Assembly (NCBI GenBank): GCA_016217545.1
Contig: JACRHT010000009.1
Coordinates: forward strand, 1-64,000
Source: Opitutia bacterium
GTDB taxonomy: Bacteria; Verrucomicrobiota; Verrucomicrobiia; Opitutales; Opitutaceae
DNA: 64,000 nt
Direction of reading: 5' to 3'
Position numbers and translations under genes: made by a program. Below, one piece after another: positions 1 to 64,000 of the stretch. A model generated the notes under the pieces. That model was not told the origin of the DNA. It did not search any database and worked only from the letters and a program-made list of their open reading frames with translations. Each line of letters starts with the position of its first letter. Positions within the stretch are counted from its first letter, which is position 1.

Positions 1-1658
1 CGCAGGAGCGAGAAGGCGGTCATGTCGTAGGGATTCTCCGCGGACTTGTCTTCGATGAAGTCGCCGAAGCTCGTGTCGTCGCCGTCGCCGACGGGCGACT
101 GGAGCGAGATGGGCTGTTGCGCCATCTTCATGATCTGCTGCACGCGCTCGACGGGCAGGTTCATCTCCTCGGCGACTTCCTCGGGCGTCGGCTCGTGGCC
201 GAATTCCTGAAGGAGCTGCTTCTGGACCTGCATCACCTTGTTCAGCGTCTCGATCATGTGGACCGGGATGCGGATGGTGCGGGCTTGGTCGGCGATGGAG
301 CGGGTGATGGCCTGGCGGATCCACCACGTGGCGTAGGTGGAGAACTTGTAGCCGCGGCGGTATTCGAATTTCTCGACCGCCTTCATGAGGCCCATGTTGC
401 CCTCCTGAATCAGGTCGAGGAAGGAGAGGCCGCGGTTCGTGTATTTCTTCGCGATGGAGATCACGAGGCGAAGGTTGGCCTCCACCATCTCGGTCTTGGC
501 TTGGTGCGCTTCGCGGATGTGCTTGCGACCGGTCTTGAGCGTTTCCATCAGCGCCGTGGGCGTGATTCGGAGTTCCTGCTCGAGTTCGCGGAGGCGGGCG
601 TTGACGGCCTTCACGTCGATCGAGGCGTCCTTCTTCGACTTCGGGTGTTTGGCGCGCGCGAGGTCGTTGTTGGACTTCTCGATCTCCTCGATCTTCGGCG
701 CGAACTCGATGAGGAAGTCCTCGAAGACCTTCAGCTTGAAGTAGAATTTGACGTAGTTCTGCTTGAGCACGTTGTCGCGCTTCTTGAAGCGGATCATCGC
801 GTTCTTGCGGGCCTTCTCGTCGCGGGATTTCTGGGCGTCGGCCCAGGCTTCGGTGGCGGCGGCGTCGTTCTCGCGCGTGGACTGGACGAGTTTTTCGAGG
901 CCCTTGAAGTAGGCGTCGCGGCTCTCGATCTTCTTGTCGATGACGAGGCGGTCGAAGCGCTCGGCGCGCTGGAGGAGTTTCTCACCGAGATCGGCGAGGT
1001 ATTTGCCGACGGGGCCGATGGCGAAGAGCGCGGCTTGCGCGTTCATCTCCGCGGTCTCGATGCGCTTGGAAATCTCGACTTCCTGCTCGCGCGTCAGCAG
1101 CGGGACCTGGCCCATCTGCTTGAGATACATGCGGACCGGGTCGTCGAGGATGTCGTTGTTCGACGTGCGGGACTCTTCCTCTTCGGCCTCTTCCTGGCGC
1201 GCCTTGTAGCCTTCGACTTCCTGCGGATCGAGGATGTCGATCTCGAGGTTTTGGAGGACGGAGATGACGTTCTCGATGTCCTCGGGATTGTCGACGGACT
1301 CGGGCAGCGCCTCGTTGATGTCGGCGTAGGTGAGGTAGCCCTGCTCCTTCGAGAGTCGGATCAGGTAGCGGATCTTGTCGTTGAGATCGCCGGAGAGATT
1401 TTCGAGCGCCTTCTCCTTGAACTCCTTCGCGGCGTCGGCGACTTCGGCGAGTTGCGCGCTGGCCGGCTTTGCGGGCTCGGCGTGCGGCTTCTCGGCGTGT
1501 TTTTCCGCGTGCTTCTCCGCCGGATGCTTTTCCGGCGCGGCCTTCGCGGGAGCGTGCGCGTGCTTGGGCTCGTGGCCGTGTGCGGTCGGCTTGGCGGACG
1601 CTTCTTTGGCTTTGGTGGAAGGCTTGGCGGCGGGTTCGTGCTTGGTTTTGCGCGACAT
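1..1658 (-). CDS. rpoD: RNA polymerase primary sigma factor RpoD (3' end outside window)
   Basis: Housekeeping sigma factor that directs RNA polymerase to promoters. 552 codons are visible from the ATG at 1658; the gene runs off the left edge. A Lys/His/Ala/Pro-rich stretch (about residues 1-55, with EKHA-type repeats) precedes a sigma-1.1-like region. Region 1.2 follows ([12 protein letters not shown], about residue 172), then a long variable insert. Region 2 carries [31 protein letters not shown] and [12 protein letters not shown] (about residues 395-450), then region 3 begins. Region 4, which reads the -35 box, is not in the window. The start lies 65 bp beyond the dnaG stop on the same strand, so dnaG and rpoD are probably co-transcribed. 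Confidence 0.97.
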
Positions 1659-1723
1659 GGGCGAAAGGAAAGGGCTTGGTCTAAACGACGTGACAGTGAA
1701 GCAGTTGGGCGCGGGGGACAGCG

Positions 1724-3616
1724 TCAGGAAGCGAGAATGAGCTTCGGCGGATTTTGGAGCTGTCGAATGATATCAGCGCGTTGCTTCAAGAGTGAAAATA
1801 AGTGCGCGTCACCATTTGTGCCCTGAGAGGCTATTTCAAGTTCTATTTGCCTCAGCCGCGGCTCGAGGAAACGCCGGTGGAGCGCGCGCAGGCCTTCGTT
1901 GGCGAATTTCACGAGGTCCTCGTCACCCGGGCCCTCGAACATCAGCGTGGCGGCAAGTGACTTTTCCTCCTCTGTTTCAAGGAGTTGGTCGAGCGCTTCG
2001 CGTCCGGCCCAGCCGTTGTGCTGGGCTTCGGCGAGGACGCGATCGAGCAGACGGCCAGCGAGGGTCTCGGTGTCGATCCAATCGTGCGGCAACTGCTGCG
2101 AGAGGCCGAGCAGGAGCGGCTCGTGGTGCAGGCAAAGGTAGAGCAAGTGCTCCTCGGTGGGCTTGGAGTCGGAGATGGGCGAGGTGTTTGCGGGCGCGTC
2201 GGAGGCGCCGTTGCCATCGCGGTTTTGCGCGGCGGGCGCGGCGTAGCGGGCTTGGCTGGCTTGGCGGGCGACGAACGCACGCAAGTCGCGCTCGAGCGCC
2301 GCCGTCGGCAGGCGCAGGAGTTGCGCGACTTCGGAGACGAAGCCCGCGCGGGCGACCTCGCTCTCGGCCTGCGCGATGATCGCGAAAAGTTCCTGCGCGA
2401 CGCGCGCCTTTTGCTCGGCGCCGGCCGCGCCGACGTTTGGCAACAAAGAGCGCACGGCGAACTCCATGGCACCGAGCGAATTTTTCCGCACCTCGTCGTA
2501 GGCGGCGAGGCCGCGCTCGAGAAACAGCAGATCGGGGTCGAGCTTCGACGCGCCGGCGAGCATGAGGAAGCGCGCCTCGAGTCCGGCCTTCAATGCGAGC
2601 GGCAGGAAGCGCAGCGCGGCCTTCTGTCCCGCGGCGTCGCTGTCGAAGAAACACTCCACCTGAGAGTGGTAGCGACGCATCAGCAGCAGCTGGCCGTCGG
2701 TGATCGACGTGCCTTGCGGTGCGACGGCGGTCTTCAAACCGACGCTCCAGCAGCGCAGCGCGTCGAGCTGGCCCTCGACCATCACGAACGGATGTCCGTC
2801 GCCGACGGCGGTGCGCGCGCGGTCGAGGTTGAAGAGCAAATTGCTCTTCGTGAAGATCGGCGTCTCGGGCGAGTTGACGTATTTCGCCTCGTGCGAGGCG
2901 TCGTCCTTCGGCGTGAGTTCGAGCTGGCGTGCGGTGAACGCGACGACGCGACCTTGATGATCGCGGATCGGAATCATCAAGCGCCCGCGGAAACGCGGCC
3001 GCATCGTCGCCGACGTCACGGGCATGCCGTCGCGCACGAAGAAGAGGCCGCATTGCCGCAGCGACTCGTCGGAGAAACGGCGCTTGATCAACGCCTCCGC
3101 CAGCCCGCGATCCTCGACTGGCGCGAAGCCGATCTTGAACTCGTCGGCGAGCTCGGGCGCGAATTTCCGGCTCTTCGTCCAGTAGTCGCGAGTCCAGGCG
3201 CCGTGCGCGTTCTGCGCGAGAAAGGCCTGGTGGTAGAAATCCGCCGCGACGTCGTGCAGGTCGAAGATTTCCTGGCGCAGCGAGCGCTCCTCGCGCGTCG
3301 GGCCGCCGCTGCCGGCCTCGTATTCGAGTTCGACGCCGAAGCGTTTCGCGAGCGTCTCGGCAGCCTCGGTGAATTGCAGGCCCTCGGTCTCCATGACGAA
3401 CGAGAGGATGTCGCCCGCCTTGCCGCAGCCGAAGCACTTGTAGAAGCCCTTGTCGGTCGTGACGTGGAACGACGGCGTCTTTTCCGAGTGGAACGGGCAA
3501 AGTCCCTTGAAGCGATTCCCGCCCGCCTTCCGCAACGCCACCGTGCGCGCCACGACGTCGTGGATGTTCACGCGGAGCTTCAGGTCGCGCAGGCTGCTGG
3601 CTTTGATGACGGGCAC
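1724..3616 (-). CDS. dnaG: DNA primase DnaG
   Basis: Synthesises RNA primers for DNA replication at the fork together with the replicative helicase. 630 aa, near the usual 580-650. Start is a GTG at 3616. The N-terminal CHC2 zinc finger has C40, H43, C61 and C64 as ligands. The TOPRIM catalytic core has EGQLD (E281, D284) and FFDSDAAG (D325, D327); usual primases have EGYMD and FDGDxAG, so the two loops differ slightly but keep the acidic residues. The C-terminal 180 residues are the helicase-interacting part. Directly upstream of rpoD in the same orientation. Divergent from the gene at 3847, with a 230 bp gap that must hold both promoters; no clear -35/-10 pair was found there. Confidence 0.96.
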
Positions 3617-3846
3617 GCGGAGACAGCACTAGACCCGCACGGCGAGGCGCGCCGAGGAAATTCTGCGCCCGGGTTGACGAAGGAGAGGCGAGGGCGGTCC
3701 CGCGATTCGCCACATTCGTCCCGCCGGAGACTCGGGTGCCACGCGCGGATTGCGACAGAGATTAAACTTTTCCGCGCCGGGGCGGTCTGTCAACGTGCGC
3801 CGCCCTTGCAACGGGGCGGTGCCACCCACCGTCTCACACTTACTTC

Positions 3847-4947
3847 ATGACCTTGCTCTCCGCTCGCGGCCTCCGGCTGCTCTCGCTCTCCCTCGCTCTC
3901 GTCGGCGTCCTCGCGCGCGCCCAAAAATCCGAGCCCGCGGCCGCGCCGACCTCTGCTCCCGCGCCGGTCAAGCCCGCCGGCGCGCCGGAGGTGCCGGTGT
4001 GGGAAGCGAAGTTGCCGGACTTCAGTGAGGCCGCCTACCGCTACGCGGTCGAACAGGTGCTGCAGAAGGTCGAACAGACGAACGGGCATCCGATTCGCCC
4101 GGGCAAGAAGAACAAGGTCGGCCTGAAGATCTACGCTGACTCCGGTCCGGGCCTCGCGACGCCTTTCCCGCTCGTGCGCGCCGTGATCGAGTCGCTCGAG
4201 AAGCGCGGCTACCAGCGCGAAAACATCTTCCTCGTCGGCCTCAACCCGCTGCGCCTGCGCCTGACCGGTTTCCTGCCGTCGTTCGCGACCGGCGTGTCGC
4301 CGTTCCCGGGCCATCAGGTATTCGTGCTCGAGTCCGGCAAGTTCTACGATCCGGCTTGGTTCTACGACAGCCCGCTTCCGGCGCGCTTCGATCCGGTGAC
4401 GAACGAGCGCGCGGTGGAGCAGGCCGCGGGCGGCAAGAACTCGTCGACGCTGGAGGAGGATCGCAAGAGCTTCCTCGCCACGCCGCTGTTCCTCGATGCG
4501 GATTTCTGGATCAACCTGCCGGTCTACACCGACCATCCCGTGCTCGGCGTGAACGGCGCGCTGGTGAACGCCACGCTGTGGAACGCCTCGAATACGTTCC
4601 GCTTCTTCAAGAGCCCCGCGACCGCGCCCGCGGCCGTGGCCGAGATGGCGGCGATCCCCGAGTTGCGCGAGGGCTGGGCGCTCACGCTCGTGAGCCTGCA
4701 GCTCTACCAGTTCATCGGCGGCCCGTATTTCAACTCCCTATACACGCTCTCGGAGCCGAAGCTCTGGGCCAGCGCCGACCCGGTGCTGCTCGACTCGCTC
4801 ATGCTCGACAAGATGAACGCCGCGCGCAAACGCACAGGCTTCCCGCCGATCGACGAGGATCAGACGCGCATGCTCGACTTCGCCGTCCAGTTGGGTGTCG
4901 GCCATCGCAAGATCGACGGCGAAATCATCCGCCCGCTCGTCCAATAA
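3847..4947 (+). CDS. secreted DUF362-like protein
   Basis: Function unknown. 366 aa with an apparent signal peptide (hydrophobic residues 8-24, then a Pro/Ala-rich linker to about residue 50). The mature part resembles the DUF362 fold in outline: a TPFPLVRAVIESLEKRG helix, a DADFWINLPVYTDHP segment followed by GVNGALVNAT, and a late LWASADPVLLDSLML motif. No 4Fe-4S cysteine cluster is visible, unlike many DUF362 proteins. It stands alone on the plus strand between dnaG and a small minus-strand gene. The family assignment rests on motif order only and could be wrong. Confidence 0.6.
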   Translation: MTLLSARGLRLLSLSLALVGVLARAQKSEPAAAPTSAPAPVKPAGAPEVPVWEAKLPDFSEAAYRYAVEQVLQKVEQTNGHPIRPGKKNKVGLKIYADSGPGLATPFPLVRAVIESLEKRGYQRENIFLVGLNPLRLRLTGFLPSFATGVSPFPGHQVFVLESGKFYDPAWFYDSPLPARFDPVTNERAVEQAAGGKNSSTLEEDRKSFLATPLFLDADFWINLPVYTDHPVLGVNGALVNATLWNASNTFRFFKSPATAPAAVAEMAAIPELREGWALTLVSLQLYQFIGGPYFNSLYTLSEPKLWASADPVLLDSLMLDKMNAARKRTGFPPIDEDQTRMLDFAVQLGVGHRKIDGEIIRPLVQ

Positions 4948-4963
4948 GCCGCGGCGGGCGCCG

Positions 4964-5419
4964 CTACTTCGTGGTGATTTCCGCGGGCACTTCGCGGACG
5001 AGCAACTTGTAGTCGACCGCGGGGTCCGGCGTTACCATCGGCATTCGCGGTGGCACGAAAACTCCTTTTGCGATCGGCATGGGGGCGAGGCGCAGGACGT
5101 CCTTTTTCGGCGCGATGTGCATCGCGGGAAACTCGCCATCGCCCTGGGGCGTGATCGGTTTCGGATCGGGCAGAATCCACGGACGCGGGCTGGGGCGCCG
5201 CGGCGCCCGCGACGACGGTGCTTCGATCGTGATCGGCCCGAGTTCCGCGGCGCCGGACGAGAGGTCCGGCCGGAGCCGCCCATTCGGCAGGCGGAGGCGC
5301 AGATCGGGCGCCAAGATCGGATCGAGGACCTGATGTTCCTTGGTCGGATCGGGTGTGTAGCGCGCTTCCGCGGAGGCGCAGGTCGCGAGCAAGGCGACGG
5401 CGGTCAGGGCGATTTTCAT
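4964..5419 (-). CDS. small secreted proline-rich protein, unknown function
   Basis: 151 aa, not recognised. The first 18-19 residues form a clear signal peptide ending near CASAEA. The mature protein is rich in Pro, Arg and Leu, with no Cys after the signal and no catalytic motif that I can see. It converges with the DUF362-like gene, only 16 bp separating the two stop codons. Normal GC-rich codon use supports a real gene. Confidence 0.55.
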   Translation of the reverse strand: MKIALTAVALLATCASAEARYTPDPTKEHQVLDPILAPDLRLRLPNGRLRPDLSSGAAELGPITIEAPSSRAPRRPSPRPWILPDPKPITPQGDGEFPAMHIAPKKDVLRLAPMPIAKGVFVPPRMPMVTPDPAVDYKLLVREVPAEITTK

Positions 5420-5582
5420 GGGGTGGGAGAGGAGCGGCCCGCTCCCGCAATGACAGGCGCGGCGCGCGGCGGTTCAAAACAATTAATGGCCCGCCGCAGC
5501 GCCGCTACGGTCGCGCGCGAACTGTGTCCGGCCGGGACTTTCCCCTTGAACCTGACGCGCGTCCGGCAACGCTAACGCGCCG

Positions 5583-5957
5583 ATGTCTTCCGCCGCCTAC
5601 CTGCCGATTCTCGTCCAAGTGACGCTCGCCGCCGTCATCACCGGCGGCGTCGTGGCCGCCAGCCATCTCTTCGGCCAGCGCTTCAAGAAAAACGCCATCA
5701 AGGACTCGGCCTACGAGTGCGGCATCCGCTCCGAGGGCAGCACGCACACGCGTTTCTCGGTGAAGTTCTACGTCACCGCGATGCTCTTCATCCTTTTCGA
5801 CATCGAGGTGGTGTTCCTCATTCCGTGGTCGTTCGTCTATCGCGATTTTCTCGCCAACCACATCGCGATTCTCGCGCCGATGCTGTTCTTCCTCGGCGTG
5901 CTCGTGCTCGGCCTTTTCTACGAAGTGCGCAAGGGCGCGCTTGAGTGGGAGAAGTGA
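5583..5957 (+). CDS. nuoA: NADH-quinone oxidoreductase subunit A (NuoA)
   Basis: Membrane subunit of respiratory complex I (NDH-1), at the junction of the quinone-binding and proton-pumping parts. 124 aa, typical for the family. Three transmembrane helices (about residues 7-28, 64-86, 94-115). The family signature is present: YECGIRSEG (about residues 43-51) and RFSVKFYVTAMLFILFDIEV (about 57-76), with the conserved acidic residues in the second helix. No nuoB or other complex I gene adjoins it; the next gene is the cyclase fusion, 118 bp downstream, so it is separated from any nuo operon. Confidence 0.93.
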   Translation: MSSAAYLPILVQVTLAAVITGGVVAASHLFGQRFKKNAIKDSAYECGIRSEGSTHTRFSVKFYVTAMLFILFDIEVVFLIPWSFVYRDFLANHIAILAPMLFFLGVLVLGLFYEVRKGALEWEK

Positions 5958-5968
5958 GGCAAGTCCAG

Positions 5969-6065
5969 AGTTGAGAGCTGAGTGCTGAGACTTGAGAGTC
6001 ACTCAGCCTCAATCGTTCCGCTGGTCGCCTCTCGACTCTCCACCCTCAACTCTCCGCTCTCAACT
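5969..6065. repeat. 97 bp inverted-repeat element
   Basis: Two 32-nt arms (5969-6000 and 6034-6065) pair at 26 of 32 positions around a 33-nt spacer. The 5' arm is purine-rich, the 3' arm pyrimidine-rich. It fills nearly all of the gap between nuoA and the cyclase gene and has no U-run, so it is not a standard terminator. Confidence 0.6.
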
Positions 6066-6075
6066 GTAGCAGCTC

Positions 6076-7428
6076 ATGCGGCTAGACAAATACATCACTC
6101 GCAGTCGCGTCGTCGACCTCGCCAGCGCCGACATGGAGGGTGCGCTGGAGGAGTTACTCAACCTCACGGTCGACCGCTTTCCGGATCTCGACAAGGGCGC
6201 GCTGCTGAAAGGCCTGCTGCGCCGCGAGAACACGATGACGACCTACCTCGGTCTCGGCGTCGCGCTGCCGCACGTGCGCGCGAAGATGGGCCGCCGTTAC
6301 GTCATCGCGATCGGCCGCAGTCATTATGGCATCCGCTACGACGGCGCCATCGAGAGCGAGCCGGTGCGGCTCGTGATCATGCTCATCGCCGACGAGCGCG
6401 CGCGCGATTACCTGCAGGTGCTCGCCTCGCTCGCGCGGTTGCTGAAGGAACAGGATTTCGTCGATAGCCTCGTCAACGCGCCCGACCTCGACACGGTCTA
6501 CGAGCGTCTCTTCGCCGGCTTCGGCGGCATCTCGGAAAAACGCGTCCAGACCTCGTCCAATCGCGTCAGCCACATCGTGCTCAAGGAGGCGGAGAAGATC
6601 GCCCGCAGCACCGGCTGCAAGGCGCTCATGATTTTCGGCGACACGTTCACCGGCAGCTTCGAGACGCCGAAGTGGGCGAGTTCGCTGAAGACCTACCTCG
6701 TCACGCGCAATCTCGTCGACGGCGAGGATCATCCCGCGCGCTACAACGAGACGATCCAGGTTCGCTCGTTCTCGAACCAGCGGCTCGCGCAACTGCGCAG
6801 CGCCGTGCTCGTCGGCCTGACGCGCGGCACGATCACGTTTTCGGACCGCCTGTGTTGCGTCGGCGGCATGGCCGGTTCGAACCAGTTCGACACGGTCGTC
6901 GTCGTGGACGTGGAAAAAGAGTTTCAGACGCTGCTCTCCGGCCACGCAGACCTCTTGCCGGAGGACGTGAAGCCCGAAGTGCTCGAGCGCGTGATCGGTG
7001 TGGCCATGGAGCTCGCCGTTGAGGGCCGCGAAGGCCGCCCGGTGGGTTGCCTGTTCGTTGTCGGCGACAGCGCGAAGGTCGAGAAGGCTTCGAAGCCGCT
7101 CGTGCTGAATCCGTTCTATGGCTACCGCGAGGAGGACCGGAACATCCTGAATCCGTTCATGGACGAGACGATCAAGGAGTTCTCGTCGGTCGACGGCGCG
7201 TTCATCATTCGCGGCGACGGCGTCGTCGAAACCGCCGGTTCGCTGCTCCAAGCCGCCGATTTCAACCACTCGCTGCCCAGCGGCCTCGGCTCCCGCCACG
7301 CGGCTGCCGCGGCGATCTCGGTCGCGGCGGATTGCATTTCCATCGTGGTTTCGTCGAGCACCGGCCAGGTGACGCTCTTCCGTCGCGGCGTGATGATGCC
7401 GTTGACGGAGAAGAAGGTAACCGCCTGA
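6076..7428 (+). CDS. PTS EIIA - pyruvate-kinase-C-like - diadenylate cyclase (DisA_N) fusion protein
   Basis: Predicted c-di-AMP synthase with a PTS-type sensory domain; cytoplasmic, no signal or membrane segment. 450 aa. Residues about 5-150 form an EIIA type-2 (fructose/Ntr) domain with GLGVALPHVRAK, the phospho-acceptor being His66. Residues about 160-290 (VLKEAEKIARSTGCKALMIF onward) resemble the pyruvate-kinase C-terminal-like domain seen before the cyclase in archaeal DacZ. Residues about 300-440 are the DisA_N domain: DGA at 373-375 and GLGSRHAAAAAIS at 403-415, so the canonical RHR is RHA here. A PTS phosphorylation input to c-di-AMP output is my inference. The ATG at 6076 follows the inverted repeat directly. 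Confidence 0.85.
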   Translation: MRLDKYITRSRVVDLASADMEGALEELLNLTVDRFPDLDKGALLKGLLRRENTMTTYLGLGVALPHVRAKMGRRYVIAIGRSHYGIRYDGAIESEPVRLVIMLIADERARDYLQVLASLARLLKEQDFVDSLVNAPDLDTVYERLFAGFGGISEKRVQTSSNRVSHIVLKEAEKIARSTGCKALMIFGDTFTGSFETPKWASSLKTYLVTRNLVDGEDHPARYNETIQVRSFSNQRLAQLRSAVLVGLTRGTITFSDRLCCVGGMAGSNQFDTVVVVDVEKEFQTLLSGHADLLPEDVKPEVLERVIGVAMELAVEGREGRPVGCLFVVGDSAKVEKASKPLVLNPFYGYREEDRNILNPFMDETIKEFSSVDGAFIIRGDGVVETAGSLLQAADFNHSLPSGLGSRHAAAAAISVAADCISIVVSSSTGQVTLFRRGVMMPLTEKKVTA

Positions 7429-7561
7429 GCGGGTGAGGGTAGGGTGCCGCTGACCCGGCAGTCTTGGCCTCTCCACCGAAGCACTCTGCGACGGAAGAAG
7501 TTTTCTGTTGCACGCTGCCGGGCCGGGGCTTTGCTCTCGTCCCTTCCAACCTATTTAAGTC

Positions 7562-7726
7562 ATGCAAGAAACCGTCATCCTGGAGTGCACTGAGGCCCGC
7601 AAAGAGGGCAAACCCGTCTCGCGCTACCTCACCAAGCGCAACAAGAAGACCGTGACCGAGCGCATCGAGAAGAAGAAGTATAACCCGCACCTCAAGCGCC
7701 ACACGCTCCACAAGGAGATCAAGTAA
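7562..7726 (+). CDS. rpmG: 50S ribosomal protein L33
   Basis: 54 aa, normal for bacterial L33, a small protein of the large ribosomal subunit. The sequence opens [16 protein letters not shown] and continues with [10 protein letters not shown], then ends [15 protein letters not shown], matching the family. Only one Cys (C9) is present, so this is the zinc-free type lacking the CxxC pairs. It is alone here rather than beside rpmB or secE, and is followed after 43 bp by a strong terminator. Confidence 0.93.
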
Positions 7727-7767
7727 GTCTTCCGCCCGCACCCGCTCATCGAGGTGCCCGCAAATTT

Positions 7768-7796
7768 CAAAGGCCGGTCTCGCGACCGGCCTTTTG
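7768..7796. terminator. bidirectional rho-independent terminator
   Basis: Stem AAGGCCGGTC / GACCGGCCTT (7770-7779 and 7784-7793) with loop TCGC, T-rich on the plus side and A-rich before it, so it can stop both rpmG and the convergent small gene at 7806. Confidence 0.85.
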
Positions 7797-7805
7797 CTTG
7801 TCTGC

Positions 7806-8075
7806 TTACTTCTTCGCCGCGACCGGGGCGGGCACGGGATTGCCCGAGCCTTGCGCGGCGAGCTGCGCGCGGCGGTTCGCGCGCCACGCGTCGCGGTGCT
7901 TGCGGATCCAATCCAGCAGCGCGCGCTCGAAACCGATGTCGTAGCCGAGCCGCTCCGACTCGAGCCACTTGTGTTTCAGGATCTCCTCCCGCTCGGCGAG
8001 GAACTCCTGGTAGAGGCTCGACTGCTTGACGAACTCCTTGCTGCCTTTGCTGGCACTGATCGGGGTGGGCGTCAT
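7806..8075 (-). CDS. small conserved protein of unknown function
   Basis: 89 aa from the ATG at 8075; a TTG 27 nt further upstream is a less likely start. Charged and probably helical: EFLAEREEILKHKWLESE then GYDIGFERALLDWIRKHRDA, a pattern I associate with short cytoplasmic proteins of unknown role in environmental bacteria. The last 15 residues are Ala/Pro/Lys rich. No membrane segment or cysteine motif. It shares a bidirectional terminator with rpmG. Confidence 0.6.
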   Translation of the reverse strand: MTPTPISASKGSKEFVKQSSLYQEFLAEREEILKHKWLESERLGYDIGFERALLDWIRKHRDAWRANRRAQLAAQGSGNPVPAPVAAKK

Positions 8076-8191
8076 GGCAGTCGCGCAGGTCACCGGCGGC
8101 AAATCGGCTGCAGGGCGCAGCGAACGACTGGTTGCGAGAGGACCTTCATTGGCGGGTAACGTAGATTTCGGGGCCAGCGCGTGTCAACCGG

Positions 8192-9253
8192 CTAGACCTT
8201 CAATTTCGCGAGCATTGTTTCCGCGATCGAGCGGAAGACGCGGGCCGGTTTACTGTCCGGCTGATTAACCACCACCGGCAGGCCGCAGTCGCCACCGGCG
8301 CGGATCTCGGGATAGAGCGGGACTTGGCCCAGGAGCACTGTTCCGAGCGATTCAGCCGTCTCCGCTCCGCCGCCTTCGCCGAACAACGCCTGACGCTGAC
8401 CGTTCGCGTCTTCGAACCAGCTCATGTTTTCCGCCACGCCGAGCAGCGGGACGTTCACCTTCTGAAACATCAGGCCGCCCTTGCGCGCCACGTTCGTCGC
8501 CGCCGTTTGCGGCGTCGTGACGAGCACCGCGCCGTCCAGCGGCAGCGTCTGCACGAGCGAGAGTTGCGCGTCGCCCGTGCCGGGCGGCAGGTCGACGAGC
8601 AGCACGTCGAGCTCGCCCCATTTCACGTTTTGCACGAATTGCTGGATGGTCTTCATCACCATCGGCCCGCGCCAGACGACCGGCGTGTTGTCGTCCACGA
8701 GGAAACCCATCGACATCACCTTCACGCCGTGGCGCTCGAGTGGCACCAGCGACTCGCCGTCGATCTCCGGCCGGCCCTCGATGCCCATCATCAGCGGCAC
8801 GCTCGGGCCGTAGATGTCGCAATCCATCAAGCCCACGCGGCCTTCGCGTCCGCGCTCCGTCAAAACTTGCGCGAGCGCGCACGCGAGGTTCACCGCGAAC
8901 GTCGACTTGCCCACGCCGCCCTTGCCCGAGGCGATCGCCACCGAGCGCTTGATGCCAGTCGGCGCCGCGCCGCCGCCAAGGTTGGCCTGGCCGGGCTTCG
9001 GCGGCGCCTTCGCGGCGGAGACCGCGAGCTCGACGATCACGTCCGTCACGCCCGGCTGCGCCTTGAGGCACTTTTCGATCTCCTGCTTCAGCATCGTCGG
9101 CACCTTCGGGTCCGAGGTCGTGATCGCGACCGAGACCTTGGCCGTGCCGGCGTCGAACGCCGCCCCGCGCACCAGTCCGAACGACACGATGTCGCGGCTG
9201 AAGCCGGGATATTTCACTTGCTTGAGCGCTTCCTTGATCGAGTCGGAGTTCAC
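8192..9253 (-). CDS. apbC: Mrp/ApbC-family iron-sulfur cluster carrier ATPase
   Basis: Cytoplasmic P-loop ATPase that carries and delivers 4Fe-4S clusters. 353 aa from a GTG at 9253, the most upstream start that keeps the MIP18-like N-terminal domain intact (DSIKEALKQVKYPGFSRDIV) without overlapping tolB. The deviant Walker A is GKGGVGKST (about residues 121-129), preceded by KRSVAIAS; later come DCDIYGPSVPLMMG, VDLPPGTGDAQLS and an ENMSWF region in which the usual CxxC metal-binding pair is absent (family members often have MSxFxCPxC). The open frame continues upstream through tolB, but that part is not protein-like. Divergent from tolB. Confidence 0.93.
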   Translation of the reverse strand: MNSDSIKEALKQVKYPGFSRDIVSFGLVRGAAFDAGTAKVSVAITTSDPKVPTMLKQEIEKCLKAQPGVTDVIVELAVSAAKAPPKPGQANLGGGAAPTGIKRSVAIASGKGGVGKSTFAVNLACALAQVLTERGREGRVGLMDCDIYGPSVPLMMGIEGRPEIDGESLVPLERHGVKVMSMGFLVDDNTPVVWRGPMVMKTIQQFVQNVKWGELDVLLVDLPPGTGDAQLSLVQTLPLDGAVLVTTPQTAATNVARKGGLMFQKVNVPLLGVAENMSWFEDANGQRQALFGEGGGAETAESLGTVLLGQVPLYPEIRAGGDCGLPVVVNQPDSKPARVFRSIAETMLAKLKV

Positions 9254-9371
9254 GGGAAATGGTGACGATGAAATGGCTTGGAAAACAGAGGGAGTTGAAG
9301 TTGTTCCTAAAGGGTCGGGAGTAAAATCAAAACCCGTCCGCTCGCTCACCATTAAAGCCTGTCCCCTTCTC

Positions 9372-10550
9372 ATGCAGAAAACTTTCGCTCTCCTCCTCGG
9401 TCTCGCGCTCGCCGCCCCGGTCTTCGCGCAGCCGATCAACATTGGTTCGATCGACGTCGCGGCCGACACCTCCGCCTTCGCCGTCTCGATCAGCTCCAAC
9501 ACCGCCGAGCTGCAGAACCTCGCGCTGCAGGCCTTCAATTCCCACGGCAAGTTCCGCCTCGTGCAGAGCGGCGGCGCCTTCGCGATCCGCTTCGACAGCG
9601 CCGGCGCCAATCAGGTCACCGTCACCGTCTCGCAGCGCGGCAGCGCGATCTTCACGCAGACCGTCGCGGGCTCCAGCACGCGCAACGCCCTCCTCAAGGC
9701 CGCCGATGCCGCCGTCACCAAGACCACGGGCCTGCCCGGCATCTTCGCGGGCAAACTCGCCTTCGTCACCGACCGCGGTGGCCAGCAAACGATCATGACG
9801 AGCGACCTCTTCTTCGGCGACGTCCTGAGCCATCCCGTGCAAGGCAAGAACATCATCGGACCGCGTTGGTCGCCCGACGGCAGCCGCATCATCTTCACGA
9901 GCTATCGCACCGGATTTCCTGACATCTACCTGCTGAATCTCCGCACTCGTTCGCTCGACACGCTCGTCAGTTTCAAGGGCACGAACAGCGGCGGCCGCTT
10001 CTCGCCCAACGGCGATCGCCTCGCCATGGTGCTCTCCGGCGAAGGCAATCCCGAGATCTACGTCGGCAACGCGCAGGGTCGCCAGATCAAGCGCCTCACC
10101 AACAACCAATCCGTCGAAGCCTCACCCGCGTGGTCGCCCGACGGCGGTCGCCTCGTGTTCACCTCGGACGCCGCGGGCGGCCCGCAGCTTTTCGTGATGA
10201 GCGCCGCCGGCGGCCAGATGACGCGCCTCGCGACCAATATCTCGCGTTATTGCGCCGAGCCCGATTGGAGCCGCGCCGACCCGAACAAGATCGTTTTCAC
10301 CGCCGGCATCGGCAAAGGCTACCAGATCGCCTTGTTCGACTACGCCGCGCGCACCGCGAAGCAGGTCTCCAAGGCGCCCTACGACGCCGTCGAGCCCGTC
10401 TGGTGCGCCGACGGCCGCCACGTCGTGTGCACGTTCCGCACTGCGACGAATCGCGCGCTGTTCCTCCTCGACACCGAAACCGGCAAAGCCACGCGCCTCA
10501 GCCCGAGCGCCGCCGGCAACGCCTGGGGCGCCGCCTACCTCGCGCCGTGA
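9372..10550 (+). CDS. tolB: TolB-like periplasmic beta-propeller protein
   Basis: 392 aa. In Gram-negative bacteria TolB is the periplasmic part of the Tol-Pal system that draws the outer membrane inward at division. A signal peptide ends near VFAQ (about residue 20). Residues about 22-135 are the N-terminal TolB domain; the rest has PD40 propeller repeats, each with a WSPDG or FSPNG core (RWSPDGSRIIF, RFSPNGDRLAM, AWSPDGGRLVF). Length is slightly below the usual 430. No tolQ, tolR, tolA or pal lies nearby, so the Tol role is inferred from the family. Confidence 0.88.
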   Translation: MQKTFALLLGLALAAPVFAQPINIGSIDVAADTSAFAVSISSNTAELQNLALQAFNSHGKFRLVQSGGAFAIRFDSAGANQVTVTVSQRGSAIFTQTVAGSSTRNALLKAADAAVTKTTGLPGIFAGKLAFVTDRGGQQTIMTSDLFFGDVLSHPVQGKNIIGPRWSPDGSRIIFTSYRTGFPDIYLLNLRTRSLDTLVSFKGTNSGGRFSPNGDRLAMVLSGEGNPEIYVGNAQGRQIKRLTNNQSVEASPAWSPDGGRLVFTSDAAGGPQLFVMSAAGGQMTRLATNISRYCAEPDWSRADPNKIVFTAGIGKGYQIALFDYAARTAKQVSKAPYDAVEPVWCADGRHVVCTFRTATNRALFLLDTETGKATRLSPSAAGNAWGAAYLAP

Positions 10551-10655
10551 TTCCATGAGAGGCCGAGGCGTCCCTCCGCAAGCGAATCGCGCGGCAGCGC
10601 GGGCAGGGCGCGCGCTCCGAGCGCGCCGTTTGGCCGCTCGCCCCCAGTCACGCCT

Positions 10656-11432
10656 GTGAGATTCCTCTTCATCGGCGACATCGTTGGCCGCCCGGGACGC
10701 GACGTCGTCGCCGCGCTCGTGCCCAAGCTGCGCGCCGAGCGGGGACTCGATTTCGTCATCGCCAACGCGGAGAACTGCGCCGCCGGCGCCGGCATCAACG
10801 GCCCGCTCGCGAAGGGCCTGCTCGAAGCCGGTTGCGACGCGCTCACGCTCGGCGATCACGTCTGGGACCAGAAAGGGTGGGAGAGCGAGATCGCCGGCTT
10901 CGATCGCGTCTGCCGTCCCGCGAACCTGCCCGCCGCGTGCCCCGGACGCACGCATCTCGTCCTCGAGAAAAACGGCTTTCGCCTGCTCGTCTTCACCGTG
11001 CTCGGCCGGAATTTCATGGGCCCGAAAGTCGATTGCCCGTTCGACACCGCGGAGAAGTTGCTCACGGAAAATGCCGGCAAGTGCGACGGTGCGCTGGTCG
11101 AAATCCACGCCGAAGCCACGTCCGAAAAGCAGGCGATGGGCTGGTTTCTCGATGGTCGCGCGACCGCCGTGCTCGGCACGCACACCCACGTCGCGACGTC
11201 GGACTGCTCGCTGCTGAAAAACCAGACCGCGTTCCAGTGCGATGTCGGCATGACCGGTCCGCACGACTCCGTGCTCGGCCGCGACACCGCCGCCGTCATT
11301 GCGCGCTTCCGCGACGGCATGCCGCGGCGCTTCGACGTCGCGAGCGGCGACGTGCGCCTCTCCGGCACGATCGTCGAGTTCAACGCCGCCGGCCGCGCCG
11401 AGAAGATCGAGTGGCTCACCCTTCCCGCATGA
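10656..11432 (+). CDS. YmdB-family metallophosphoesterase (TIGR00282)
   Basis: Predicted dinuclear-metal phosphodiesterase; Bacillus YmdB acts on 2',3'- and 3',5'-cyclic nucleotides. 258 aa, family length about 260. Start is a GTG at 10656. Metal ligands are visible: D8 in GDIVGRPGR, E39-N40 in ANAEN, N/D-H at GDH (D67, H68), H151 in EIHAEATSEK, and H176/H178 in GTHTHVAT. The DVGMTGPHDSVLG segment is also typical. The stop overlaps the start of the PIG-L gene (ATGA), so the two are translationally coupled. Confidence 0.92.
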   Translation: MRFLFIGDIVGRPGRDVVAALVPKLRAERGLDFVIANAENCAAGAGINGPLAKGLLEAGCDALTLGDHVWDQKGWESEIAGFDRVCRPANLPAACPGRTHLVLEKNGFRLLVFTVLGRNFMGPKVDCPFDTAEKLLTENAGKCDGALVEIHAEATSEKQAMGWFLDGRATAVLGTHTHVATSDCSLLKNQTAFQCDVGMTGPHDSVLGRDTAAVIARFRDGMPRRFDVASGDVRLSGTIVEFNAAGRAEKIEWLTLPA

Positions 11433-12277
11433 AGTTTCATCAACCCGCCGCGGACACCTACATCCCGGACGGCGCTCCCGTCGCCGCCGCGCTCGCGCGC
11501 ACGACGCACCTGTGCCTCGCCGCGCACCAGGATGACATCGAGATCATGGCGCACAGCGCCATCGCCGCGTGCTACGGGCGCGCCGATGCGGGTTTCACCG
11601 GCGTCGTCGTCACCGATGGCGGCGGCTGCCCGCGCGCAGGCCGCTTCGCGACGATGACCGACGACGGGATGAAGCTCGTGCGCCGCGACGAACAACGCCG
11701 CGCCGCCGATCTCGGCCGTTACGCCGCGCAAATCCAGCTCGCGCACCCGAGCGGCGTCGTGAAGGACGCGAAAACCTCCGTCGTGGTGGACGACATCGCC
11801 GCGCTGCTCGCGACCATGTCGCCGCGCGTCGTCTACCTGCACAATCCCGCCGACAAGCACGACACGCACATCGCCGTTTTCCTCCGCTGCCTCGCCGCGC
11901 TGCGCGCGTTACCCGCCGAGAGACGCCCGCAGCAGGTCCTCGGCTGCGAAGTCTGGCGCAATCTCGATTGGCTCCTCGACGCCGACAAGACCGTCCTCGA
12001 CGACTCCGCGCTGCCCGACGTCGCCGCGCAGCTCATTGGCGCGTTCGAGTCGCAGGTCGCCGGCGGCAAGCGCTACGACCTCGCCATCGCCGGCCGCCGC
12101 CTGGCCAACGCGACCTTCTTCACCTCGCACGCGACCGACAAAGCCAACGCGCTCACGTGGGCGATGGATCTCACGCCGCTCGTGCGCGATCCGCAGCTCA
12201 GCGTCGAGGCGTTCACGCTCGGCTACATCGATCGCCTGCGCGCCGACGTCGCCGCGCGCCTCAAGAAGTTCGCCTGA
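11429..12277 (+). CDS. PIG-L / LmbE-family deacetylase
   Basis: Zinc-dependent N-deacetylase family acting on N-acetyl sugars or similar substrates; the substrate here cannot be told. 282 aa. The metal motif is AHQDDIE (H33-Q-D35-D36-I-E38), with Gln in place of the usual Pro; a third histidine ligand is in DKHDTH. The ATG at 11429 overlaps the preceding stop by four bases. No membrane segment. Its coupling to the YmdB-like phosphoesterase suggests a shared process, not identifiable from sequence. Confidence 0.85.
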   Translation: MKFHQPAADTYIPDGAPVAAALARTTHLCLAAHQDDIEIMAHSAIAACYGRADAGFTGVVVTDGGGCPRAGRFATMTDDGMKLVRRDEQRRAADLGRYAAQIQLAHPSGVVKDAKTSVVVDDIAALLATMSPRVVYLHNPADKHDTHIAVFLRCLAALRALPAERRPQQVLGCEVWRNLDWLLDADKTVLDDSALPDVAAQLIGAFESQVAGGKRYDLAIAGRRLANATFFTSHATDKANALTWAMDLTPLVRDPQLSVEAFTLGYIDRLRADVAARLKKFA

Positions 12278-12322
12278 GTTCGCCCGCGGCCTCCGGGAGC
12301 GGGTTTCCCTCTTGTCTTCAAG

Positions 12323-12399
12323 TTGGAGGGCCGAGCTCGGGCGAGGGCGATGGCATCGCGAGTGATGCTTAACCGCCTCGCCGGCGCTCGGCCCTCCAA
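12323..12399. repeat. 77 bp inverted-repeat element
   Basis: Arms 12323-12345 and 12377-12399 pair at 21 of 23 positions (outer part TTGGAGGGCCGAGC). The 31-nt centre itself contains GCGATGGCATCGC. REP-like, in the gap between the PIG-L gene and osmC; no U-run. Confidence 0.6.
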
Positions 12400-12420
12400 G
12401 GGAGCCGCGTGACGGGCTTT

Positions 12421-12450
12421 TTTCGTGTCTTTCGTGTCTTTCGTGGTTCT
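12421..12450 (+). repeat. TTTCGTGTC tandem motif ahead of osmC
   Basis: Three close copies of TTTCGTGTC/TTTCGTGGT end 9 bp before the osmC start. A related sequence in the same orientation relative to its gene lies at 51573-51590, just upstream of another start codon. Confidence 0.5.
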
Positions 12451-12458
12451 CTCCGGCC

Positions 12459-12872
12459 ATGGTCAAAAGCACCGGCACCTACATCGGCGGGCTGAATTGC
12501 CAGCTCACGCACGGCCCGTCCGGCCAGATGATCGACACCGACGCGCCGAAGGACAACCACGGTCGCGGCGCGGCGTTTTCGCCCACGGACCTGTTCTGCG
12601 CCTCGCTCGGTTCGTGCATGGTCACGACCATGGCCATCGCCGCGAAAAATCGCCTCGGCCTCGACATCCCCGGAGTGAAGTGGGAAGTCACCAAGGAAAT
12701 GTCGACCGACGCCCCGCGCCGCATCGTGCGCATCGCGACGCAAGTTTGGATGCCTTTCCCGAAGATGAAGGACCCTGAAGGCATCCTCGAACGCGCCGCG
12801 CTCGCGTGCCCGGTGAAGAAGAGCCTCGCGCCCGAAGTCGACACGCCCGTCGTCTTCCACTGGCCCGAGTGA
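12459..12872 (+). CDS. OsmC/Ohr-family peroxide-reducing protein
   Basis: Thiol peroxidase family that reduces organic hydroperoxides in the cytoplasm. 137 aa, typical length. Reactive cysteines are C53 in SLGSCMVTTMAI and C117 in ALACPVKKS, the spacing expected for the family. N-terminal strand and PTDLFCASLGS helix are canonical. More OsmC-like than Ohr-like by the C-terminal motif, but this is not certain. A single-gene unit. Confidence 0.9.
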   Translation: MVKSTGTYIGGLNCQLTHGPSGQMIDTDAPKDNHGRGAAFSPTDLFCASLGSCMVTTMAIAAKNRLGLDIPGVKWEVTKEMSTDAPRRIVRIATQVWMPFPKMKDPEGILERAALACPVKKSLAPEVDTPVVFHWPE

Positions 12873-12941
12873 CGAGCGCTCGCGCGGCGTCGAAGCCCGG
12901 CGCGCGCCGCCTTGCATTCTCCGCCGGCGATGCCGCTTCCG

Positions 12942-12958
12942 GTAACCTAATAGGTTAC
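12942..12958. repeat. 17 bp perfect palindrome, copy 1
   Basis: GTAACCTAATAGGTTAC: 8-nt arms around a central A. A second copy lies 67 bp downstream and a related one at 51665. Confidence 0.6.
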
Positions 12959-13007
12959 TCGCCTCGCACTCGCCCAAAGACTGTTCAGAGGAGAACGCAT
13001 GTGGCCC

Positions 13008-13026
13008 GGTAACCTATTAGGTTACC
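13008..13026. repeat. 19 bp perfect palindrome, copy 2
   Basis: GGTAACCTATTAGGTTACC: the core of copy 1 with a central T and one more pair. Lies between the osmC stop and the stop of the convergent gene at 13067. Confidence 0.6.
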
Positions 13027-13066
13027 CGACGGCTGGCTCCGGCGCCCCGCCGACCGGGGCGACACG

Positions 13067-13501
13067 TTAGCGGCTTAGCTCGTAGCTGCCGTTGAAGATC
13101 AGCTCCACGTCGTCGACATGGATGCGGACCTTGATCTTGCCGGCGTGGTCGTTCGCGGGCTGCGCGCGGCCGGTGACTTTGCGGGGCTTCTTCTTGTGGT
13201 TCTGCGCGTCGCCCGTGAACTCCACCGTCTCGCCTTTCGCGAGTCGCGCGAGGTCGGCGTCCGTCACGGTGATCGTGATCTCGCCGTGCTCGCTCCACGG
13301 AAACCACGGGAAAACCTTTGCGTTGTAAGTCGTGCTCCACCGGTCGCCGCTGCGTTCGAACGTGCCCGTCGTGAGCGTCACGCTGCCGACGTAGATCGAC
13401 GTCTTCATCGCCGGCACCGTGGCGCGCTTGAACGCCGCCTCCGCCGCGCGCGCGGGGAGCGTGGCGAACAGGCAGGCGAGGAGCACCGCGGCGAAACGCA
13501 T
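13067..13501 (-). CDS. secreted protein of unknown function
   Basis: 144 aa, not recognised. Signal peptide about residues 1-20, ending ARAAEA. The mature part is beta-rich ([52 protein letters not shown]) with a central Lys-rich loop. It may be a single-domain periplasmic protein. Divergent from argH, with 110 bp between starts. Confidence 0.6.
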
Positions 13502-13611
13502 GCCAGCAAGATGCCCCGCCGATTCGCTCCGGCAAACTCCAAGTGTCCGCGCTCGACGCGACCCAAAATCTCGTTGCCACGCCCGGCGGCGGGACGTTGC
13601 TTCGCTCTCCT

Positions 13612-15012
13612 ATGGCAAAGAAAGCCCAAGCCACGTGGGGCGGACGGTTCTCGGCGGGTCCCGCCGAGCTGATGCTCAAGTTCAGCGAGTCGGTCTCCTT
13701 CGACTCGCGCCTCGCGCCGTTCGACATCCAGGGCAGCAAGGGCCACAGCGCCATGCTCGCGCACGTCGGCATCATCACCGCCAAGGAGCGCGACGCCATC
13801 CACGCCGGCCTCGACGCGATCCTCGCCGAGATCCACGCCGGCAAGTTCACGTGGAGCACGCAGCTCGAGGACGTGCACATGAACATCGAGCAAGCGCTCA
13901 CCAAGCGCGAGCCCGCCGCCGCCAAGCTCCACACCGCGCGCAGCCGCAACGATCAGGTCGCGACCGACATGCGCCTCTACTTCAAGGCGGCCTGCACGGA
14001 CATCATCCAGCGCATCGACGCCGCGCAGCGCGCCATCCTCGCCGTCGCCGAGGCGAATCCCGACGTGCTCATTCCCGGCTACACGCACCTGCAGCGCGCG
14101 CAGCCGGTGTTCGTCGCGCACCATCTCCTCGCTTACCTCGAAATGCTCCAGCGCGACGCGGAGCGTTTCGTCGTCGTGCAGGACCATGCCAACTGGTGCC
14201 CGCTCGGCTCCGGTGCCATCGCCGGCACCACGCTCCCGATCGACCGCGAGTTTACCGCAAAGCAACTCGGCTTCATCGACGATGCGGGCCGCCCGCGCGT
14301 CACGCAGAACAGCATGGACGCCGTCAGCGATCGCGACCTCTACATCGAGTTCGCCTCCGCGTGCGCGCTCGTCGGCGTGCATCTCTCGCGCATGGCCGAG
14401 GACCTGATTTTGTGGATGAGCGCCGAGTTCAAGTTCGTCGATTTGCCCGACGCCTTCTGCACTGGCTCGAGCCTGATGCCGCAGAAGAAGAATCCCGACT
14501 CGATGGAACTCATCCGCGGCAAGTCGGCGCGTCTCCAAGGCAACCTCCACACGCTGCTCACGCTCACGAAGGGCCTGCCGCTCACCTACAATCGCGACTT
14601 GCAGGAGGACAAACCGCCGGTCTTCGACAGCCACGACCAGACCGTGATCTGCCTCGAGGTGCTCGCGGGCACCTTCGCCGGGATGACTTTCAACCAAGAG
14701 CGCTGCGCCACCGCGGTTGCCGACCCTGCGTTGCTTGCGACTGATCTGGCCGACTACCTCGTGCGCGCCGGCGTGGCCTTCCGCGAGGCGCATCACGCGG
14801 TTGGCGCGGTCGTGAAGCTCGCCGAGAAAAAAGGCGTGCCGCTCGACCGCCTCACCAACGACGAGGTCGCCTCCGTGCATCCGAAGTTCGGTCCGGATTG
14901 GTCCGACTCGTTCGTCCTCGCGAAGGCGATGGCGCGCCGCACCGGCACCGGCATGCCCGGGCCCGCGCAGGTGAAGCGCCAGATCACGCGCTGGAAAAAA
15001 CTGCTCGGCTGA
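13612..15012 (+). CDS. argH: argininosuccinate lyase
   Basis: Last step of arginine synthesis: argininosuccinate to arginine and fumarate; cytoplasmic tetramer. 466 aa, normal for ArgH. The start at 13612 ([13 protein letters not shown]) matches family N-termini better than in-frame codons upstream. The fumarase/lyase signature [12 protein letters not shown] is intact, and [16 protein letters not shown] and [10 protein letters not shown] are conserved. No other arg gene is adjacent. mutL follows after 23 bp and may be co-transcribed. Confidence 0.97.
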
Positions 15013-15035
15013 CGCCGCGCGTCGCCGTTCCGTTC

Positions 15036-16859
15036 ATGCCTCGCATTCGCGTCCTCTCCGATCGCGTCGCCAACCAGATCGCGGCGGGCGAGGTCATCGA
15101 GCGGCCGGCGGCGGTGATCAAGGAAGTCGTCGAGAACTCCCTCGACGCCGGCGCCACGCGCATCGAGGTCGAGTTTCGCCACGGCGGACGCAGCTACATG
15201 CGCATCGAGGACAACGGCTGCGGCATGTCGAAAGACGACGCGCTGCTCTGCCTCGAGCGCCACGCGACGAGCAAGATCGTCGAGACGGCGGACCTCGACA
15301 CGCTGCACTCGTTCGGCTTCCGCGGCGAAGCGCTGCCGTCGATCGCGAGCGTGTCGAAGTTCGAACTGCAAACGCGTCCGGCGGATGCGGCTGCCGGCAC
15401 AGAGGTGCTCGTGAATGGCGGCAAGCTCGTGCACGTGCGCGAGTGCGGCGTCGCGCCCGGCACGCGCATCACGGTCACACACCTTTTCAATTCGGTGCCG
15501 GCGCGGCGGAAGTTCCTCAAGAGCGACGCCACCGAGTCCGCGCATATCATCCAGACCGTGCGGCTCTACGCGCTCTCGTGCCCGCAGACGGCGTTCACGC
15601 TGATCGAGGACGGGCGCGTGTTGTTCCAGTCGCCGGCTTGCACGACGCTCGAGGAGCGCGTGGCGGAGATTTTCGGCCGGCAGTTCACGACCGATTCGCT
15701 CGCGGTCGACGCGACCGACAACGGCCTGCGACTCACCGGCCTCATCGGCAAACCCGGCGTCTCCCGCGCCGCGCGGCACGAGATGATCACGTTCGTGAAT
15801 CACCGGCCCGTCGATAGCCGCACGCTCAACTACGCATTGATCGAGTCCTACACGACCTCGCTGCCGAAGGGCCGCTATCCGGTCGCGGTGCTGTTCCTCG
15901 AGATGAATCCCGCGGTCGTTGACGTGAACGTTCATCCCGCGAAGCGCGAGGTGCGTTTCCGCAGCGAGGGCGAGGTGAGGGGCTTCGTCATTCGCACCGT
16001 GCTGCAGCGGCTGCGCGAATTCGGAATGGGAACGCCCGTCGTGGAGACCACGAGCCCGGAAACCGCGGCGCGCACCGCCGAGCGCCTCGCCGAGTGGCAG
16101 CGTGTGAGCACATTCGCGCCGACGCCGCCATCGCCCGTGACGCCGCCGGTCGTTGCGCCGGCGGCGCGCTCCGAGCAAGAGCGACCGGAGGCCGCGGGCC
16201 ACCTTGCTCCGCTGCCGTCGGCGGTGACGTCGGGCATTCCACCGTCCGCGCCCAGCGCGGCTCACCGCGCGCTGCCATCGCGTCTCATTGGCTGGCGTTT
16301 CCTCGGCACGGCGCACGGCGATTTCGCGCTGTTCGAGTCGCCGGCGGGCGTCGTGGTCGTCGATCGCCGCGCGGCGCACGAGCGCGTCTGGTTCGAGCGG
16401 TTGCAGGCGCAATTCGCCGATGGTCGCGTCGAGAGCCAGCGCCTGCTTTTCGCGGTGCCGGTGGAGCTCGATCCGGTGGCCAGTGCGATGCTCATCGACA
16501 AGTTGAAGTGGCTCACGCGCCACGGCCTCGAGGTCGCGGAGTTTGGCCGTAATTTTTTCCGCATCGAGTCGGTGCCGACGTGGCTCGAGCCGGAGGGCGC
16601 GGAGCGTTTCCTGCGCGACGTGCTTGCACTGATGCGCGAGGGGCGGATCGACGAGCGCAACGCCCGGCTGGCCGACGACGAGTTCGCCCGCCTCGCCGCG
16701 CAGAAGGCCGTGCGCCTGCCCGAGACGATCGTGGAGGCGGACGCGCTGGCACTCGTGGCGCAGCTTTTCGCCTGTGTGCAGCCGCACACGAGCCCGGGCG
16801 GCCGGCCGACGCACTTCGAGCTGAGTCGCGGCGAACTGGCGCGACGTTTTCAGCGTTGA
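15036..16859 (+). CDS. mutL: DNA mismatch repair protein MutL
   Basis: GHKL ATPase that links mismatch recognition by MutS to strand incision. 607 aa. Start chosen at 15036 (MPRIRVLSDRVANQIAAGEV), the family N-terminus. ATPase motifs: VVENSLDAGA, DNGCGM, ATSKI and GFRGEAL. A Pro/Ala-rich linker (about residues 365-415) leads to the C-terminal dimerisation domain. The endonuclease motif DQHA(x)2E(x)4E reads DRRAAHERVWFE, and CPHGRP reads SPGGRP, so nicking activity is probably absent. No mutS nearby. Follows argH closely. Confidence 0.95.
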   Translation: MPRIRVLSDRVANQIAAGEVIERPAAVIKEVVENSLDAGATRIEVEFRHGGRSYMRIEDNGCGMSKDDALLCLERHATSKIVETADLDTLHSFGFRGEALPSIASVSKFELQTRPADAAAGTEVLVNGGKLVHVRECGVAPGTRITVTHLFNSVPARRKFLKSDATESAHIIQTVRLYALSCPQTAFTLIEDGRVLFQSPACTTLEERVAEIFGRQFTTDSLAVDATDNGLRLTGLIGKPGVSRAARHEMITFVNHRPVDSRTLNYALIESYTTSLPKGRYPVAVLFLEMNPAVVDVNVHPAKREVRFRSEGEVRGFVIRTVLQRLREFGMGTPVVETTSPETAARTAERLAEWQRVSTFAPTPPSPVTPPVVAPAARSEQERPEAAGHLAPLPSAVTSGIPPSAPSAAHRALPSRLIGWRFLGTAHGDFALFESPAGVVVVDRRAAHERVWFERLQAQFADGRVESQRLLFAVPVELDPVASAMLIDKLKWLTRHGLEVAEFGRNFFRIESVPTWLEPEGAERFLRDVLALMREGRIDERNARLADDEFARLAAQKAVRLPETIVEADALALVAQLFACVQPHTSPGGRPTHFELSRGELARRFQR

Positions 16860-16864
16860 GTAAC

Positions 16865-16915
16865 GCAGGCTTCCAGCCTGCTCCGATCAACCCATGAGGC
16901 AGGCGGGAAGCCTGC
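16865..16915. repeat. GCAGGC...GCCTGC REP-type repeat pair
   Basis: Two short palindromic units, GCAGGCTTCCAGCCTGC (16865-16881) and GCAGGCGGGAAGCCTGC (16899-16915), which can also pair with each other. Related units occur at 60742 and 61662. Confidence 0.6.
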
Positions 16916-17074
16916 GCTGCGCCTGAGACGGTTTCCGTGCCCCATTCTAGGTCATGGCCCCGCCCCCCCGGCCCGGAATTTTCTTAGGCTTCGCGGAAAA
17001 ATCCGGTCTGACACACGGGGAGCAGGAATCGCGCCTTGCGCCGGCTGCCGCTTCGGCTGTTGGATGCGCCCGCC

Positions 17075-19570
<2,496 letters not shown>

Positions 19571-19576
19571 GGGTAG

Positions 19577-19598
19577 GGGCGGTTGCCCTCAACCGCCC
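19577..19598. other. stem-loop after glgP
   Basis: GGGCGGTT / AACCGCCC around GCCCTC, 7 bp past the glgP stop. No U-run, so it may protect the mRNA 3' end rather than terminate. Confidence 0.45.
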
Positions 19599-19625
19599 TC
19601 ACTCGCGGTGCGTGTTTCTCGTGCA

Positions 19626-19724
19626 AGGTAGCCTGCGACCTCCGGGCGCGGGTTGCGCGTTTAGCGGCGAGCGCTAGTGTCTGCGCGCGCTCCGACTCCC
19701 GTCCTCGGAGAGGCCGGGCTACCT
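19626..19724. repeat. 99 bp imperfect inverted repeat
   Basis: AGGTAGCC at 19626-19633 and GGCTACCT at 19717-19724 form the ends; inside them a CCTCCG / CGGAGAGG partial match continues the pairing. It lies between glgP and the convergent nuclease gene. Confidence 0.4.
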
Positions 19725-19726
19725 CT

Positions 19727-20242
19727 TCACTTCCGATTCTTCTCGCGCCACTGCCACGGCGGCGTCGGTGTCTTGTCCTGCCACACGCCGAACTTCTGCT
19801 CCCGCGCGCGACGTTCGAGCATCTCCATCACGCTGTCGTTCGGGTAGAGTCGTTTATACCACCAGCCCCAACCGGCGGCGACGATGTCCTCGTTCAGCGA
19901 GCGGCCGTTGCGATACTTCACGTCGCCGACGAGACGGCCGTAGCTGTCGAGTGTCTTGGCCGTGATGCGCACCTCCGCGCCGAGAATTTTGCTTTCGGTG
20001 AACTGCTTGGCCTGCTCGCCGCGCTCCTGGTGCAACTCCGGCGCGTCGAGCCGCGCGAGGCGCACTTCGTAGACGTCGGGGCCCTTCTGCACTTCGAGCG
20101 AGTCGCCGTCCTTCACCTTCACGACCCGCGCGGTGAAGTCCCGGAGGCTCGTCGGCGCCCGCCGCGTGCGCGCCTCGACCGGCGGTGCCAGCGCGAGCGC
20201 GAAGCAAAGGACGACAAACAGCAGGCGCGAAGGGGCTTTCAC
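19727..20242 (-). CDS. secreted thermonuclease-family (SNase-like) protein
   Basis: Predicted calcium-dependent nuclease of the staphylococcal nuclease fold. 171 aa from a GTG at 20242, which gives a proper signal peptide (residues 1-24, ending VEA). Conserved pieces: VVKVKDGDSLEV, VRLARLDAPEL (Arg and Asp of the active site), LDSYGRLVGDV (second Arg region), and a C-terminal YKRLYPNDS helix. Hence exported; probably degrades extracellular or periplasmic nucleic acid, or acts as a non-catalytic relative. Divergent from proB. Confidence 0.87.
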   Translation of the reverse strand: MKAPSRLLFVVLCFALALAPPVEARTRRAPTSLRDFTARVVKVKDGDSLEVQKGPDVYEVRLARLDAPELHQERGEQAKQFTESKILGAEVRITAKTLDSYGRLVGDVKYRNGRSLNEDIVAAGWGWWYKRLYPNDSVMEMLERRAREQKFGVWQDKTPTPPWQWREKNRK

Positions 20243-20362
20243 GGTGCCGGCAGCGTAGCGCGCCGGAGCCGTTTGCCGAGCCGGAAGCGGGACGTCCGGC
20301 CCATGCCTATGCCACCTTTCCCCCTTGCCGGAGCCGGGCGAGCCGGAGAACGTCCCGCTCCC

Positions 20363-21133
20363 ATGGCTGCGCGCGCGCAACGCATCATTCTTAAATTCGG
20401 CTCCGGCATTCTCACGAATCCGAAGGGCAACGCGCTCGACCGCCGCCAGTTCTCCCGCCTCACCGCGGAGGTCGCCGCGCTCGTCCGCGCCGGCCACGAG
20501 TGCCTCATCGTCTCCTCCGGCGCCGTCGCCGCCGGCATGGCCGCTCTCGGACTCGCCGAGCGCCCGAAGGACCTCGCCGCCAAGCAGGGCTGCGCTGCCG
20601 TCGGCCAGGCGCGCCTGATGCAGCTCTACGCGACCATGTTCGCCAAACACGGCCTCACCGTGGCGCAGCTGCTCCTGACGCACAACGACCTCGATAGTCG
20701 CACCAGCTACGCGAACGCCCGCAACACTCTCGCGCAACTCTTCGCGCGCCGCGACGTCGTGCCGATCATCAACGAGAATGACTCGGTCGCGGTCGAGGAA
20801 CTGAACTTCGGCGACAACGACCGTCTCTCCGCCGAGGTCGCGCTGCTCGTGAAAGCCGATCGCCTTTTTCTTCTCACGAGCGTCGACGGCGTGCTCGACG
20901 CCGACGGAAAAGTCGTGCCTGAGGTGCGCGACGTTGCCGCTGTCACCGGCCTCGTGCGCCAGGAAAAAGGCCGCCTGTCCGTCGGCGGCATGACCACAAA
21001 GCTGCAAGCCGTGAAAATCGCCACGCAGGGCGGCGTGCGCGGCCAGATTCTCAACGGACGCACGCCCGGCCTGCTCAAGGCTGCGCTCGCCGGCCGGCGT
21101 GTCGGCACGGTCTTCCCCGCGCGGCGCGACTGA
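20363..21133 (+). CDS. proB: glutamate 5-kinase
   Basis: First step of proline synthesis: phosphorylates glutamate with ATP. 256 aa, the short form consisting of the amino-acid kinase domain only, without the C-terminal PUA domain. Start at 20363 (MAARAQRIILKFGSGIL). Conserved blocks: KFGSGIL, VSSGAVAAGMAALG, INENDSVAVEELNFGDND and KLQAVKIATQGGV. proA starts 2 bp after the stop, so the two are one operon. The short form is usually still proline-inhibited; that is family knowledge. Confidence 0.96.
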   Translation: MAARAQRIILKFGSGILTNPKGNALDRRQFSRLTAEVAALVRAGHECLIVSSGAVAAGMAALGLAERPKDLAAKQGCAAVGQARLMQLYATMFAKHGLTVAQLLLTHNDLDSRTSYANARNTLAQLFARRDVVPIINENDSVAVEELNFGDNDRLSAEVALLVKADRLFLLTSVDGVLDADGKVVPEVRDVAAVTGLVRQEKGRLSVGGMTTKLQAVKIATQGGVRGQILNGRTPGLLKAALAGRRVGTVFPARRD

Positions 21134-21135
21134 CC

Positions 21136-22407
<1,272 letters not shown>

Positions 22408-22506
22408 CACGCAGGCGCGCGTCGCGCCGAGGACTCTCGCGAACGAGAGACTCGCAGCCCTACGTGTCGCATCGACAACGCGCGGCGCTTCGCCAAGTTT
22501 CCCGCC

Positions 22507-24003
22507 ATGCCTGCCGCCTTCACCATTTCCCGTCGCCGCTGGCTGGTGCGTGTCGCGGTGGCACTGACGATTCTCGCCGTGCTGGTTATCCTGATGCGTC
22601 GGCCGCTCGCCGGCGCCGCGCTGTCGGCCTCGTTGAAAATGGCGGGAGCCGGCGACGTGCGCATGGATGTCGTGAGCGCTTCGCCGTGGCTGGTCGAGGT
22701 TCAGGACCTCGGCTTCCGCGTGAAGACGCAGCGCTTCGACGCGAAGCGGGTGACGCTGGACCGGCGGCATTGGTGGTCGCCGTCGCTCGCGTCGATCCGA
22801 GTCGAGGGGGCGAAGATGCCGGTGACGGTGGACGGTTCGGACACCAATCCGTGGCAGTGGGCGAGCTACAGCGGCGGTGGCGGCACGTCTTCGACGATCG
22901 CGCTCCCGGCGGACGAGGTGAGCATCGACGGTGTGCTGGTCGTGCAGGCGGCGGGCGAGCAGCAGCAGGACGTGCGGGTGCAATTCGCCGCCAAGCCGGC
23001 GGGGAAAGAGCGTTGGAGCGCGCGCGTGGACGCGACCGCGCCGGGCTTCGCCGCGAAAATCGACGGTGAATTCGATTTTGCGAGCGGGGCGTGGAAGTTC
23101 CGGGTCGCGGACGCGCAGCTCGATCTCGGGCGATGGCAGGATTTCATCGGACAGATGGTCATGCTGCCGGACGGCAAATGGACGCTCGCCGGCAAACTGC
23201 AGGGCAGCGCGACCGGAGCCTACACCGACGGCAAGCTCGCGCTCGCGGGCGACGTGGAGCTGAGCGAGGGCCGTTTCGAGTTTCCGGCGCGCAGCGTCGT
23301 CGCGGACGGCGTGAGCGCGAAGTTCCGTTTTCGCGATCTCGACAAATTCATCTCCGAGCCCGGCGAAGTGCGCGTGGCGTCGCTTACTGCCGGCGAGATC
23401 AAGACGACCAACCTCGAACTGCAGTTCGCCTTCGACACGGTCGAGAAAATCGCCGTCACGCGTGCGACGCTCGAGGCCTTCGGCGGCCGCGTCGCGGCCG
23501 AGCCGTTTCGCTTTTTCCCGCGGCAGAACGAGCTCGAGGCGGTGCTGCTCGTGGATGGCCTCGTCGTGGAGCAACTGCTCGCACTCGCCAAGGATGTGCC
23601 CGCGAAGGCGACGGGTCGCGTCGACGGACGCGTGCCGTTGCGCATCGACGGTGCCGGGCTGCGTTTCGGCACGGGCTGGCTGGAGTTGAAGCGCGGCGTC
23701 TACGCCGAGGTGCAGTTCAACGCGGACGGCTTGCTCACGAGCGGCGTGGCGCCAAACAGCGCGCAATACACCGTGATGAAGAAGATCGAGGCCGGCCTCC
23801 TGCGCCTGAAGCTCGCCGAGCTACGCCTCGACATCCGGCCGCTCAAGGCCCCGCCCGGCCGCTCGGCGATCGTGCACCTCGCCGGTTCGCCCGTGGACCC
23901 CGAAGTGAAGGCGCCGGTGACGCTCGATCTCAACGTGAACGGGCCGTTCGAAAGCCTGCTCAACCTCGGCTTGAACAGCCGCGTGAGCTTCGGGGGCAAG
24001 TAG
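22507..24003 (+). CDS. ydbH: YdbH-like intermembrane lipid-transport protein
   Basis: AsmA-like family; in E. coli YdbH spans the periplasm with YnbE to move phospholipid between membranes. 498 aa, much shorter than E. coli YdbH (about 880). An N-terminal anchor helix (about residues 12-30) follows SRRRW; the rest alternates short beta strands (FRVKTQRFDAKRVTLDRRH, GKWTLAGKLQGSATG), as in a beta-groove protein. The C-terminal block LELKRGVYAEVQFNADGLLT...VNGPFESLLNLGL resembles the conserved end of the family. Followed by ynbE- and ydbL-like genes, which is the strongest support. Confidence 0.8.
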   Translation: MPAAFTISRRRWLVRVAVALTILAVLVILMRRPLAGAALSASLKMAGAGDVRMDVVSASPWLVEVQDLGFRVKTQRFDAKRVTLDRRHWWSPSLASIRVEGAKMPVTVDGSDTNPWQWASYSGGGGTSSTIALPADEVSIDGVLVVQAAGEQQQDVRVQFAAKPAGKERWSARVDATAPGFAAKIDGEFDFASGAWKFRVADAQLDLGRWQDFIGQMVMLPDGKWTLAGKLQGSATGAYTDGKLALAGDVELSEGRFEFPARSVVADGVSAKFRFRDLDKFISEPGEVRVASLTAGEIKTTNLELQFAFDTVEKIAVTRATLEAFGGRVAAEPFRFFPRQNELEAVLLVDGLVVEQLLALAKDVPAKATGRVDGRVPLRIDGAGLRFGTGWLELKRGVYAEVQFNADGLLTSGVAPNSAQYTVMKKIEAGLLRLKLAELRLDIRPLKAPPGRSAIVHLAGSPVDPEVKAPVTLDLNVNGPFESLLNLGLNSRVSFGGK

Positions 24004-24087
24004 GCGAGGGGAACCGACCCTCCTGTCGCGTGACTAACGTGAATATTCCGGCGTGACGACGCGTCGAATTGCCGAAACCTTCCCCGT

Positions 24088-24291
24088 ATGAAACGTCCCT
24101 TGTTCCTCGCGGCCGTTGCCGCCCCGCTCCTATTCGGCGGGTGCCTGAACGTCCGCACCGAACCGATCGAGGTGAAGCCGATCCACATCACCGTCGACGT
24201 CAACGTGAAGGTTGAGCGCGCGCTGGAGGATTTCTTCGGCGGCCTCGACGCCAAATCTGCCACCACCACTCACGAGGAGAAAAAGCCATGA
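24088..24291 (+). CDS. ynbE: YnbE-like outer-membrane lipoprotein
   Basis: 67 aa; the E. coli protein is about 60. Lipobox LFGGC with Cys19 as lipidated residue. The mature part TEPIEVKPIHITVDVNVKVE is the family's repeated beta-strand pattern and would stack on YdbH. Overlaps the ydbL start (ATGA). Confidence 0.85.
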   Translation: MKRPLFLAAVAAPLLFGGCLNVRTEPIEVKPIHITVDVNVKVERALEDFFGGLDAKSATTTHEEKKP

Positions 24292-24653
24292 TCGCCCGCC
24301 TTCTTGCCGCCTGCCTCGCGCTCTGCGCGTTCACTGCCACCGTCTCCGCCCAATCCGCGGCGGCCATCCGCCAGCGGATGGAGCAACGCCTGCCGCAACT
24401 CGATGAGTTGAAGGCCAAGGGCGCCATCGGTGAGAACAATCGCGGCTTCGTCGAAGTGCGCGGATCGGCCGGCAACGCCGCGTCGCTGGTTTCAGATGAG
24501 AACCGCGATCGCGAATCGGTCTACGCGCTGATCGCGCAGCAGACCGGCGCCAGCGCCGACTCCGTGGGTCGCGCCCGGGCGAAGCAGATCGCGGCGAACG
24601 CGCGCTCCGGCGTGTGGGTGCAGGACGAGAGCGGCGCGTGGAAGAAGAAGTGA
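24288..24653 (+). CDS. ydbL: YdbL-like periplasmic protein (DUF1318)
   Basis: Helper of the YdbH-YnbE bridge in E. coli, with a chaperone-like role. 121 aa. Signal peptide about residues 1-21 ending VSAQ. The DUF1318 body is present: RMEQRLPQLDELKAKGAIGE, NNRGFVEVRG, and a C-terminal WVQDESGAWKKK. Start overlaps the ynbE stop by 4 bp, so translation is coupled. Confidence 0.87.
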   Translation: MIARLLAACLALCAFTATVSAQSAAAIRQRMEQRLPQLDELKAKGAIGENNRGFVEVRGSAGNAASLVSDENRDRESVYALIAQQTGASADSVGRARAKQIAANARSGVWVQDESGAWKKK

Positions 24654-24683
24654 ACGCGCGAAACGACTTCGCTGCGTGAAAAA

Positions 24684-24712
24684 CAAAAGGCCGGCAAACG
24701 CCGGCCTTTTTC
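24684..24712. terminator. bidirectional terminator
   Basis: Stem AAAAGGCCGGC / GCCGGCCTTTT with loop AAAC between ydbL and the convergent RodZ-like gene; A-rich upstream and T-rich downstream. Confidence 0.87.
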
Positions 24713-24736
24713 GTGCGGGGAGATCGCGCGCGCGAC

Positions 24737-25513
24737 TCAGTCGAGTTTGAAGCGGCCGTAGTTGCCGGTCCACGGGAACTGGCTCATGTCGATCGCCTGG
24801 CCGTTCACCTCGACGCGCAGCTTGCTGCGATCCTCGACGGTGATGCGCAGGATGCCGACCTTGCGGAAGGACCGCGTCTCGCCGCGGGCGAGCGAGCCGT
24901 CGAACACGATGCCTTGATCGGCATCGCGCACGACTTTGACGCGCGTGTTGTCCAAGGCGGTGAAGGTGAGCGTCTGCGCACCGGCGACGGCATCGATGCC
25001 GACGGGATTTTGCGGGGAGGATTGCGGGCCGGAGTTTTCCGCGGCGGCCTGTTTCGGAGCGGTCGGACGCGATTCGGTGCGGCTGGAAAGGACGTTGATG
25101 AGCAGCACGACCACGACGACGAGCACGAGCGCGCCGCCGCCGAAGAGGGCGTATTTCAGCATCACGGGGTCGAGGCCGTTGCCACCGCCGGTGGCGCGCG
25201 GCGCGGGCTCGGAGCCTTCGCCGCCGAGTTCGACGCGGCCGTAGTTCTCGCGCGTCTCGCGGCGCGGGGCGCGACCCTGGTCGGCCATCATCGTGTCGAA
25301 TTCGGACACGACGCGCACCGGATCGAATTCGAGATACTTTGCGTAGGTGCGCAGGAAGCCGCGGATGTAGAGCGGCGGCAGGTCGAAGTCGAACGAGTTG
25401 GCTTCGAATTTCTGGAGATAGTCGCCACGGATCTTCGTGGCTTCCGCGGCTTCGCGGATGGAGAGGCCCTTGCGCTTGCGCGCTTCCTCGAGTCGTTCGC
25501 CGAGCTTCTGCAT
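24737..25513 (-). CDS. RodZ-like protein (HTH, one membrane helix, DUF4115)
   Basis: RodZ links the MreB cytoskeleton to the cell-wall synthesis machinery and controls rod shape. 258 aa from the ATG at 25513 (MQKLGERLEEARKRKGLS). Residues about 1-75 form the Xre-like HTH_25 domain, including EAAEATKIRGDYLQKFE and LPPLYIRGFLRTYAKYL. A membrane helix is at about 121-142. Residues about 185-255 match DUF4115 in pattern. The open frame continues 29 codons upstream but the ATG at 25513 gives the family N-terminus. 49 bp after ftsK, same strand. Confidence 0.87.
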   Translation of the reverse strand: MQKLGERLEEARKRKGLSIREAAEATKIRGDYLQKFEANSFDFDLPPLYIRGFLRTYAKYLEFDPVRVVSEFDTMMADQGRAPRRETRENYGRVELGGEGSEPAPRATGGGNGLDPVMLKYALFGGGALVLVVVVVLLINVLSSRTESRPTAPKQAAAENSGPQSSPQNPVGIDAVAGAQTLTFTALDNTRVKVVRDADQGIVFDGSLARGETRSFRKVGILRITVEDRSKLRVEVNGQAIDMSQFPWTGNYGRFKLD

Positions 25514-25562
25514 GAGGGGACTTATTTCGGGTTGGAAGTGGGTTTGAAAGCTTAAAGCCGGA

Positions 25563-28118
25563 TCACGGCTCGTAGGTATCGAGATCGACGAGGATTTCAC
25601 GCGGGCTCGAGCCGTTTTCGGGGCCGACGATGCCCTTGTCTTCCATCACGTCCATGATGCGCGCGGCGCGGTTGTAGCCGATGCGGAGGCGGCGCTGCAT
25701 CATCGAGGTGGAGGCGCGGCGCGTGGACTTGAGGACGTCGAAGGCCTGGCGGAACAAGTCCTCGTCGTCGCCCAAATCGCCGTCGCTTTCGCCGCCTTCG
25801 CCGTCCTCGTCTTCCTCGCGTGCGGCGCGGTCGATCTGCTGCTGGACGGATTGGGCGTATTGCGGCGGGCCGTTTTTCTTCAGGAACTCGACGATCTCCG
25901 CGACTTCCTCGTCGGCGACGAAGGCGCCTTGCGCGCGGACGATGCGCGACGTGCCGGGCGGCGTGAAGAGCATGTCGCCGCGGCCGATGAGTGTCTCTGC
26001 GCCCTTGCCGTCAAGAATGGTGCGCGAGTCGACTTGCGAGGCGACTTGGAACGCGATGCGCGAGGGAAGGTTGGCCTTGATGACGCCGGTGATGACGTTC
26101 ACCGACGGGCGCTGTGTGGCGATGATGAGGTGGATGCCGGCGGCGCGGGCGAGCTGCGCGAGGCGGGCGATGCTCGTCTCGATCTCGGCCGGCGCGATCA
26201 TCATGAGGTCGGCCAGCTCGTCGACGATCGCGACGATGTAGGGCAGGCGCTCGGGGATCTCGATGTCGTCGGGCGCGACGCCGCTGAGTTCGCCCTGTTG
26301 CTCGGGCGGAAGCTCGACGGGTTTGTCCTTCTTGCGGTTGTTGAAGCCGGCGATGTTGCGGACGTTGACCTTCGCGAAGATCTGGTAGCGCTGCTCCATC
26401 TCGCCGAGCAGCCACTTGAGCGCGGCGGGCACTTTCTTCGGCTCCGTCACGACCGGAATGAGCATGTGCGGCAGCGAGTTGAAGACCTTCAACTCGACGA
26501 CCTTCGGATCGACCATGATGAGGCGCACGTCCTTCGGGCTCTTCGAGTAGAGGATCGAGGCGACGATGGAGTTGATGCAGACCGATTTGCCGGAGCCCGT
26601 CGCGCCGGCGATGAGCAAGTGCGGCATCTTCGTGAGGTCGGAGACGAGTGGTTTGCCGGAGACGTCCTTGCCGAGGGCGATGGGCAGCTCGGCCTTGGCG
26701 TGCGCCCAGTCCTCGCTCTCGAGAATCTCGCGCATGCCGACGGGCGTGGGCTTTTGGTTCGGCACTTCGACGCCGACGGCGGCCTTGCCGGGAATCGGGG
26801 CGAGGATGCGCACCGATTGCGCGCGCATGCCGAGGGCGATGTTCTTGTCGAGGCCGGAAATTTTTTCGACGCGCACGCCGGCGGCGGGGACGACTTCGTA
26901 GCGGGTGATGACGGGGCCGACGTGGATTTCGCCGAGGGAGACCTCGACGCCGAACTCACCAAGGATGCGGAGGAGATTCTCGGCGTTCTGGCGGTGTTCC
27001 TCCTCGGAGTTGGCGGCGTCGAGCTTCACCTGCTCCTTGAGGATCTTCAGCGGCGGGAATTCGTAGTTTTTGTCGTCGGTCTGTGGGAGGATGATCTTGG
27101 CCTTCTTGGTTTCCTCCGGCTTGACGATGTTGAGCTCGATCTTGCCGGCGGCGGCGACGGCGAGCTGCTTGGTGTCGGTGGCGGTCGGTGCGGGTTTGGC
27201 GGCGGGCTTCGTCGGGAGCGCGAGAGGCTTGGGCGCTTCGGAGTCGGCCTCGGCGGACGGCGCACGCGAGCCGGGCTTCGGCGCATCGGCGAGCGGGTCG
27301 TCGGATTTCGGAACGATGGGCTTCTTCGAGGGGGCGAGCGGCTGGGGCGCCGGGCCGGGGCGGGTGGGGGCGGCAGGCGCGGCGGCGGCCGCAGCAGCGG
27401 CGGCGGCTTTCTGCTTCGCGAACTCCTCTTTCTGTTTCTTGCGCTCCTCGGCGAGGGCGGCGGCGAGGGCCGCGCGCTTTTGGCGCCATTCCTGGAAATT
27501 GTGGAGCAGCTTCTCGAACTCGGCCGTGATGTCCCGCGTGAAGATGAACACCATGCTCGTCAGGTAGACGGCGGTGAGCAGGAAAAACGACCCGAAGCCG
27601 CCGAACGTCGATTCGAAGAACCCGTCGTAGAGCGCCTTGCCCGTCCAGCCGCCGGCGCCGGAGGGGTAGACTTGGCGATTCATGAACGCCAAGCCCTGCA
27701 TCGCGAGCAGCGGCGCGCCAGAGGCGAAGGAGAAGAACATCGCGATGAGCCGCGTGCCGGTGAGGTGGCGCGAACTCCGCACGTAGGTGACCGCCATCCA
27801 GAGCAGAAACACCGGGATGAGCCACGCCGCGCCGCCGAGGAATTTGAAGCTGAAAACCGAGATCACCACGCCCACGTCGCCGACGGGGTTTTTGTCCGCG
27901 GGCTGCAGCGCGATCTGCTGGAGTTTGCCGTTGATGACCTCGGTGCGGCTGCCGGATTGATCGAGGTAGTTCTGGCTCGGCGAATAGAACGCCATCGCGA
28001 CGAGCACGAGGATGCCGAGGATCGCGCAGAGCACGAAACCGCCCCAATTCGGCCGGTGGCGCGGCGCCTCGAACGAGGGGTTGGAGTCCTTGGGATTTGT
28101 GCTCGCAGCTTTGGCCAT
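25563..28118 (-). CDS. ftsK: DNA translocase FtsK
   Basis: Pumps chromosomal DNA through the closing septum. 851 aa. The N-terminal 190 residues have four membrane helices. An Ala/Pro/Lys-rich linker (about 225-335) follows. The motor has Walker A GATGSGKSV (about residues 504-512) and Walker B AIVDELADLM (about 630). The final 65 residues (LFRQAFDVLKSTRRASTSMM, RLRIGYNRAARIMDVME) are the gamma domain that reads orienting sequences. Shares a probable operon with the RodZ-like gene. Divergent from manA. Confidence 0.96.
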   Translation of the reverse strand: MAKAASTNPKDSNPSFEAPRHRPNWGGFVLCAILGILVLVAMAFYSPSQNYLDQSGSRTEVINGKLQQIALQPADKNPVGDVGVVISVFSFKFLGGAAWLIPVFLLWMAVTYVRSSRHLTGTRLIAMFFSFASGAPLLAMQGLAFMNRQVYPSGAGGWTGKALYDGFFESTFGGFGSFFLLTAVYLTSMVFIFTRDITAEFEKLLHNFQEWRQKRAALAAALAEERKKQKEEFAKQKAAAAAAAAAAPAAPTRPGPAPQPLAPSKKPIVPKSDDPLADAPKPGSRAPSAEADSEAPKPLALPTKPAAKPAPTATDTKQLAVAAAGKIELNIVKPEETKKAKIILPQTDDKNYEFPPLKILKEQVKLDAANSEEEHRQNAENLLRILGEFGVEVSLGEIHVGPVITRYEVVPAAGVRVEKISGLDKNIALGMRAQSVRILAPIPGKAAVGVEVPNQKPTPVGMREILESEDWAHAKAELPIALGKDVSGKPLVSDLTKMPHLLIAGATGSGKSVCINSIVASILYSKSPKDVRLIMVDPKVVELKVFNSLPHMLIPVVTEPKKVPAALKWLLGEMEQRYQIFAKVNVRNIAGFNNRKKDKPVELPPEQQGELSGVAPDDIEIPERLPYIVAIVDELADLMMIAPAEIETSIARLAQLARAAGIHLIIATQRPSVNVITGVIKANLPSRIAFQVASQVDSRTILDGKGAETLIGRGDMLFTPPGTSRIVRAQGAFVADEEVAEIVEFLKKNGPPQYAQSVQQQIDRAAREEDEDGEGGESDGDLGDDEDLFRQAFDVLKSTRRASTSMMQRRLRIGYNRAARIMDVMEDKGIVGPENGSSPREILVDLDTYEP

Positions 28119-28206
28119 TTCGATGCCTTTAGAGACGTCTAGCGCGGGTGAGGGTCAATGTAAATTCCCCGTTCCGCGCCACTCAACCTGCTAGCCTTCA
28201 ACTACG

Positions 28207-29157
28207 ATGCCGTTTTTTCGTTTCGACCCGATTTTCCAGGAACGCGTGTGGGGTGGACGCGCCCTCGCGGAGCGCCTCGGTCGTGCCTTGCCGGCGGGCA
28301 AGCCGATCGGCGAGAGCTGGGAAATCGTGGACCGTCCCGAAGCCCAGTCCGTCGTGCGCGGCGGCGAGTTCGCCGGCAAGTCCCTGCGCGAGCTGATCGA
28401 GGCGCGCGCCGAGGAAGTGATGGGGCCGGAGTGGGAGCGCACGCGGGCGTTTCCGATTCTCGTGAAGTGGCTGGACTGCCGCGAGCGTCTCAGCCTGCAG
28501 GTGCATCCGCCCGCCTCGATCGCGCTCTCGCTCGGCGGCGAGCCGAAGACCGAGAACTGGTTCGTCGCCCACGCCGAACCCGGGGCGGGGGTGCTCGCCG
28601 GTCTGGTCGACGGCGTCGACGCCGACAAGTTTCGTGCCGCGCTCGCGAACAACACCGCGGAACAACTCCTGCGCCGCCACGAGACGCGCGCGGGCGACTC
28701 GATACTCATCCACAGCGGCGTCATGCACGCCATCGACGGCGGCAACGTCATCCTCGAAATCCAGCAGAACTCCGACACGACTTACCGCGTCTACGACTGG
28801 GGCCGCGTCGGCCTCGACGGCAAGCCGCGTCAGATGCACGTCGAGCAATCGCTCGCCTGCCTCACGGCGAACACGGCGCCTGCGCCGCGCCTGCTGCGCG
28901 CGAACGAGCCGGGCGACGTGCTGGCGGATTGTGCGGAGTTTTGCATCCGCCGCGTCCGCCTCGCGCACGGCGCGCGCCTCGAGTTTGCCGCCCGCGACCA
29001 GCCGCGCCTGCTCTCGATCGTGACGGGTCGCTTGCAAGCCGGCGACGATGCGGTCGAGCGCGGCGAGAACGTGTTGCTGCCGTTCGCGGAGTCCTTTGCG
29101 TTCACCGCGAGTGAGGATACACTGGCGTTGATCACCGAGAATTTCGCCCGGACCTGA
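28207..29157 (+). CDS. manA: mannose-6-phosphate isomerase, class I
   Basis: Zinc enzyme interconverting mannose-6-phosphate and fructose-6-phosphate. 316 aa, like the short Bacillus-type ManA (about 315) rather than the 390-residue E. coli form. Likely zinc ligands H100 in LQVHPP, E116 in PKTENW and H174 in IHSGVMHAIDGG. FQERVWGG at the N-terminus is diagnostic. Cytoplasmic. Start ATG at 28207. grpE follows after 66 bp but probably has its own promoter. Confidence 0.94.
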   Translation: MPFFRFDPIFQERVWGGRALAERLGRALPAGKPIGESWEIVDRPEAQSVVRGGEFAGKSLRELIEARAEEVMGPEWERTRAFPILVKWLDCRERLSLQVHPPASIALSLGGEPKTENWFVAHAEPGAGVLAGLVDGVDADKFRAALANNTAEQLLRRHETRAGDSILIHSGVMHAIDGGNVILEIQQNSDTTYRVYDWGRVGLDGKPRQMHVEQSLACLTANTAPAPRLLRANEPGDVLADCAEFCIRRVRLAHGARLEFAARDQPRLLSIVTGRLQAGDDAVERGENVLLPFAESFAFTASEDTLALITENFART

Positions 29158-29182
29158 GCTGGGCGAAACCTCCGCGCCACAC

Positions 29183-29211
29183 TTGAAAATCGCCAAACCC
29201 ACGCCTACTTT
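29183..29211 (+). promoter_or_regulatory. putative promoter of grpE-dnaJ
   Basis: TTGAAA (29183-29188) and TACTTT (29206-29211) separated by 17 bp, 12 bp before the grpE start. The CTTGAA...CCCA arrangement also resembles a heat-shock promoter. Prediction only. Confidence 0.45.
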
Positions 29212-29223
29212 CCGCCGTTCCGC

Positions 29224-29841
29224 ATGAGCGAAACCAGCCAGACCGAAACTCCGAAGACTCCTTCCGCGTCCGACGCGGCCGCGAAGCCCGCCGACGCCAA
29301 ACCCGCGCCCGAGGCTGCGAAAGCCGCGCCGTCCGTCGACGAGCAGCTGGCCGCAGCCCAAGCCCAGGCATTGGCCGCCGCCCGTGCCGAGGCGCAAGCC
29401 GCGCAGGAGCGTTACCTGCGCTCCGTCGCCGACCTGGAGAATTTCCGCAAGCGCACCGTGCGCGAGAAGGACGAGCTGCGCCAATACGCGACGGCCAACA
29501 TCGTCGAGGACCTCATTCCCACGCTCGACAACCTCAGCCTCGGCCTCGCCGCCGCGAAGCAGCAGAGCGGCGACGCGAAGTCGATCGTCGACGGCGTCGG
29601 CATGGTGCTGGAGCAGTTCAAGGCCGCGCTCGGCCGCCACGGCTTGAAGGAAATCAATCCGGTCGGCGCTGCGTTCGACCCGCACCAGCACGAGTGCATC
29701 GCGCACCAGCCCGACGAGAAGGTCGCGGAGGAGAAGGTCATTTCCGTGGTGCGGCTCGGTTACTCGCTGAACGGCCGCCTCGTGCGCCCGGCGTCGGTGA
29801 TCGTGTCCAGCGGCCCGGCCAAGCCCGAGACGAAGGCCTGA
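29224..29841 (+). CDS. grpE: nucleotide exchange factor GrpE
   Basis: Exchanges ADP on the DnaK chaperone. 205 aa. An Ala/Lys/Pro-rich N-terminal tail (about 1-50) precedes the long coiled coil ([40 protein letters not shown]) and the beta-wing domain with [17 protein letters not shown] and FDPHQHECI. dnaJ starts 2 bp after the stop. dnaK is not in the window. Confidence 0.95.
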
Positions 29842-29843
29842 CC

Positions 29844-31019
29844 ATGGCGACGTCCAAGAAGGAAGACTATTACGAGCTGCTCGGCGTCGCGAAGGGCGCG
29901 TCCGAAGAGGATTTGAAGAAGGCCTATCGCAAGAAGGCCGTGCAGTATCACCCGGACAAGAACCCGGGCAACAAGGAGGCGGAGGAGATGTTCAAGAAAG
30001 TCTCCGAGGCCTACGAGGTGCTGAAGGACCCGCAAAAACGCGCGGCCTACGATCAGTTCGGCCACGCGGCCTTCCAGCAGGGCGGCATGGGCGGCGCGCG
30101 CGGCGGCGGCGGTTTCCCCGGCGGCGCGGGCGGCGGCTTTCACGATCCGTTCGACATTTTCCGCGAAGTCTTCGGGCAGGGCGGCGGTGGTGGCGGCGGG
30201 ATGTTCGACGAGTTTTTTGGCGGCGGCGGTGGCGGCCAAGGCGGCGCGTCGCACGGCTCCGACCTGCGCTACGACATCGAGATCTCGCTCGAGGAGGCGG
30301 CGCACGGCGTGGAGAAGGAAATCTCGTTCCGCCGGCTGGGCACGTGCGCGCACTGCGACGGCAGCGGCGCCGAGCCCGGTTCGAAACGCACCACCTGCCC
30401 GACTTGCCGCGGCGCGGGACAAGTCACGACCTCGCGCGGATTTTTCCACGTGCGCCAGGTGTGTCCGACCTGCCACGGCTCAGGCGCGCGCTTCGAGCGC
30501 GTGTGCGCGAAGTGCGACGGCGAGGGCCGCGTGCAGGAGACGACCAAGATCAACGTGCGCATTCCGCCGGGCGTCGACACCGGCTCCAAACTCCGCTCCG
30601 CCGGCAACGGCGAGGCGGGCGTCATGGGTGGCTCGGCTGGCGACCTCTACATCGTCGTGCACGTGAAGGAGCACGAGATTTTCGAGCGGCAGGGCGACGA
30701 CCTGTTCACCGAAATCCCGATCAAGTTCACCATCGCCACGCTCGGCGGCACGATCGAGGTGCCGACGCTGCAGGGCAAAGCCACGCTAAAAATTCCCGCC
30801 GGCACGCAATCCGCCACGACGTTCCGCCTGAAGGGCCGCGGCATGCCGCACCTGCGCGGTGGCGCGCACGGCGACCAGCTGATCCGCGTCCACGTCGAGG
30901 TGCCGACCTCGCTCAACAGCGAGCAGCGGAAGAAGCTCGAGGAGTTCTCGCAGGCGTGCGGCGACGTCGATCAACCGGTGGCCAAGAGCTTTTTCGACAA
31001 GGCGAAGAAATTTTTCTGA
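29844..31019 (+). CDS. dnaJ: chaperone protein DnaJ
   Basis: Hsp40 co-chaperone that loads substrates onto DnaK and stimulates its ATPase. 391 aa, type I. J domain residues about 7-72 with the catalytic HPD in YHPDKNPG. A Gly/Phe-rich stretch (about 80-135) follows. The zinc region has four CxxCxGxG repeats: [24 protein letters not shown] and CAKCDGEG. The C-terminal substrate-binding domains are complete. Start ATG 29844, 2 bp after grpE. Confidence 0.97.
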
Positions 31020-31046
31020 CCCGCGCGGCGCAACGTGCCGATGAAT

Positions 31047-31078
31047 TAGCCGCACCCTTCGGTGCGGCTTTTTTTTGG
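31047..31078 (+). terminator. terminator of grpE-dnaJ
   Basis: AGCCGCACC / GGTGCGGCT with loop CTTC, followed by a run of eight T. It isolates the heat-shock genes from the flagellar operon. Confidence 0.9.
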
Positions 31079-31161
31079 CCGGGCAGATTTTTCCGAAGCG
31101 GCGGCAAAGATTGCCGGACCGGGGTAGGGCAGGAGGTGAATCGGGGAACGCTTTCGGTGCG

Positions 31162-31177
31162 CGAATTTTTTAATTCG
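31162..31177. promoter_or_regulatory. AT-rich palindrome upstream of the sigma-54 promoter
   Basis: CGAATT-TTTT-AATTCG, 37 bp before the -24 element. It could be a binding site for an activator or IHF-type protein; nothing proves this. Confidence 0.25.
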
Positions 31178-31213
31178 TTGGCAGCCGTGGGCTAATGGCA
31201 TGCCCGAAATCGT

Positions 31214-31229
31214 TGGCACCGGCGTTGCT
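31214..31229 (+). promoter_or_regulatory. sigma-54 (RpoN) promoter of the flagellar operon
   Basis: TGGCAC-N5-TTGCT: the consensus -24/-12 element with correct GG/GC spacing. Transcription would start near 31240, only about four bases before the flgF ATG. Confidence 0.75.
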
Positions 31230-31243
31230 TTTCGCGGCGTCGG

Positions 31244-31996
31244 ATGAATATCGGTCTCTATCAAAGCGCCTCCTCGATGTCGGCTCTCGAACGCTGGCAG
31301 GACGCGACGTCGCAGAACATCACCTCTGCGCAGACGACCGGCTACCGCAAACGCACCGTCGAGTTCTCCTCGCAGGTCGCGGGCAAGTGGAACATCCGCC
31401 CCGACGCCAAGAACGCCGGCCCCGAGAACGAGCACGCCGTCCTCTTCACCAAGGTTACCACCGGCATCAACTTCATGACCGGCGAGACGCAGCCCACGCG
31501 CCGCGAACTCGACGTCGCGATCCAAGGCGACGGCTTCTTCGAGATGGACGGCCCCAACGGCCAGAAGCTCTACACCCGCAGCGGCGAGTTCCGCATGACC
31601 CCCGAGCGCACGCTCGTCGGCGCGGGCGGCCTGCCGGTTCTGACCGAAGGCGGCAACCAGATCACGATGCTCCCCGGCGGCGGCGCGATCACGATCAACC
31701 GCGACGGCACAATTTTCCAAGGCAGCACGGCGCTCGGCAAACTCGGCATCTACAAGTTCTCGAATCCGGCCGCCCTCATGCCGACCGCGGGCGGCATGTT
31801 CGTCGCCGGGCCCGAAGCCGGCAAGGACACCATGGACGGCCCCGAGCTGATGCAGGGTTACCTCGAGCAGAGCAACGTCCAGCCGCTCCGCGAAATGGTC
31901 GACCTCGTCCTCATCAGCCGCGCCTACGAGGCGAACCAGAAGATCATCACCAGCGCCGACGAGCAGATGGAAAAAACCCTCCAAGCTCTCGGCTGA
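31244..31996 (+). CDS. flgF: flagellar basal-body rod protein FlgF
   Basis: Proximal rod subunit of the flagellar basal body, exported by the flagellar type III system. 250 aa. N-terminal rod motif NIGLYQSASSMSALERWQDA then NITSAQTTGYRKR, a variant of the usual ANNLANVNTTGFK. A central DVAIQGDGFFEM block and the C-terminal motif SNVQPLREMVDLVLISRAYE are typical of FlgF/FlgG. The paralogue at 32135 is clearly FlgG, so this one is FlgF by exclusion. First gene after the sigma-54 promoter. Confidence 0.9.
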   Translation: MNIGLYQSASSMSALERWQDATSQNITSAQTTGYRKRTVEFSSQVAGKWNIRPDAKNAGPENEHAVLFTKVTTGINFMTGETQPTRRELDVAIQGDGFFEMDGPNGQKLYTRSGEFRMTPERTLVGAGGLPVLTEGGNQITMLPGGGAITINRDGTIFQGSTALGKLGIYKFSNPAALMPTAGGMFVAGPEAGKDTMDGPELMQGYLEQSNVQPLREMVDLVLISRAYEANQKIITSADEQMEKTLQALG

Positions 31997-32040
31997 GCGC
32001 CCGCGCGCCAATGAATTCCCCATATAGACAACCGCTATAT

Positions 32041-32090
32041 CACGACTGCATGGCCGCGCCCGGTGTGGGGCCGGGCCGGCCCCAGTCGTG
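32041..32090. other. stem-loop between flgF and flgG
   Basis: CACGACTG (32041-32048) pairs with CAGTCGTG (32083-32090); the interior is GC-rich with further GGCC/GGCC pairing. No U-run follows. Possibly an RNA processing or attenuation structure in this 138 bp gap, the longest inside the operon. Confidence 0.45.
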
Positions 32091-32134
32091 GGGGGCGGAT
32101 TTTCGTTCCACGCTAACCACCCACTGCTGACGCC

Positions 32135-32914
32135 ATGAACCTCTCGCTCTACTCAGCCGCCACCGGCATGGAGGCCCAGCAGCTCAACCTCAACACGATC
32201 GCGAACAACCTCGCGAACGTGAACACCCCGGGCTTCAAGCGCAGCAAGATCGAGTTCCAGGACTTGCTCTACCAGAAGCCGCGCGCCTCGGGCTCCGATT
32301 CCGGCGGCGGTAATCTCGTCCCGACGGGCATCGAAGTCGGCAACGGCTCGCGCGTCGCCGCGACCTCCAAGGTTTTCACCCAAGGCCAGCTCACCAACAC
32401 CGGCGAAAAGCTCGACGTCGCGATCCAAGGCGACGGCTTCTTCGAGGTGCAGCGCCCCGACGGCACCATCGGCTACACGCGCGACGGCTCCTTCAAACTC
32501 AACGCGCAGGGCCAGGTCGTCACCGTCGACGGCATGCCGATCCTCAGCGGCATGCAGACCATCCCCGCCGGCTCGAACGTCTCCATCTCCGAGGACGGCC
32601 AGGTCACCGTCCAGTCCTCGAGCGGCAGCACGACCTTCCGCCTCACGATGACGCGCTTCGCCAATCCCGCCGGCCTCCGCTCCATGGGCGGCAACGTCTA
32701 CGAGGAAACCGCCGCCTCCGGCACGCCCGAGACCGGCAACCCCGGCGAGAACGGCTTCGGCCGCACGATCCAAGGCTACATCGAGGCCTCCAACGTGAAC
32801 ATCGTCGAGGAAATGGTCGCGCTCATCGTCGCGCAGCGCGCCTACGAGATTAATTCCAAGTCCGTGCAGTCGTCCGACGAGATGCTGCAAAACGTCGCGA
32901 ACATGAAGCGCTGA
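32135..32914 (+). CDS. flgG: flagellar basal-body rod protein FlgG
   Basis: Distal rod subunit. 259 aa, the usual 260. Canonical N-terminus NLSLYSAATGMEAQQLNLNT and ANNLANVNTPGFKRSKIEFQ, the DVAIQGDGFFEV block, and C-terminal SNVNIVEEMVALIVAQRAYE. flgA follows 5 bp after the stop. The ATG is preceded by GACGCC with no Shine-Dalgarno. Confidence 0.97.
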   Translation: MNLSLYSAATGMEAQQLNLNTIANNLANVNTPGFKRSKIEFQDLLYQKPRASGSDSGGGNLVPTGIEVGNGSRVAATSKVFTQGQLTNTGEKLDVAIQGDGFFEVQRPDGTIGYTRDGSFKLNAQGQVVTVDGMPILSGMQTIPAGSNVSISEDGQVTVQSSSGSTTFRLTMTRFANPAGLRSMGGNVYEETAASGTPETGNPGENGFGRTIQGYIEASNVNIVEEMVALIVAQRAYEINSKSVQSSDEMLQNVANMKR

Positions 32915-32919
32915 TCGCC

Positions 32920-33630
32920 ATGAAACGCCTCCTCGCCACCTTCGTCGCCTTCTTCGCCCTCACCGCGCTCCGTGCCGACGAGCCGGCCACGAACGTCGCC
33001 ACGCCCTTCGGCCAGGAAGCCTTCACCGCCGCGCTCACCCGCGACCTCGCCGCGCACTTCAACCTCGAGGGCGACCTCCAACTCGAGTTCATCCGCCCGT
33101 GGAGCTCGCCCGATCGCGTCGCCCGCGACTGGCAGGTGCAGATCAGCGAATATCCCTCCGTCGCCGCCACCTCGATGCTCCTGCGCTGCCGCATCCTCGC
33201 GGACGGCCAGTCGCTCGGCGAGATCACGCTCACGCTCCGCGCCGCGCTCTGGCGCGACGCCTGGGTCGCCCGCCAGCCGATCTCGAACAACACGCCGTTC
33301 GACGCCTCGATCCTCGAGACGCGCCGCGTCGACCTGCTCCGCGAGCGCGACGCCTTGCCCGCCGCCGTCGGCGATCACTCCTTCAACTTCGTGCGCGGCA
33401 TCCAGGCCGGCCGCCTTCTCACCTGGCGCGACATCGCCCGCCGCCCGCTCGTCAAGAAAGGCGAGATGGTCGAAGTCTCCGCCGCCGACGGCCAGCTCGT
33501 GCTCACGATGAAAGCCCTCGCCATGCAGAACGGCGCGCAGGGCGAAGTCGTCACCGTCCGCAATCTCGACTCGAAGAAAGATTTCTCCGCGTTCGTCATC
33601 GATGAAAACCGTGTCCAAGTCCGCTTCTGA
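32920..33630 (+). CDS. flgA: flagellar P-ring assembly chaperone FlgA
   Basis: Periplasmic chaperone for FlgI. 236 aa. Signal peptide about 1-19 (ending LRADE). The C-terminal SAF-like domain is the diagnostic part: PISNNTPFDASILETRRVDL, AGRLLTWRDIARRPLVKKGE, and GAQGEVVTVRNLDSKKDFSA. Overlaps flgH by 29 nt in a different frame. Confidence 0.93.
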   Translation: MKRLLATFVAFFALTALRADEPATNVATPFGQEAFTAALTRDLAAHFNLEGDLQLEFIRPWSSPDRVARDWQVQISEYPSVAATSMLLRCRILADGQSLGEITLTLRAALWRDAWVARQPISNNTPFDASILETRRVDLLRERDALPAAVGDHSFNFVRGIQAGRLLTWRDIARRPLVKKGEMVEVSAADGQLVLTMKALAMQNGAQGEVVTVRNLDSKKDFSAFVIDENRVQVRF

Positions 33631-34243
33631 GCTCCGCGCTGCCGCCCTGATCGCGCTTCTCGCGCTCGGCACCGCCGGCGCGCATGGCGAGTCGTTGTGG
33701 GCGGCCTCGTCGGGCCCGCGCGGCATGTTCGCCGATCGCAAGGCCGGCCGCGCCGGCGACATCCTCACGATCGTCGTCGTCGAGAGCGTCGCCGCGACGA
33801 ACACCCAGAGCAAATCCTCCACGCGCAAGTCCACCATCGAGGACGCCGTCAGCCAGTTCATGTTCTCCGTCGCCGCGAGCAAGTTCGGCACGCACAACGG
33901 CGAGCTCCCGTCGACCAACATCACCGGCAAGGGCGACTACTCCGGCGGCGGCCAGACCGTGAACAACCAGTCGCTCAGCAGTCGCGCCGCCGTGCTCGTC
34001 ACCGACGTGATGCCCAACGGCAATCTCGTCATCGAGGGCATGCGCGTTGTGACGTTCTCCGGCGAGACGCAATACGTCGTCCTCCACGGCCTCGTGCGCC
34101 CCGACGACATCGGCGCCGACAACACGATCCTTTCCTCCAACATCGCCGATGCCCGCGTCGAGTTCGTCGCCGAGGGCACGCTCACCGACGCGCAGAAGCG
34201 CGGCTGGCTCGCGAAGCTCTACGAAAAACTCCGCCCGTTCTGA
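33602..34243 (+). CDS. flgH: flagellar L-ring protein FlgH (no lipobox)
   Basis: Outer-membrane ring of the basal body. 213 aa. SLWAASSGPRGMFADRKAGR and AGDILTIVVVESVAATN are family blocks, and VRPDDIGADNTILSSNIADA is the C-terminal signature. Typical FlgH is a lipoprotein with a Cys after the signal peptide; here the leader ends ALLALGTAGAHGES with no Cys anywhere in it, so cleavage by signal peptidase I is more likely. The start at 33602 lies inside flgA; no other in-frame start restores a lipobox. Confidence 0.93.
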   Translation: MKTVSKSASELRAAALIALLALGTAGAHGESLWAASSGPRGMFADRKAGRAGDILTIVVVESVAATNTQSKSSTRKSTIEDAVSQFMFSVAASKFGTHNGELPSTNITGKGDYSGGGQTVNNQSLSSRAAVLVTDVMPNGNLVIEGMRVVTFSGETQYVVLHGLVRPDDIGADNTILSSNIADARVEFVAEGTLTDAQKRGWLAKLYEKLRPF

Positions 34244-34283
34244 CGCGATGTAACACGATTTCACGGTCCACTCAGGATCACGG

Positions 34284-35414
34284 ATGAACACAGCACGACG
34301 CACCTCCTTCTCCTTCCTCCGCCGCGCGGCCACCTGCGCCCTGGCGGTTTTCGTCGTGGCGTCCGCGTCGCACGCCGCGCGCGTCAAGGACCTCACGCTC
34401 GTTGAAGGCGGTCGCGACAACCAACTCGTCGGCTACGGCCTCATCGTCGGTCTCGCCGGCGAAGGCGACAGCAACGCGCTGTCCACGCTCCGCGCCATTT
34501 CGAACACGCTCCAACGCTACGGCCTCACCGTCGCCGCCACCGACATCAAGTCGAAGAACATCGCCGCCGTCATGATCACCGCCGACATCGGCGCGTTCAT
34601 GAAGCCCGGTTCGCGCATCGATGTGATGGTCTCCTCGATGGGCGATGCGAAGACGCTGCAAGGTGGCGTGCTCCTCCAGACTCCGCTCCTCGGCGCCGAC
34701 GGCCGCGTCTACGCGGTCGCGCAAGGCCCGGTCGCCATCGGCGGCTTCGTCGGCGGCTCCGGCGGTGCAGGCGGCGCCACCGTGCAGAAGAACCACCCGA
34801 CCGTCGGCACGATTTCCAACGGCGCCATCGTCGAGCGCGAGATTCCCGCGCAGTTCGTCCACGACCAGGTGCTCCGCCTCCTGCTGCACAATCCCGATTT
34901 CACCTCCGCCGCGCGCATGGCCGACGCCATCAACACGCGCTGGCCCGAGTCGCGCGCCATGGCCACCGACGCCGCGACCGTGCAGGTCAAGATCCCCGCC
35001 GAATACCGCAGCCGCGACGTGGCCTTCCTCGCCGACCTCGGCACTGTCGAAGTGCAACCCGACACGCTCGCGCGCATCGTGATCAACGAGCGCACCGGCA
35101 CGATCGTCGCCACCTCCACCGTCCGCATCTCGCACGTCGCGATCGCCCACGGCGCGTTGACCATCACCGTCACGAACAACCAGGGCGTCTCGCAACCCGG
35201 CGCGCTCAGCAACGGCACCACGCAGACCGTCCAGAGCACGCAGACCGCGGTCAACGAGACCAAGGGCGGCTTCACCGTCCTCAACGAGCCGCCGACCGTC
35301 GAGCGCCTCGCCGCCGCGCTGAATTCCCTCGGTGTCTCCACGCGCGACATGATGGCCATTTTCCAATCGCTCAAGCGCTCCGGCGCCCTCCAGGCCGAGC
35401 TCATCATCAACTGA
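34284..35414 (+). CDS. flgI: flagellar P-ring protein FlgI
   Basis: Forms the periplasmic P ring around the rod. 376 aa, typical. Signal peptide about 1-33 (ending SHAARV). Family blocks: VKDLTLVEGGRDNQLVGYGL, IVGLAGEGDS, NIAAVMITADIGAFMKPGSR, and ERLAAALNSLGVSTRDMMAI near the C-terminus. 40 bp after flgH. Confidence 0.97.
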   Translation: MNTARRTSFSFLRRAATCALAVFVVASASHAARVKDLTLVEGGRDNQLVGYGLIVGLAGEGDSNALSTLRAISNTLQRYGLTVAATDIKSKNIAAVMITADIGAFMKPGSRIDVMVSSMGDAKTLQGGVLLQTPLLGADGRVYAVAQGPVAIGGFVGGSGGAGGATVQKNHPTVGTISNGAIVEREIPAQFVHDQVLRLLLHNPDFTSAARMADAINTRWPESRAMATDAATVQVKIPAEYRSRDVAFLADLGTVEVQPDTLARIVINERTGTIVATSTVRISHVAIAHGALTITVTNNQGVSQPGALSNGTTQTVQSTQTAVNETKGGFTVLNEPPTVERLAAALNSLGVSTRDMMAIFQSLKRSGALQAELIIN

Positions 35415-35417
35415 GCC

Positions 35418-35765
35418 ATGAACGTCTCCGCCATTTCCCCCCGCCAATCCGCCGCCCAAGTCGCCTCGATGATGGCGAACCCGGGCAAGATGCAGAACCT
35501 CCCGCAGTCCGAGCAGGTGAAGGCCGTCGCCGGTCAGTTCGAGGCGATCCTCCTCCGCCAGTTCCTGCAGGAAAGCGTCGGCAGCATCATGGGCGGCAAA
35601 GAGGGCGGCGCCGGCGGTGGCGGCAGCGTCTACGGCTACCTGCTCACCGACGTCCTTTCGAACCAACTTTCCTCCGCCGGCGGCCTCGGCCTCGGCAATA
35701 TTCTCCAACACCAGCTCACGCCCCGCGCCTCGTTGGCCGCTGTCACGGCTGACCAGAAAGACTGA
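35418..35765 (+). CDS. flgJ: FlgJ-type rod-binding protein, lacking the muramidase domain
   Basis: Rod cap/scaffold domain. 115 aa, only the N-terminal rod-binding domain: EQVKAVAGQFEAILLRQFLQ and YLLTDVLSNQLSSAGGLGLG. The beta-N-acetylglucosaminidase domain of enteric FlgJ is missing, as in many non-enteric bacteria; another lytic enzyme must open the wall. Starts 3 bp after flgI, 2 bp before the next gene. Confidence 0.88.
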   Translation: MNVSAISPRQSAAQVASMMANPGKMQNLPQSEQVKAVAGQFEAILLRQFLQESVGSIMGGKEGGAGGGGSVYGYLLTDVLSNQLSSAGGLGLGNILQHQLTPRASLAAVTADQKD

Positions 35766-35767
35766 TC

Positions 35768-36265
35768 ATGGATCACGACTGGAAAATCATCGCGGACGCC
35801 CTCCGCCACGAGATCGCCGAATACGGCGGCCTCCTCCACCTCTTCGAGGAACAGCAACGTTTCCTCTTCGCGCGCAATCCCGACGGCGTGCTCCGCCTCA
35901 GCGGCGAAATCGAGTCGCTCGTGCAAAGCCTCCACGAATCCCGCCGCAACCGCGAGGCGCTCGTCGCCGCGTTCGCCACCGAGAACAACGAGCTGCCGAC
36001 CGCCACGCTCCGCACGCTGCTCCCGCACTTCGCCGCTGACGTCCGCCCGCTGCTCGAGGCGCTCATCTCCGAGATCAACATTCTCATTCACCGCGTCCGC
36101 CGCACCTCGCGCCACAATCACTCGCTGCTCTCGCGCACCGTCGAGGCCCAGCAGGAATTGCTCCGCCAGCTCCGCCCCGACTCCTTCACGCAAACCTACG
36201 CGCCCACGGGCCGCGTCACCCTCGGCGGCGTCCGCCCCGAGCCGGCCTTCCGCGTCGCGGGCTAA
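35768..36265 (+). CDS. flgN: FlgN-like flagellar export chaperone
   Basis: Predicted cytoplasmic chaperone that keeps FlgK and FlgL unfolded before export. 165 aa, almost all helical: EIAEYGGLLHLFEEQQRFLF, SGEIESLVQSLHESRRNREA, then a second long helix to about residue 140. The call rests mainly on this helical pattern and on the position between flgJ and flgK. No Cys. Confidence 0.75.
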   Translation: MDHDWKIIADALRHEIAEYGGLLHLFEEQQRFLFARNPDGVLRLSGEIESLVQSLHESRRNREALVAAFATENNELPTATLRTLLPHFAADVRPLLEALISEINILIHRVRRTSRHNHSLLSRTVEAQQELLRQLRPDSFTQTYAPTGRVTLGGVRPEPAFRVAG

Positions 36266-36286
36266 GCCTCTTTCCCTCCTTCCGCC

Positions 36287-37702
36287 ATGTCCGGCCTTTT
36301 CTCCACCCTCGGTTCCTCGGTCAAAGCGCTCAACGCGCACGCCCGCGCCATCGAGATCGCCGGCAAGAATCTTTCGAACGTCAACAACACCGCCTACGCG
36401 CGCCAGCGCGTGATCTACGGTGATCGCGGCACGGTGGTCACGCCCGAGGGCGCGCAGAGCCTCGGCCTCGAAGCGCTCGCGGTGCAGCAACTCCGCGACT
36501 CCTTGCTCGACCGCCAAGTCATGCGCGAGACGGGCCTGAAATCCGCGTTCGAAGCCGAGCAGGACGTCCTCAGCCGCGCCCAAGCCGGCCTCGGCCAGAG
36601 CATTGATCGCTCCGCCTCTGCGACCGCATCCGGTTCCAACGCCTCTACGGGCGGCCTCGCCGCCGCCATCGGCGATTTCTTCAGTGCGTTCCAGAGCCTC
36701 GCCGCGCGCCCCACCGACGTTGGTGAGCGCCAGACGCTCCTGCAAAAGGCCGCGATCCTCACCGACCGCTTCAACCAAACCGATGCGCGCCTCGCGCAGG
36801 TGCAGGCCGACGTCAATACCGAGATCGGCGCCGACGTCGGCGACGTCAACCGCCTGCTCTCCACGATCGCCGACCTCAACGCCCAGATCGGCCGCATCGA
36901 AGTCGGCGCGCCCAACACCGCGATCGATCTTCGCGACCAACGGCAGGCCAAGCTCGAGGAACTCGCCGCCATCGTGCCCATCGACGTCCGCGACGCCACC
37001 GACGGACAGATCCAAGTCGTCATGAAGGACGCGGCCAACAACGACGTCGTCCTCGTCGACAAAGCCGCCGTCACCGGCCCCGTCGCCTTCACTGGCACCG
37101 GCCTGACCGGCGGCGCCTCCGGCACCGCGCTCGCATTCTCCTCCGGCAAAATCTACGGCCAGCTCAACGCCCGCGACGGCGCCGTGCAGGACCTCCGCGA
37201 CGCCCTCGATGCGATGGCGCAACAGTTCGTCACGACCGTCAACGCCGCCTACAACCCGACCTCCACGGCCGGCGGCAACTTCTTCGCCGCCGCTGGCACT
37301 AGCGCCGGGACGCTCTCATTGCAGTCCGGCCTCACCGCGACGACGCTGCGCGCTGGCAACGGCGCCGCCGGCGACAACTCCATCGCCCTTGCCGTCGCAG
37401 CGATCGCAAGCCGGAGCTTCTCCACCGCCAGCGGCGATGCCGTCGACGGCACGATCAGCCAATTTTTCTCCCAGTCGGTCTCGAACCTCGGCCAGGCCCT
37501 CGCGAGCGCCAACTCCCGCGTCGACGACCAGACCAACATCGCGAACCTCGTCAAATCCCAGCGCGACACCGTGAGCGGCGTCTCGCTCGACGAGGAAATG
37601 GCCGACCTCGTGCGCTTCCAACGCGCGTTCCAGGCCTCCTCGCGCGTCTTTTCCGTCGTCGACGAACTGCTCGACACCGTCGTCAACCGGCTCGGCAACT
37701 AA
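36287..37702 (+). CDS. flgK: flagellar hook-associated protein 1 (FlgK)
   Basis: First junction protein between hook and filament. 471 aa. N-terminal D0 block LGSSVKALNAHARAIEIAGK then NLSNVNNTAYARQRV; C-terminal block VSGVSLDEEMADLVRFQRAF QASSRVFSVVDELLDTVVN in the usual register. Middle part is Ala/Thr/Gly-rich and variable. Start preceded by TCCGCC. Confidence 0.95.
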   Translation: MSGLFSTLGSSVKALNAHARAIEIAGKNLSNVNNTAYARQRVIYGDRGTVVTPEGAQSLGLEALAVQQLRDSLLDRQVMRETGLKSAFEAEQDVLSRAQAGLGQSIDRSASATASGSNASTGGLAAAIGDFFSAFQSLAARPTDVGERQTLLQKAAILTDRFNQTDARLAQVQADVNTEIGADVGDVNRLLSTIADLNAQIGRIEVGAPNTAIDLRDQRQAKLEELAAIVPIDVRDATDGQIQVVMKDAANNDVVLVDKAAVTGPVAFTGTGLTGGASGTALAFSSGKIYGQLNARDGAVQDLRDALDAMAQQFVTTVNAAYNPTSTAGGNFFAAAGTSAGTLSLQSGLTATTLRAGNGAAGDNSIALAVAAIASRSFSTASGDAVDGTISQFFSQSVSNLGQALASANSRVDDQTNIANLVKSQRDTVSGVSLDEEMADLVRFQRAFQASSRVFSVVDELLDTVVNRLGN

Positions 37703-37722
37703 GCCCCCACAGAATCTCCGCC

Positions 37723-38619
37723 ATGCGCATCGCCTCCAACACGGTTTCCGACAACATCGTCCGCCAAATCCAAAACCTCGGATCGCAGTCGGCGCGCTTG
37801 CAGTCGTTGGTGGCGAGCGGCCAGCGCATCACGAATCCCGAGGACGATCCCGCCGCCGTCAGCCGCGTCATCAACCTCGAGAACGAGCGCCGCTCCATCG
37901 AGCAATTCCAGCGCAACGCCAGCCGCGCCCTCGAGGTCAGCCAGGCATCATACTCGGGCCTGCAGCAGATCAAGAAACTCTCCGATCGCGCCACCGAGAT
38001 CGGCACGCTTGGCACCGGCACGGTCAGCGCCGAGGCGCGCACGGCCTACGCGGCCGAAGTCGACCAGCTCCTCGAGCAGGCCGTGCAACTCGGCAACACG
38101 AAGTTCCGCAACGACTACATTTTCGCCGGCACCGCGGTTGACGCCGCGCCCTTCACGGCGGCGCGCAACGCGAGCGGCAAGATCACGGGCGTCACCTATG
38201 CGGGCAATTCCGCGCAATCCTCCATCGCCCTCTCCGAGTCATCCGCCGTGACCGCGGGCACCTCCGCCGACACCAACACCGGCATCGGCGATTTCATCAA
38301 CCGCCTTGTCTCGCTCCGCGACTCCCTCCAGTCCGGCAACACCACCGCCGTGAAGGCGGCGCAGACTGAGCTGCTCAACAGCGAGGACCTCCTCGTGAAC
38401 TCCCTGTCCTCGCAAGGCGCTGTGCAGATGCGCATCGAGGTGAACCAGGCCCAGCAGAAGGACCGCGCCGCCAATCTTGAGAAGCTCGTTTCCTCCGAAG
38501 CCGACGGCGACCTGCCTTCCACGATCGTGAAGCTGAACCAGAATCAGGTCGCCTATCAGGCCGCACTCCAGTCCGCGTCGAACATCATGAAGCTCTCCCT
38601 TCTCGACTATTTGAAATAA
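37723..38619 (+). CDS. flgL: flagellar hook-associated protein 3 (FlgL)
   Basis: Second junction protein, contacting the flagellin filament. 298 aa. Flagellin-like N-terminus RIASNTVSDNIVRQIQNLGS, with SGQRITNPEDDPAAVSRVIN, and a helical C-terminus (YQAALQSASNIMKLSLLDYL). KFRNDYIFAGTAVDAAPF is a FlgL-specific block. Same operon, 20 bp after flgK. Confidence 0.95.
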   Translation: MRIASNTVSDNIVRQIQNLGSQSARLQSLVASGQRITNPEDDPAAVSRVINLENERRSIEQFQRNASRALEVSQASYSGLQQIKKLSDRATEIGTLGTGTVSAEARTAYAAEVDQLLEQAVQLGNTKFRNDYIFAGTAVDAAPFTAARNASGKITGVTYAGNSAQSSIALSESSAVTAGTSADTNTGIGDFINRLVSLRDSLQSGNTTAVKAAQTELLNSEDLLVNSLSSQGAVQMRIEVNQAQQKDRAANLEKLVSSEADGDLPSTIVKLNQNQVAYQAALQSASNIMKLSLLDYLK

Positions 38620-38649
38620 CCGCCCACCGCCACCACCCGCCGCACCGCC

Positions 38650-39114
38650 ATGAAAGTCATCCTCGAAACACCTTCCGCCGAGCTCGACCAGCAGGTCGCG
38701 AATCTCTTCACGTTGCCCCAGGGCATCATCGGTTTCCGCGACTACACGCAGGCCGAGATCCTTTATCAGCCCGACCACCTCCCGTTTCTCTGGCTCAAGC
38801 TCAGCAACGGCAAGGACTCCGTCCACTTCATCGTGATCGAGCCCGCCGGCCTCATCCCGGACTACACGCCGGAAGTCTTCGACGACGACGCGATGCAGCT
38901 CGACTTGCGCGACAGCAGCGAGGCCATGGTGCTCAACATCGTCACGCTCGAACAGCAGCGCCCACTGGAGGCCAAGGTCAACTTGATCGGCCCGATCCTC
39001 CTGAATCGCCGCACGAAGATCGGCCGCCAGCTCGTCATCTCGAACTACTCGCGCTACTCCGCGCACCACCCGCTCGTCGAGAGCACCCAGGTCGCCACCG
39101 CCGCCACTGCCTGA
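38650..39114 (+). CDS. fliW: flagellar assembly factor FliW
   Basis: Binds flagellin or CsrA, releasing or inhibiting CsrA so that flagellin translation matches export. 154 aa, normal. [20 protein letters not shown] and [20 protein letters not shown] are family blocks; [20 protein letters not shown] and [16 protein letters not shown] complete it. Sits directly before csrA and flagellin, the classic partner arrangement. Confidence 0.95.
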
Positions 39115-39124
39115 GGATTCCCCC

Positions 39125-39463
39125 ATGCTCGTCCTTTCTCGCAAAACCAATGAAGCGATCGTCATCGGCGACGGCATCGAGATCCGCATCAACCGGATCG
39201 ATGGCGACGTCGTGAAGATCGGCATCATCGCCCCGCGCGAGGTCCCCATTTTCCGCAAGGAAGTGCAGACCGCCATCGCCGCGACCAATCAGGCCGCTGC
39301 CTTCAAGCCCGCCGCCGGCCCGTCCGGCGCCGCGTTCCCGACCCTTCCAAAAATCAACCGGACCAAGGATACCGGCCCGGTTCAGTCGTCCGCCATGGAT
39401 GGTGGCAACAAAACCGCCCCGACCGTTCCCGCGAAACCCGCGGTGAAGGTCAACGCGGCCTAA
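39125..39463 (+). CDS. csrA: carbon storage regulator CsrA with long C-terminal tail
   Basis: RNA-binding translation regulator. 112 aa; the usual length is 60-75. Residues 1-50 are canonical ([38 protein letters not shown], including the conserved Arg near residue 44). Residues about 58-112 are a Pro/Ala/Lys-rich tail with no known fold. Part of the tail coding region contains two ANGGA motifs (39365 and 39395). Flagellin starts 18 bp after the stop. Confidence 0.94.
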
Positions 39464-39481
39464 ACCCAACCACCACCCGCC

Positions 39482-40360
39482 ATGAGCGTCATCAACACCA
39501 ACATCCAGGCCATCGCCGCCGCCCGCAACCTCAACGCTTCCCAGGAAATGCTGGGTCGCTCTCTCACGCGCCTCTCTTCCGGCTCCAAGATCGTCAACCC
39601 CTCCGACGACGCCGCCGGCCTCGCCGTCTCCGAAAAGCTCGACGCGCAAAACCGCCGCGTGAAGGCCGCGACGACCAACGTCCAGAACGCCATCTCCTAC
39701 GTCCAGACCGCCGACGGCTTCATGTCCGGCATGACGAAGATCCTCTCGCGCATGAGCGAGCTCGCGATCCTCGCCAAGGACGTCACCAAAAACGCCACCG
39801 ACATCTCGCTCTATCAGCAGGAATTCGGCGCGCTCCAGGATCAACTCCGCGCCACCATCGGCGGACCGACCTCCGAGATCGGCGGCACGACCGACATCGA
39901 TACTCCGCTCGGCGCGTTCAACGGCATCACCCTCTTTGGCGAGAACACCTCCGGCCTCACCGTCACGATCGGCCAGGCGGTCGGCCAGGACATGACCATC
40001 CCCGAGTCCAACCTCCGCGATGGCGACATGCTCGACATCATCGATCAGGATGGCTCCGGCGTCTACTCGCTCTCCGTCACCGACTCCGACGCGATCGGCA
40101 AGATCACCGAGGCGATCCAAGACGTCGCCACCGAGCGCGCTTCGCTCGGCGCCTCGCAATCCCGCCTCGAACTTGCCGCGAAGACCCTGCAGGTCGAATA
40201 CGAGAACCTCGGCGCCGCCATCTCGCGCATTCGCGATGTCGACGTGGCCGAGGAATCCACCCAATACGCGAAGTTCAACATCCTCGTGCAATCCGGCACC
40301 GCGATGCTTGCCCAAGCCAACCAGACCCCGAAGAGCGTCCTCAGCCTCCTCCAGCAGTAA
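39482..40360 (+). CDS. fliC: flagellin
   Basis: Filament subunit. 292 aa, a compact form with a short variable centre. N-terminal D0/D1: SVINTNIQAIAAARNLNASQ, LTRLSSGSKIVNPSDDAAGL; C-terminal D0/D1: YENLGAAISRIRDVDVAEES and GTAMLAQANQTPKSVLSLLQ. Last gene of the flagellar operon, before a strong terminator. The 18-nt gap after csrA has no Shine-Dalgarno and no GGA; it reads CCACCACCCGCC before ATG. Confidence 0.97.
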   Translation: MSVINTNIQAIAAARNLNASQEMLGRSLTRLSSGSKIVNPSDDAAGLAVSEKLDAQNRRVKAATTNVQNAISYVQTADGFMSGMTKILSRMSELAILAKDVTKNATDISLYQQEFGALQDQLRATIGGPTSEIGGTTDIDTPLGAFNGITLFGENTSGLTVTIGQAVGQDMTIPESNLRDGDMLDIIDQDGSGVYSLSVTDSDAIGKITEAIQDVATERASLGASQSRLELAAKTLQVEYENLGAAISRIRDVDVAEESTQYAKFNILVQSGTAMLAQANQTPKSVLSLLQQ

Positions 40361-40442
40361 TTTTGTGCAAGTCGTCGGCGCGACGACGTCCCCGCCGCGC
40401 ACGCCCCCTTCGACGGGCCTACACCACTAGAACCCCGCCGTT

Positions 40443-40490
40443 AAAAAAAGAGACCGCCGTCGAGTGCAACCGACGGCGGTCTTCTTTTTT
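40443..40490 (+). terminator. terminator of the flagellar operon
   Basis: AGACCGCCGTCG / CGACGGCGGTCT around AGTGCAAC, with an A-run before and CTTCTTTTTT after. Strong and potentially bidirectional. Confidence 0.92.
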
Positions 40491-40684
40491 GGGCGGCCGC
40501 ACGTCGGCGTGCGGGGAAGGGGCGTTGCCTCAACTGCGCAGTTCTGGAGTCGCGTTGCTGTCCACGTTCCTATCGCCGAACCCAAGGGTGCGCCAGTGGC
40601 GGACAGGTCGCGCGGCCAAGCGCGATCATCGCGAAGATGTTTTCTTTCGCGGTCCTCCGTCCGGCTCGTGCTTGCGATTCGGCG
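40491..40684. other. non-coding stretch, nothing identified
   Basis: Together with the flanking terminators this is the longest gap in the window (40361-40741). Between the two terminators I see no convincing ORF, tRNA or repeat. Confidence 0.5.
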
Positions 40685-40713
40685 CAAAAGAAAAGCGCGG
40701 CGTTCGCCGCGCT
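40685..40713 (-). terminator. terminator of the Fur-family gene
   Basis: On the minus strand AGCGCGGC / GCCGCGCT with loop GAAC is followed by TTTTCTTTT, 29 bp past the stop of the gene at 40742. Confidence 0.85.
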
Positions 40714-40741
40714 CGACTCTCTCCGGTAAACTCGCGCCGAC

Positions 40742-41269
40742 TCAGGTTTGACGCGCGACCGGCACCACGTGGGCGACTCGATTCGCGGCAGCGGCCTGCT
40801 GGCACGTCGGGCAGATGCCGAAGAACTCCACGAGGTGCGTCAGCTCGGCGTAACCGCGTTCGCGCAGCACGCGCTCGACTCCCTCGATGGGGAAGTAGTC
40901 GACGGGTTCCGTGGCGCCGCAGGCTTTGCACACGATGTGGTAGTGTTTCGGCTGCTGGCTCAGCACCAGCTCATACATGCTCGTGCCGTTGTGCCGGAAG
41001 CTCCGGCGCACGATGCCGACTTTCTCGAACGCGCTGAGGCAGCGATAGACCGTCACGAGATCGCATTTCTGCGCCGTGAGTTCGTGGTGCAAGGTCTCGA
41101 TGGGGACCGGCGCCTGCCGGCGAGCGAGCGATTCGATCAGCGCGACGCGGGGCTTCGTGATGCGCATGCCGGCCTTGCGAATGCGCGCGAGAGCGTCGGT
41201 GAGCGGATCGACAACCTTCGGGGCGTGGACACCCGCGAGCGGATGGTTGGAATGTGTAGCCGCAATCAT
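40742..41269 (-). CDS. Fur-family transcriptional regulator
   Basis: Metal-dependent repressor of the Fur/Zur/PerR family; the metal cannot be assigned. 175 aa. Winged helix about residues 35-100 (MRITKPRVALIESLARRQAP, DLVTVYRCLSAFEKVGIV). KHYHIVCKACGATEPVDYF carries the regulatory histidines H109 and H111 and structural C114/C117; C153/C156 in GICPTCQQ complete the zinc site. The charged C-terminus after residue 160 is short. Single gene with its own terminator. Confidence 0.92.
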   Translation of the reverse strand: MIAATHSNHPLAGVHAPKVVDPLTDALARIRKAGMRITKPRVALIESLARRQAPVPIETLHHELTAQKCDLVTVYRCLSAFEKVGIVRRSFRHNGTSMYELVLSQQPKHYHIVCKACGATEPVDYFPIEGVERVLRERGYAELTHLVEFFGICPTCQQAAAANRVAHVVPVARQT

Positions 41270-41281
41270 CGGTCTGGAGGA

Positions 41282-41296
41282 TGCGTTTCAATTGCA
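41282..41296. promoter_or_regulatory. possible Fur-family operator
   Basis: TGCGTTTCAATTGCA: imperfect inverted repeat 12 bp upstream of the Fur-family start. Five of seven half-site positions match. Weak. Confidence 0.2.
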
Positions 41297-41498
41297 GATG
41301 GCCGGCCCGCTGGCGAGGGGCATTCGGGAAACGCACGTTTTTTTTGCCGACGCGGCCCGATCTCCCGCGTTTTTGTCCGGCTCGGTCGGACGGGCCTGCG
41401 ACGTCCTGCGCGGAACTGCGACAACCCGTTCTGCTCCCGGGCCCGGAACGTTGGTTGCGAACGTCTGGGGCCTGTGCTAGCGGTTCCGCCTCTTAGTG

Positions 41499-41930
41499 AT
41501 GCAAGACTTGGAATTCACCGAAGTTGTCGAACTCATCTGCAAGGAGGACGCGCGATTCGACCGCAAAGCCTACACGTTTGTCCGGCAGGCGCTGGACCAC
41601 ACCGTGAAGGAGCTCAAGAAGCGCGCCCCCGAACGCGCGGGGCGTTCCCAACACGTGACCGGGCCGGAACTCCTTGGCGGCGTCCGCGACTACGCGCTCG
41701 ATCAGTTCGGCCCGCTGGCCAAGACCGTGCTCAACGCTTGGGGCATCACGCGCTGCCGCGACATCGGCGACATCGTTTTCAATCTCATCGAGTATAACGT
41801 TTTCTCCAAAACCGAGAACGATCGCCGCGAGGACTTCGCGGACATCTACGACTTCGACGAGGCCTTCGTGAAGCCCTTCGCCCCCGCGAAATCGCGCAAG
41901 CGTCGCGCCTCCTTCGGCGCCACGAACTGA
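41499..41930 (+). CDS. Minf_1886-type conserved protein (Verrucomicrobia/Planctomycetes)
   Basis: Function unknown. 143 aa from ATG 41499; GTG at 41496 immediately before is an alternative. The N-terminus FTEVVELICKEDARFDRKAY and TFVRQALDHTVKEL, then GGVRDYALDQFGPLAKTVLN and RCRDIGDIVFNLIEYNVFSK, match the family I know from this phylum group. The C-terminus ends in a basic tail (SRKRRAS). No membrane segment. Strong phylogenetic marker for the window. Confidence 0.85.
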   Translation: MQDLEFTEVVELICKEDARFDRKAYTFVRQALDHTVKELKKRAPERAGRSQHVTGPELLGGVRDYALDQFGPLAKTVLNAWGITRCRDIGDIVFNLIEYNVFSKTENDRREDFADIYDFDEAFVKPFAPAKSRKRRASFGATN

Positions 41931-42003
41931 CCGTCCCCCGCGCCGCGCCCCGGGCCGCCCCGCTCCTGCGCGGCCGCTGGCGCTTCGCTCGCATCCTTTC
42001 TTC

Positions 42004-44562
42004 ATGCCGAAAAATTCCTCTTCCCGCTCCCGCGACCTCGCGTTGCTCGAGTCCCTGTGGCGCGCTCCGGTCGAGCGCTACACGCTCGCCAACGGACTCA
42101 CCGTCCTCCTCAAACGCGACACGGCCGCTCCCGTCGCCTCCGTGCAGGTCTGGGTCAAAACCGGCAGCATCCACGAGGGCGCGCACCTCGGCGCCGGACT
42201 CTCGCATTACCTCGAGCACATGCTCTTCAAGGGCACGCCGCGCCGCGCCGGCCGTGAGATCTCCGCGACCGTCCAGGCGCACGGCGGCTACATCAACGCC
42301 TACACGACGTTCGACCGCACCGTTTACTACATCGACATCCCCGCCGAGCACACCGCCGTCGCCATCGACATCCTCGCCGACGCCACGCTCAACTCCACGC
42401 TGCCCGCCGATGAAGTGGAGAAGGAGAAGAACGTCATTCTCCGCGAAATCGACATGTGCCTCGACGATCCCGACCAGCGCCTCGGCCAGGCGCTCTTCGA
42501 GACCGCCTACCGCACGCATCCCTATCGCCAGCCGATCATCGGCCATCGCGATGTCTTCGCCGCCAACACGCGCGAGGACCTCGCCGCCTACTACCGCGAA
42601 CGCTACGCGCCGAACAACCTCGTCGTCGTCATCGTCGGCAACTTCGACGCGGTCGCCACGCGTGCGGCCGTCGCGCAGCACTTCGGCGCCACGCCGCGCC
42701 GCCGTCTCGCTCCCGTGCTCGTCTCGGACGAGACGCCGCAACTCTCCCGCCGCGACCAGCATCTCTTCGAAGACGTCGAAATCTCTCGCGCCGGCCTCGG
42801 TTGGCAGATTCCCGGTCTCGCCCACGAGGACATGGCCGCGCTCGACATGCTCGCGATGGTTCTCGGCCACGGTGACGCCTCGATCCTTTGGCAAGCCGTC
42901 CGTGAAAAAGCGCGCCTCGTCCACACCATCGACGCGATGACGTGGAGCCCCGGCACCAGCGGTCTCTTCTACGTTTCGTTCATGGCCGATGCGGACAAAC
43001 GCGCCGCCGCCGAAGCCGCCGTGCTCCGCGAAGTCGCCCGCGTCGCCGCGCACGGCGTCAGCCCGCGCGCGCTCGCCAAGGCCGTCCGCCAAGCCGTCAC
43101 CGCCGAGGTGAACATGCACAAGACGATGTCCGGCCAGGCCTCGCGCCTCGGTGCCGCGGAAGTCGTCGTCGGCGACGTCAACTACACGCGCCGCTACTTC
43201 GAACGACTCACCGCGCTCCGCCCGGCCGACTTGGTGCGCGTGCTCAAGAAGTATCTCGTTCCGGAAAAACTCACCGTCGTATCGAGCAACCCGAAGTCCG
43301 CGGCCGCGGCCGCGCCGGTCCCGAGTATCGCGACCGGTCCCGCCGCCGAGTTCAAGGAACTCACGCTCCCGAACGGCGCGCGCCTGCTCCTGCAGCCGAA
43401 CCGCAACCTGCCAAACCTGCACTTCCGCCTCGCCTTCGCCGGTGGCCCGCTGTTCGAGCCGGCCGACCGCCGCGGCCTCTGCGCGCTGATGTCGGCGTTG
43501 CTCGCCAAGGACACCCGCAAACGCACCGCCGAACAGGTCGCGCTCGCCATCGAGGCGGTGGGCGGCACGTTCGCCGACTTCTCCGGCAACAACAGCTTCG
43601 GCCTCTATGCCGACGTGCTTCCCGGCGACGCCGACCTCGCGCTCGAGTTGCTCGCGGACGCCACGCTGCAACCGGCGTTCAAGGCTGCCCGCCTCGAGAT
43701 CGAGCGCGAAGGCGCTCTCGCCAGCCTGCGCGAATCGATGGACGACCCGGTCTCGGTCGGACGGAAAAAGCTCCGCGAAAAATTCTTCGGCGCGCATCCG
43801 TTCGCCGTCGAGAGCATCGGCAACGAGGCCGGCCTCCGCGCCATCGCGCCGGCCGACCTCAAGGCGCTCCACGCGCGTCTCGCCGTGGCGTCGAACGCCG
43901 TGCTGGCCGTCGCCGGCGACTTCGACCCGAAGAAACTCGCGCCGAAGTTGAAGGCGTTCCTCACCCGCCTGCCGCGTGGCAAAATCGAGCGGCCGCAGCC
44001 CAAGCTCGCGCCGGTGGCCGGCGAGTTCGTCGAGCAGCAGCCGCGCCAGCAGGCGATCGTCTTCCAGGCGTTTCCCGGGCCCGGTTTGCTTGTGCCCGAC
44101 TACTACGTCGCCGAAGTCGCGGAGGAATTGTTCAGCGGCATGTCGTCGAATCTCTTCGAGCGCGTGCGCGAGCAGAAGAGCCTCGCGTATTTCGTGCGCT
44201 CCAGCCGCGTGACTGGCCAGCGCGCGGGCATGTTCTACTTCTACGCCGGCGCCAGCCCGGAGCGTTACGGCGAAGTGCTCGAGGAGTTCGCACTCGAAAT
44301 CGCGCGCGTGCAGGCCGGCGGGGTCGGCGCCGACGAGTTGCGCCGCTGCCAGACGCGACTGAAGGCCGGCAAGCGCATGGGCCAGCAGACCAACTCGGCC
44401 CGCGCGATGCAGGCCGCGCTCAACGCCGTGAACGAGCTGCCGGTCAACGACAGCCAGCTCTACGACGCGCACATCGACGCGGTCACCATCGAGCGGTTGC
44501 GCGATTTCGCCCGGACGTATTTCACCGCGGAGACGCGCACGCAGCTGGTGGTCAAGCCGTGA
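42004..44562 (+). CDS. M16-family zinc metallopeptidase (two-domain, insulinase-like)
   Basis: 852 aa, two tandem M16 halves. The first half has the inverted zinc motif HYLEH (H68, E71, H72) and the distal EVEKEKNVILREI segment with the third ligand; YTTFDRTVYYIDIP is conserved. The second half (from about residue 450, LPNGARLLLQPNRNLPNLHF) lacks HxxEH, as normal for the inactive partner domain. No signal peptide, so probably cytoplasmic unless exported otherwise. Substrate unknown; could be a peptide-degrading or precursor-processing enzyme. Confidence 0.92.
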   Translation: MPKNSSSRSRDLALLESLWRAPVERYTLANGLTVLLKRDTAAPVASVQVWVKTGSIHEGAHLGAGLSHYLEHMLFKGTPRRAGREISATVQAHGGYINAYTTFDRTVYYIDIPAEHTAVAIDILADATLNSTLPADEVEKEKNVILREIDMCLDDPDQRLGQALFETAYRTHPYRQPIIGHRDVFAANTREDLAAYYRERYAPNNLVVVIVGNFDAVATRAAVAQHFGATPRRRLAPVLVSDETPQLSRRDQHLFEDVEISRAGLGWQIPGLAHEDMAALDMLAMVLGHGDASILWQAVREKARLVHTIDAMTWSPGTSGLFYVSFMADADKRAAAEAAVLREVARVAAHGVSPRALAKAVRQAVTAEVNMHKTMSGQASRLGAAEVVVGDVNYTRRYFERLTALRPADLVRVLKKYLVPEKLTVVSSNPKSAAAAAPVPSIATGPAAEFKELTLPNGARLLLQPNRNLPNLHFRLAFAGGPLFEPADRRGLCALMSALLAKDTRKRTAEQVALAIEAVGGTFADFSGNNSFGLYADVLPGDADLALELLADATLQPAFKAARLEIEREGALASLRESMDDPVSVGRKKLREKFFGAHPFAVESIGNEAGLRAIAPADLKALHARLAVASNAVLAVAGDFDPKKLAPKLKAFLTRLPRGKIERPQPKLAPVAGEFVEQQPRQQAIVFQAFPGPGLLVPDYYVAEVAEELFSGMSSNLFERVREQKSLAYFVRSSRVTGQRAGMFYFYAGASPERYGEVLEEFALEIARVQAGGVGADELRRCQTRLKAGKRMGQQTNSARAMQAALNAVNELPVNDSQLYDAHIDAVTIERLRDFARTYFTAETRTQLVVKP

Positions 44563-44633
44563 AATTCGCGGAAGAAAGGGAGTGCTGCCGGCTTGCCGGA
44601 CGAGCGGCGGGCGGGCACGCTCGCCGCACCCTT

Positions 44634-45023
44634 ATGAATACGAAATTGCCCCGACTCCTCGCGGTCGCGTTCGCCACGTGCGCGCTGATCGCCGTTGCCC
44701 CCGCCCAAGAAGCCAAGCCCGAGCACAAGGAAAAAGGCCCGAGCAAGGCGAACCTCGAGAAATACGACGCCAACAAGGACGGCAAACTCGACGAGGCCGA
44801 GACCGCGAAGATGAACGCGGACAAGGAAGCCGCCAAGCAGGCGCGCCTCGCGAAATACGACACGAACAAGGACGGCAAGGTCGACAAGACCGAGGCCGAG
44901 GTGGAAAAGGCCGACAAGGAGAAGGCGAAGGCCGAGCGCGAAAAAGCCAAGGCCGAGAAGCAGGCCGCCAAGGAAGCCAAGAAGGCCGGCCACGAGCCGA
45001 AGTCGCCGCAGAATCAGAACTGA
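44634..45023 (+). CDS. secreted EF-hand-like protein
   Basis: 129 aa. Signal peptide about 1-24 (ending APAQE). Two EF-hand-type loops, YDANKDGKLDEAE and YDTNKDGKVDKTE, each with the DxNxDG calcium pattern. The rest is Lys/Ala/Glu-rich and likely a charged helix (EKADKEKAKAEREKAKAEKQ). Probably a calcium-binding periplasmic protein of unknown role. Confidence 0.75.
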   Translation: MNTKLPRLLAVAFATCALIAVAPAQEAKPEHKEKGPSKANLEKYDANKDGKLDEAETAKMNADKEAAKQARLAKYDTNKDGKVDKTEAEVEKADKEKAKAEREKAKAEKQAAKEAKKAGHEPKSPQNQN

Positions 45024-45047
45024 GCGCGAATTCTTCGCCCGCGAATT

Positions 45048-45077
45048 TCAGCCCCGGCCACACGCCGGGGCTTTTTG
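45048..45077. terminator. terminator between EF-hand gene and nadK
   Basis: AGCCCCGGC / GCCGGGGCT with loop CACAC, then CTTTTTG. It serves the EF-hand gene; the convergent nadK ends 14 bp away. Confidence 0.85.
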
Positions 45078-45090
45078 TTGGCCGGGCGCG

Positions 45091-45930
45091 TTACTTCTTG
45101 TCCGCGAATCCGCCGCTCCACTTGAGCTTGCTGCGCATGACCGCGAAGTGCGAATAGCCGCGCGGTTGGACGAGCGCGATGCGGCGCGGCGCGAGCGAGA
45201 TTTCGATCGAGCCGCCGGTGACGAGCGAGTTGCGCTGACCGTCCATCGCCACGAGGAGGCGCGCGTCTTCCGTGCGATTGACGATGCGGAGTTTCACCCG
45301 CTCCCGGAAGATGATCGTGCGATTGCTCAGCGTGTGCGGGCAGATCGGCGTCATCGCGATCGTCTGCGCCGCCGGGTGCATGATGGGGCCGCCCGCCGCG
45401 AGATTGTAGGCCGTGGAGCCCGTCGGCGTGGAGAAGATGATGCCATCGCAGTAGTAGTCGGTGACGAGTTCGTCGTCGGCGAAGACCTCCAACCGCACGA
45501 GGCGCGAGTTCACCTCGTTTTTGATCAGCACGTCGTTCAGCGCGATGTCGTGGTGACCGGGGCCGGCGCGGCAATCCAGCAGCGTGCGCCGCGCGATGCG
45601 GTAATCGCCTTTGAGGATCGCCGGGAAATGGGTGCGTGCCTCCTCGGCCGAATAGGTCGTGAGGAAGCCGAGGCTGCCGCGATTCACGCCGATGATCGGG
45701 ATGTTCTCGCGCATCGCAGCGCGCACGACGCCGAGCAGCGTGCCGTCGCCGCCGATGACGCACACGGCGTCGCAGCCCTTGAAATAGCCGCGCGGAAGCT
45801 TGCGGCCTTGGTTGAGCTCGGTGCGTTTCGCGGCGGCCTTGCCGGCGATCGCCATCAGCTCCGCGCCGAGCTCGGCGGCACCGGGGCGATCCGGATTCAC
45901 GACGAAGGCGATGCGGTTGAGCTGCTCCAT
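45091..45930 (-). CDS. nadK: NAD kinase
   Basis: Phosphorylates NAD to NADP; sole NADP source. 279 aa, typical. Start ATG 45930 (MEQLNRIAFVVNPDRPG). The GGDGT motif is in CVIGGDGTLLGVVRAAM; the substrate-binding NEV is in LIKNEVNSRLVRLEVF; DGIIFSTPTGSTAYNLAAGG is intact. Last of a minus-strand run of six genes. The frame stays open upstream through tlyA but only this start gives a family N-terminus. Confidence 0.96.
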   Translation of the reverse strand: MEQLNRIAFVVNPDRPGAAELGAELMAIAGKAAAKRTELNQGRKLPRGYFKGCDAVCVIGGDGTLLGVVRAAMRENIPIIGVNRGSLGFLTTYSAEEARTHFPAILKGDYRIARRTLLDCRAGPGHHDIALNDVLIKNEVNSRLVRLEVFADDELVTDYYCDGIIFSTPTGSTAYNLAAGGPIMHPAAQTIAMTPICPHTLSNRTIIFRERVKLRIVNRTEDARLLVAMDGQRNSLVTGGSIEISLAPRRIALVQPRGYSHFAVMRSKLKWSGGFADKK

Positions 45931-46004
45931 GACGCGGGGAAGGTAGTGCGAGCGGGGTGGGGTTGGAAACAGGAATCTCTGGGCGCGCCGTGCTGTAAGC
46001 CTGC

Positions 46005-46757
46005 TTAGTCGGATTTCCGGAGACCCAGTAGAAATTCGCGGTTGCCGTCGGCGCCGTGGATGGGGCACTCCCGCTCGCCGTGGATGCTCGCGCCCGGCAG
46101 CTCGCGCAACGCGAACTCGCGCACCTCGCTCATGACGCGAGCGCGCACGGCGTCGTCGCGGATCACGCCCTGGCCGCGATCGACCTCGGCCTTGCCGGCT
46201 TCGAATTGCGGTTTCACGAGCGCGACCAGCGTGCCTCCGGCGCGCAGGAACGGCCATACCGCCGGAAGGACGCTTTTCAGCGAGATAAACGACAGGTCCA
46301 TCACGACGACGTCGTAGCTGGCTCGCGGCAGCGCGCCGGGCGCGAGGTGGCGGGCGTTGGTTTTTTCCAGCGACGTGACGCGCGGGTCGCGGCGGATTTT
46401 GTCGTGTAGCTGGCCCGTGCCCACGTCGACGCACGTCGCCGACGCCGCGCCGGCTTGGAGCGCGCAATCCGTGAAGCCGCCGGTGGATGCGCCCACGTCG
46501 AGCACATGCGCGCCCGGGAGATCGATGGGGAATTGCTCGAGGTAAGCGGCGAGCTTCTCGCCGCCGCGGCTGACGAAACGCGGCGGCTGGTCGATCGTGA
46601 TCTCGAAGTCGGCGGCGAATTCCTTCCCGGGTTTGTCGAGCCGCTCGGTGCCGTGTCGCACGCGGCCGGACATGATCAGCGCCTTGGCTTGCGAGCGCGA
46701 CGCGCAGAGTCCGCGCGTCACGAGCAGTTCATCGAGGCGTTGTTTGCCGGAGGCCAC
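46005..46757 (-). CDS. tlyA: TlyA-family rRNA 2'-O-methyltransferase / hemolysin homolog
   Basis: 250 aa. N-terminal S4 RNA-binding domain ([20 protein letters not shown]), then an FtsJ-like methyltransferase with SAM loop [18 protein letters not shown] and [17 protein letters not shown]. In mycobacteria TlyA methylates 16S and 23S rRNA. 43 bp after mutM. Confidence 0.93.
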
Positions 46758-46800
46758 GAGGGAAGCGAAGCTGCCGCGCGTCCGCGCGTCGACGACGAAC

Positions 46801-47625
46801 TCACCGCGCGGGCTGGCACTGCGGACACCAGCAACTCGTGCGTCCGCCCACCGTGGCGTGGCGCAGCGGCGCTTCGCAGCGCGGGCAATGTCCGCCCTTG
46901 GCCCAGCGGTGATTGAACAGCCACGATGCCGGCATGAACTCGTTTAGCTCCGCCGGCATGCGCCCGCCGACGCCGGCGTTGTAGCGCAGCGCACCGCGAC
47001 AGACGAAACGGCATTCGCGGTGCAACGCGCGGATCTCCGCGGGCGTGAGCGAGCCCGCGAGACGCGACGGGGTGAGCCGGGCGCGCCACAGAATTTCGTC
47101 CGCCATCCAGTTGCCGATACCCGGGAATCGCACCTGCATCAGCAGCACCGCTTTGATCGGCGCGCGACGGCGGCGCACGAGGAAATCGCGCACCGCAGCG
47201 ACCGAGAACGGCGCGGAGAGGATCGCCGGCGCGATGCGCGTCCACCAATCCGGAGCGGTTTTCCCGTGGTGGAAAAGCACCGCGCCGAACATGCGCGGGT
47301 CGGTGAAAACGAGCTGTCGCTCGCGTTGCACGAGCACGAGGTGGTCGTGTTTGCGGGGCGCGTAGTCGGGCGCCTCGACGCGCAGCTCGCCGCTCATGCC
47401 GAGGTGCACGCCGAGCCAGTTGCCGCCACTGAAGCGAAACAGCATCTGCTTCGCCGCGGTTTCAGAATCGATCAGCGTGGCGCCGGTGAGCGCGCGGACG
47501 ATCTTCGCCGGATCGATGCCGCGGAAAACCTTCGCGCGCTCGTGCAGGAGCACGTGGGCGACTTTCGCGCCGTGCCCCACGGCCCAGCGGCGGCGATAGA
47601 ATTCGACTTCGGCCAGCTCAGGCAT
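46801..47625 (-). CDS. mutM: formamidopyrimidine-DNA glycosylase (Fpg/MutM)
   Basis: Removes oxidised purines such as 8-oxoguanine and nicks the DNA. 274 aa. Catalytic PELAEVE at the N-terminus (P2, E3 after Met removal), start 47625. The helix-two-turns-helix region is [19 protein letters not shown]. The C-terminal zinc finger is CPRCEAP...SCWCPQC with four cysteines. Second in the TlyA-NadK run. Confidence 0.96.
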
Positions 47626-47714
47626 GGGAACAGGCAACTGCGGCGTGGGCGGAGCGCAAGCTGTCGATGGCGCCGGCGGGTTTATCGCCTCTTGGGTGAC
47701 AACGCGCGGCGTGG

Positions 47715-48245
47715 TCAGGCGAGCGAGGCCACGAACGCGGCGAGGTCGGCGAAGAGCGGCACGCCGGGGCGCAGGCGCGGCGTCCACGCGGCGGCGTCGT
47801 ATTTGCCGGTGCAGACGGCGGCGGAGCGGATGCCGGCGGCGAGGCCGGCGTCGATGTCGCTCTCGCGGTCGCCGACCATCCAGCATTGCGCGGGGTCGAG
47901 GCGATGTTGCGCGATCATCTCGAGGATGAAACGCGGCGAGGGCTTGCGATAGAGCGACGGCTGGTCGGGCGCTTCGGGCGCGATGCAGGTCGCGGCGAAC
48001 GCCGGTGCGGGCAGCGCGAGCAGTTCCTCCATCCGCGCGTTGCAGCGGTGCGTGTCTTCGATCGTATGGAAACCGCGGCCGATGCCGGACTGGTTCGTGA
48101 AGAGGAAGAGCAAATAACCGAGCTCGCGCGCGCGGTGGAGCGCGGCGGCGGCGCCGGGGATCAGTTCGACGCCGGCCGGGTCCGCGAGGTAGTCGCGGTC
48201 GTGGATGATGGTGCCATCGCGGTCGAGGAAGAGCGCTTTGGCCAT
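47715..48245 (-). CDS. gmhB: HAD-IIIA phosphatase, GmhB-like (heptose-1,7-bisphosphate phosphatase)
   Basis: 176 aa. Catalytic motif LDRDGTII (D8 nucleophile, D10 acid). FTNQSGIGRGF and RKPSPRFILEMI match GmhB, and MVGDRESDIDAGLAAGI is motif III. Family GmhB has a zinc loop with several Cys/His residues before RKP; here the loop reads TCIAPEAPDQPSLYRKP with only one Cys, so zinc is probably not bound. Function as GmhB is supported by overlap-spaced position (7 bp) after the heptose kinase. Confidence 0.88.
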   Translation of the reverse strand: MAKALFLDRDGTIIHDRDYLADPAGVELIPGAAAALHRARELGYLLFLFTNQSGIGRGFHTIEDTHRCNARMEELLALPAPAFAATCIAPEAPDQPSLYRKPSPRFILEMIAQHRLDPAQCWMVGDRESDIDAGLAAGIRSAAVCTGKYDAAAWTPRLRPGVPLFADLAAFVASLA

Positions 48246-48251
48246 CGGAGC

Positions 48252-49220
48252 TTACTTCTCCTCGGAGACGTGCTGGAGAATTTCCTCCGGCGAAACCGTG
48301 GCGGTGCCGAGCTTGGCGACGACGACGCCGGCGGCGGCGTTGGCGAATTGGGCGGCCTCTTCGAGGACGGAACCCGCGGCGAGCGCGAGCGTGAGCGCGG
48401 CGATGGACGTGTCGCCGGCGCCGGAGACGTCGAAGACCTCGCGCGCCATCGTCGGGATGACGCGGCCGGCCTTGCCGTTGTGCGAGAGGAGCATGCCGTC
48501 CTCGCTCAATGTGATGACGAGGTGCTTCGGTTGGTATTGCTCGTAGATGCGCGCGCAGACCTCGGCGGCGGGGAAGGGCTGGTGCGGCTCGGGCTCGATG
48601 CCGGCGAGCTGGAGCGCTTCCTTGCGGTTCGGCGTGATGAGATCGGGCTGAAAAAAGCGGAGCTTGCGGCGCGGCTTCGGGTCGAGGGCGATGAGTTTGC
48701 CGTGTTCGCGTGCGAGGGCGGTGACTTTGGCGACGAGGTCGTCGGTGAGCAGACCCTTGGCGTAGTCGGAGAGGATGATGGCGTCGCACTTGCGGATCGC
48801 CTTCTCGAAGGTCGCTTCGAGTTTGCCGCTGTCGATGGCGTAGTCGTGCTGCGGCGACTCGCGGTCGAGACGGCAGAGTTGCTGGCGGCGGACGAGCACG
48901 CGGGTCTTCACGATGGTGGAGCCGCTGCCGGGCGTCGGGATCGTCGCGATGCCTTTTTGCGTGAGGATGCCGCTGAGGCGTTTGCCGGCGTCGTCCTTGC
49001 CGAAGAAGCCCGCGAGCGTGGCCTTGGCGCCGAGCGAGGCGAGGTTGAGCGCGACGTTGGCCGCGCCGCCGGCGCTGTAGGTGTCGCGATCGATGTCGAC
49101 GACGGGCACCGGAGCCTCGGGCGAGATGCGCTGGGCGTCGCCCCAGACGTAGTGGTCGAGCATCACGTCGCCGATGACGAGGACGTGGAGTTTCGAGATC
49201 TTCTTCAGCAGGGACTTCAT
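48252..49220 (-). CDS. rfaE1: D-glycero-beta-D-manno-heptose-7-phosphate kinase
   Basis: PfkB-family kinase making heptose-1,7-bisphosphate for LPS inner core. 322 aa: kinase domain only, without the nucleotidyltransferase half found in HldE, so this is the split form. GDVMLDHYVWGDAQRISPEA and PVVDIDRDTYSAGGAANVAL are heptose-specific; VSGAGDTSIAALTLAL has the catalytic Asp. 7 bp before gmhB, 15 bp after the M24 gene. Confidence 0.95.
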   Translation of the reverse strand: MKSLLKKISKLHVLVIGDVMLDHYVWGDAQRISPEAPVPVVDIDRDTYSAGGAANVALNLASLGAKATLAGFFGKDDAGKRLSGILTQKGIATIPTPGSGSTIVKTRVLVRRQQLCRLDRESPQHDYAIDSGKLEATFEKAIRKCDAIILSDYAKGLLTDDLVAKVTALAREHGKLIALDPKPRRKLRFFQPDLITPNRKEALQLAGIEPEPHQPFPAAEVCARIYEQYQPKHLVITLSEDGMLLSHNGKAGRVIPTMAREVFDVSGAGDTSIAALTLALAAGSVLEEAAQFANAAAGVVVAKLGTATVSPEEILQHVSEEK

Positions 49221-49235
49221 CGCGGGGGAAAGGGC

Positions 49236-50411
49236 TTAGCGAATCTCCCAGTTGTAGGGATGACGCGAGAGCATTTTTGCCCCGGTGGCGGTGACCTGCA
49301 CGACGTCCTCCCAGCGGCAGCCGCCGAGGCCCGGATAATAGAGGCCGGGCTCGACCGTCACGACCGCGCCCTTCTTCAAGATCGACGAAACGGTGCTGAA
49401 GCGGCAGCCCGGATCGTGCACGGCAAGGCCGAGGCCGTGGCCGGTGCCGTGGAAGATGCCGACGGCGCCGTTGGCGCCGCGTTTGGTTTCGTAGCCTTCG
49501 GCGATGAAGTGATCGACGACGCCTTGGTGCACGTCGCGGCCGTCGACACCGGCGCGGATACTGCGGATGGCTTCGCGCTGCGCGGCGAGCACGGTGCCGA
49601 CCATGCGGCGCTGCACCTCGCGCGGGCGGCCTTTCAGGTAAGTGCGGGTCATGTCGCCGTAGTAGCCGCTGGCGACGTGGCGCGGGAAGATGTCGAGGAT
49701 GATGAGTTCGTGCGGGCGGAGCGGGCCGTGGCCGCGCTCGTGCGGATCGCAGGCCTGGTCGCCGCCGGCGACGATGGTGTCGCGCGCCTCGCCGCCCTGT
49801 TCCTTGATCGCAACGTCGATGAAGAACCGCAGGCGCTCGGAGGTGAGCGGCTTGCCTTGGTAGATCAGCGTGCGGCCCTTGATGCGCGCGGCGCGGAGGA
49901 TTTTTTCGGCGGTGCTGAAGCCGACGGCGCTGAGCCGGTTGCCTTCGCGGATGGCGGCGGCTTCGCGGTCGGATTTGATCTCTCGTTCGGGGAAGAGCAT
50001 GCCGTCGGCGAATTGCAGGCGCAGGCCGGCTTTCGTGAGCTTCACGTAGAGCCCGGCCGGGAAGTCGTCGGCGACGCGGAAGGAGCGCTGCTTGAAGTGC
50101 TGCGCGAGGCAGAGAATCATCTCCGCGATGCCCGCGCGCGGGCCGTATTTTTTCTTCGCGGCGTCGAGCCACTCCTCGCGCGAGAGCACGACGTCGAACG
50201 CGCTGGTCTTTTTCACGCGTCCAAATTCGAGCGCGCCCTGCACGGTGTATTTCTTCGCGCCGACGCCGAAGGCGACGAACGGGTCGTGAACCTCGACCTG
50301 GCCGAAATAGAGCATGTCGGCGCTGGAGGCGGTGTCGGAGTAGAGCAGGGGAGGCGGAAGTTTGGACAAGGTGGAACGAGGGTTGAGTTTTGAGGGGCTG
50401 TGTCTAGCCAT
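49236..50411 (-). CDS. M24-family Xaa-Pro aminopeptidase-like peptidase
   Basis: 391 aa from ATG 50411. Pita-bread fold with the five metal ligands: D in LIILDIFPRH, D in YGDMTRTYL, H in FHGTGHGLG, E in VTVEPGLYYPG and E in RWEDVVQV. HDPGC is also typical. An internal Met at 50315 is an alternative start. Divergent from the DUF192 lipoprotein with only 21 bp between the ATGs. First gene of the minus-strand run. Confidence 0.9.
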   Translation of the reverse strand: MARHSPSKLNPRSTLSKLPPPLLYSDTASSADMLYFGQVEVHDPFVAFGVGAKKYTVQGALEFGRVKKTSAFDVVLSREEWLDAAKKKYGPRAGIAEMILCLAQHFKQRSFRVADDFPAGLYVKLTKAGLRLQFADGMLFPEREIKSDREAAAIREGNRLSAVGFSTAEKILRAARIKGRTLIYQGKPLTSERLRFFIDVAIKEQGGEARDTIVAGGDQACDPHERGHGPLRPHELIILDIFPRHVASGYYGDMTRTYLKGRPREVQRRMVGTVLAAQREAIRSIRAGVDGRDVHQGVVDHFIAEGYETKRGANGAVGIFHGTGHGLGLAVHDPGCRFSTVSSILKKGAVVTVEPGLYYPGLGGCRWEDVVQVTATGAKMLSRHPYNWEIR

Positions 50412-50432
50412 GGCAGCGAACAAAACGCAAAA

Positions 50433-50951
50433 ATGTTTTCCCGCTTCACGCTCCTCGTCCTTTCCTGTGCGTTCACGCTCGGCGCCCTCACGGCGTGCGA
50501 CGGCAAGTCCGAGGAAAAGGGGCCGCCCAAGACCGTGGACGATTATTTTCCGATCAAGATCGGCGACCAAGTCGTGAAGATGCAGATCGCGGCTTTGCCC
50601 GCCGAGCAGCAGCGCGGCCTGATGTTCCGCAAGGCGATGGGGCGCGACGACGGCATGCTGTTCGTCTTTACCGGTCCGCAGCCGATGGCGTTTTGGATGC
50701 GCAACACCACGCTGCCGCTCGACATCGGCTACATCGACTCGTCCGGGGTGCTGCGGGAAATTTACCCGCTTTATCCGCTGGACGAGCGCTCGGTCTCATC
50801 GCGCGGACGCGACATGCAGTTCGCGCTCGAGATGAATCAAGGGTGGTTCAAGGACCGCGGCGTGAAGCCCGGCGTGAAGCTCGACCTCAAGGCCGTGCGC
50901 GACGCGCTCAAGGCGCGCGGGCTTGATCCGTCGGCGGCAGGGCTGCGCTAG
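50433..50951 (+). CDS. DUF192-family lipoprotein
   Basis: 172 aa from ATG 50433; an in-frame upstream start at 50400 would destroy the signal sequence. Lipobox LTAC with Cys22. DUF192 core: AEQQRGLMFRKAMGRDDGML, then MAFWMRNTTLPLDIGYIDSS. Function of the family unknown. Confidence 0.88.
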   Translation: MFSRFTLLVLSCAFTLGALTACDGKSEEKGPPKTVDDYFPIKIGDQVVKMQIAALPAEQQRGLMFRKAMGRDDGMLFVFTGPQPMAFWMRNTTLPLDIGYIDSSGVLREIYPLYPLDERSVSSRGRDMQFALEMNQGWFKDRGVKPGVKLDLKAVRDALKARGLDPSAAGLR

Positions 50952-51060
50952 ACGCCAGCTCCTCTGGAGACGGCGCGCGAAGAGTAAATCGCGGCGGGCC
51001 CAGCGGTCCCCCCCTACCGCACGCTCGCGTGTGCCGAGAGCCCAGCTGCGTGCGGTTCGC

Positions 51061-51555
51061 TCACTCGTCGTCCGCGGCGGGGTCTTTTTTCCGGCGATCG
51101 ACCTTCTCGACCTTGAACTCGTCCTTGGGGAGCACGTTGTCGGTCTTCACGACGGCGACCGGGAGCTTGGTTTTGATCCACAGCTCGGACTCCTTGAAAT
51201 ACTTCGCGCTGGCGCTCTCGAGCGCCTCGCCGACGGATTTGACCGGCAGCATGCGGCCGCGCTTCGAGGCGTTGAAATCGTAGGCGCCCTTGAAGATGCG
51301 GTCAGGCGTCGAGAACGGGCTGGCGCTCTCCGGAATCTGCACGACCCAGCCGACCATGTCCTTGTCGGGCAGCTTGCCCTCGGGGTCGGAGAGCAGGATG
51401 ACGAACTGCTTCTTCGGCGGCGGCGGCTTGATGTCCTCGTCGGCGGACGGCTGCGTGGCCTCGTTCATCGCTTCGACGATGTCGCGCAGGAGCTCGGGCT
51501 CGATTTTGTGTTTCTTGAGGATCTCGGCGACTTGGCTGACTTCGATTTTGGCCAT
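51061..51555 (-). CDS. conserved protein of unknown function
   Basis: 164 aa from ATG 51555. Not recognised. N-terminal helix KIEVSQVAEILKKHKIEPEL, a Pro/Lys-rich linker (about 43-48), then a mixed alpha/beta part with KQFVILLSDPEGKLPDKDMV and GWVVQIPESASPFSTPDRIF. C-terminal tail is charged (RRKKDPAADDE). Cytoplasmic by composition. Confidence 0.65.
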   Translation of the reverse strand: MAKIEVSQVAEILKKHKIEPELLRDIVEAMNEATQPSADEDIKPPPPKKQFVILLSDPEGKLPDKDMVGWVVQIPESASPFSTPDRIFKGAYDFNASKRGRMLPVKSVGEALESASAKYFKESELWIKTKLPVAVVKTDNVLPKDEFKVEKVDRRKKDPAADDE

Positions 51556-51572
51556 GTGGAAAAGGTGAAACT

Positions 51573-51590
51573 CCCACGAAACACACGAAG
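51573..51590 (-). repeat. TTCGTGTGTTTCGTGG motif
   Basis: Minus strand CTTCGTGTGTTTCGTGGG, 17 bp upstream of the gene at 51555 and oriented toward it. Related to 12421-12450 in sequence and placement. Confidence 0.45.
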
Positions 51591-51664
51591 TGCCGGGAAA
51601 CTCAAATAAAACTTCGACGGGGAGTGGATGGCGTGCGTGGGGTCTGCAGGCGGATGGATGGGAG

Positions 51665-51687
51665 TTTGTCACCTATTAGGTGACAAA
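51665..51687. repeat. 23 bp perfect palindrome, copy 3
   Basis: 11-nt arms TTTGTCACCTA / TAGGTGACAAA around a central T. The core GTCACCTATTAGGTGAC differs from copies 1 and 2 by one mirrored pair. Confidence 0.6.
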
Positions 51688-51834
51688 ACAGTCGGGGCGG
51701 ACGGCGAGGCGGGCGGCGCTTCGGCAATGGTCGTCGTGGTTTTTCAAATGGTCGTCGCTGGACGTTGGTCCGGCCGGCGCGCGGCGGCGACGGTGCGTTG
51801 ACTCCCTCACTTGCCCGCCCAACCTCGCTCGCCG

Positions 51835-52971
51835 ATGCGCGCTGCTCCGCGCCTTTCCACGCCCTCCGCGCCGCCGCTGCCGTGGCGCACGGTGTGGGGC
51901 ATTTGGACCGTCGTCGGCGTGCTGCTGGTCATCCAGACCTACGTGACGGTGGTCGGCAATCCGCCCGCCACGCTGCGCGGACACCTCTACATCAGCTTCG
52001 CGCAGGTGCTGCGCGCGTGGCTCTGGGCGGCGCTGACGCCCGGGGTGTTCTGGCTGCGGCGCTACCTTGCCGCGCAACATCCGAATGCCGCCGTGCGCTT
52101 CGCCCTGCACCTGCTGGCGGCGCTGACGATCTTCACTTTCGGGAACCTGCTCCGGCTCTGGGCGATGTATTTCCTCTTCGGCTATTTCCGTCCGGAGGAC
52201 AAATCGCCGTCGTTCGTCCTCGCCCAGCTCGATGCCCGCAGCCTGATCGACCTCTACCTTTACGCGCTGCTCGTGGCGGTGGGCTACATCAGCGACCTGA
52301 TGGCGCAACGGCGCGACGACGAGCGGCGCGAGGAGGGACTGCGCGCCCAACTCGCGCAGGCGGAGCTCGCCGCGCTGCGCCAGCAGATCCAGCCGCATTT
52401 TCTCTTCAACGCCCACAACGCCGTCGCGGCGCTCATCCGCGAGCACGAGAACGACAAGGCCATCGATGCCATCACGCAGCTCTCAGCGCTGCTGCGGCAA
52501 CTCATGGAGCACGCGGGCAAGCCCGAGATCGAGCTCTGGCGCGAACTCGACTACGCGCAGGCTTACCTCGCCATCGAAAAACTCCGGCTCGAGGAGCGGC
52601 TCATCACGCACTTCCTGATCGACGACGACTGCCTCGACGCCCGTGTGCCGACGCTCATCCTCCAGCCGATCGTCGAGAACGCCGTGCGGCACGGCATCGC
52701 CCAACGACGCAATCCCGGCACGCTCACGGTGACGGCGCGACGGCAGGGCGGCATGCTGGCGATCGAGGTGGTGAACGACGCCTCGGAGTTCGCCGAGTCC
52801 ACCGCGCGCGGTCGCGGCGTCGGGCTCGGCTCCACCCGCGCGCGTCTCGAGCGGATCTTCGGACGCAGCCTCCGTTTCGAGTGCACGTTCAACCAAGGCG
52901 GCATCTCGCGCGTCCGGATCGAGTTTCCCTTCCGGACGGCGGTTGCCGCGACTCCTTCCTCCCCTGCATGA
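51835..52971 (+). CDS. LytS/YehU-type sensor histidine kinase
   Basis: 378 aa from ATG 51835. Four membrane helices (about 20-42, 60-80, 92-118, 136-155) without a large sensor domain. A short coiled coil leads to the His_kinase box QQIQPHFLFNAHNAVAAL, with H188 the phospho-acceptor. HATPase part: LILQPIVENAVRHGI and GRGVGLGSTRARLERIFG. The stop overlaps the response regulator start by ATGA. Confidence 0.93.
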   Translation: MRAAPRLSTPSAPPLPWRTVWGIWTVVGVLLVIQTYVTVVGNPPATLRGHLYISFAQVLRAWLWAALTPGVFWLRRYLAAQHPNAAVRFALHLLAALTIFTFGNLLRLWAMYFLFGYFRPEDKSPSFVLAQLDARSLIDLYLYALLVAVGYISDLMAQRRDDERREEGLRAQLAQAELAALRQQIQPHFLFNAHNAVAALIREHENDKAIDAITQLSALLRQLMEHAGKPEIELWRELDYAQAYLAIEKLRLEERLITHFLIDDDCLDARVPTLILQPIVENAVRHGIAQRRNPGTLTVTARRQGGMLAIEVVNDASEFAESTARGRGVGLGSTRARLERIFGRSLRFECTFNQGGISRVRIEFPFRTAVAATPSSPA

Positions 52972-53780
52972 CGAAGATCCGCACCCTTATCGCCGACGAC
53001 GAGAAGCCGGCGCGTCGCATCCTCCGCCAACTCGTGCTCGCCGACGAGGAACTCGAGCTGGTCGGCGAGGCCATGGACGGCCACCAGACGCTCGAGCAGA
53101 TCCGCGCGCACCAGCCGCGGCTGCTGCTGCTCGACGTGCAGATGCCCGGCAAAACCGGGCTCGACGTCCTGTCCGCGTTGCCGCCGGCGGAGCGCCCCGA
53201 AGTCGTCTTTGTCACTGCGCACGATCACCACGCGTTGAGCGCGTTCGACTACCACGCGGTCGACTACCTCGTGAAGCCGTTCACCGATGCGCGGTTTCAT
53301 CGGGCGATGGAGCGCGTGAAGGGCCGCATTCACCACGGCAATTTTTCCGCCGCCGAGAACGCGCTACGCGCGCTCTCCGAGCAGATCCAGCGCGCCACGA
53401 CCTCCAGCGTGGCCACGACCGAGCCCGCGGCGCCGAGTTACGAGAACGCGCGGCTCGCGGTCAAAGCCGACGGGGAGCTGCATTTCGTGAAGCAGCGCGA
53501 TCTGCGTTGGGTCGAGAGCCAGGGCGACTATCTGAACCTGCACCTCGTCGATCGCCGGTTGCTCATTCGGATGCCGATGAAGCGCATCGAGCAGCTGCTG
53601 CATCCCGCGCAGTTCGTGCGCATCCACAAGTCGACCATCATCAACACGGCCTTTCTCGATCGGATTGTGGCGACGTCGTCGTGCACGCAGGCGGCGCGGC
53701 TCGACGACGGCACGACGCTGCTGATCGGCCCTGCGTTCCGCCGCAATCTGGATCGGGTGAAGAACCTGGCTCCAACCTGA
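52968..53780 (+). CDS. LytTR-family response regulator
   Basis: 270 aa, partner of the kinase just upstream. Receiver about 1-120 with phospho-acceptor D56 in LLLLDVQMPGK and K in VDYLVKPF. DNA-binding LytTR domain about 165-270: DLRWVESQGDYLNLHLVDRR, QFVRIHKSTIINTAFLDRI. Target genes not known. Confidence 0.95.
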   Translation: MTKIRTLIADDEKPARRILRQLVLADEELELVGEAMDGHQTLEQIRAHQPRLLLLDVQMPGKTGLDVLSALPPAERPEVVFVTAHDHHALSAFDYHAVDYLVKPFTDARFHRAMERVKGRIHHGNFSAAENALRALSEQIQRATTSSVATTEPAAPSYENARLAVKADGELHFVKQRDLRWVESQGDYLNLHLVDRRLLIRMPMKRIEQLLHPAQFVRIHKSTIINTAFLDRIVATSSCTQAARLDDGTTLLIGPAFRRNLDRVKNLAPT

Positions 53781-53870
53781 CAGCGATGGACGTCTGGGAT
53801 ACATCGCGGAATCGGCCACGGTCGCCGCTGGGCGTTTGTCGCGGCGGCGAGTCGGCGCGATGGCTCTCGC

Positions 53871-54371
53871 ATGAACTCACCCCAATGTGGTTTTTCACTG
53901 GGTCAGGCGGCGGGGGTCGTCGTTCCCGCGGGGCTCGCTTGCGCCGTGGCGGACATCAGCTACGTGGTCGGCCTCGTGCTGCACGCCGGAGGCAGCCCGA
54001 GCCGCATGCTGCAGGGCATCGCGTCCAGCGTGCTTGGTCGTGCGACGTTTGATGGCGGAGCCGCCACGGCTGCGCTCGGTTTGGCGTTGCACACGGGCGT
54101 GTCGCTCGGCGCGGCGACGTTGTTCTATGCCGCCTGTCGCCTGCTACCGATCGTGCGGAGACGGTGGTTGATCGGCGGCGTGGTTTTCGGAGCCCTGTTT
54201 TACCTGCTGATGCAACTGGCGATCCTGCCGCTCACGCGCTTGCCGCCGCACTCGTTCCCGCCGCCGAATTGGGTGCCGATCTTCATCGCGCACATCACGG
54301 TGGTCGGGCCGGTGATCGCGTTCGTGACGCAACGGCGCATGGGAAGACTCGCTGCGAGTTGCCCCTCGTGA
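53871..54371 (+). CDS. four-helix membrane protein of unknown function
   Basis: 166 aa. Four hydrophobic helices (about 12-38, 66-88, 98-120, 133-153) with short loops; PPHSFPPPNWVP lies before the last. No conserved catalytic residues recognised. Its stop overlaps the next gene's GTG, so the two are coupled. Confidence 0.7.
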   Translation: MNSPQCGFSLGQAAGVVVPAGLACAVADISYVVGLVLHAGGSPSRMLQGIASSVLGRATFDGGAATAALGLALHTGVSLGAATLFYAACRLLPIVRRRWLIGGVVFGALFYLLMQLAILPLTRLPPHSFPPPNWVPIFIAHITVVGPVIAFVTQRRMGRLAASCPS

Positions 54372-54856
54372 ACGTCGAGAACAAATCGGAGCATGAGCGC
54401 TCGCTCGCACTACGCGCCGGGCTGGCTTTCCTGGCACAGCCGACGATGGTGGCCGGTGTGGTTCCCGGGTTGATTGTCGCGCGAGCGGGCGCGGTTCCTC
54501 AAGGCCGAGTGCTTGGCTCCGTCGTGATCACGCTGGGGGCCGGCTTGTTGCTGTGGTGCGTGCGGGATTTCTACGCGAGCGGGCGAGGCACACTCGCGCC
54601 TTGGGATCCGCCCAAACGACTGGTGATCGTCGGACTCTACCGGTGGTCGCGTAATCCGATGTATCTGGCCGTGCTGATAATTCTCGCTGGTTGGTGCCTG
54701 CTCGTGCCGAGCTCGGCGTTGGTCGCCTACGCCGGAGCGGTGGCGATCTCATTCCAGTGTCGTGTCATCTGGGGTGAAGAGCCGTGGCTGGCGCGCACTT
54801 TCGGCGGGGACTGGGCCGCCTACGCTCGCGCGACGCCGCGTTGGTTTCTGCGCTGA
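54368..54856 (+). CDS. isoprenylcysteine carboxyl methyltransferase-family membrane protein
   Basis: 162 aa from a GTG at 54368 that overlaps the preceding stop. ICMT/PEMT pattern: VGLYRWSRNPMYLAVLIILA, and the C-terminal EEPWLARTFGGDWAAYARAT with W/R residues typical of SAM binding. Several membrane helices. Bacterial members have mostly unknown substrates. Confidence 0.82.
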   Translation: MNVENKSEHERSLALRAGLAFLAQPTMVAGVVPGLIVARAGAVPQGRVLGSVVITLGAGLLLWCVRDFYASGRGTLAPWDPPKRLVIVGLYRWSRNPMYLAVLIILAGWCLLVPSSALVAYAGAVAISFQCRVIWGEEPWLARTFGGDWAAYARATPRWFLR

Positions 54857-54927
54857 GCGTGTGGTGCGTTCATTGGCTGATTGTGTCAGTGTGAATCGGC
54901 GCGCGACGGAGCGGCTGGTCGATGCAC

Positions 54928-54959
54928 TAAAAAAACCCCGTCGCTCGCGCAACGGGGTT
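54928..54959 (-). terminator. terminator of the TonB-receptor gene
   Basis: On the minus strand ACCCCGTT / ... / ACGGGGTT is followed by a run of seven T, 25 bp past the receptor stop. Confidence 0.85.
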
Positions 54960-54982
54960 CCCAGTTCGAAGCTTGATCCAGC

Positions 54983-57754
54983 TCAGAACTTGTAGCTCGC
55001 CGAGACGAAGAACGTCCGGCCAAACATGTCGTAGGTGTTGATATCGCGATTCTGGTCCTGCTCGGAGGCGATGAACGGCGGATCGACGTTGAAGAGGTTG
55101 TTCACGCCGACGGTGAGGCGGAGGCCTTGCAGCCAGCGGTTGCTCCATGCCTTGAAGGCGTAGGAAGCGCGCAGGTCGTAGGATTGGTAGGAGTCGACCT
55201 TCGCCACGGACGTGCCGCCGACGTCGTCGACGCTCGGGATGAGCGTCTGGTCGGCGCCGATGGTCCAGCTCTTGAACGTCCAGTCGAGTGACGTGAACGT
55301 GCGCCAGCGCGGGAACGTGCTCGTGCCGGAGAACGTGCCGGCGAAGTCGAACGGCGGCGTCGTGGGCAGGTTCTGCGTGACGAACGAGTGGATGTAGGTG
55401 CCGGCGACCGTGAGGTTGAAGCGCCCCGCGTTCTTCGTGTCGTGCACGTAATCGAGGCGGACATCCGCGCCGTCCTGCCAGACGCCGGCGATGTTGAGTG
55501 CGGGATTGGTGAGCCAGACGGCGTCGCTCGCGCCGGAGGTGATCTGGCCGGGAGCGGTGATCTTGGCGCCGTCCTCGAAGTGGTTTTCGCCCGCGACGGA
55601 AGTGCCGACGCGAACTTGGTTCACGTAGGGCGAGGCGGTGCCGAATTGCTCGACGGATTGCAGGATCGTCGCGGTCTGCACGGTGCCGATGAGGTCGCGC
55701 TCGTCGATGTTGAACCAGTCGACGGTGAGCGTGAAGCCCTTCACCTTGCGGGGAGACCAGACGAAGCCGGCGGTCCAGTTGCGCGATTGCGAAGGGACGA
55801 GGTTGGGATTCGAGCCGCCGCGCGAGCGATACTGGCGCGGACCGGTGGTGCCGATGGCGTTGCCGCTGGCGTCGTAGCGATTGAGGCTGAGCGAGGAGGT
55901 GAAGCCGGAATTCGACGGGCCGAAGAGCGAGAAGAGCGTCGGCGCGATGAACGACTCGCCGTAGGTGGTGCGGAGCACGAACTCGTCGTTGAACGGCATC
56001 CAGCGCAGCGAGTATTTCGGCACGAACGGATCGGTGGTGGAGCTGTAGAGTTCCTTGCGGCCGGCGAGCGCGACTTCGAGCGTCTTGAAGCCCGGCGCGG
56101 TGAAGCCGCCGCCGAAGATCGGCACGCGCAACTCGCCGGAGAACGCATCGACCGTCTGCTTCGCGGCGAACGGGTTCGTCGGCGTCGCCTGCAGCCAGAG
56201 GCCGAGGCGGTCGTTGCGGTCGTTCACCATCGAGGTGCGCTCGGCGCGCGTGTCGGCGCTGAGGCCGAGTTGCACGGCGCCGGCGGGCAGCGTGAAGACT
56301 TCGCCGAAGGCGCGAATGTCCCACGTGATGAGTTGGCTGACGAAGTCCTGATAGCCGTTGCCCTCGAAGCCTTCGATGACGCCGGGAGCCTGCACGCGGG
56401 CGAACGGGTTGTAGGTGCCGTTGGCGACGGCGGCGTTGTAGGCCGTGGTGTCGATGAGGTTGAACTGGGTCAGGTGTTGCGTGCTGCGGTTGAGGCCGAC
56501 GGCCGCCTCCCATGACCACGTGCCGCCGAAGCGGCCCTTGAGGCCGAACACGCCGCGGAGGCCGAGCGTGTCGCCCGAGCGCAGGCGCGGGTAGTCGACG
56601 AAGCGGTTGCGCACGCTGACGGTGACGCCGGTGGGATTGAACGGGTTCGTGCCGGCGACGTTGCTGGAGACGGGCTGCGCGTTGAGCGAACTCCACGTGT
56701 AGCTGTTGGTCGCGAGGATGTCGGTGAAGCCGGAGAGAGTATCCGTGAACTTGTGCTCGGCGGCGAACGCGGCGCTGCGGCGGGTGCTGCGGAGGGCCAT
56801 CGTGGCTTTCTCGGAGAGATCGAAGAAGCGCGTGATCTGATCGCCGTCGTAGGGACCGGTGTAGATGCCTTGGGCAACGAGGTCGGCGAGCGAGAGGTCG
56901 AGGTTTTGCGGGGGCGCGTTGAGGCCGGGCTTGAGGTAGTAGAACGTGCTGCCGCCGTCGGCGGAGATGACTCCGGCGTAGCTCGCGGTGCGGAACTGAT
57001 TCCGGCCCCAATCGCGCTCGAATTGGAACAGCGGGTCGGAGCTGCGCCACTCAGCGGAGACCGTCACCTGTGTCTTGTCGTTGCCGACGCCGTAGGTGGC
57101 GAAGGCTTGGCGCGTGGCGCGATTGCTGGCTTCGGGCGACCAGCTGAAGCTGCCGCCGACTTCGACGCCGGTGAAGTTCGTCTTCAGGATGATGTTCACC
57201 ACGCCGGAGACGGCGTCGGAGCCGTAGGTCGCGGACGCGCCGTCGGTGAGGACTTCGATGCGTTCGACCGCGGCGATGGGAATGAGCGAGACGTCGACGA
57301 ACGAGCCGCCGCCAGTCGCGGCAACGGGAGAGACGGCGGCGCGGCGGCCGTTGACGAGGACGAGCGTCGCGCGATTGCGCAGCGCGACGGATGAAGCGCC
57401 GTTGGTGCCGTTGGCGCGGGTGTTGCCGTTTTCCTGGCCGAGGTTGCCGCGGCCGAAGAAGAACGGGTTGGCCTTCTTCAACACGTCGGTGAGATCGCTG
57501 GTGACGCCGGTGCTGGCGATGTCGGCGGCGGTCATGACCGTCACGGGCACGGCGGGCGTGTCGGCGGCGATAGGGATGAGCGAGCCGGTGACGACGAACT
57601 TGTCGAGTTTGACGGTATCGTCCTTCGCGGATTCGGCGGAGGCGGGGGCTGTTTGCGCGAGCGCGAGGCCCGGTGCGGAAAGCAGGGCGGCAAAGCCGAG
57701 GCAGTAAAGCCGGCGGAGCGCCGCCTGCGGGGTGCAGGTGCGGGGAGGTATCAT
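54983..57754 (-). CDS. TonB-dependent outer-membrane receptor
   Basis: 923 aa. Signal peptide about 1-33 (ending ALAQT). Plug domain about 50-190 starting KLDKFVVTGSLIPIAADTPA, with IEVLTDGASATYGSDAVSG, the plug signature. The rest is a long beta barrel ending FVSASYKF with C-terminal Phe. DDTVKLDKF is the possible TonB box region. Substrate not deducible; no transporter, sugar or siderophore genes adjoin it. No TonB/ExbB nearby. Confidence 0.95.
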   Translation of the reverse strand: MIPPRTCTPQAALRRLYCLGFAALLSAPGLALAQTAPASAESAKDDTVKLDKFVVTGSLIPIAADTPAVPVTVMTAADIASTGVTSDLTDVLKKANPFFFGRGNLGQENGNTRANGTNGASSVALRNRATLVLVNGRRAAVSPVAATGGGSFVDVSLIPIAAVERIEVLTDGASATYGSDAVSGVVNIILKTNFTGVEVGGSFSWSPEASNRATRQAFATYGVGNDKTQVTVSAEWRSSDPLFQFERDWGRNQFRTASYAGVISADGGSTFYYLKPGLNAPPQNLDLSLADLVAQGIYTGPYDGDQITRFFDLSEKATMALRSTRRSAAFAAEHKFTDTLSGFTDILATNSYTWSSLNAQPVSSNVAGTNPFNPTGVTVSVRNRFVDYPRLRSGDTLGLRGVFGLKGRFGGTWSWEAAVGLNRSTQHLTQFNLIDTTAYNAAVANGTYNPFARVQAPGVIEGFEGNGYQDFVSQLITWDIRAFGEVFTLPAGAVQLGLSADTRAERTSMVNDRNDRLGLWLQATPTNPFAAKQTVDAFSGELRVPIFGGGFTAPGFKTLEVALAGRKELYSSTTDPFVPKYSLRWMPFNDEFVLRTTYGESFIAPTLFSLFGPSNSGFTSSLSLNRYDASGNAIGTTGPRQYRSRGGSNPNLVPSQSRNWTAGFVWSPRKVKGFTLTVDWFNIDERDLIGTVQTATILQSVEQFGTASPYVNQVRVGTSVAGENHFEDGAKITAPGQITSGASDAVWLTNPALNIAGVWQDGADVRLDYVHDTKNAGRFNLTVAGTYIHSFVTQNLPTTPPFDFAGTFSGTSTFPRWRTFTSLDWTFKSWTIGADQTLIPSVDDVGGTSVAKVDSYQSYDLRASYAFKAWSNRWLQGLRLTVGVNNLFNVDPPFIASEQDQNRDINTYDMFGRTFFVSASYKF

Positions 57755-57963
57755 GTGTTTGCGGTGTGGGTGGGCGGGACGGGATTGCCTCGCCCTCCGT
57801 CCGCGAAAACGCCCGGAGCGCGACGGGCCGCAACGCGCGCGCGGCGTCCATTGGGGTTGGCGCGCCGACCATGGCCGAAAACGGATTTTCGGCAGGGCGG
57901 CGGAGTGGGGCGCCGTGCGATGCGCGCGTTGACCGGGCGACGCGACGCGTTCACGGTGCGGGC

Positions 57964-58494
57964 GTGGGACAGGACCTGAGCGAACTCTTCGATGTCGTGG
58001 ACGAGCGCGATTGCGTGATCGGGCGCGCGCCGCGCGGCGAGGTGCATGCGCGCGGGCTGCGGCATCGGGCGGTGCACGTGTTCGTCACGAATCGCTCCGG
58101 TCAGGTCTTTCTGCACCAGCGCTCGCTGACGAAGGACACTTTCCCCGGACTTTGGAACTCGTCGTGTGCCGGGCACGTCGGCGCGGGCGACGACTACGAT
58201 GAGACGGTGCTGCGGGAGCTGGAGGAGGAACTGGGGTGCGTGCCCGCCGTTTCGCCGCGGCGACTGTTCAAGATCGAGGCGCGCCCCGAGACCGGCGAGG
58301 AGTTCGTCTGGGTCTACCGTGTCGAGGCCGAGGGGCCGTTCGCGCTGAATCCGGCGGAAATCCAGCGCGGTGACTGGTGCAGCATTGCGGACGTGGACGC
58401 GTGGCTGGCGGCGCGTCCGGAGGAGTTCGCCCGATCTTTCCTGTTCCTCTGGCCGCAAGTGCGGCCGTCGCTCACTGCGGGCGGCAGCCCTTGA
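57964..58494 (+). CDS. NUDIX hydrolase, IPP-isomerase-like
   Basis: 176 aa from a GTG at 57964, the best start in a frame that stays open upstream. ELFDVVDERDCVIGRAPRGE and FLHQRSLTKDTFPGLWNSSC resemble IPP isomerase and YfcD-like proteins. The NUDIX box is GAGDDYDETVLRELEEELG, with D replacing the first Glu. The substrate is not known; IPP isomerase is possible but not proven. Confidence 0.78.
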   Translation: MGQDLSELFDVVDERDCVIGRAPRGEVHARGLRHRAVHVFVTNRSGQVFLHQRSLTKDTFPGLWNSSCAGHVGAGDDYDETVLRELEEELGCVPAVSPRRLFKIEARPETGEEFVWVYRVEAEGPFALNPAEIQRGDWCSIADVDAWLAARPEEFARSFLFLWPQVRPSLTAGGSP

Positions 58495-58708
58495 GGCGGT
58501 CGAATTCCTTCTGACTCATCAGTCGGCGCGGGAGGCGTTTTTCGGCCTCCTTGAGCAGGCGGTCCCACTGATCGTCGGTGCCGTCGAAATCGATCCACGG
58601 GTTATGGTGGCCGGTTTTTTTGCTGAAGGTCACATTGCCGCCATGGAAGCGGACACAGATGTTCCACTTCTTGCCTTCGTCGTCTGATTCCCACCAACCG
58701 AATTCCAT
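58472..58708 (-). CDS. small protein of unknown function
   Basis: 78 aa from ATG 58708. MEFGWWESDDEGKKWNICVR opens it, then WIDFDGTDDQWDRLLKEAEK. Compact and acidic; no recognised domain. Its 3' end overlaps the NUDIX gene by 23 bp on the opposite strand. Confidence 0.6.
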   Translation of the reverse strand: MEFGWWESDDEGKKWNICVRFHGGNVTFSKKTGHHNPWIDFDGTDDQWDRLLKEAEKRLPRRLMSQKEFDRLKGCRPQ

Positions 58709-58799
58709 GCGCGGGAGTGTGGGGCGCAAGGGCGGGACGGCAAGCCGCTTGCGCGCGGAACGGGATGGACGCGCCGCCGGGGACCCGCACGATGCGCGC

Positions 58800-59600
58800 A
58801 TGGGCCGCCCTCTCGTCTTCCTTTTTGCGTTAACGCTCGCTGTGCTCGCAGCTCGTGCGGATCCGGTCGGCCACGAGATTGCCCGGAAGCACGCGGCGCG
58901 CGGCGGTGGGAAATTTCGCGACGTGAAGTCGCTCTACATCGAAGGCAAGACACTCATCGGCGGCGAAATCATCGACATCCGGATGTGGTCGGAGCGGCCG
59001 AACAGATTGCGGGTCGAGAGCTCGATGGGCGCGCGCAAGGTCACTCAAATCTACGACGGCCGGCACGAACCGGTGATCCAGCACACGGAAGTCGAGGGCG
59101 GTCGTCCGATGCGCATGACGCCCGGCGAGCGCCGGGATTTCATCACGAACGCCGACTTCGACGGGCCGCTCGTCGATTTCGCCGCGAAAGGCAATTCGGT
59201 CGACTACGCGGGCGACGAGGTGGTCAACGGCAGTCCGGCGAAGAAGCTGCTCGTGATGGGCGCCCAGGGGGACGTTTTTTTCGTTTGGGTCGACGCGAAG
59301 ACGTTCGAGATGGTGAAGCGCGGTGTGTTTCGCACGGCGAACGACAAGCGCGTGTTGATCGAGACGATCTTCGGCGATTTTCGCGAAGTGGCCGGATCGC
59401 TCCAGCCGCATCGCATCGAGACGAAGATCGGCACGCGTTCGATCTACCTGATGGTGCTGACGCGCATGGTGGCAAACATCGCGGCGGCCCCGGAGCTGTT
59501 CACTGTGCCGGAAAAATGGCCGTTGCTGCCGGTCGAGTTCAAGAGCGAGTCGGCGGGCGCGCCAGCGGCGCCGGCCGCGCCGGCTGGGTTGAACCACTGA
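58800..59600 (+). CDS. secreted LolA-like / outer-membrane lipoprotein-sorting-like protein
   Basis: 266 aa from ATG 58800. Signal peptide about 1-20 (ending ARADP). Mature part is half-barrel-like: SLYIEGKTLIGGEIIDIRMW, NRLRVESSMGARKVTQIYDG, VDYAGDEVVNGSPAKKLLVM and FFVWVDAKTFEMVKRG. This pattern is shared by LolA-type and related lipid-binding proteins. Ala/Pro-rich tail. Convergent with hldD, 19 bp between stops. Confidence 0.7.
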   Translation: MGRPLVFLFALTLAVLAARADPVGHEIARKHAARGGGKFRDVKSLYIEGKTLIGGEIIDIRMWSERPNRLRVESSMGARKVTQIYDGRHEPVIQHTEVEGGRPMRMTPGERRDFITNADFDGPLVDFAAKGNSVDYAGDEVVNGSPAKKLLVMGAQGDVFFVWVDAKTFEMVKRGVFRTANDKRVLIETIFGDFREVAGSLQPHRIETKIGTRSIYLMVLTRMVANIAAAPELFTVPEKWPLLPVEFKSESAGAPAAPAAPAGLNH

Positions 59601-59619
59601 GCGCCGAGCGACGCGGGTG

Positions 59620-60621
59620 CTACTCGCCGAGCTTCTTGGCCGGCGTGAGATAATTCTGCACGTAATCGTGCACGGCGGCGCGGAGCGGAGTCATCGGGCG
59701 GTCGTAGCCGCTGGCGCGGAGCTTCGACGTGTCGGCCTGCGTGAAGTATTGGTATTTGCCGCGGAGATTCTCCGGGAGGTCGATGAACTCGATGTCGGGT
59801 TTGCGGCCCATGCCCGAGAAGATGGCGTGGGCGAGTGCGAGCCACGTGTTGGCCTCGCCGGAGCCGAGGTTGTAGAGGCCGGCGGCGGTCGGTTTTTTCT
59901 CGGCGAAGTGGATCGTCATCTCGACGGCGTCCTTCACGTAGAGGAAGTCGCGCTTCTGCTCGCCGTCCTTGTAGTCGGGCCGCTCGCTCTTGAAGAGCTT
60001 CAGCTTGCCGGTGGCGGTGATCTGGCCGAAGGCCTTGTTCACCAGCGAGCGCATGTCGCCTTTGTGGTCTTCGTTCGGGCCGTAGACGTTGAAATACTTC
60101 ACGCCGACGATGCGCTTCAGCCAGCCTTGCCGCTGCGCATGGAGATCGAAGAGGTGCTTCGAGTAGCCATACATGTTGAGTGGGCGCAGGACGGCGAGAT
60201 TCTCGGACTTGTCGTCCATCCCGCGCTCGCCGTCGCCGTAGGTGGCGGCGGAGGAGGCGTAGATGAAGCGTATCTCGTGCGCGAGGGCCCAGGCGGCGAG
60301 CTCCTTGGTGTAGTTGAAATTGTTGTCGATCAGGTGCGAGGCGTTCCGCTCGGTGGTGGCGGAGTTCGCGCCGAGGTGGAAGACGGCGGTGAAGCGCCCG
60401 AAGGCCTTGTCGTTGGTCGCCAAACGGGCGCGGAAATCGCCCGCCTCGACGTAGTCCGCGAATTTCAGCGGCACGAGGTTCTTCCATTTTTCGTCGGAGC
60501 CGAGGACGTCGGTGACGACGATGTCGGTGATCCCGCGCTGGTTCAGCGCCCAAACGAGCGCGCTGCCGATGAAACCGGCGCCGCCGGTGACGAGGATGCG
60601 ACCTGAGAGCGGGGAGGGCAT
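59620..60621 (-). CDS. hldD: ADP-L-glycero-D-manno-heptose-6-epimerase
   Basis: Last step of ADP-heptose synthesis for LPS. 333 aa, slightly above the 310 of E. coli. Rossmann motif GGAGFIG (about residues 13-19), ANSATTERNASHLIDNNFNY, catalytic Y in MYGYSKHLFD, and KYFNVYGPNEDHKGDMRSLV, all characteristic. Start ATG 60621. Followed on the minus strand only by the convergent gene at 58800, so monocistronic. Confidence 0.96.
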   Translation of the reverse strand: MPSPLSGRILVTGGAGFIGSALVWALNQRGITDIVVTDVLGSDEKWKNLVPLKFADYVEAGDFRARLATNDKAFGRFTAVFHLGANSATTERNASHLIDNNFNYTKELAAWALAHEIRFIYASSAATYGDGERGMDDKSENLAVLRPLNMYGYSKHLFDLHAQRQGWLKRIVGVKYFNVYGPNEDHKGDMRSLVNKAFGQITATGKLKLFKSERPDYKDGEQKRDFLYVKDAVEMTIHFAEKKPTAAGLYNLGSGEANTWLALAHAIFSGMGRKPDIEFIDLPENLRGKYQYFTQADTSKLRASGYDRPMTPLRAAVHDYVQNYLTPAKKLGE

Positions 60622-60741
60622 GAGCGGAAAAGTCTAGAGTCTAGAGCGAGGAGTCCAGAGCTGAGGGAGGACGGAAGCCAGACGGAAAAACGCGGCGAGG
60701 GAGCGAGGTGGCGCGGGTGTCGCGCCTGCAGCGGTTTGGTG

Positions 60742-60766
60742 GCAGGCTGGAAGCCTGCGCTACGCT
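60742..60766. repeat. GCAGGC-type palindromic unit
   Basis: GCAGGCTGGAAGCCTGC followed by GCTACG, matching the family at 16865 and 61662. It touches the end of proC. Confidence 0.5.
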
Positions 60767-61572
60767 CAATCCCGCGAGAGCTCGTCGGCACGGCGGGCGG
60801 CGGCGGCGACGGTGGCGCGGAGCAGGTCGCGGAACTTGGCGCCGGCGAGCACTTGCAGGCCGGCGTAGGTCGTGCCGTTGGGCGAGACGACCTGATCGCG
60901 CAGGGCTTCGGGCGTCGCGCCGGTGTGGGCGAGAAGTTTGAGCGAGCCGAGCGCGGTTTGCGCGGCGAGGCGTTGCGCGACGTCAGGCGGGAGGCCGGCG
61001 GCGATGCCGCCGTCGCGGAGCGCGCCGATGAATTCGAAGACGAAGCCCGGGCCGCTGCCGCCGACGGCGGTGACGGCGTCGAAGTATTCCTCGTCGAGCG
61101 CAACGAACTCGCCCAGCGCGCCGAGCATGCGCTCGACGGTGACGCGGTCGGCGTCGGTCAGCGGGGCTTGCGAGCAATAGGCGGTGATGCCGGCGCCGAT
61201 GGCGGCGGGAGTGTTCGGCATGGTGCGCACGAGGTTGCGCGCGTGCGGAAAGGTCTGCGCGAGACGCGCGATGCGTTTGCCAGCCAGCAGCGAGATGACG
61301 AGTTTGCCGGCGGTGAGTTCAGCGAGGCGCGGGTCGGCGGTCGCGAGCGATTGCGGCTTGAAGGCGACGACGACGATGTCGGCGGGACCGAGCAGGCGAG
61401 CGAGGTCGGATTCGCAGGCGATGCCGGTTTCGGCGGCGAGTTTCTGGGCGGAAGCGCCGGATTTGCTCGTGCAGGCGATGGAGGCGGGCGCGTGGATTTT
61501 CTGCGCGAGGAGGCCGCGAATGATCGCGGAGCCGAGGCGGCCGGAGCCGAGGAAGGCGAGGGTGTGAGCCAC
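60766..61572 (-). CDS. proC: pyrroline-5-carboxylate reductase
   Basis: Third step of proline synthesis, NAD(P)H-dependent. 268 aa, typical. Rossmann GSGRLGSAI near the N-terminus; VRTMPNTPAAIGAGITAYCS and FDAVTAVGGSGPGFVFEFIG are the family signature. On the opposite strand from proB-proA and 38 kb away. Confidence 0.95.
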   Translation of the reverse strand: MAHTLAFLGSGRLGSAIIRGLLAQKIHAPASIACTSKSGASAQKLAAETGIACESDLARLLGPADIVVVAFKPQSLATADPRLAELTAGKLVISLLAGKRIARLAQTFPHARNLVRTMPNTPAAIGAGITAYCSQAPLTDADRVTVERMLGALGEFVALDEEYFDAVTAVGGSGPGFVFEFIGALRDGGIAAGLPPDVAQRLAAQTALGSLKLLAHTGATPEALRDQVVSPNGTTYAGLQVLAGAKFRDLLRATVAAAARRADELSRD

Positions 61573-61661
61573 GGCGCGTTGATGCCGCGCGCGGTGCGGG
61601 CCGGCAAGCGTGGCGTGAGTCAGTGGTCGCGGTGGCGTTCCGCACGCTCCCCGCCATCCGT

Positions 61662-61684
61662 GCAGGCGGGACGCCTGCGCTACG
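61662..61684. repeat. GCAGGC-type palindromic unit
   Basis: GCAGGCGGGACGCCTGC followed by GCTACG, same flank as the unit at 60742. It lies in the gap before proC. Confidence 0.5.
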
Positions 61685-61687
61685 TGG

Positions 61688-62104
61688 TCACTCGAGCGGA
61701 TCGGCGGCGAATTTCTGGCTGATTTCCACCCAGTGTTTCTGCGCGTTGAGCCAGTGCGGGCTCTGACGGATCTGCGTCATCGTGCGCGTGGTGTGGTTGC
61801 AGAAGAGATAGCTGCTGTCGCCGAGGCGGATGCAGGCGTCGTAGTGCGTGCCGGCGGCGTCGGCGGCGAAGGCGAAGTCGCCCACGCCGAGCTTCTGGCC
61901 CGCCAGTTCCTTCAGCATCGAGGCGAGATCGAGGGTGAAGTGCTGCTTGTATTTCTCGGGTCGCGGGCCCTCGTAGGCGAGGATGGCGTTGCGGTCGGCG
62001 CGCAGCGAGACGAGCACCCACTCGTTGAAAACGGTTTCGCCGTAGGTGGCGTTCATGCGCGCAAGCGCGGCGGTAACGGCGGTGCGGGCGTCGACGAGAT
62101 TCAT
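61688..62104 (-). CDS. conserved protein of unknown function
   Basis: 138 aa from ATG 62104. Not recognised. Pieces: DARTAVTAALARMNATYGET, VFNEWVLVSLRADRNAILAY, KYKQHFTLDLASMLKELAGQ and SSYLFCNHTTRTMTQIRQSP. Alpha/beta, soluble. It may be a small regulatory or heme-independent roadblock-like domain, but I cannot support any of these. 77 bp after the HlyD gene on the same strand. Confidence 0.65.
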   Translation of the reverse strand: MNLVDARTAVTAALARMNATYGETVFNEWVLVSLRADRNAILAYEGPRPEKYKQHFTLDLASMLKELAGQKLGVGDFAFAADAAGTHYDACIRLGDSSYLFCNHTTRTMTQIRQSPHWLNAQKHWVEISQKFAADPLE

Positions 62105-62181
62105 GGTTCCGATAAAGATTCGCGCGGGTGCGCGCGCCAGCCAATTGTTGCCCGCGTCCGCGCAGGCGGCGGGGTTGACGA

Positions 62182-63393
62182 CTATTTTGCGGCGACCTGC
62201 ATCGGCACGACGCGCTGGCCCTCGGCGATGCGGTCGCCGGGGTAGAGGATGACTTCGTCGCCTTCCTTGAGTCCGTCGACCACTTGCGTCTCGGCGCCGG
62301 AGCTGCGGCCGGCTTTCACGGGGACGAGTTGCGCGCGGCCGTCGCGGAGCACGAAAGCCGCCCAATCGCTGCCGCGGCGAAACAGGCCGGACGACGGCAC
62401 CTTCAAGACGCGCGCGTCCTCCCACACGATGACGCGGGCCTCGACGCGGAAATTGTCGCCGAGCGAGCGGCGCTGTTCGAGCGGGGTCGTGATGTCGACG
62501 ACGACGTTCACGCGCTGCTCCTCGACGCCGAGCGCGGAGATCTTGGTGAAGGCGGCGGGTTCGACGAGGCGGACCCGGCCGGCGAGCGGCGTCGCGCCGC
62601 CCCACTGATCGAGGAGCACGGTCGCGCCCGACGGGATCGCGGCGCCGTCGCGCGAGAGCATTTCGACGACGACTTCGAGGTCCGCGGGATCGCCGATTTC
62701 GACGAGCGGCATGCCGGTGGTGACGGCGCGCTCGCTTTCCTGGAAAACATGGAGCACGCGACCGCTGACGGGCGAGCGGACCTCGATGGGCGAGTGGGCG
62801 GTGCGCGCGGATGCGGGCGTGCCGGCGTTGGCAGAGAGTTCGGCGTCGGCTTGGGCGAGCGCGCCGGCGGCGGAGGCGACCTCGCGGGCCGCGGCGGTCT
62901 CGCGCATCTGCGCGCTTTCGAGGTCCTGCGGCGAGACGGTTTTGGCGGAGAACATCTGTTCGATGCGGCGCAGCTCGCTCTTGGCGAGTTCGTGCGCGGT
63001 GCGGCTTTTTTCCAACATGCTGCGCGCGGCGTCGCGGCGAGCTTCGGCGAGCGCGCGGTTGCGGGCGTCGAGCGGCGAGGCGGACAGGGGATCGATCGTG
63101 GCGACGACGGTGACGTTGGCCTCGATCTCGGCACCGGGCTTGAACGGGATGCGGCGCAGCTGGCCGGTGACCGGAGCGGCGACGACATAGCGCTGCTTGA
63201 TGCGCGTCTTGCCTTCTTCGCTGACGGTGGCGCGCAGCGGGCCGAAGGCGGCGCGCGCGGTCTCGACGGGCGCGGGCTTGGGGCGCAGGCCGAGTGCGAT
63301 CAGGGCGAGCACTGCTACGCCGATGACGTAGGGCAGCCAGCGGCGCGCGGGGCGTTTGGCGGGAGCGGGAGAGGGTGAAGTCGGAGAGTTCAT
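62182..63393 (-). CDS. HlyD-family periplasmic adaptor (efflux RND/ABC type)
   Basis: 403 aa from ATG 63393. One N-terminal membrane helix (about 20-38), then the split lipoyl/barrel-sandwich domain (VVAAPVTGQLRRIPFKPGAE ... SPVSGRVLHVFQESERAVTT) around a coiled coil (about 120-200), a beta barrel and a C-terminal SSGLFRRGSDWAAFVL part. Bridges an inner-membrane transporter to an outer-membrane channel. The partner is the permease at the right edge. Confidence 0.92.
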   Translation of the reverse strand: MNSPTSPSPAPAKRPARRWLPYVIGVAVLALIALGLRPKPAPVETARAAFGPLRATVSEEGKTRIKQRYVVAAPVTGQLRRIPFKPGAEIEANVTVVATIDPLSASPLDARNRALAEARRDAARSMLEKSRTAHELAKSELRRIEQMFSAKTVSPQDLESAQMRETAAAREVASAAGALAQADAELSANAGTPASARTAHSPIEVRSPVSGRVLHVFQESERAVTTGMPLVEIGDPADLEVVVEMLSRDGAAIPSGATVLLDQWGGATPLAGRVRLVEPAAFTKISALGVEEQRVNVVVDITTPLEQRRSLGDNFRVEARVIVWEDARVLKVPSSGLFRRGSDWAAFVLRDGRAQLVPVKAGRSSGAETQVVDGLKEGDEVILYPGDRIAEGQRVVPMQVAAK

Positions 63394-63413
63394 GAGGAAA
63401 TGAAAAATCTGAA

Positions 63414-63512
63414 TCGTTCTCGTTCTCTTACTCGTTCTCGTTCTCTCGGCCAAACAAAGGAGCGCAGCGGCGCAAACCAAGAGAACGAGAACGATTACGA
63501 GAATGAGAACGA
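63414..63512. repeat. 99 bp inverted-repeat element
   Basis: Arms 63414-63446 and 63480-63512, 33 nt each, pair at 30 of 33 positions around a 33-nt spacer. Arms consist of TCGTTC/GAACGA-like hexamer repeats. It separates the permease and adaptor genes. Confidence 0.7.
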
Positions 63513-63538
63513 GGGAAAGGCATGAGGCATATGGTCGA

Positions 63539-64000
63539 TCACTCGGGGGCTTTCAGTGCGCCGATCAAGTCGAGTTGCTTGAGTTTACGGAGGACGACGA
63601 AGGCGGAAAACGTGGAGGCGGCGAGCACGACCACGATCGCGAAGGTGTAAGTGTAGCTGGTGAACACGAGCGGCAGGCGCACGGTCTCGGTGTTCACGGA
63701 TTGGATGATGCCGGTGGCGAGGCCGGTGCCCAGCGCGAGTCCGAGCGGCAACGCGAACAGGGCCAGCAGCGCGAGTTCGATGACGATAATTGCGCCCACC
63801 TCGCGTTGCGTGAGGCCGATGACGCGCAGCGTGGCGAGTTCGCGCGCGCGTTCGGCGAGCGAGATGCGGGCGTTGTTATAGATGACGCCGAAGGCGACGA
63901 TGACGGCGAACGTGAGGTAGATCGTTTGGATGAGGCCCATGCTTTGCGCGGTGGTCTCGCGGAACGACTGCCGCATCGATTCCTTGATCGCGACGGAGCT
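63539..64000 (-). CDS. ABC transporter permease, FtsX/MacB type (5' end outside window)
   Basis: The C-terminal 154 codons are visible; the gene runs off the right edge. FtsX domain: IYLTFAVIVAFGVIYNNARI, SLAERARELATLRVIGLTQR, three membrane helices (about 64-84, 90-110 and 120-140 of the visible part) and the cytoplasmic VVLRKLKQLDLIGALKAPE end. With the HlyD adaptor it forms a MacAB-like efflux or lipoprotein-export unit; the ATPase should lie upstream. Confidence 0.9.
   Translation of the reverse strand, partial: SSVAIKESMRQSFRETTAQSMGLIQTIYLTFAVIVAFGVIYNNARISLAERARELATLRVIGLTQREVGAIIVIELALLALFALPLGLALGTGLATGIIQSVNTETVRLPLVFTSYTYTFAIVVVLAASTFSAFVVLRKLKQLDLIGALKAPE

Follow-up and report, generated by a model that had tools for sequence, protein, structure and literature searches.

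Diadenylate cyclases (DACs) are classified by the domains attached to them, according to the accessible part of PMC6741144, which cites Corrigan and Gruendling (2013) for this scheme. As given there, DacZ and DacY/CdaZ carry a PK_C-like N-terminal domain, and Haloferax, which contains c-di-AMP, has DacZ as its single putative DAC. The same part lists five representatives of a further class, DacD, all of them Verrucomicrobia/Opitutae proteins (from Lacunisphaera limnophila, a Puniceicoccaceae bacterium, Coraliomargarita, a Verrucomicrobia and an Opitutae bacterium). As for the phosphotransferase system (PTS), KdpD has, by the accessible part of PMC6488665, unphosphorylated PtsN as an interaction partner and is bound and inhibited by c-di-AMP. 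Here we compare with these systems a fusion protein encoded in an Opitutaceae genome, within a window of 64,000 nucleotides, the whole stretch of DNA that was analysed. A 2023 review reportedly treats DAC domain architectures; to our knowledge, no diadenylate cyclase is known with demonstrated PTS phosphotransfer input.

The gene at 6076..7428 on the plus strand, with an ATG start, encodes an EIIA-DacZ_P-DAC fusion protein of 450 aa, a probable DacD-class diadenylate cyclase. All three Pfam domains scored above their curated cut-offs. They were a PTS_EIIA_2 domain at residues 14-145 (6115..6510, plus strand; PF00359, E = 8.9e-23, 81.3 bits versus a cut-off of 27), a DacZ_P domain at residues 166-285 (6571..6930, plus strand; PF21755, E = 3e-20, 72.6 bits versus 27.4), and a DAC (DisA_N) domain at residues 314-439 with D373-G374-A375 and G405-S-R407-H408 (7015..7392, plus strand; PF02457, E = 1.2e-21, 77 bits versus 27). 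An earlier note, made from the letters alone, had proposed a three-domain fusion of an EIIA type-2 domain with His66, a PK_C-like middle domain and a DisA_N cyclase. The profile search agreed with the three-domain fusion, the EIIA type-2 domain and the DisA_N cyclase, and the His is at its proposed position. The codon of His66, the predicted phospho-acceptor, lies at 6271..6273 (plus strand) within a G-x-G-V-A-L-P-H stretch. Tyr112 (6409..6411, plus strand) is found where PtsN has its second active-site His, as aligned in the PDB search.

In the PDB sequence search, the front part of the protein matched PtsN and the back part matched CdaA-type cyclases. PtsN/EIIA-Ntr was the best match of the front part in both sequence and fold, with the phospho-His conserved, but the fusion differs in having Tyr at the second active-site His and a cyclase attached. 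With NCBIfam, the PtsN model TIGR01419 reached 41.2 bits and so stayed below its cut-off of 138.7, as did the fructose-PTS IIA model, which matched residues 18-132. CdaA, CdaS, CdaM and DisA share the DAC domain and the D-G-A and R-H motifs with the fusion, whereas their family models match it only within residues 359-446. The archaeal DacZ/CdaZ has in common with the fusion, by the accessible part of PMC6741144, the PK_C-like domain followed by a C-terminal DAC; the EIIA part of the fusion is outside the DacZ match, which was confined to residues 238-440 (NF041371, 118.2 bits versus an equivalog cut-off of 430). Two further claims of the earlier note, that DacZ shares only the last two domains and that the characterised synthases have other partners, are consistent with these NCBIfam matches and, for the second, with the accessible part of PMC6741144.

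The full-length structure model had a mean pLDDT of 75.7 and a pTM of 0.44; with this pTM, single domains are usable and the domain packing is not. Foldseek with this model returned PtsN (E = 2e-9), DisA (E = 9.6e-8) and CdaA (E = 5e-7). The middle domain was modelled separately (residues 158-300; pLDDT 81.5, pTM 0.76). Among the 50 matches listed for it by Foldseek, 46 were chains titled pyruvate kinase, one was PKM2, and three were 3khd chains of PFF1300w, which we take to be the Plasmodium pyruvate kinase. The best E value against the pyruvate kinases was 1.7e-5, and the TM scores by query length were 0.53-0.64. The structure prediction thus found a fold like part of pyruvate kinase, as expected for a PK_C-like middle domain, with the matched part of the kinases not displayed in the output.

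The distribution of the fusion was surveyed in two genome samples. In the phylum sample (194 genomes), the full-length fusion was found in 18/18 genomes of its own family, itself included, and in 13/15 others of the order. In the order sample (35 genomes), 31 had any match and 27 had a full-length one. The partial matches were 29 residues at a contig edge (G206), a gene split across two contigs (G203), a protein without EIIA (G212) and one matching from residue 58 (G220). The fusion was not found in the order-sample genomes G198, G208, G209 and G102, which are 80, 50, 95 and 99% complete, respectively. Distant full-length fusions with 34% identity occurred in G035, G159 and G004 of the same phylum; Pfam found EIIA, DacZ_P and DAC in the G035 protein, and in that of G004 it matched EIIA and DAC only, with DacZ_P missing. 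The fusion is a real architecture common to many relatives. A sequencing or gene-calling artefact was ruled out by the full-length fusion in 27/35 order-sample genomes, and chance was excluded because full-length relatives, down to 34% identity, occur in other genomes of the phylum.

Of 363 relatives confirmed by a contig scan, the 80 best were retained. The titles among these best 80 of 363 were Opitutaceae, Opitutus, Lacunisphaera, Didemnitutus, Oleiharenicola and Rariglobus, and otherwise only Opitutia, Opitutae, Opitutales or Verrucomicrobia/Verrucomicrobiota; three Lacunisphaera-titled loci among them carry the fusion at 79-80% identity. The DacD class is listed from the same taxa, including Lacunisphaera, in the accessible part of PMC6741144, and the fusion protein probably belongs to it, a match made via taxa. 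The fusion class therefore appears to be already catalogued, at least by the accessible part of that source. The novelty implied by the earlier note is reduced accordingly. No functional study of the fusion or of DacD was found, and none of the literature titles and abstract beginnings listed dealt with the fusion, with many subscription papers out of reach.

In addition to the fusion, genome G172 encodes an EIIA-free DacZ_P-DAC protein of 291 aa, with only 29% identity (L044, 3941-4813, plus strand). An 840-aa frame in L043 had the look of another fusion; in its last 515 residues, the part scanned, Pfam matched no domains other than DacZ_P and DAC. In a tree of the EIIA domain only, 23/26 fused EIIAs grouped together with one stray row (L174), and the distant fusions L040, L041 and L042 took positions between stand-alone EIIAs, at weakly supported nodes (0.82-0.85). 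As the stray row is a wrong ORF, nothing was concluded from this tree about independent fusions.

Residue conservation was counted over 128 distinct rows (154 before rows sharing the same 160-residue core were merged), 124 of which have an EIIA domain. In the cyclase part, D373, G374, G405, R407 and H408 were invariant in 128/128 rows, and Ala375 was present in 122. The residue following R407-H408 is Ala in this protein; 114 of the 128 rows have Ala at this position and a single row has Arg, while the CdaA-type PDB enzymes in the alignments have Arg there (RHR). This replacement is the point in favour of a catalytically inactive DAC domain, with the protein acting as a PTS-linked regulator only. 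We consider such a loss of activity very improbable, given that D-G and G-x-R-H do not vary in any row and that the fusion holds the only DAC match in its 5.1-Mb genome. The protein is predicted to be an active enzyme and is the only putative c-di-AMP synthase detected in this genome.

In the EIIA-bearing rows, His66 was present in 119/124 (the exceptions being 2 Tyr, 2 Ser and 1 Cys), Arg50 in 117 and Glu51 in 122. Directly after His66, nearly all of the members read have Val, Ala or Leu, compared with Gly for PtsN in the PDB alignment. A second active-site His is a feature of EIIA-Mtl and PtsN. Tyr112, which aligns with a His of PtsN in the PDB alignments, stands in its place in 119/124 rows. 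Such a replacement would suit a diadenylate cyclase in which the EIIA serves as a protein-docking module, for example for K+ transport proteins as with PtsN, and phosphorylation is secondary or absent; the interaction of unphosphorylated PtsN with KdpD (accessible part of PMC6488665) points the same way. Docking alone, however, needs no such near-invariance of His66, Glu51 and Arg50. Moreover, Tyr at the second site is no mark of a dead domain, since it was also found in 13/19 readable other EIIAs from the phylum, the remaining 6 having His; these 19 were picked among the better matches to the fusion protein and not at random, and the twentieth was the wrong ORF L174. The stand-alone EIIA of the same genome (L052, 4998-5456, plus strand) shares with the fusion the Tyr at the second site and also an Arg at position +2 relative to the phospho-His. 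Tyr112 was accordingly rejected as proof of a dead EIIA. A residue as strongly conserved as His66 probably has a function, though its presence is not strictly tied to the PTS. We hold the docking explanation to be possible but on the doubtful side.

The presence of His66 was then compared with that of EI and HPr. Residue 66 was His in 25 of the 28 order-sample rows readable there, and 19 of these 25 members had both EI and HPr matches in their genomes. His66 was kept without EI and HPr matches in G199 and G216, with an HPr match but no EI match in G213 and G205, and without an HPr match in G201 and G210. Three of the EI-less His66 genomes (G199, G213 and G216) are 0.9-1.1 Mb in size and the fourth (G205) is 82% complete; draft genomes may simply miss genes. 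Tyr66 was found in G196 and G217, and Ser66 in G149 and G175 outside the order sample, despite EI and HPr. The EIIA of the Ser66 locus L033 (L033 and L045 correspond to G149 and G175) scored 23.9 bits versus the Pfam cut-off of 27. Both kinds of mismatch, an EIIA scaffold kept with His66 replaced where EI and HPr are present and a domain kept with its His66 where no EI was found, speak for docking. PTS control of the cyclase via phosphorylation, as proposed in the earlier note, would be an attractive link and is plausible.

Two order-sample genomes have lost part or all of this domain. The His66 motif was lost in G220 and the whole EIIA domain in G212, and neither EI nor HPr was found in either genome. 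An EIIA missing in one and eroded in the other, with the rest of the protein kept, would fit an inherited remnant, in which case the PK_C-like domain alone would sense a metabolite, as supposed for DacZ; the EIIA-free protein of G172 could be read in the same way. We judge this rather unlikely, as both losses occurred in genomes of about 1 Mb with no EI or HPr found, and outside them the EIIA is retained with a conserved His66. The joint loss of His66 and EI was evaluated on a tree of residues 158-450 with 37 rows, which gave a long-branch warning for G172b, G004 and G220; 31 rows entered the trait counts, with G203, G114, G172b, G035, G159 and G004 omitted. There were at least 4 changes of His66 (the domain loss of G212 counted as a loss) and 3 of EI on this tree, two of the His66 changes belonging to lineages that keep EI and HPr, and no trend towards joint loss was seen with only 3 independent pairs.

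The genome of the fusion also encodes EI and HPr. EI is a 603-aa frame (G000:C17:785810-787618, minus strand) in which each of the three EI Pfam domains was matched, HPr (G000:C3:272746-272982, plus strand) contains the stretch G-I-H-A-R-P, and a second HPr match and an HPr kinase were also found, so that the search for a ptsI/ptsH pair suggested by the earlier note turned up both partners. There were two PTS_EIIA_2 matches in the genome, the fusion and the stand-alone EIIA. As to c-di-AMP receptors, also suggested there, TrkA_C was found in two proteins, an Asp-Al_Ex permease and a Na+/H+ exchanger, in the latter as two stretches, and we take a TrkA_C Na+/H+ exchanger to be a possible c-di-AMP receptor type. 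No c-di-AMP riboswitch was matched among the 68 of 75 candidates scored in this genome. A riboswitch match was obtained in 1/35 order-sample genomes, with only 68 candidates scored in the larger ones; this sole match, L167, lies in G208, which is 50% complete and has no fusion match.

The neighborhood of the cyclase gene is conserved as well. Its directly upstream neighbor is nuoA, encoding complex I subunit A (5583..5957, plus strand; PF00507, 108.8 bits), which ends 118 bases before the cyclase gene on the same strand and is followed by it and not by nuoB. Among the best 80 of the 363 relatives, 79 named loci have nuoA as a same-strand neighbor at 9-171 bases; in the remaining one, L105, the sequence reaches just 158 bases upstream. 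Both genes were present in 24 order-sample genomes and were neighbors in 20 of them, with 7-233 bases between the domain matches, and in 14 of those 20 the adjoining nuoA was the only one found. They were not adjacent in G215, G205, G196 and G217, and no adjacency was found at the distant loci L040-L044. Elsewhere in the window, a 151-aa frame on the minus strand (4964-5419) lies between a DUF362-like gene and nuoA; it matched nothing in Pfam at E 0.1, and a search of 92 loci at E 1e-5 gave no relative. In addition, an FtsK translocase is encoded beside a RodZ-like helix-turn-helix protein (24737-28118, minus strand).

Our preferred reading, to which we give about an even chance, is a diadenylate cyclase whose output is tuned by EI-HPr phosphorylation at His66, with a PK_C-like inner module and a role in K+/osmotic control. 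The DAC domain would join two ATP into c-di-AMP, as its fold and invariant motifs suggest. The DacZ_P domain is probably an inner regulatory module, which may bind a small phosphorylated metabolite or form a dimer interface. The N-terminal EIIA, most like PtsN/EIIA-Ntr, would take phosphate on His66 from phosphorylated HPr, and the phosphorylation state of EI-HPr would in this way tune the output of the cyclase. The Ser66 and Tyr66 lineages keep an intact cyclase site, which makes it unlikely that activity depends on phosphorylation; phosphorylation would probably modulate the enzyme, and more likely inhibit it than be required. We infer that the likely output is K+/osmotic control. Since KdpD is a target of both PtsN and c-di-AMP in other bacteria, according to the accessible part of PMC6488665, K+ control would be a natural output. 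In favor of the reading as a whole are the domain scores and folds, the invariant cyclase motifs together with the near-invariant His66, the EI, HPr and HPr kinase genes, the wide distribution, the c-di-AMP of Haloferax and the TrkA_C exchanger. Counting against it are the mismatches between His66 and the PTS genes, the missing trend towards joint loss, Tyr112 and the residue directly after His66 as departures from PtsN, and the lack of a riboswitch match among the candidates scored in this genome.

A more far-reaching form of this reading is a PTS-gated synthase, in which EI-HPr would write the PEP/energy state onto His66 and so set the c-di-AMP level, the PK-like domain would read a metabolite, and the pairing with nuoA would add respiration. 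We put this forward only tentatively. The natural variants (Ser66, Tyr66 and domain loss), together with the EI-less genomes, make the PTS idea testable by comparison. PtsN and c-di-AMP are separate inputs on KdpD elsewhere, as far as the accessible part of PMC6488665 goes, whereas a PtsN-like domain and a cyclase form one protein here. If the PTS-gated reading is true, this one protein would join the carbon/energy state to K+ homeostasis, and the conserved nuoA-cyclase gene pair would bring respiration into the same circuit.
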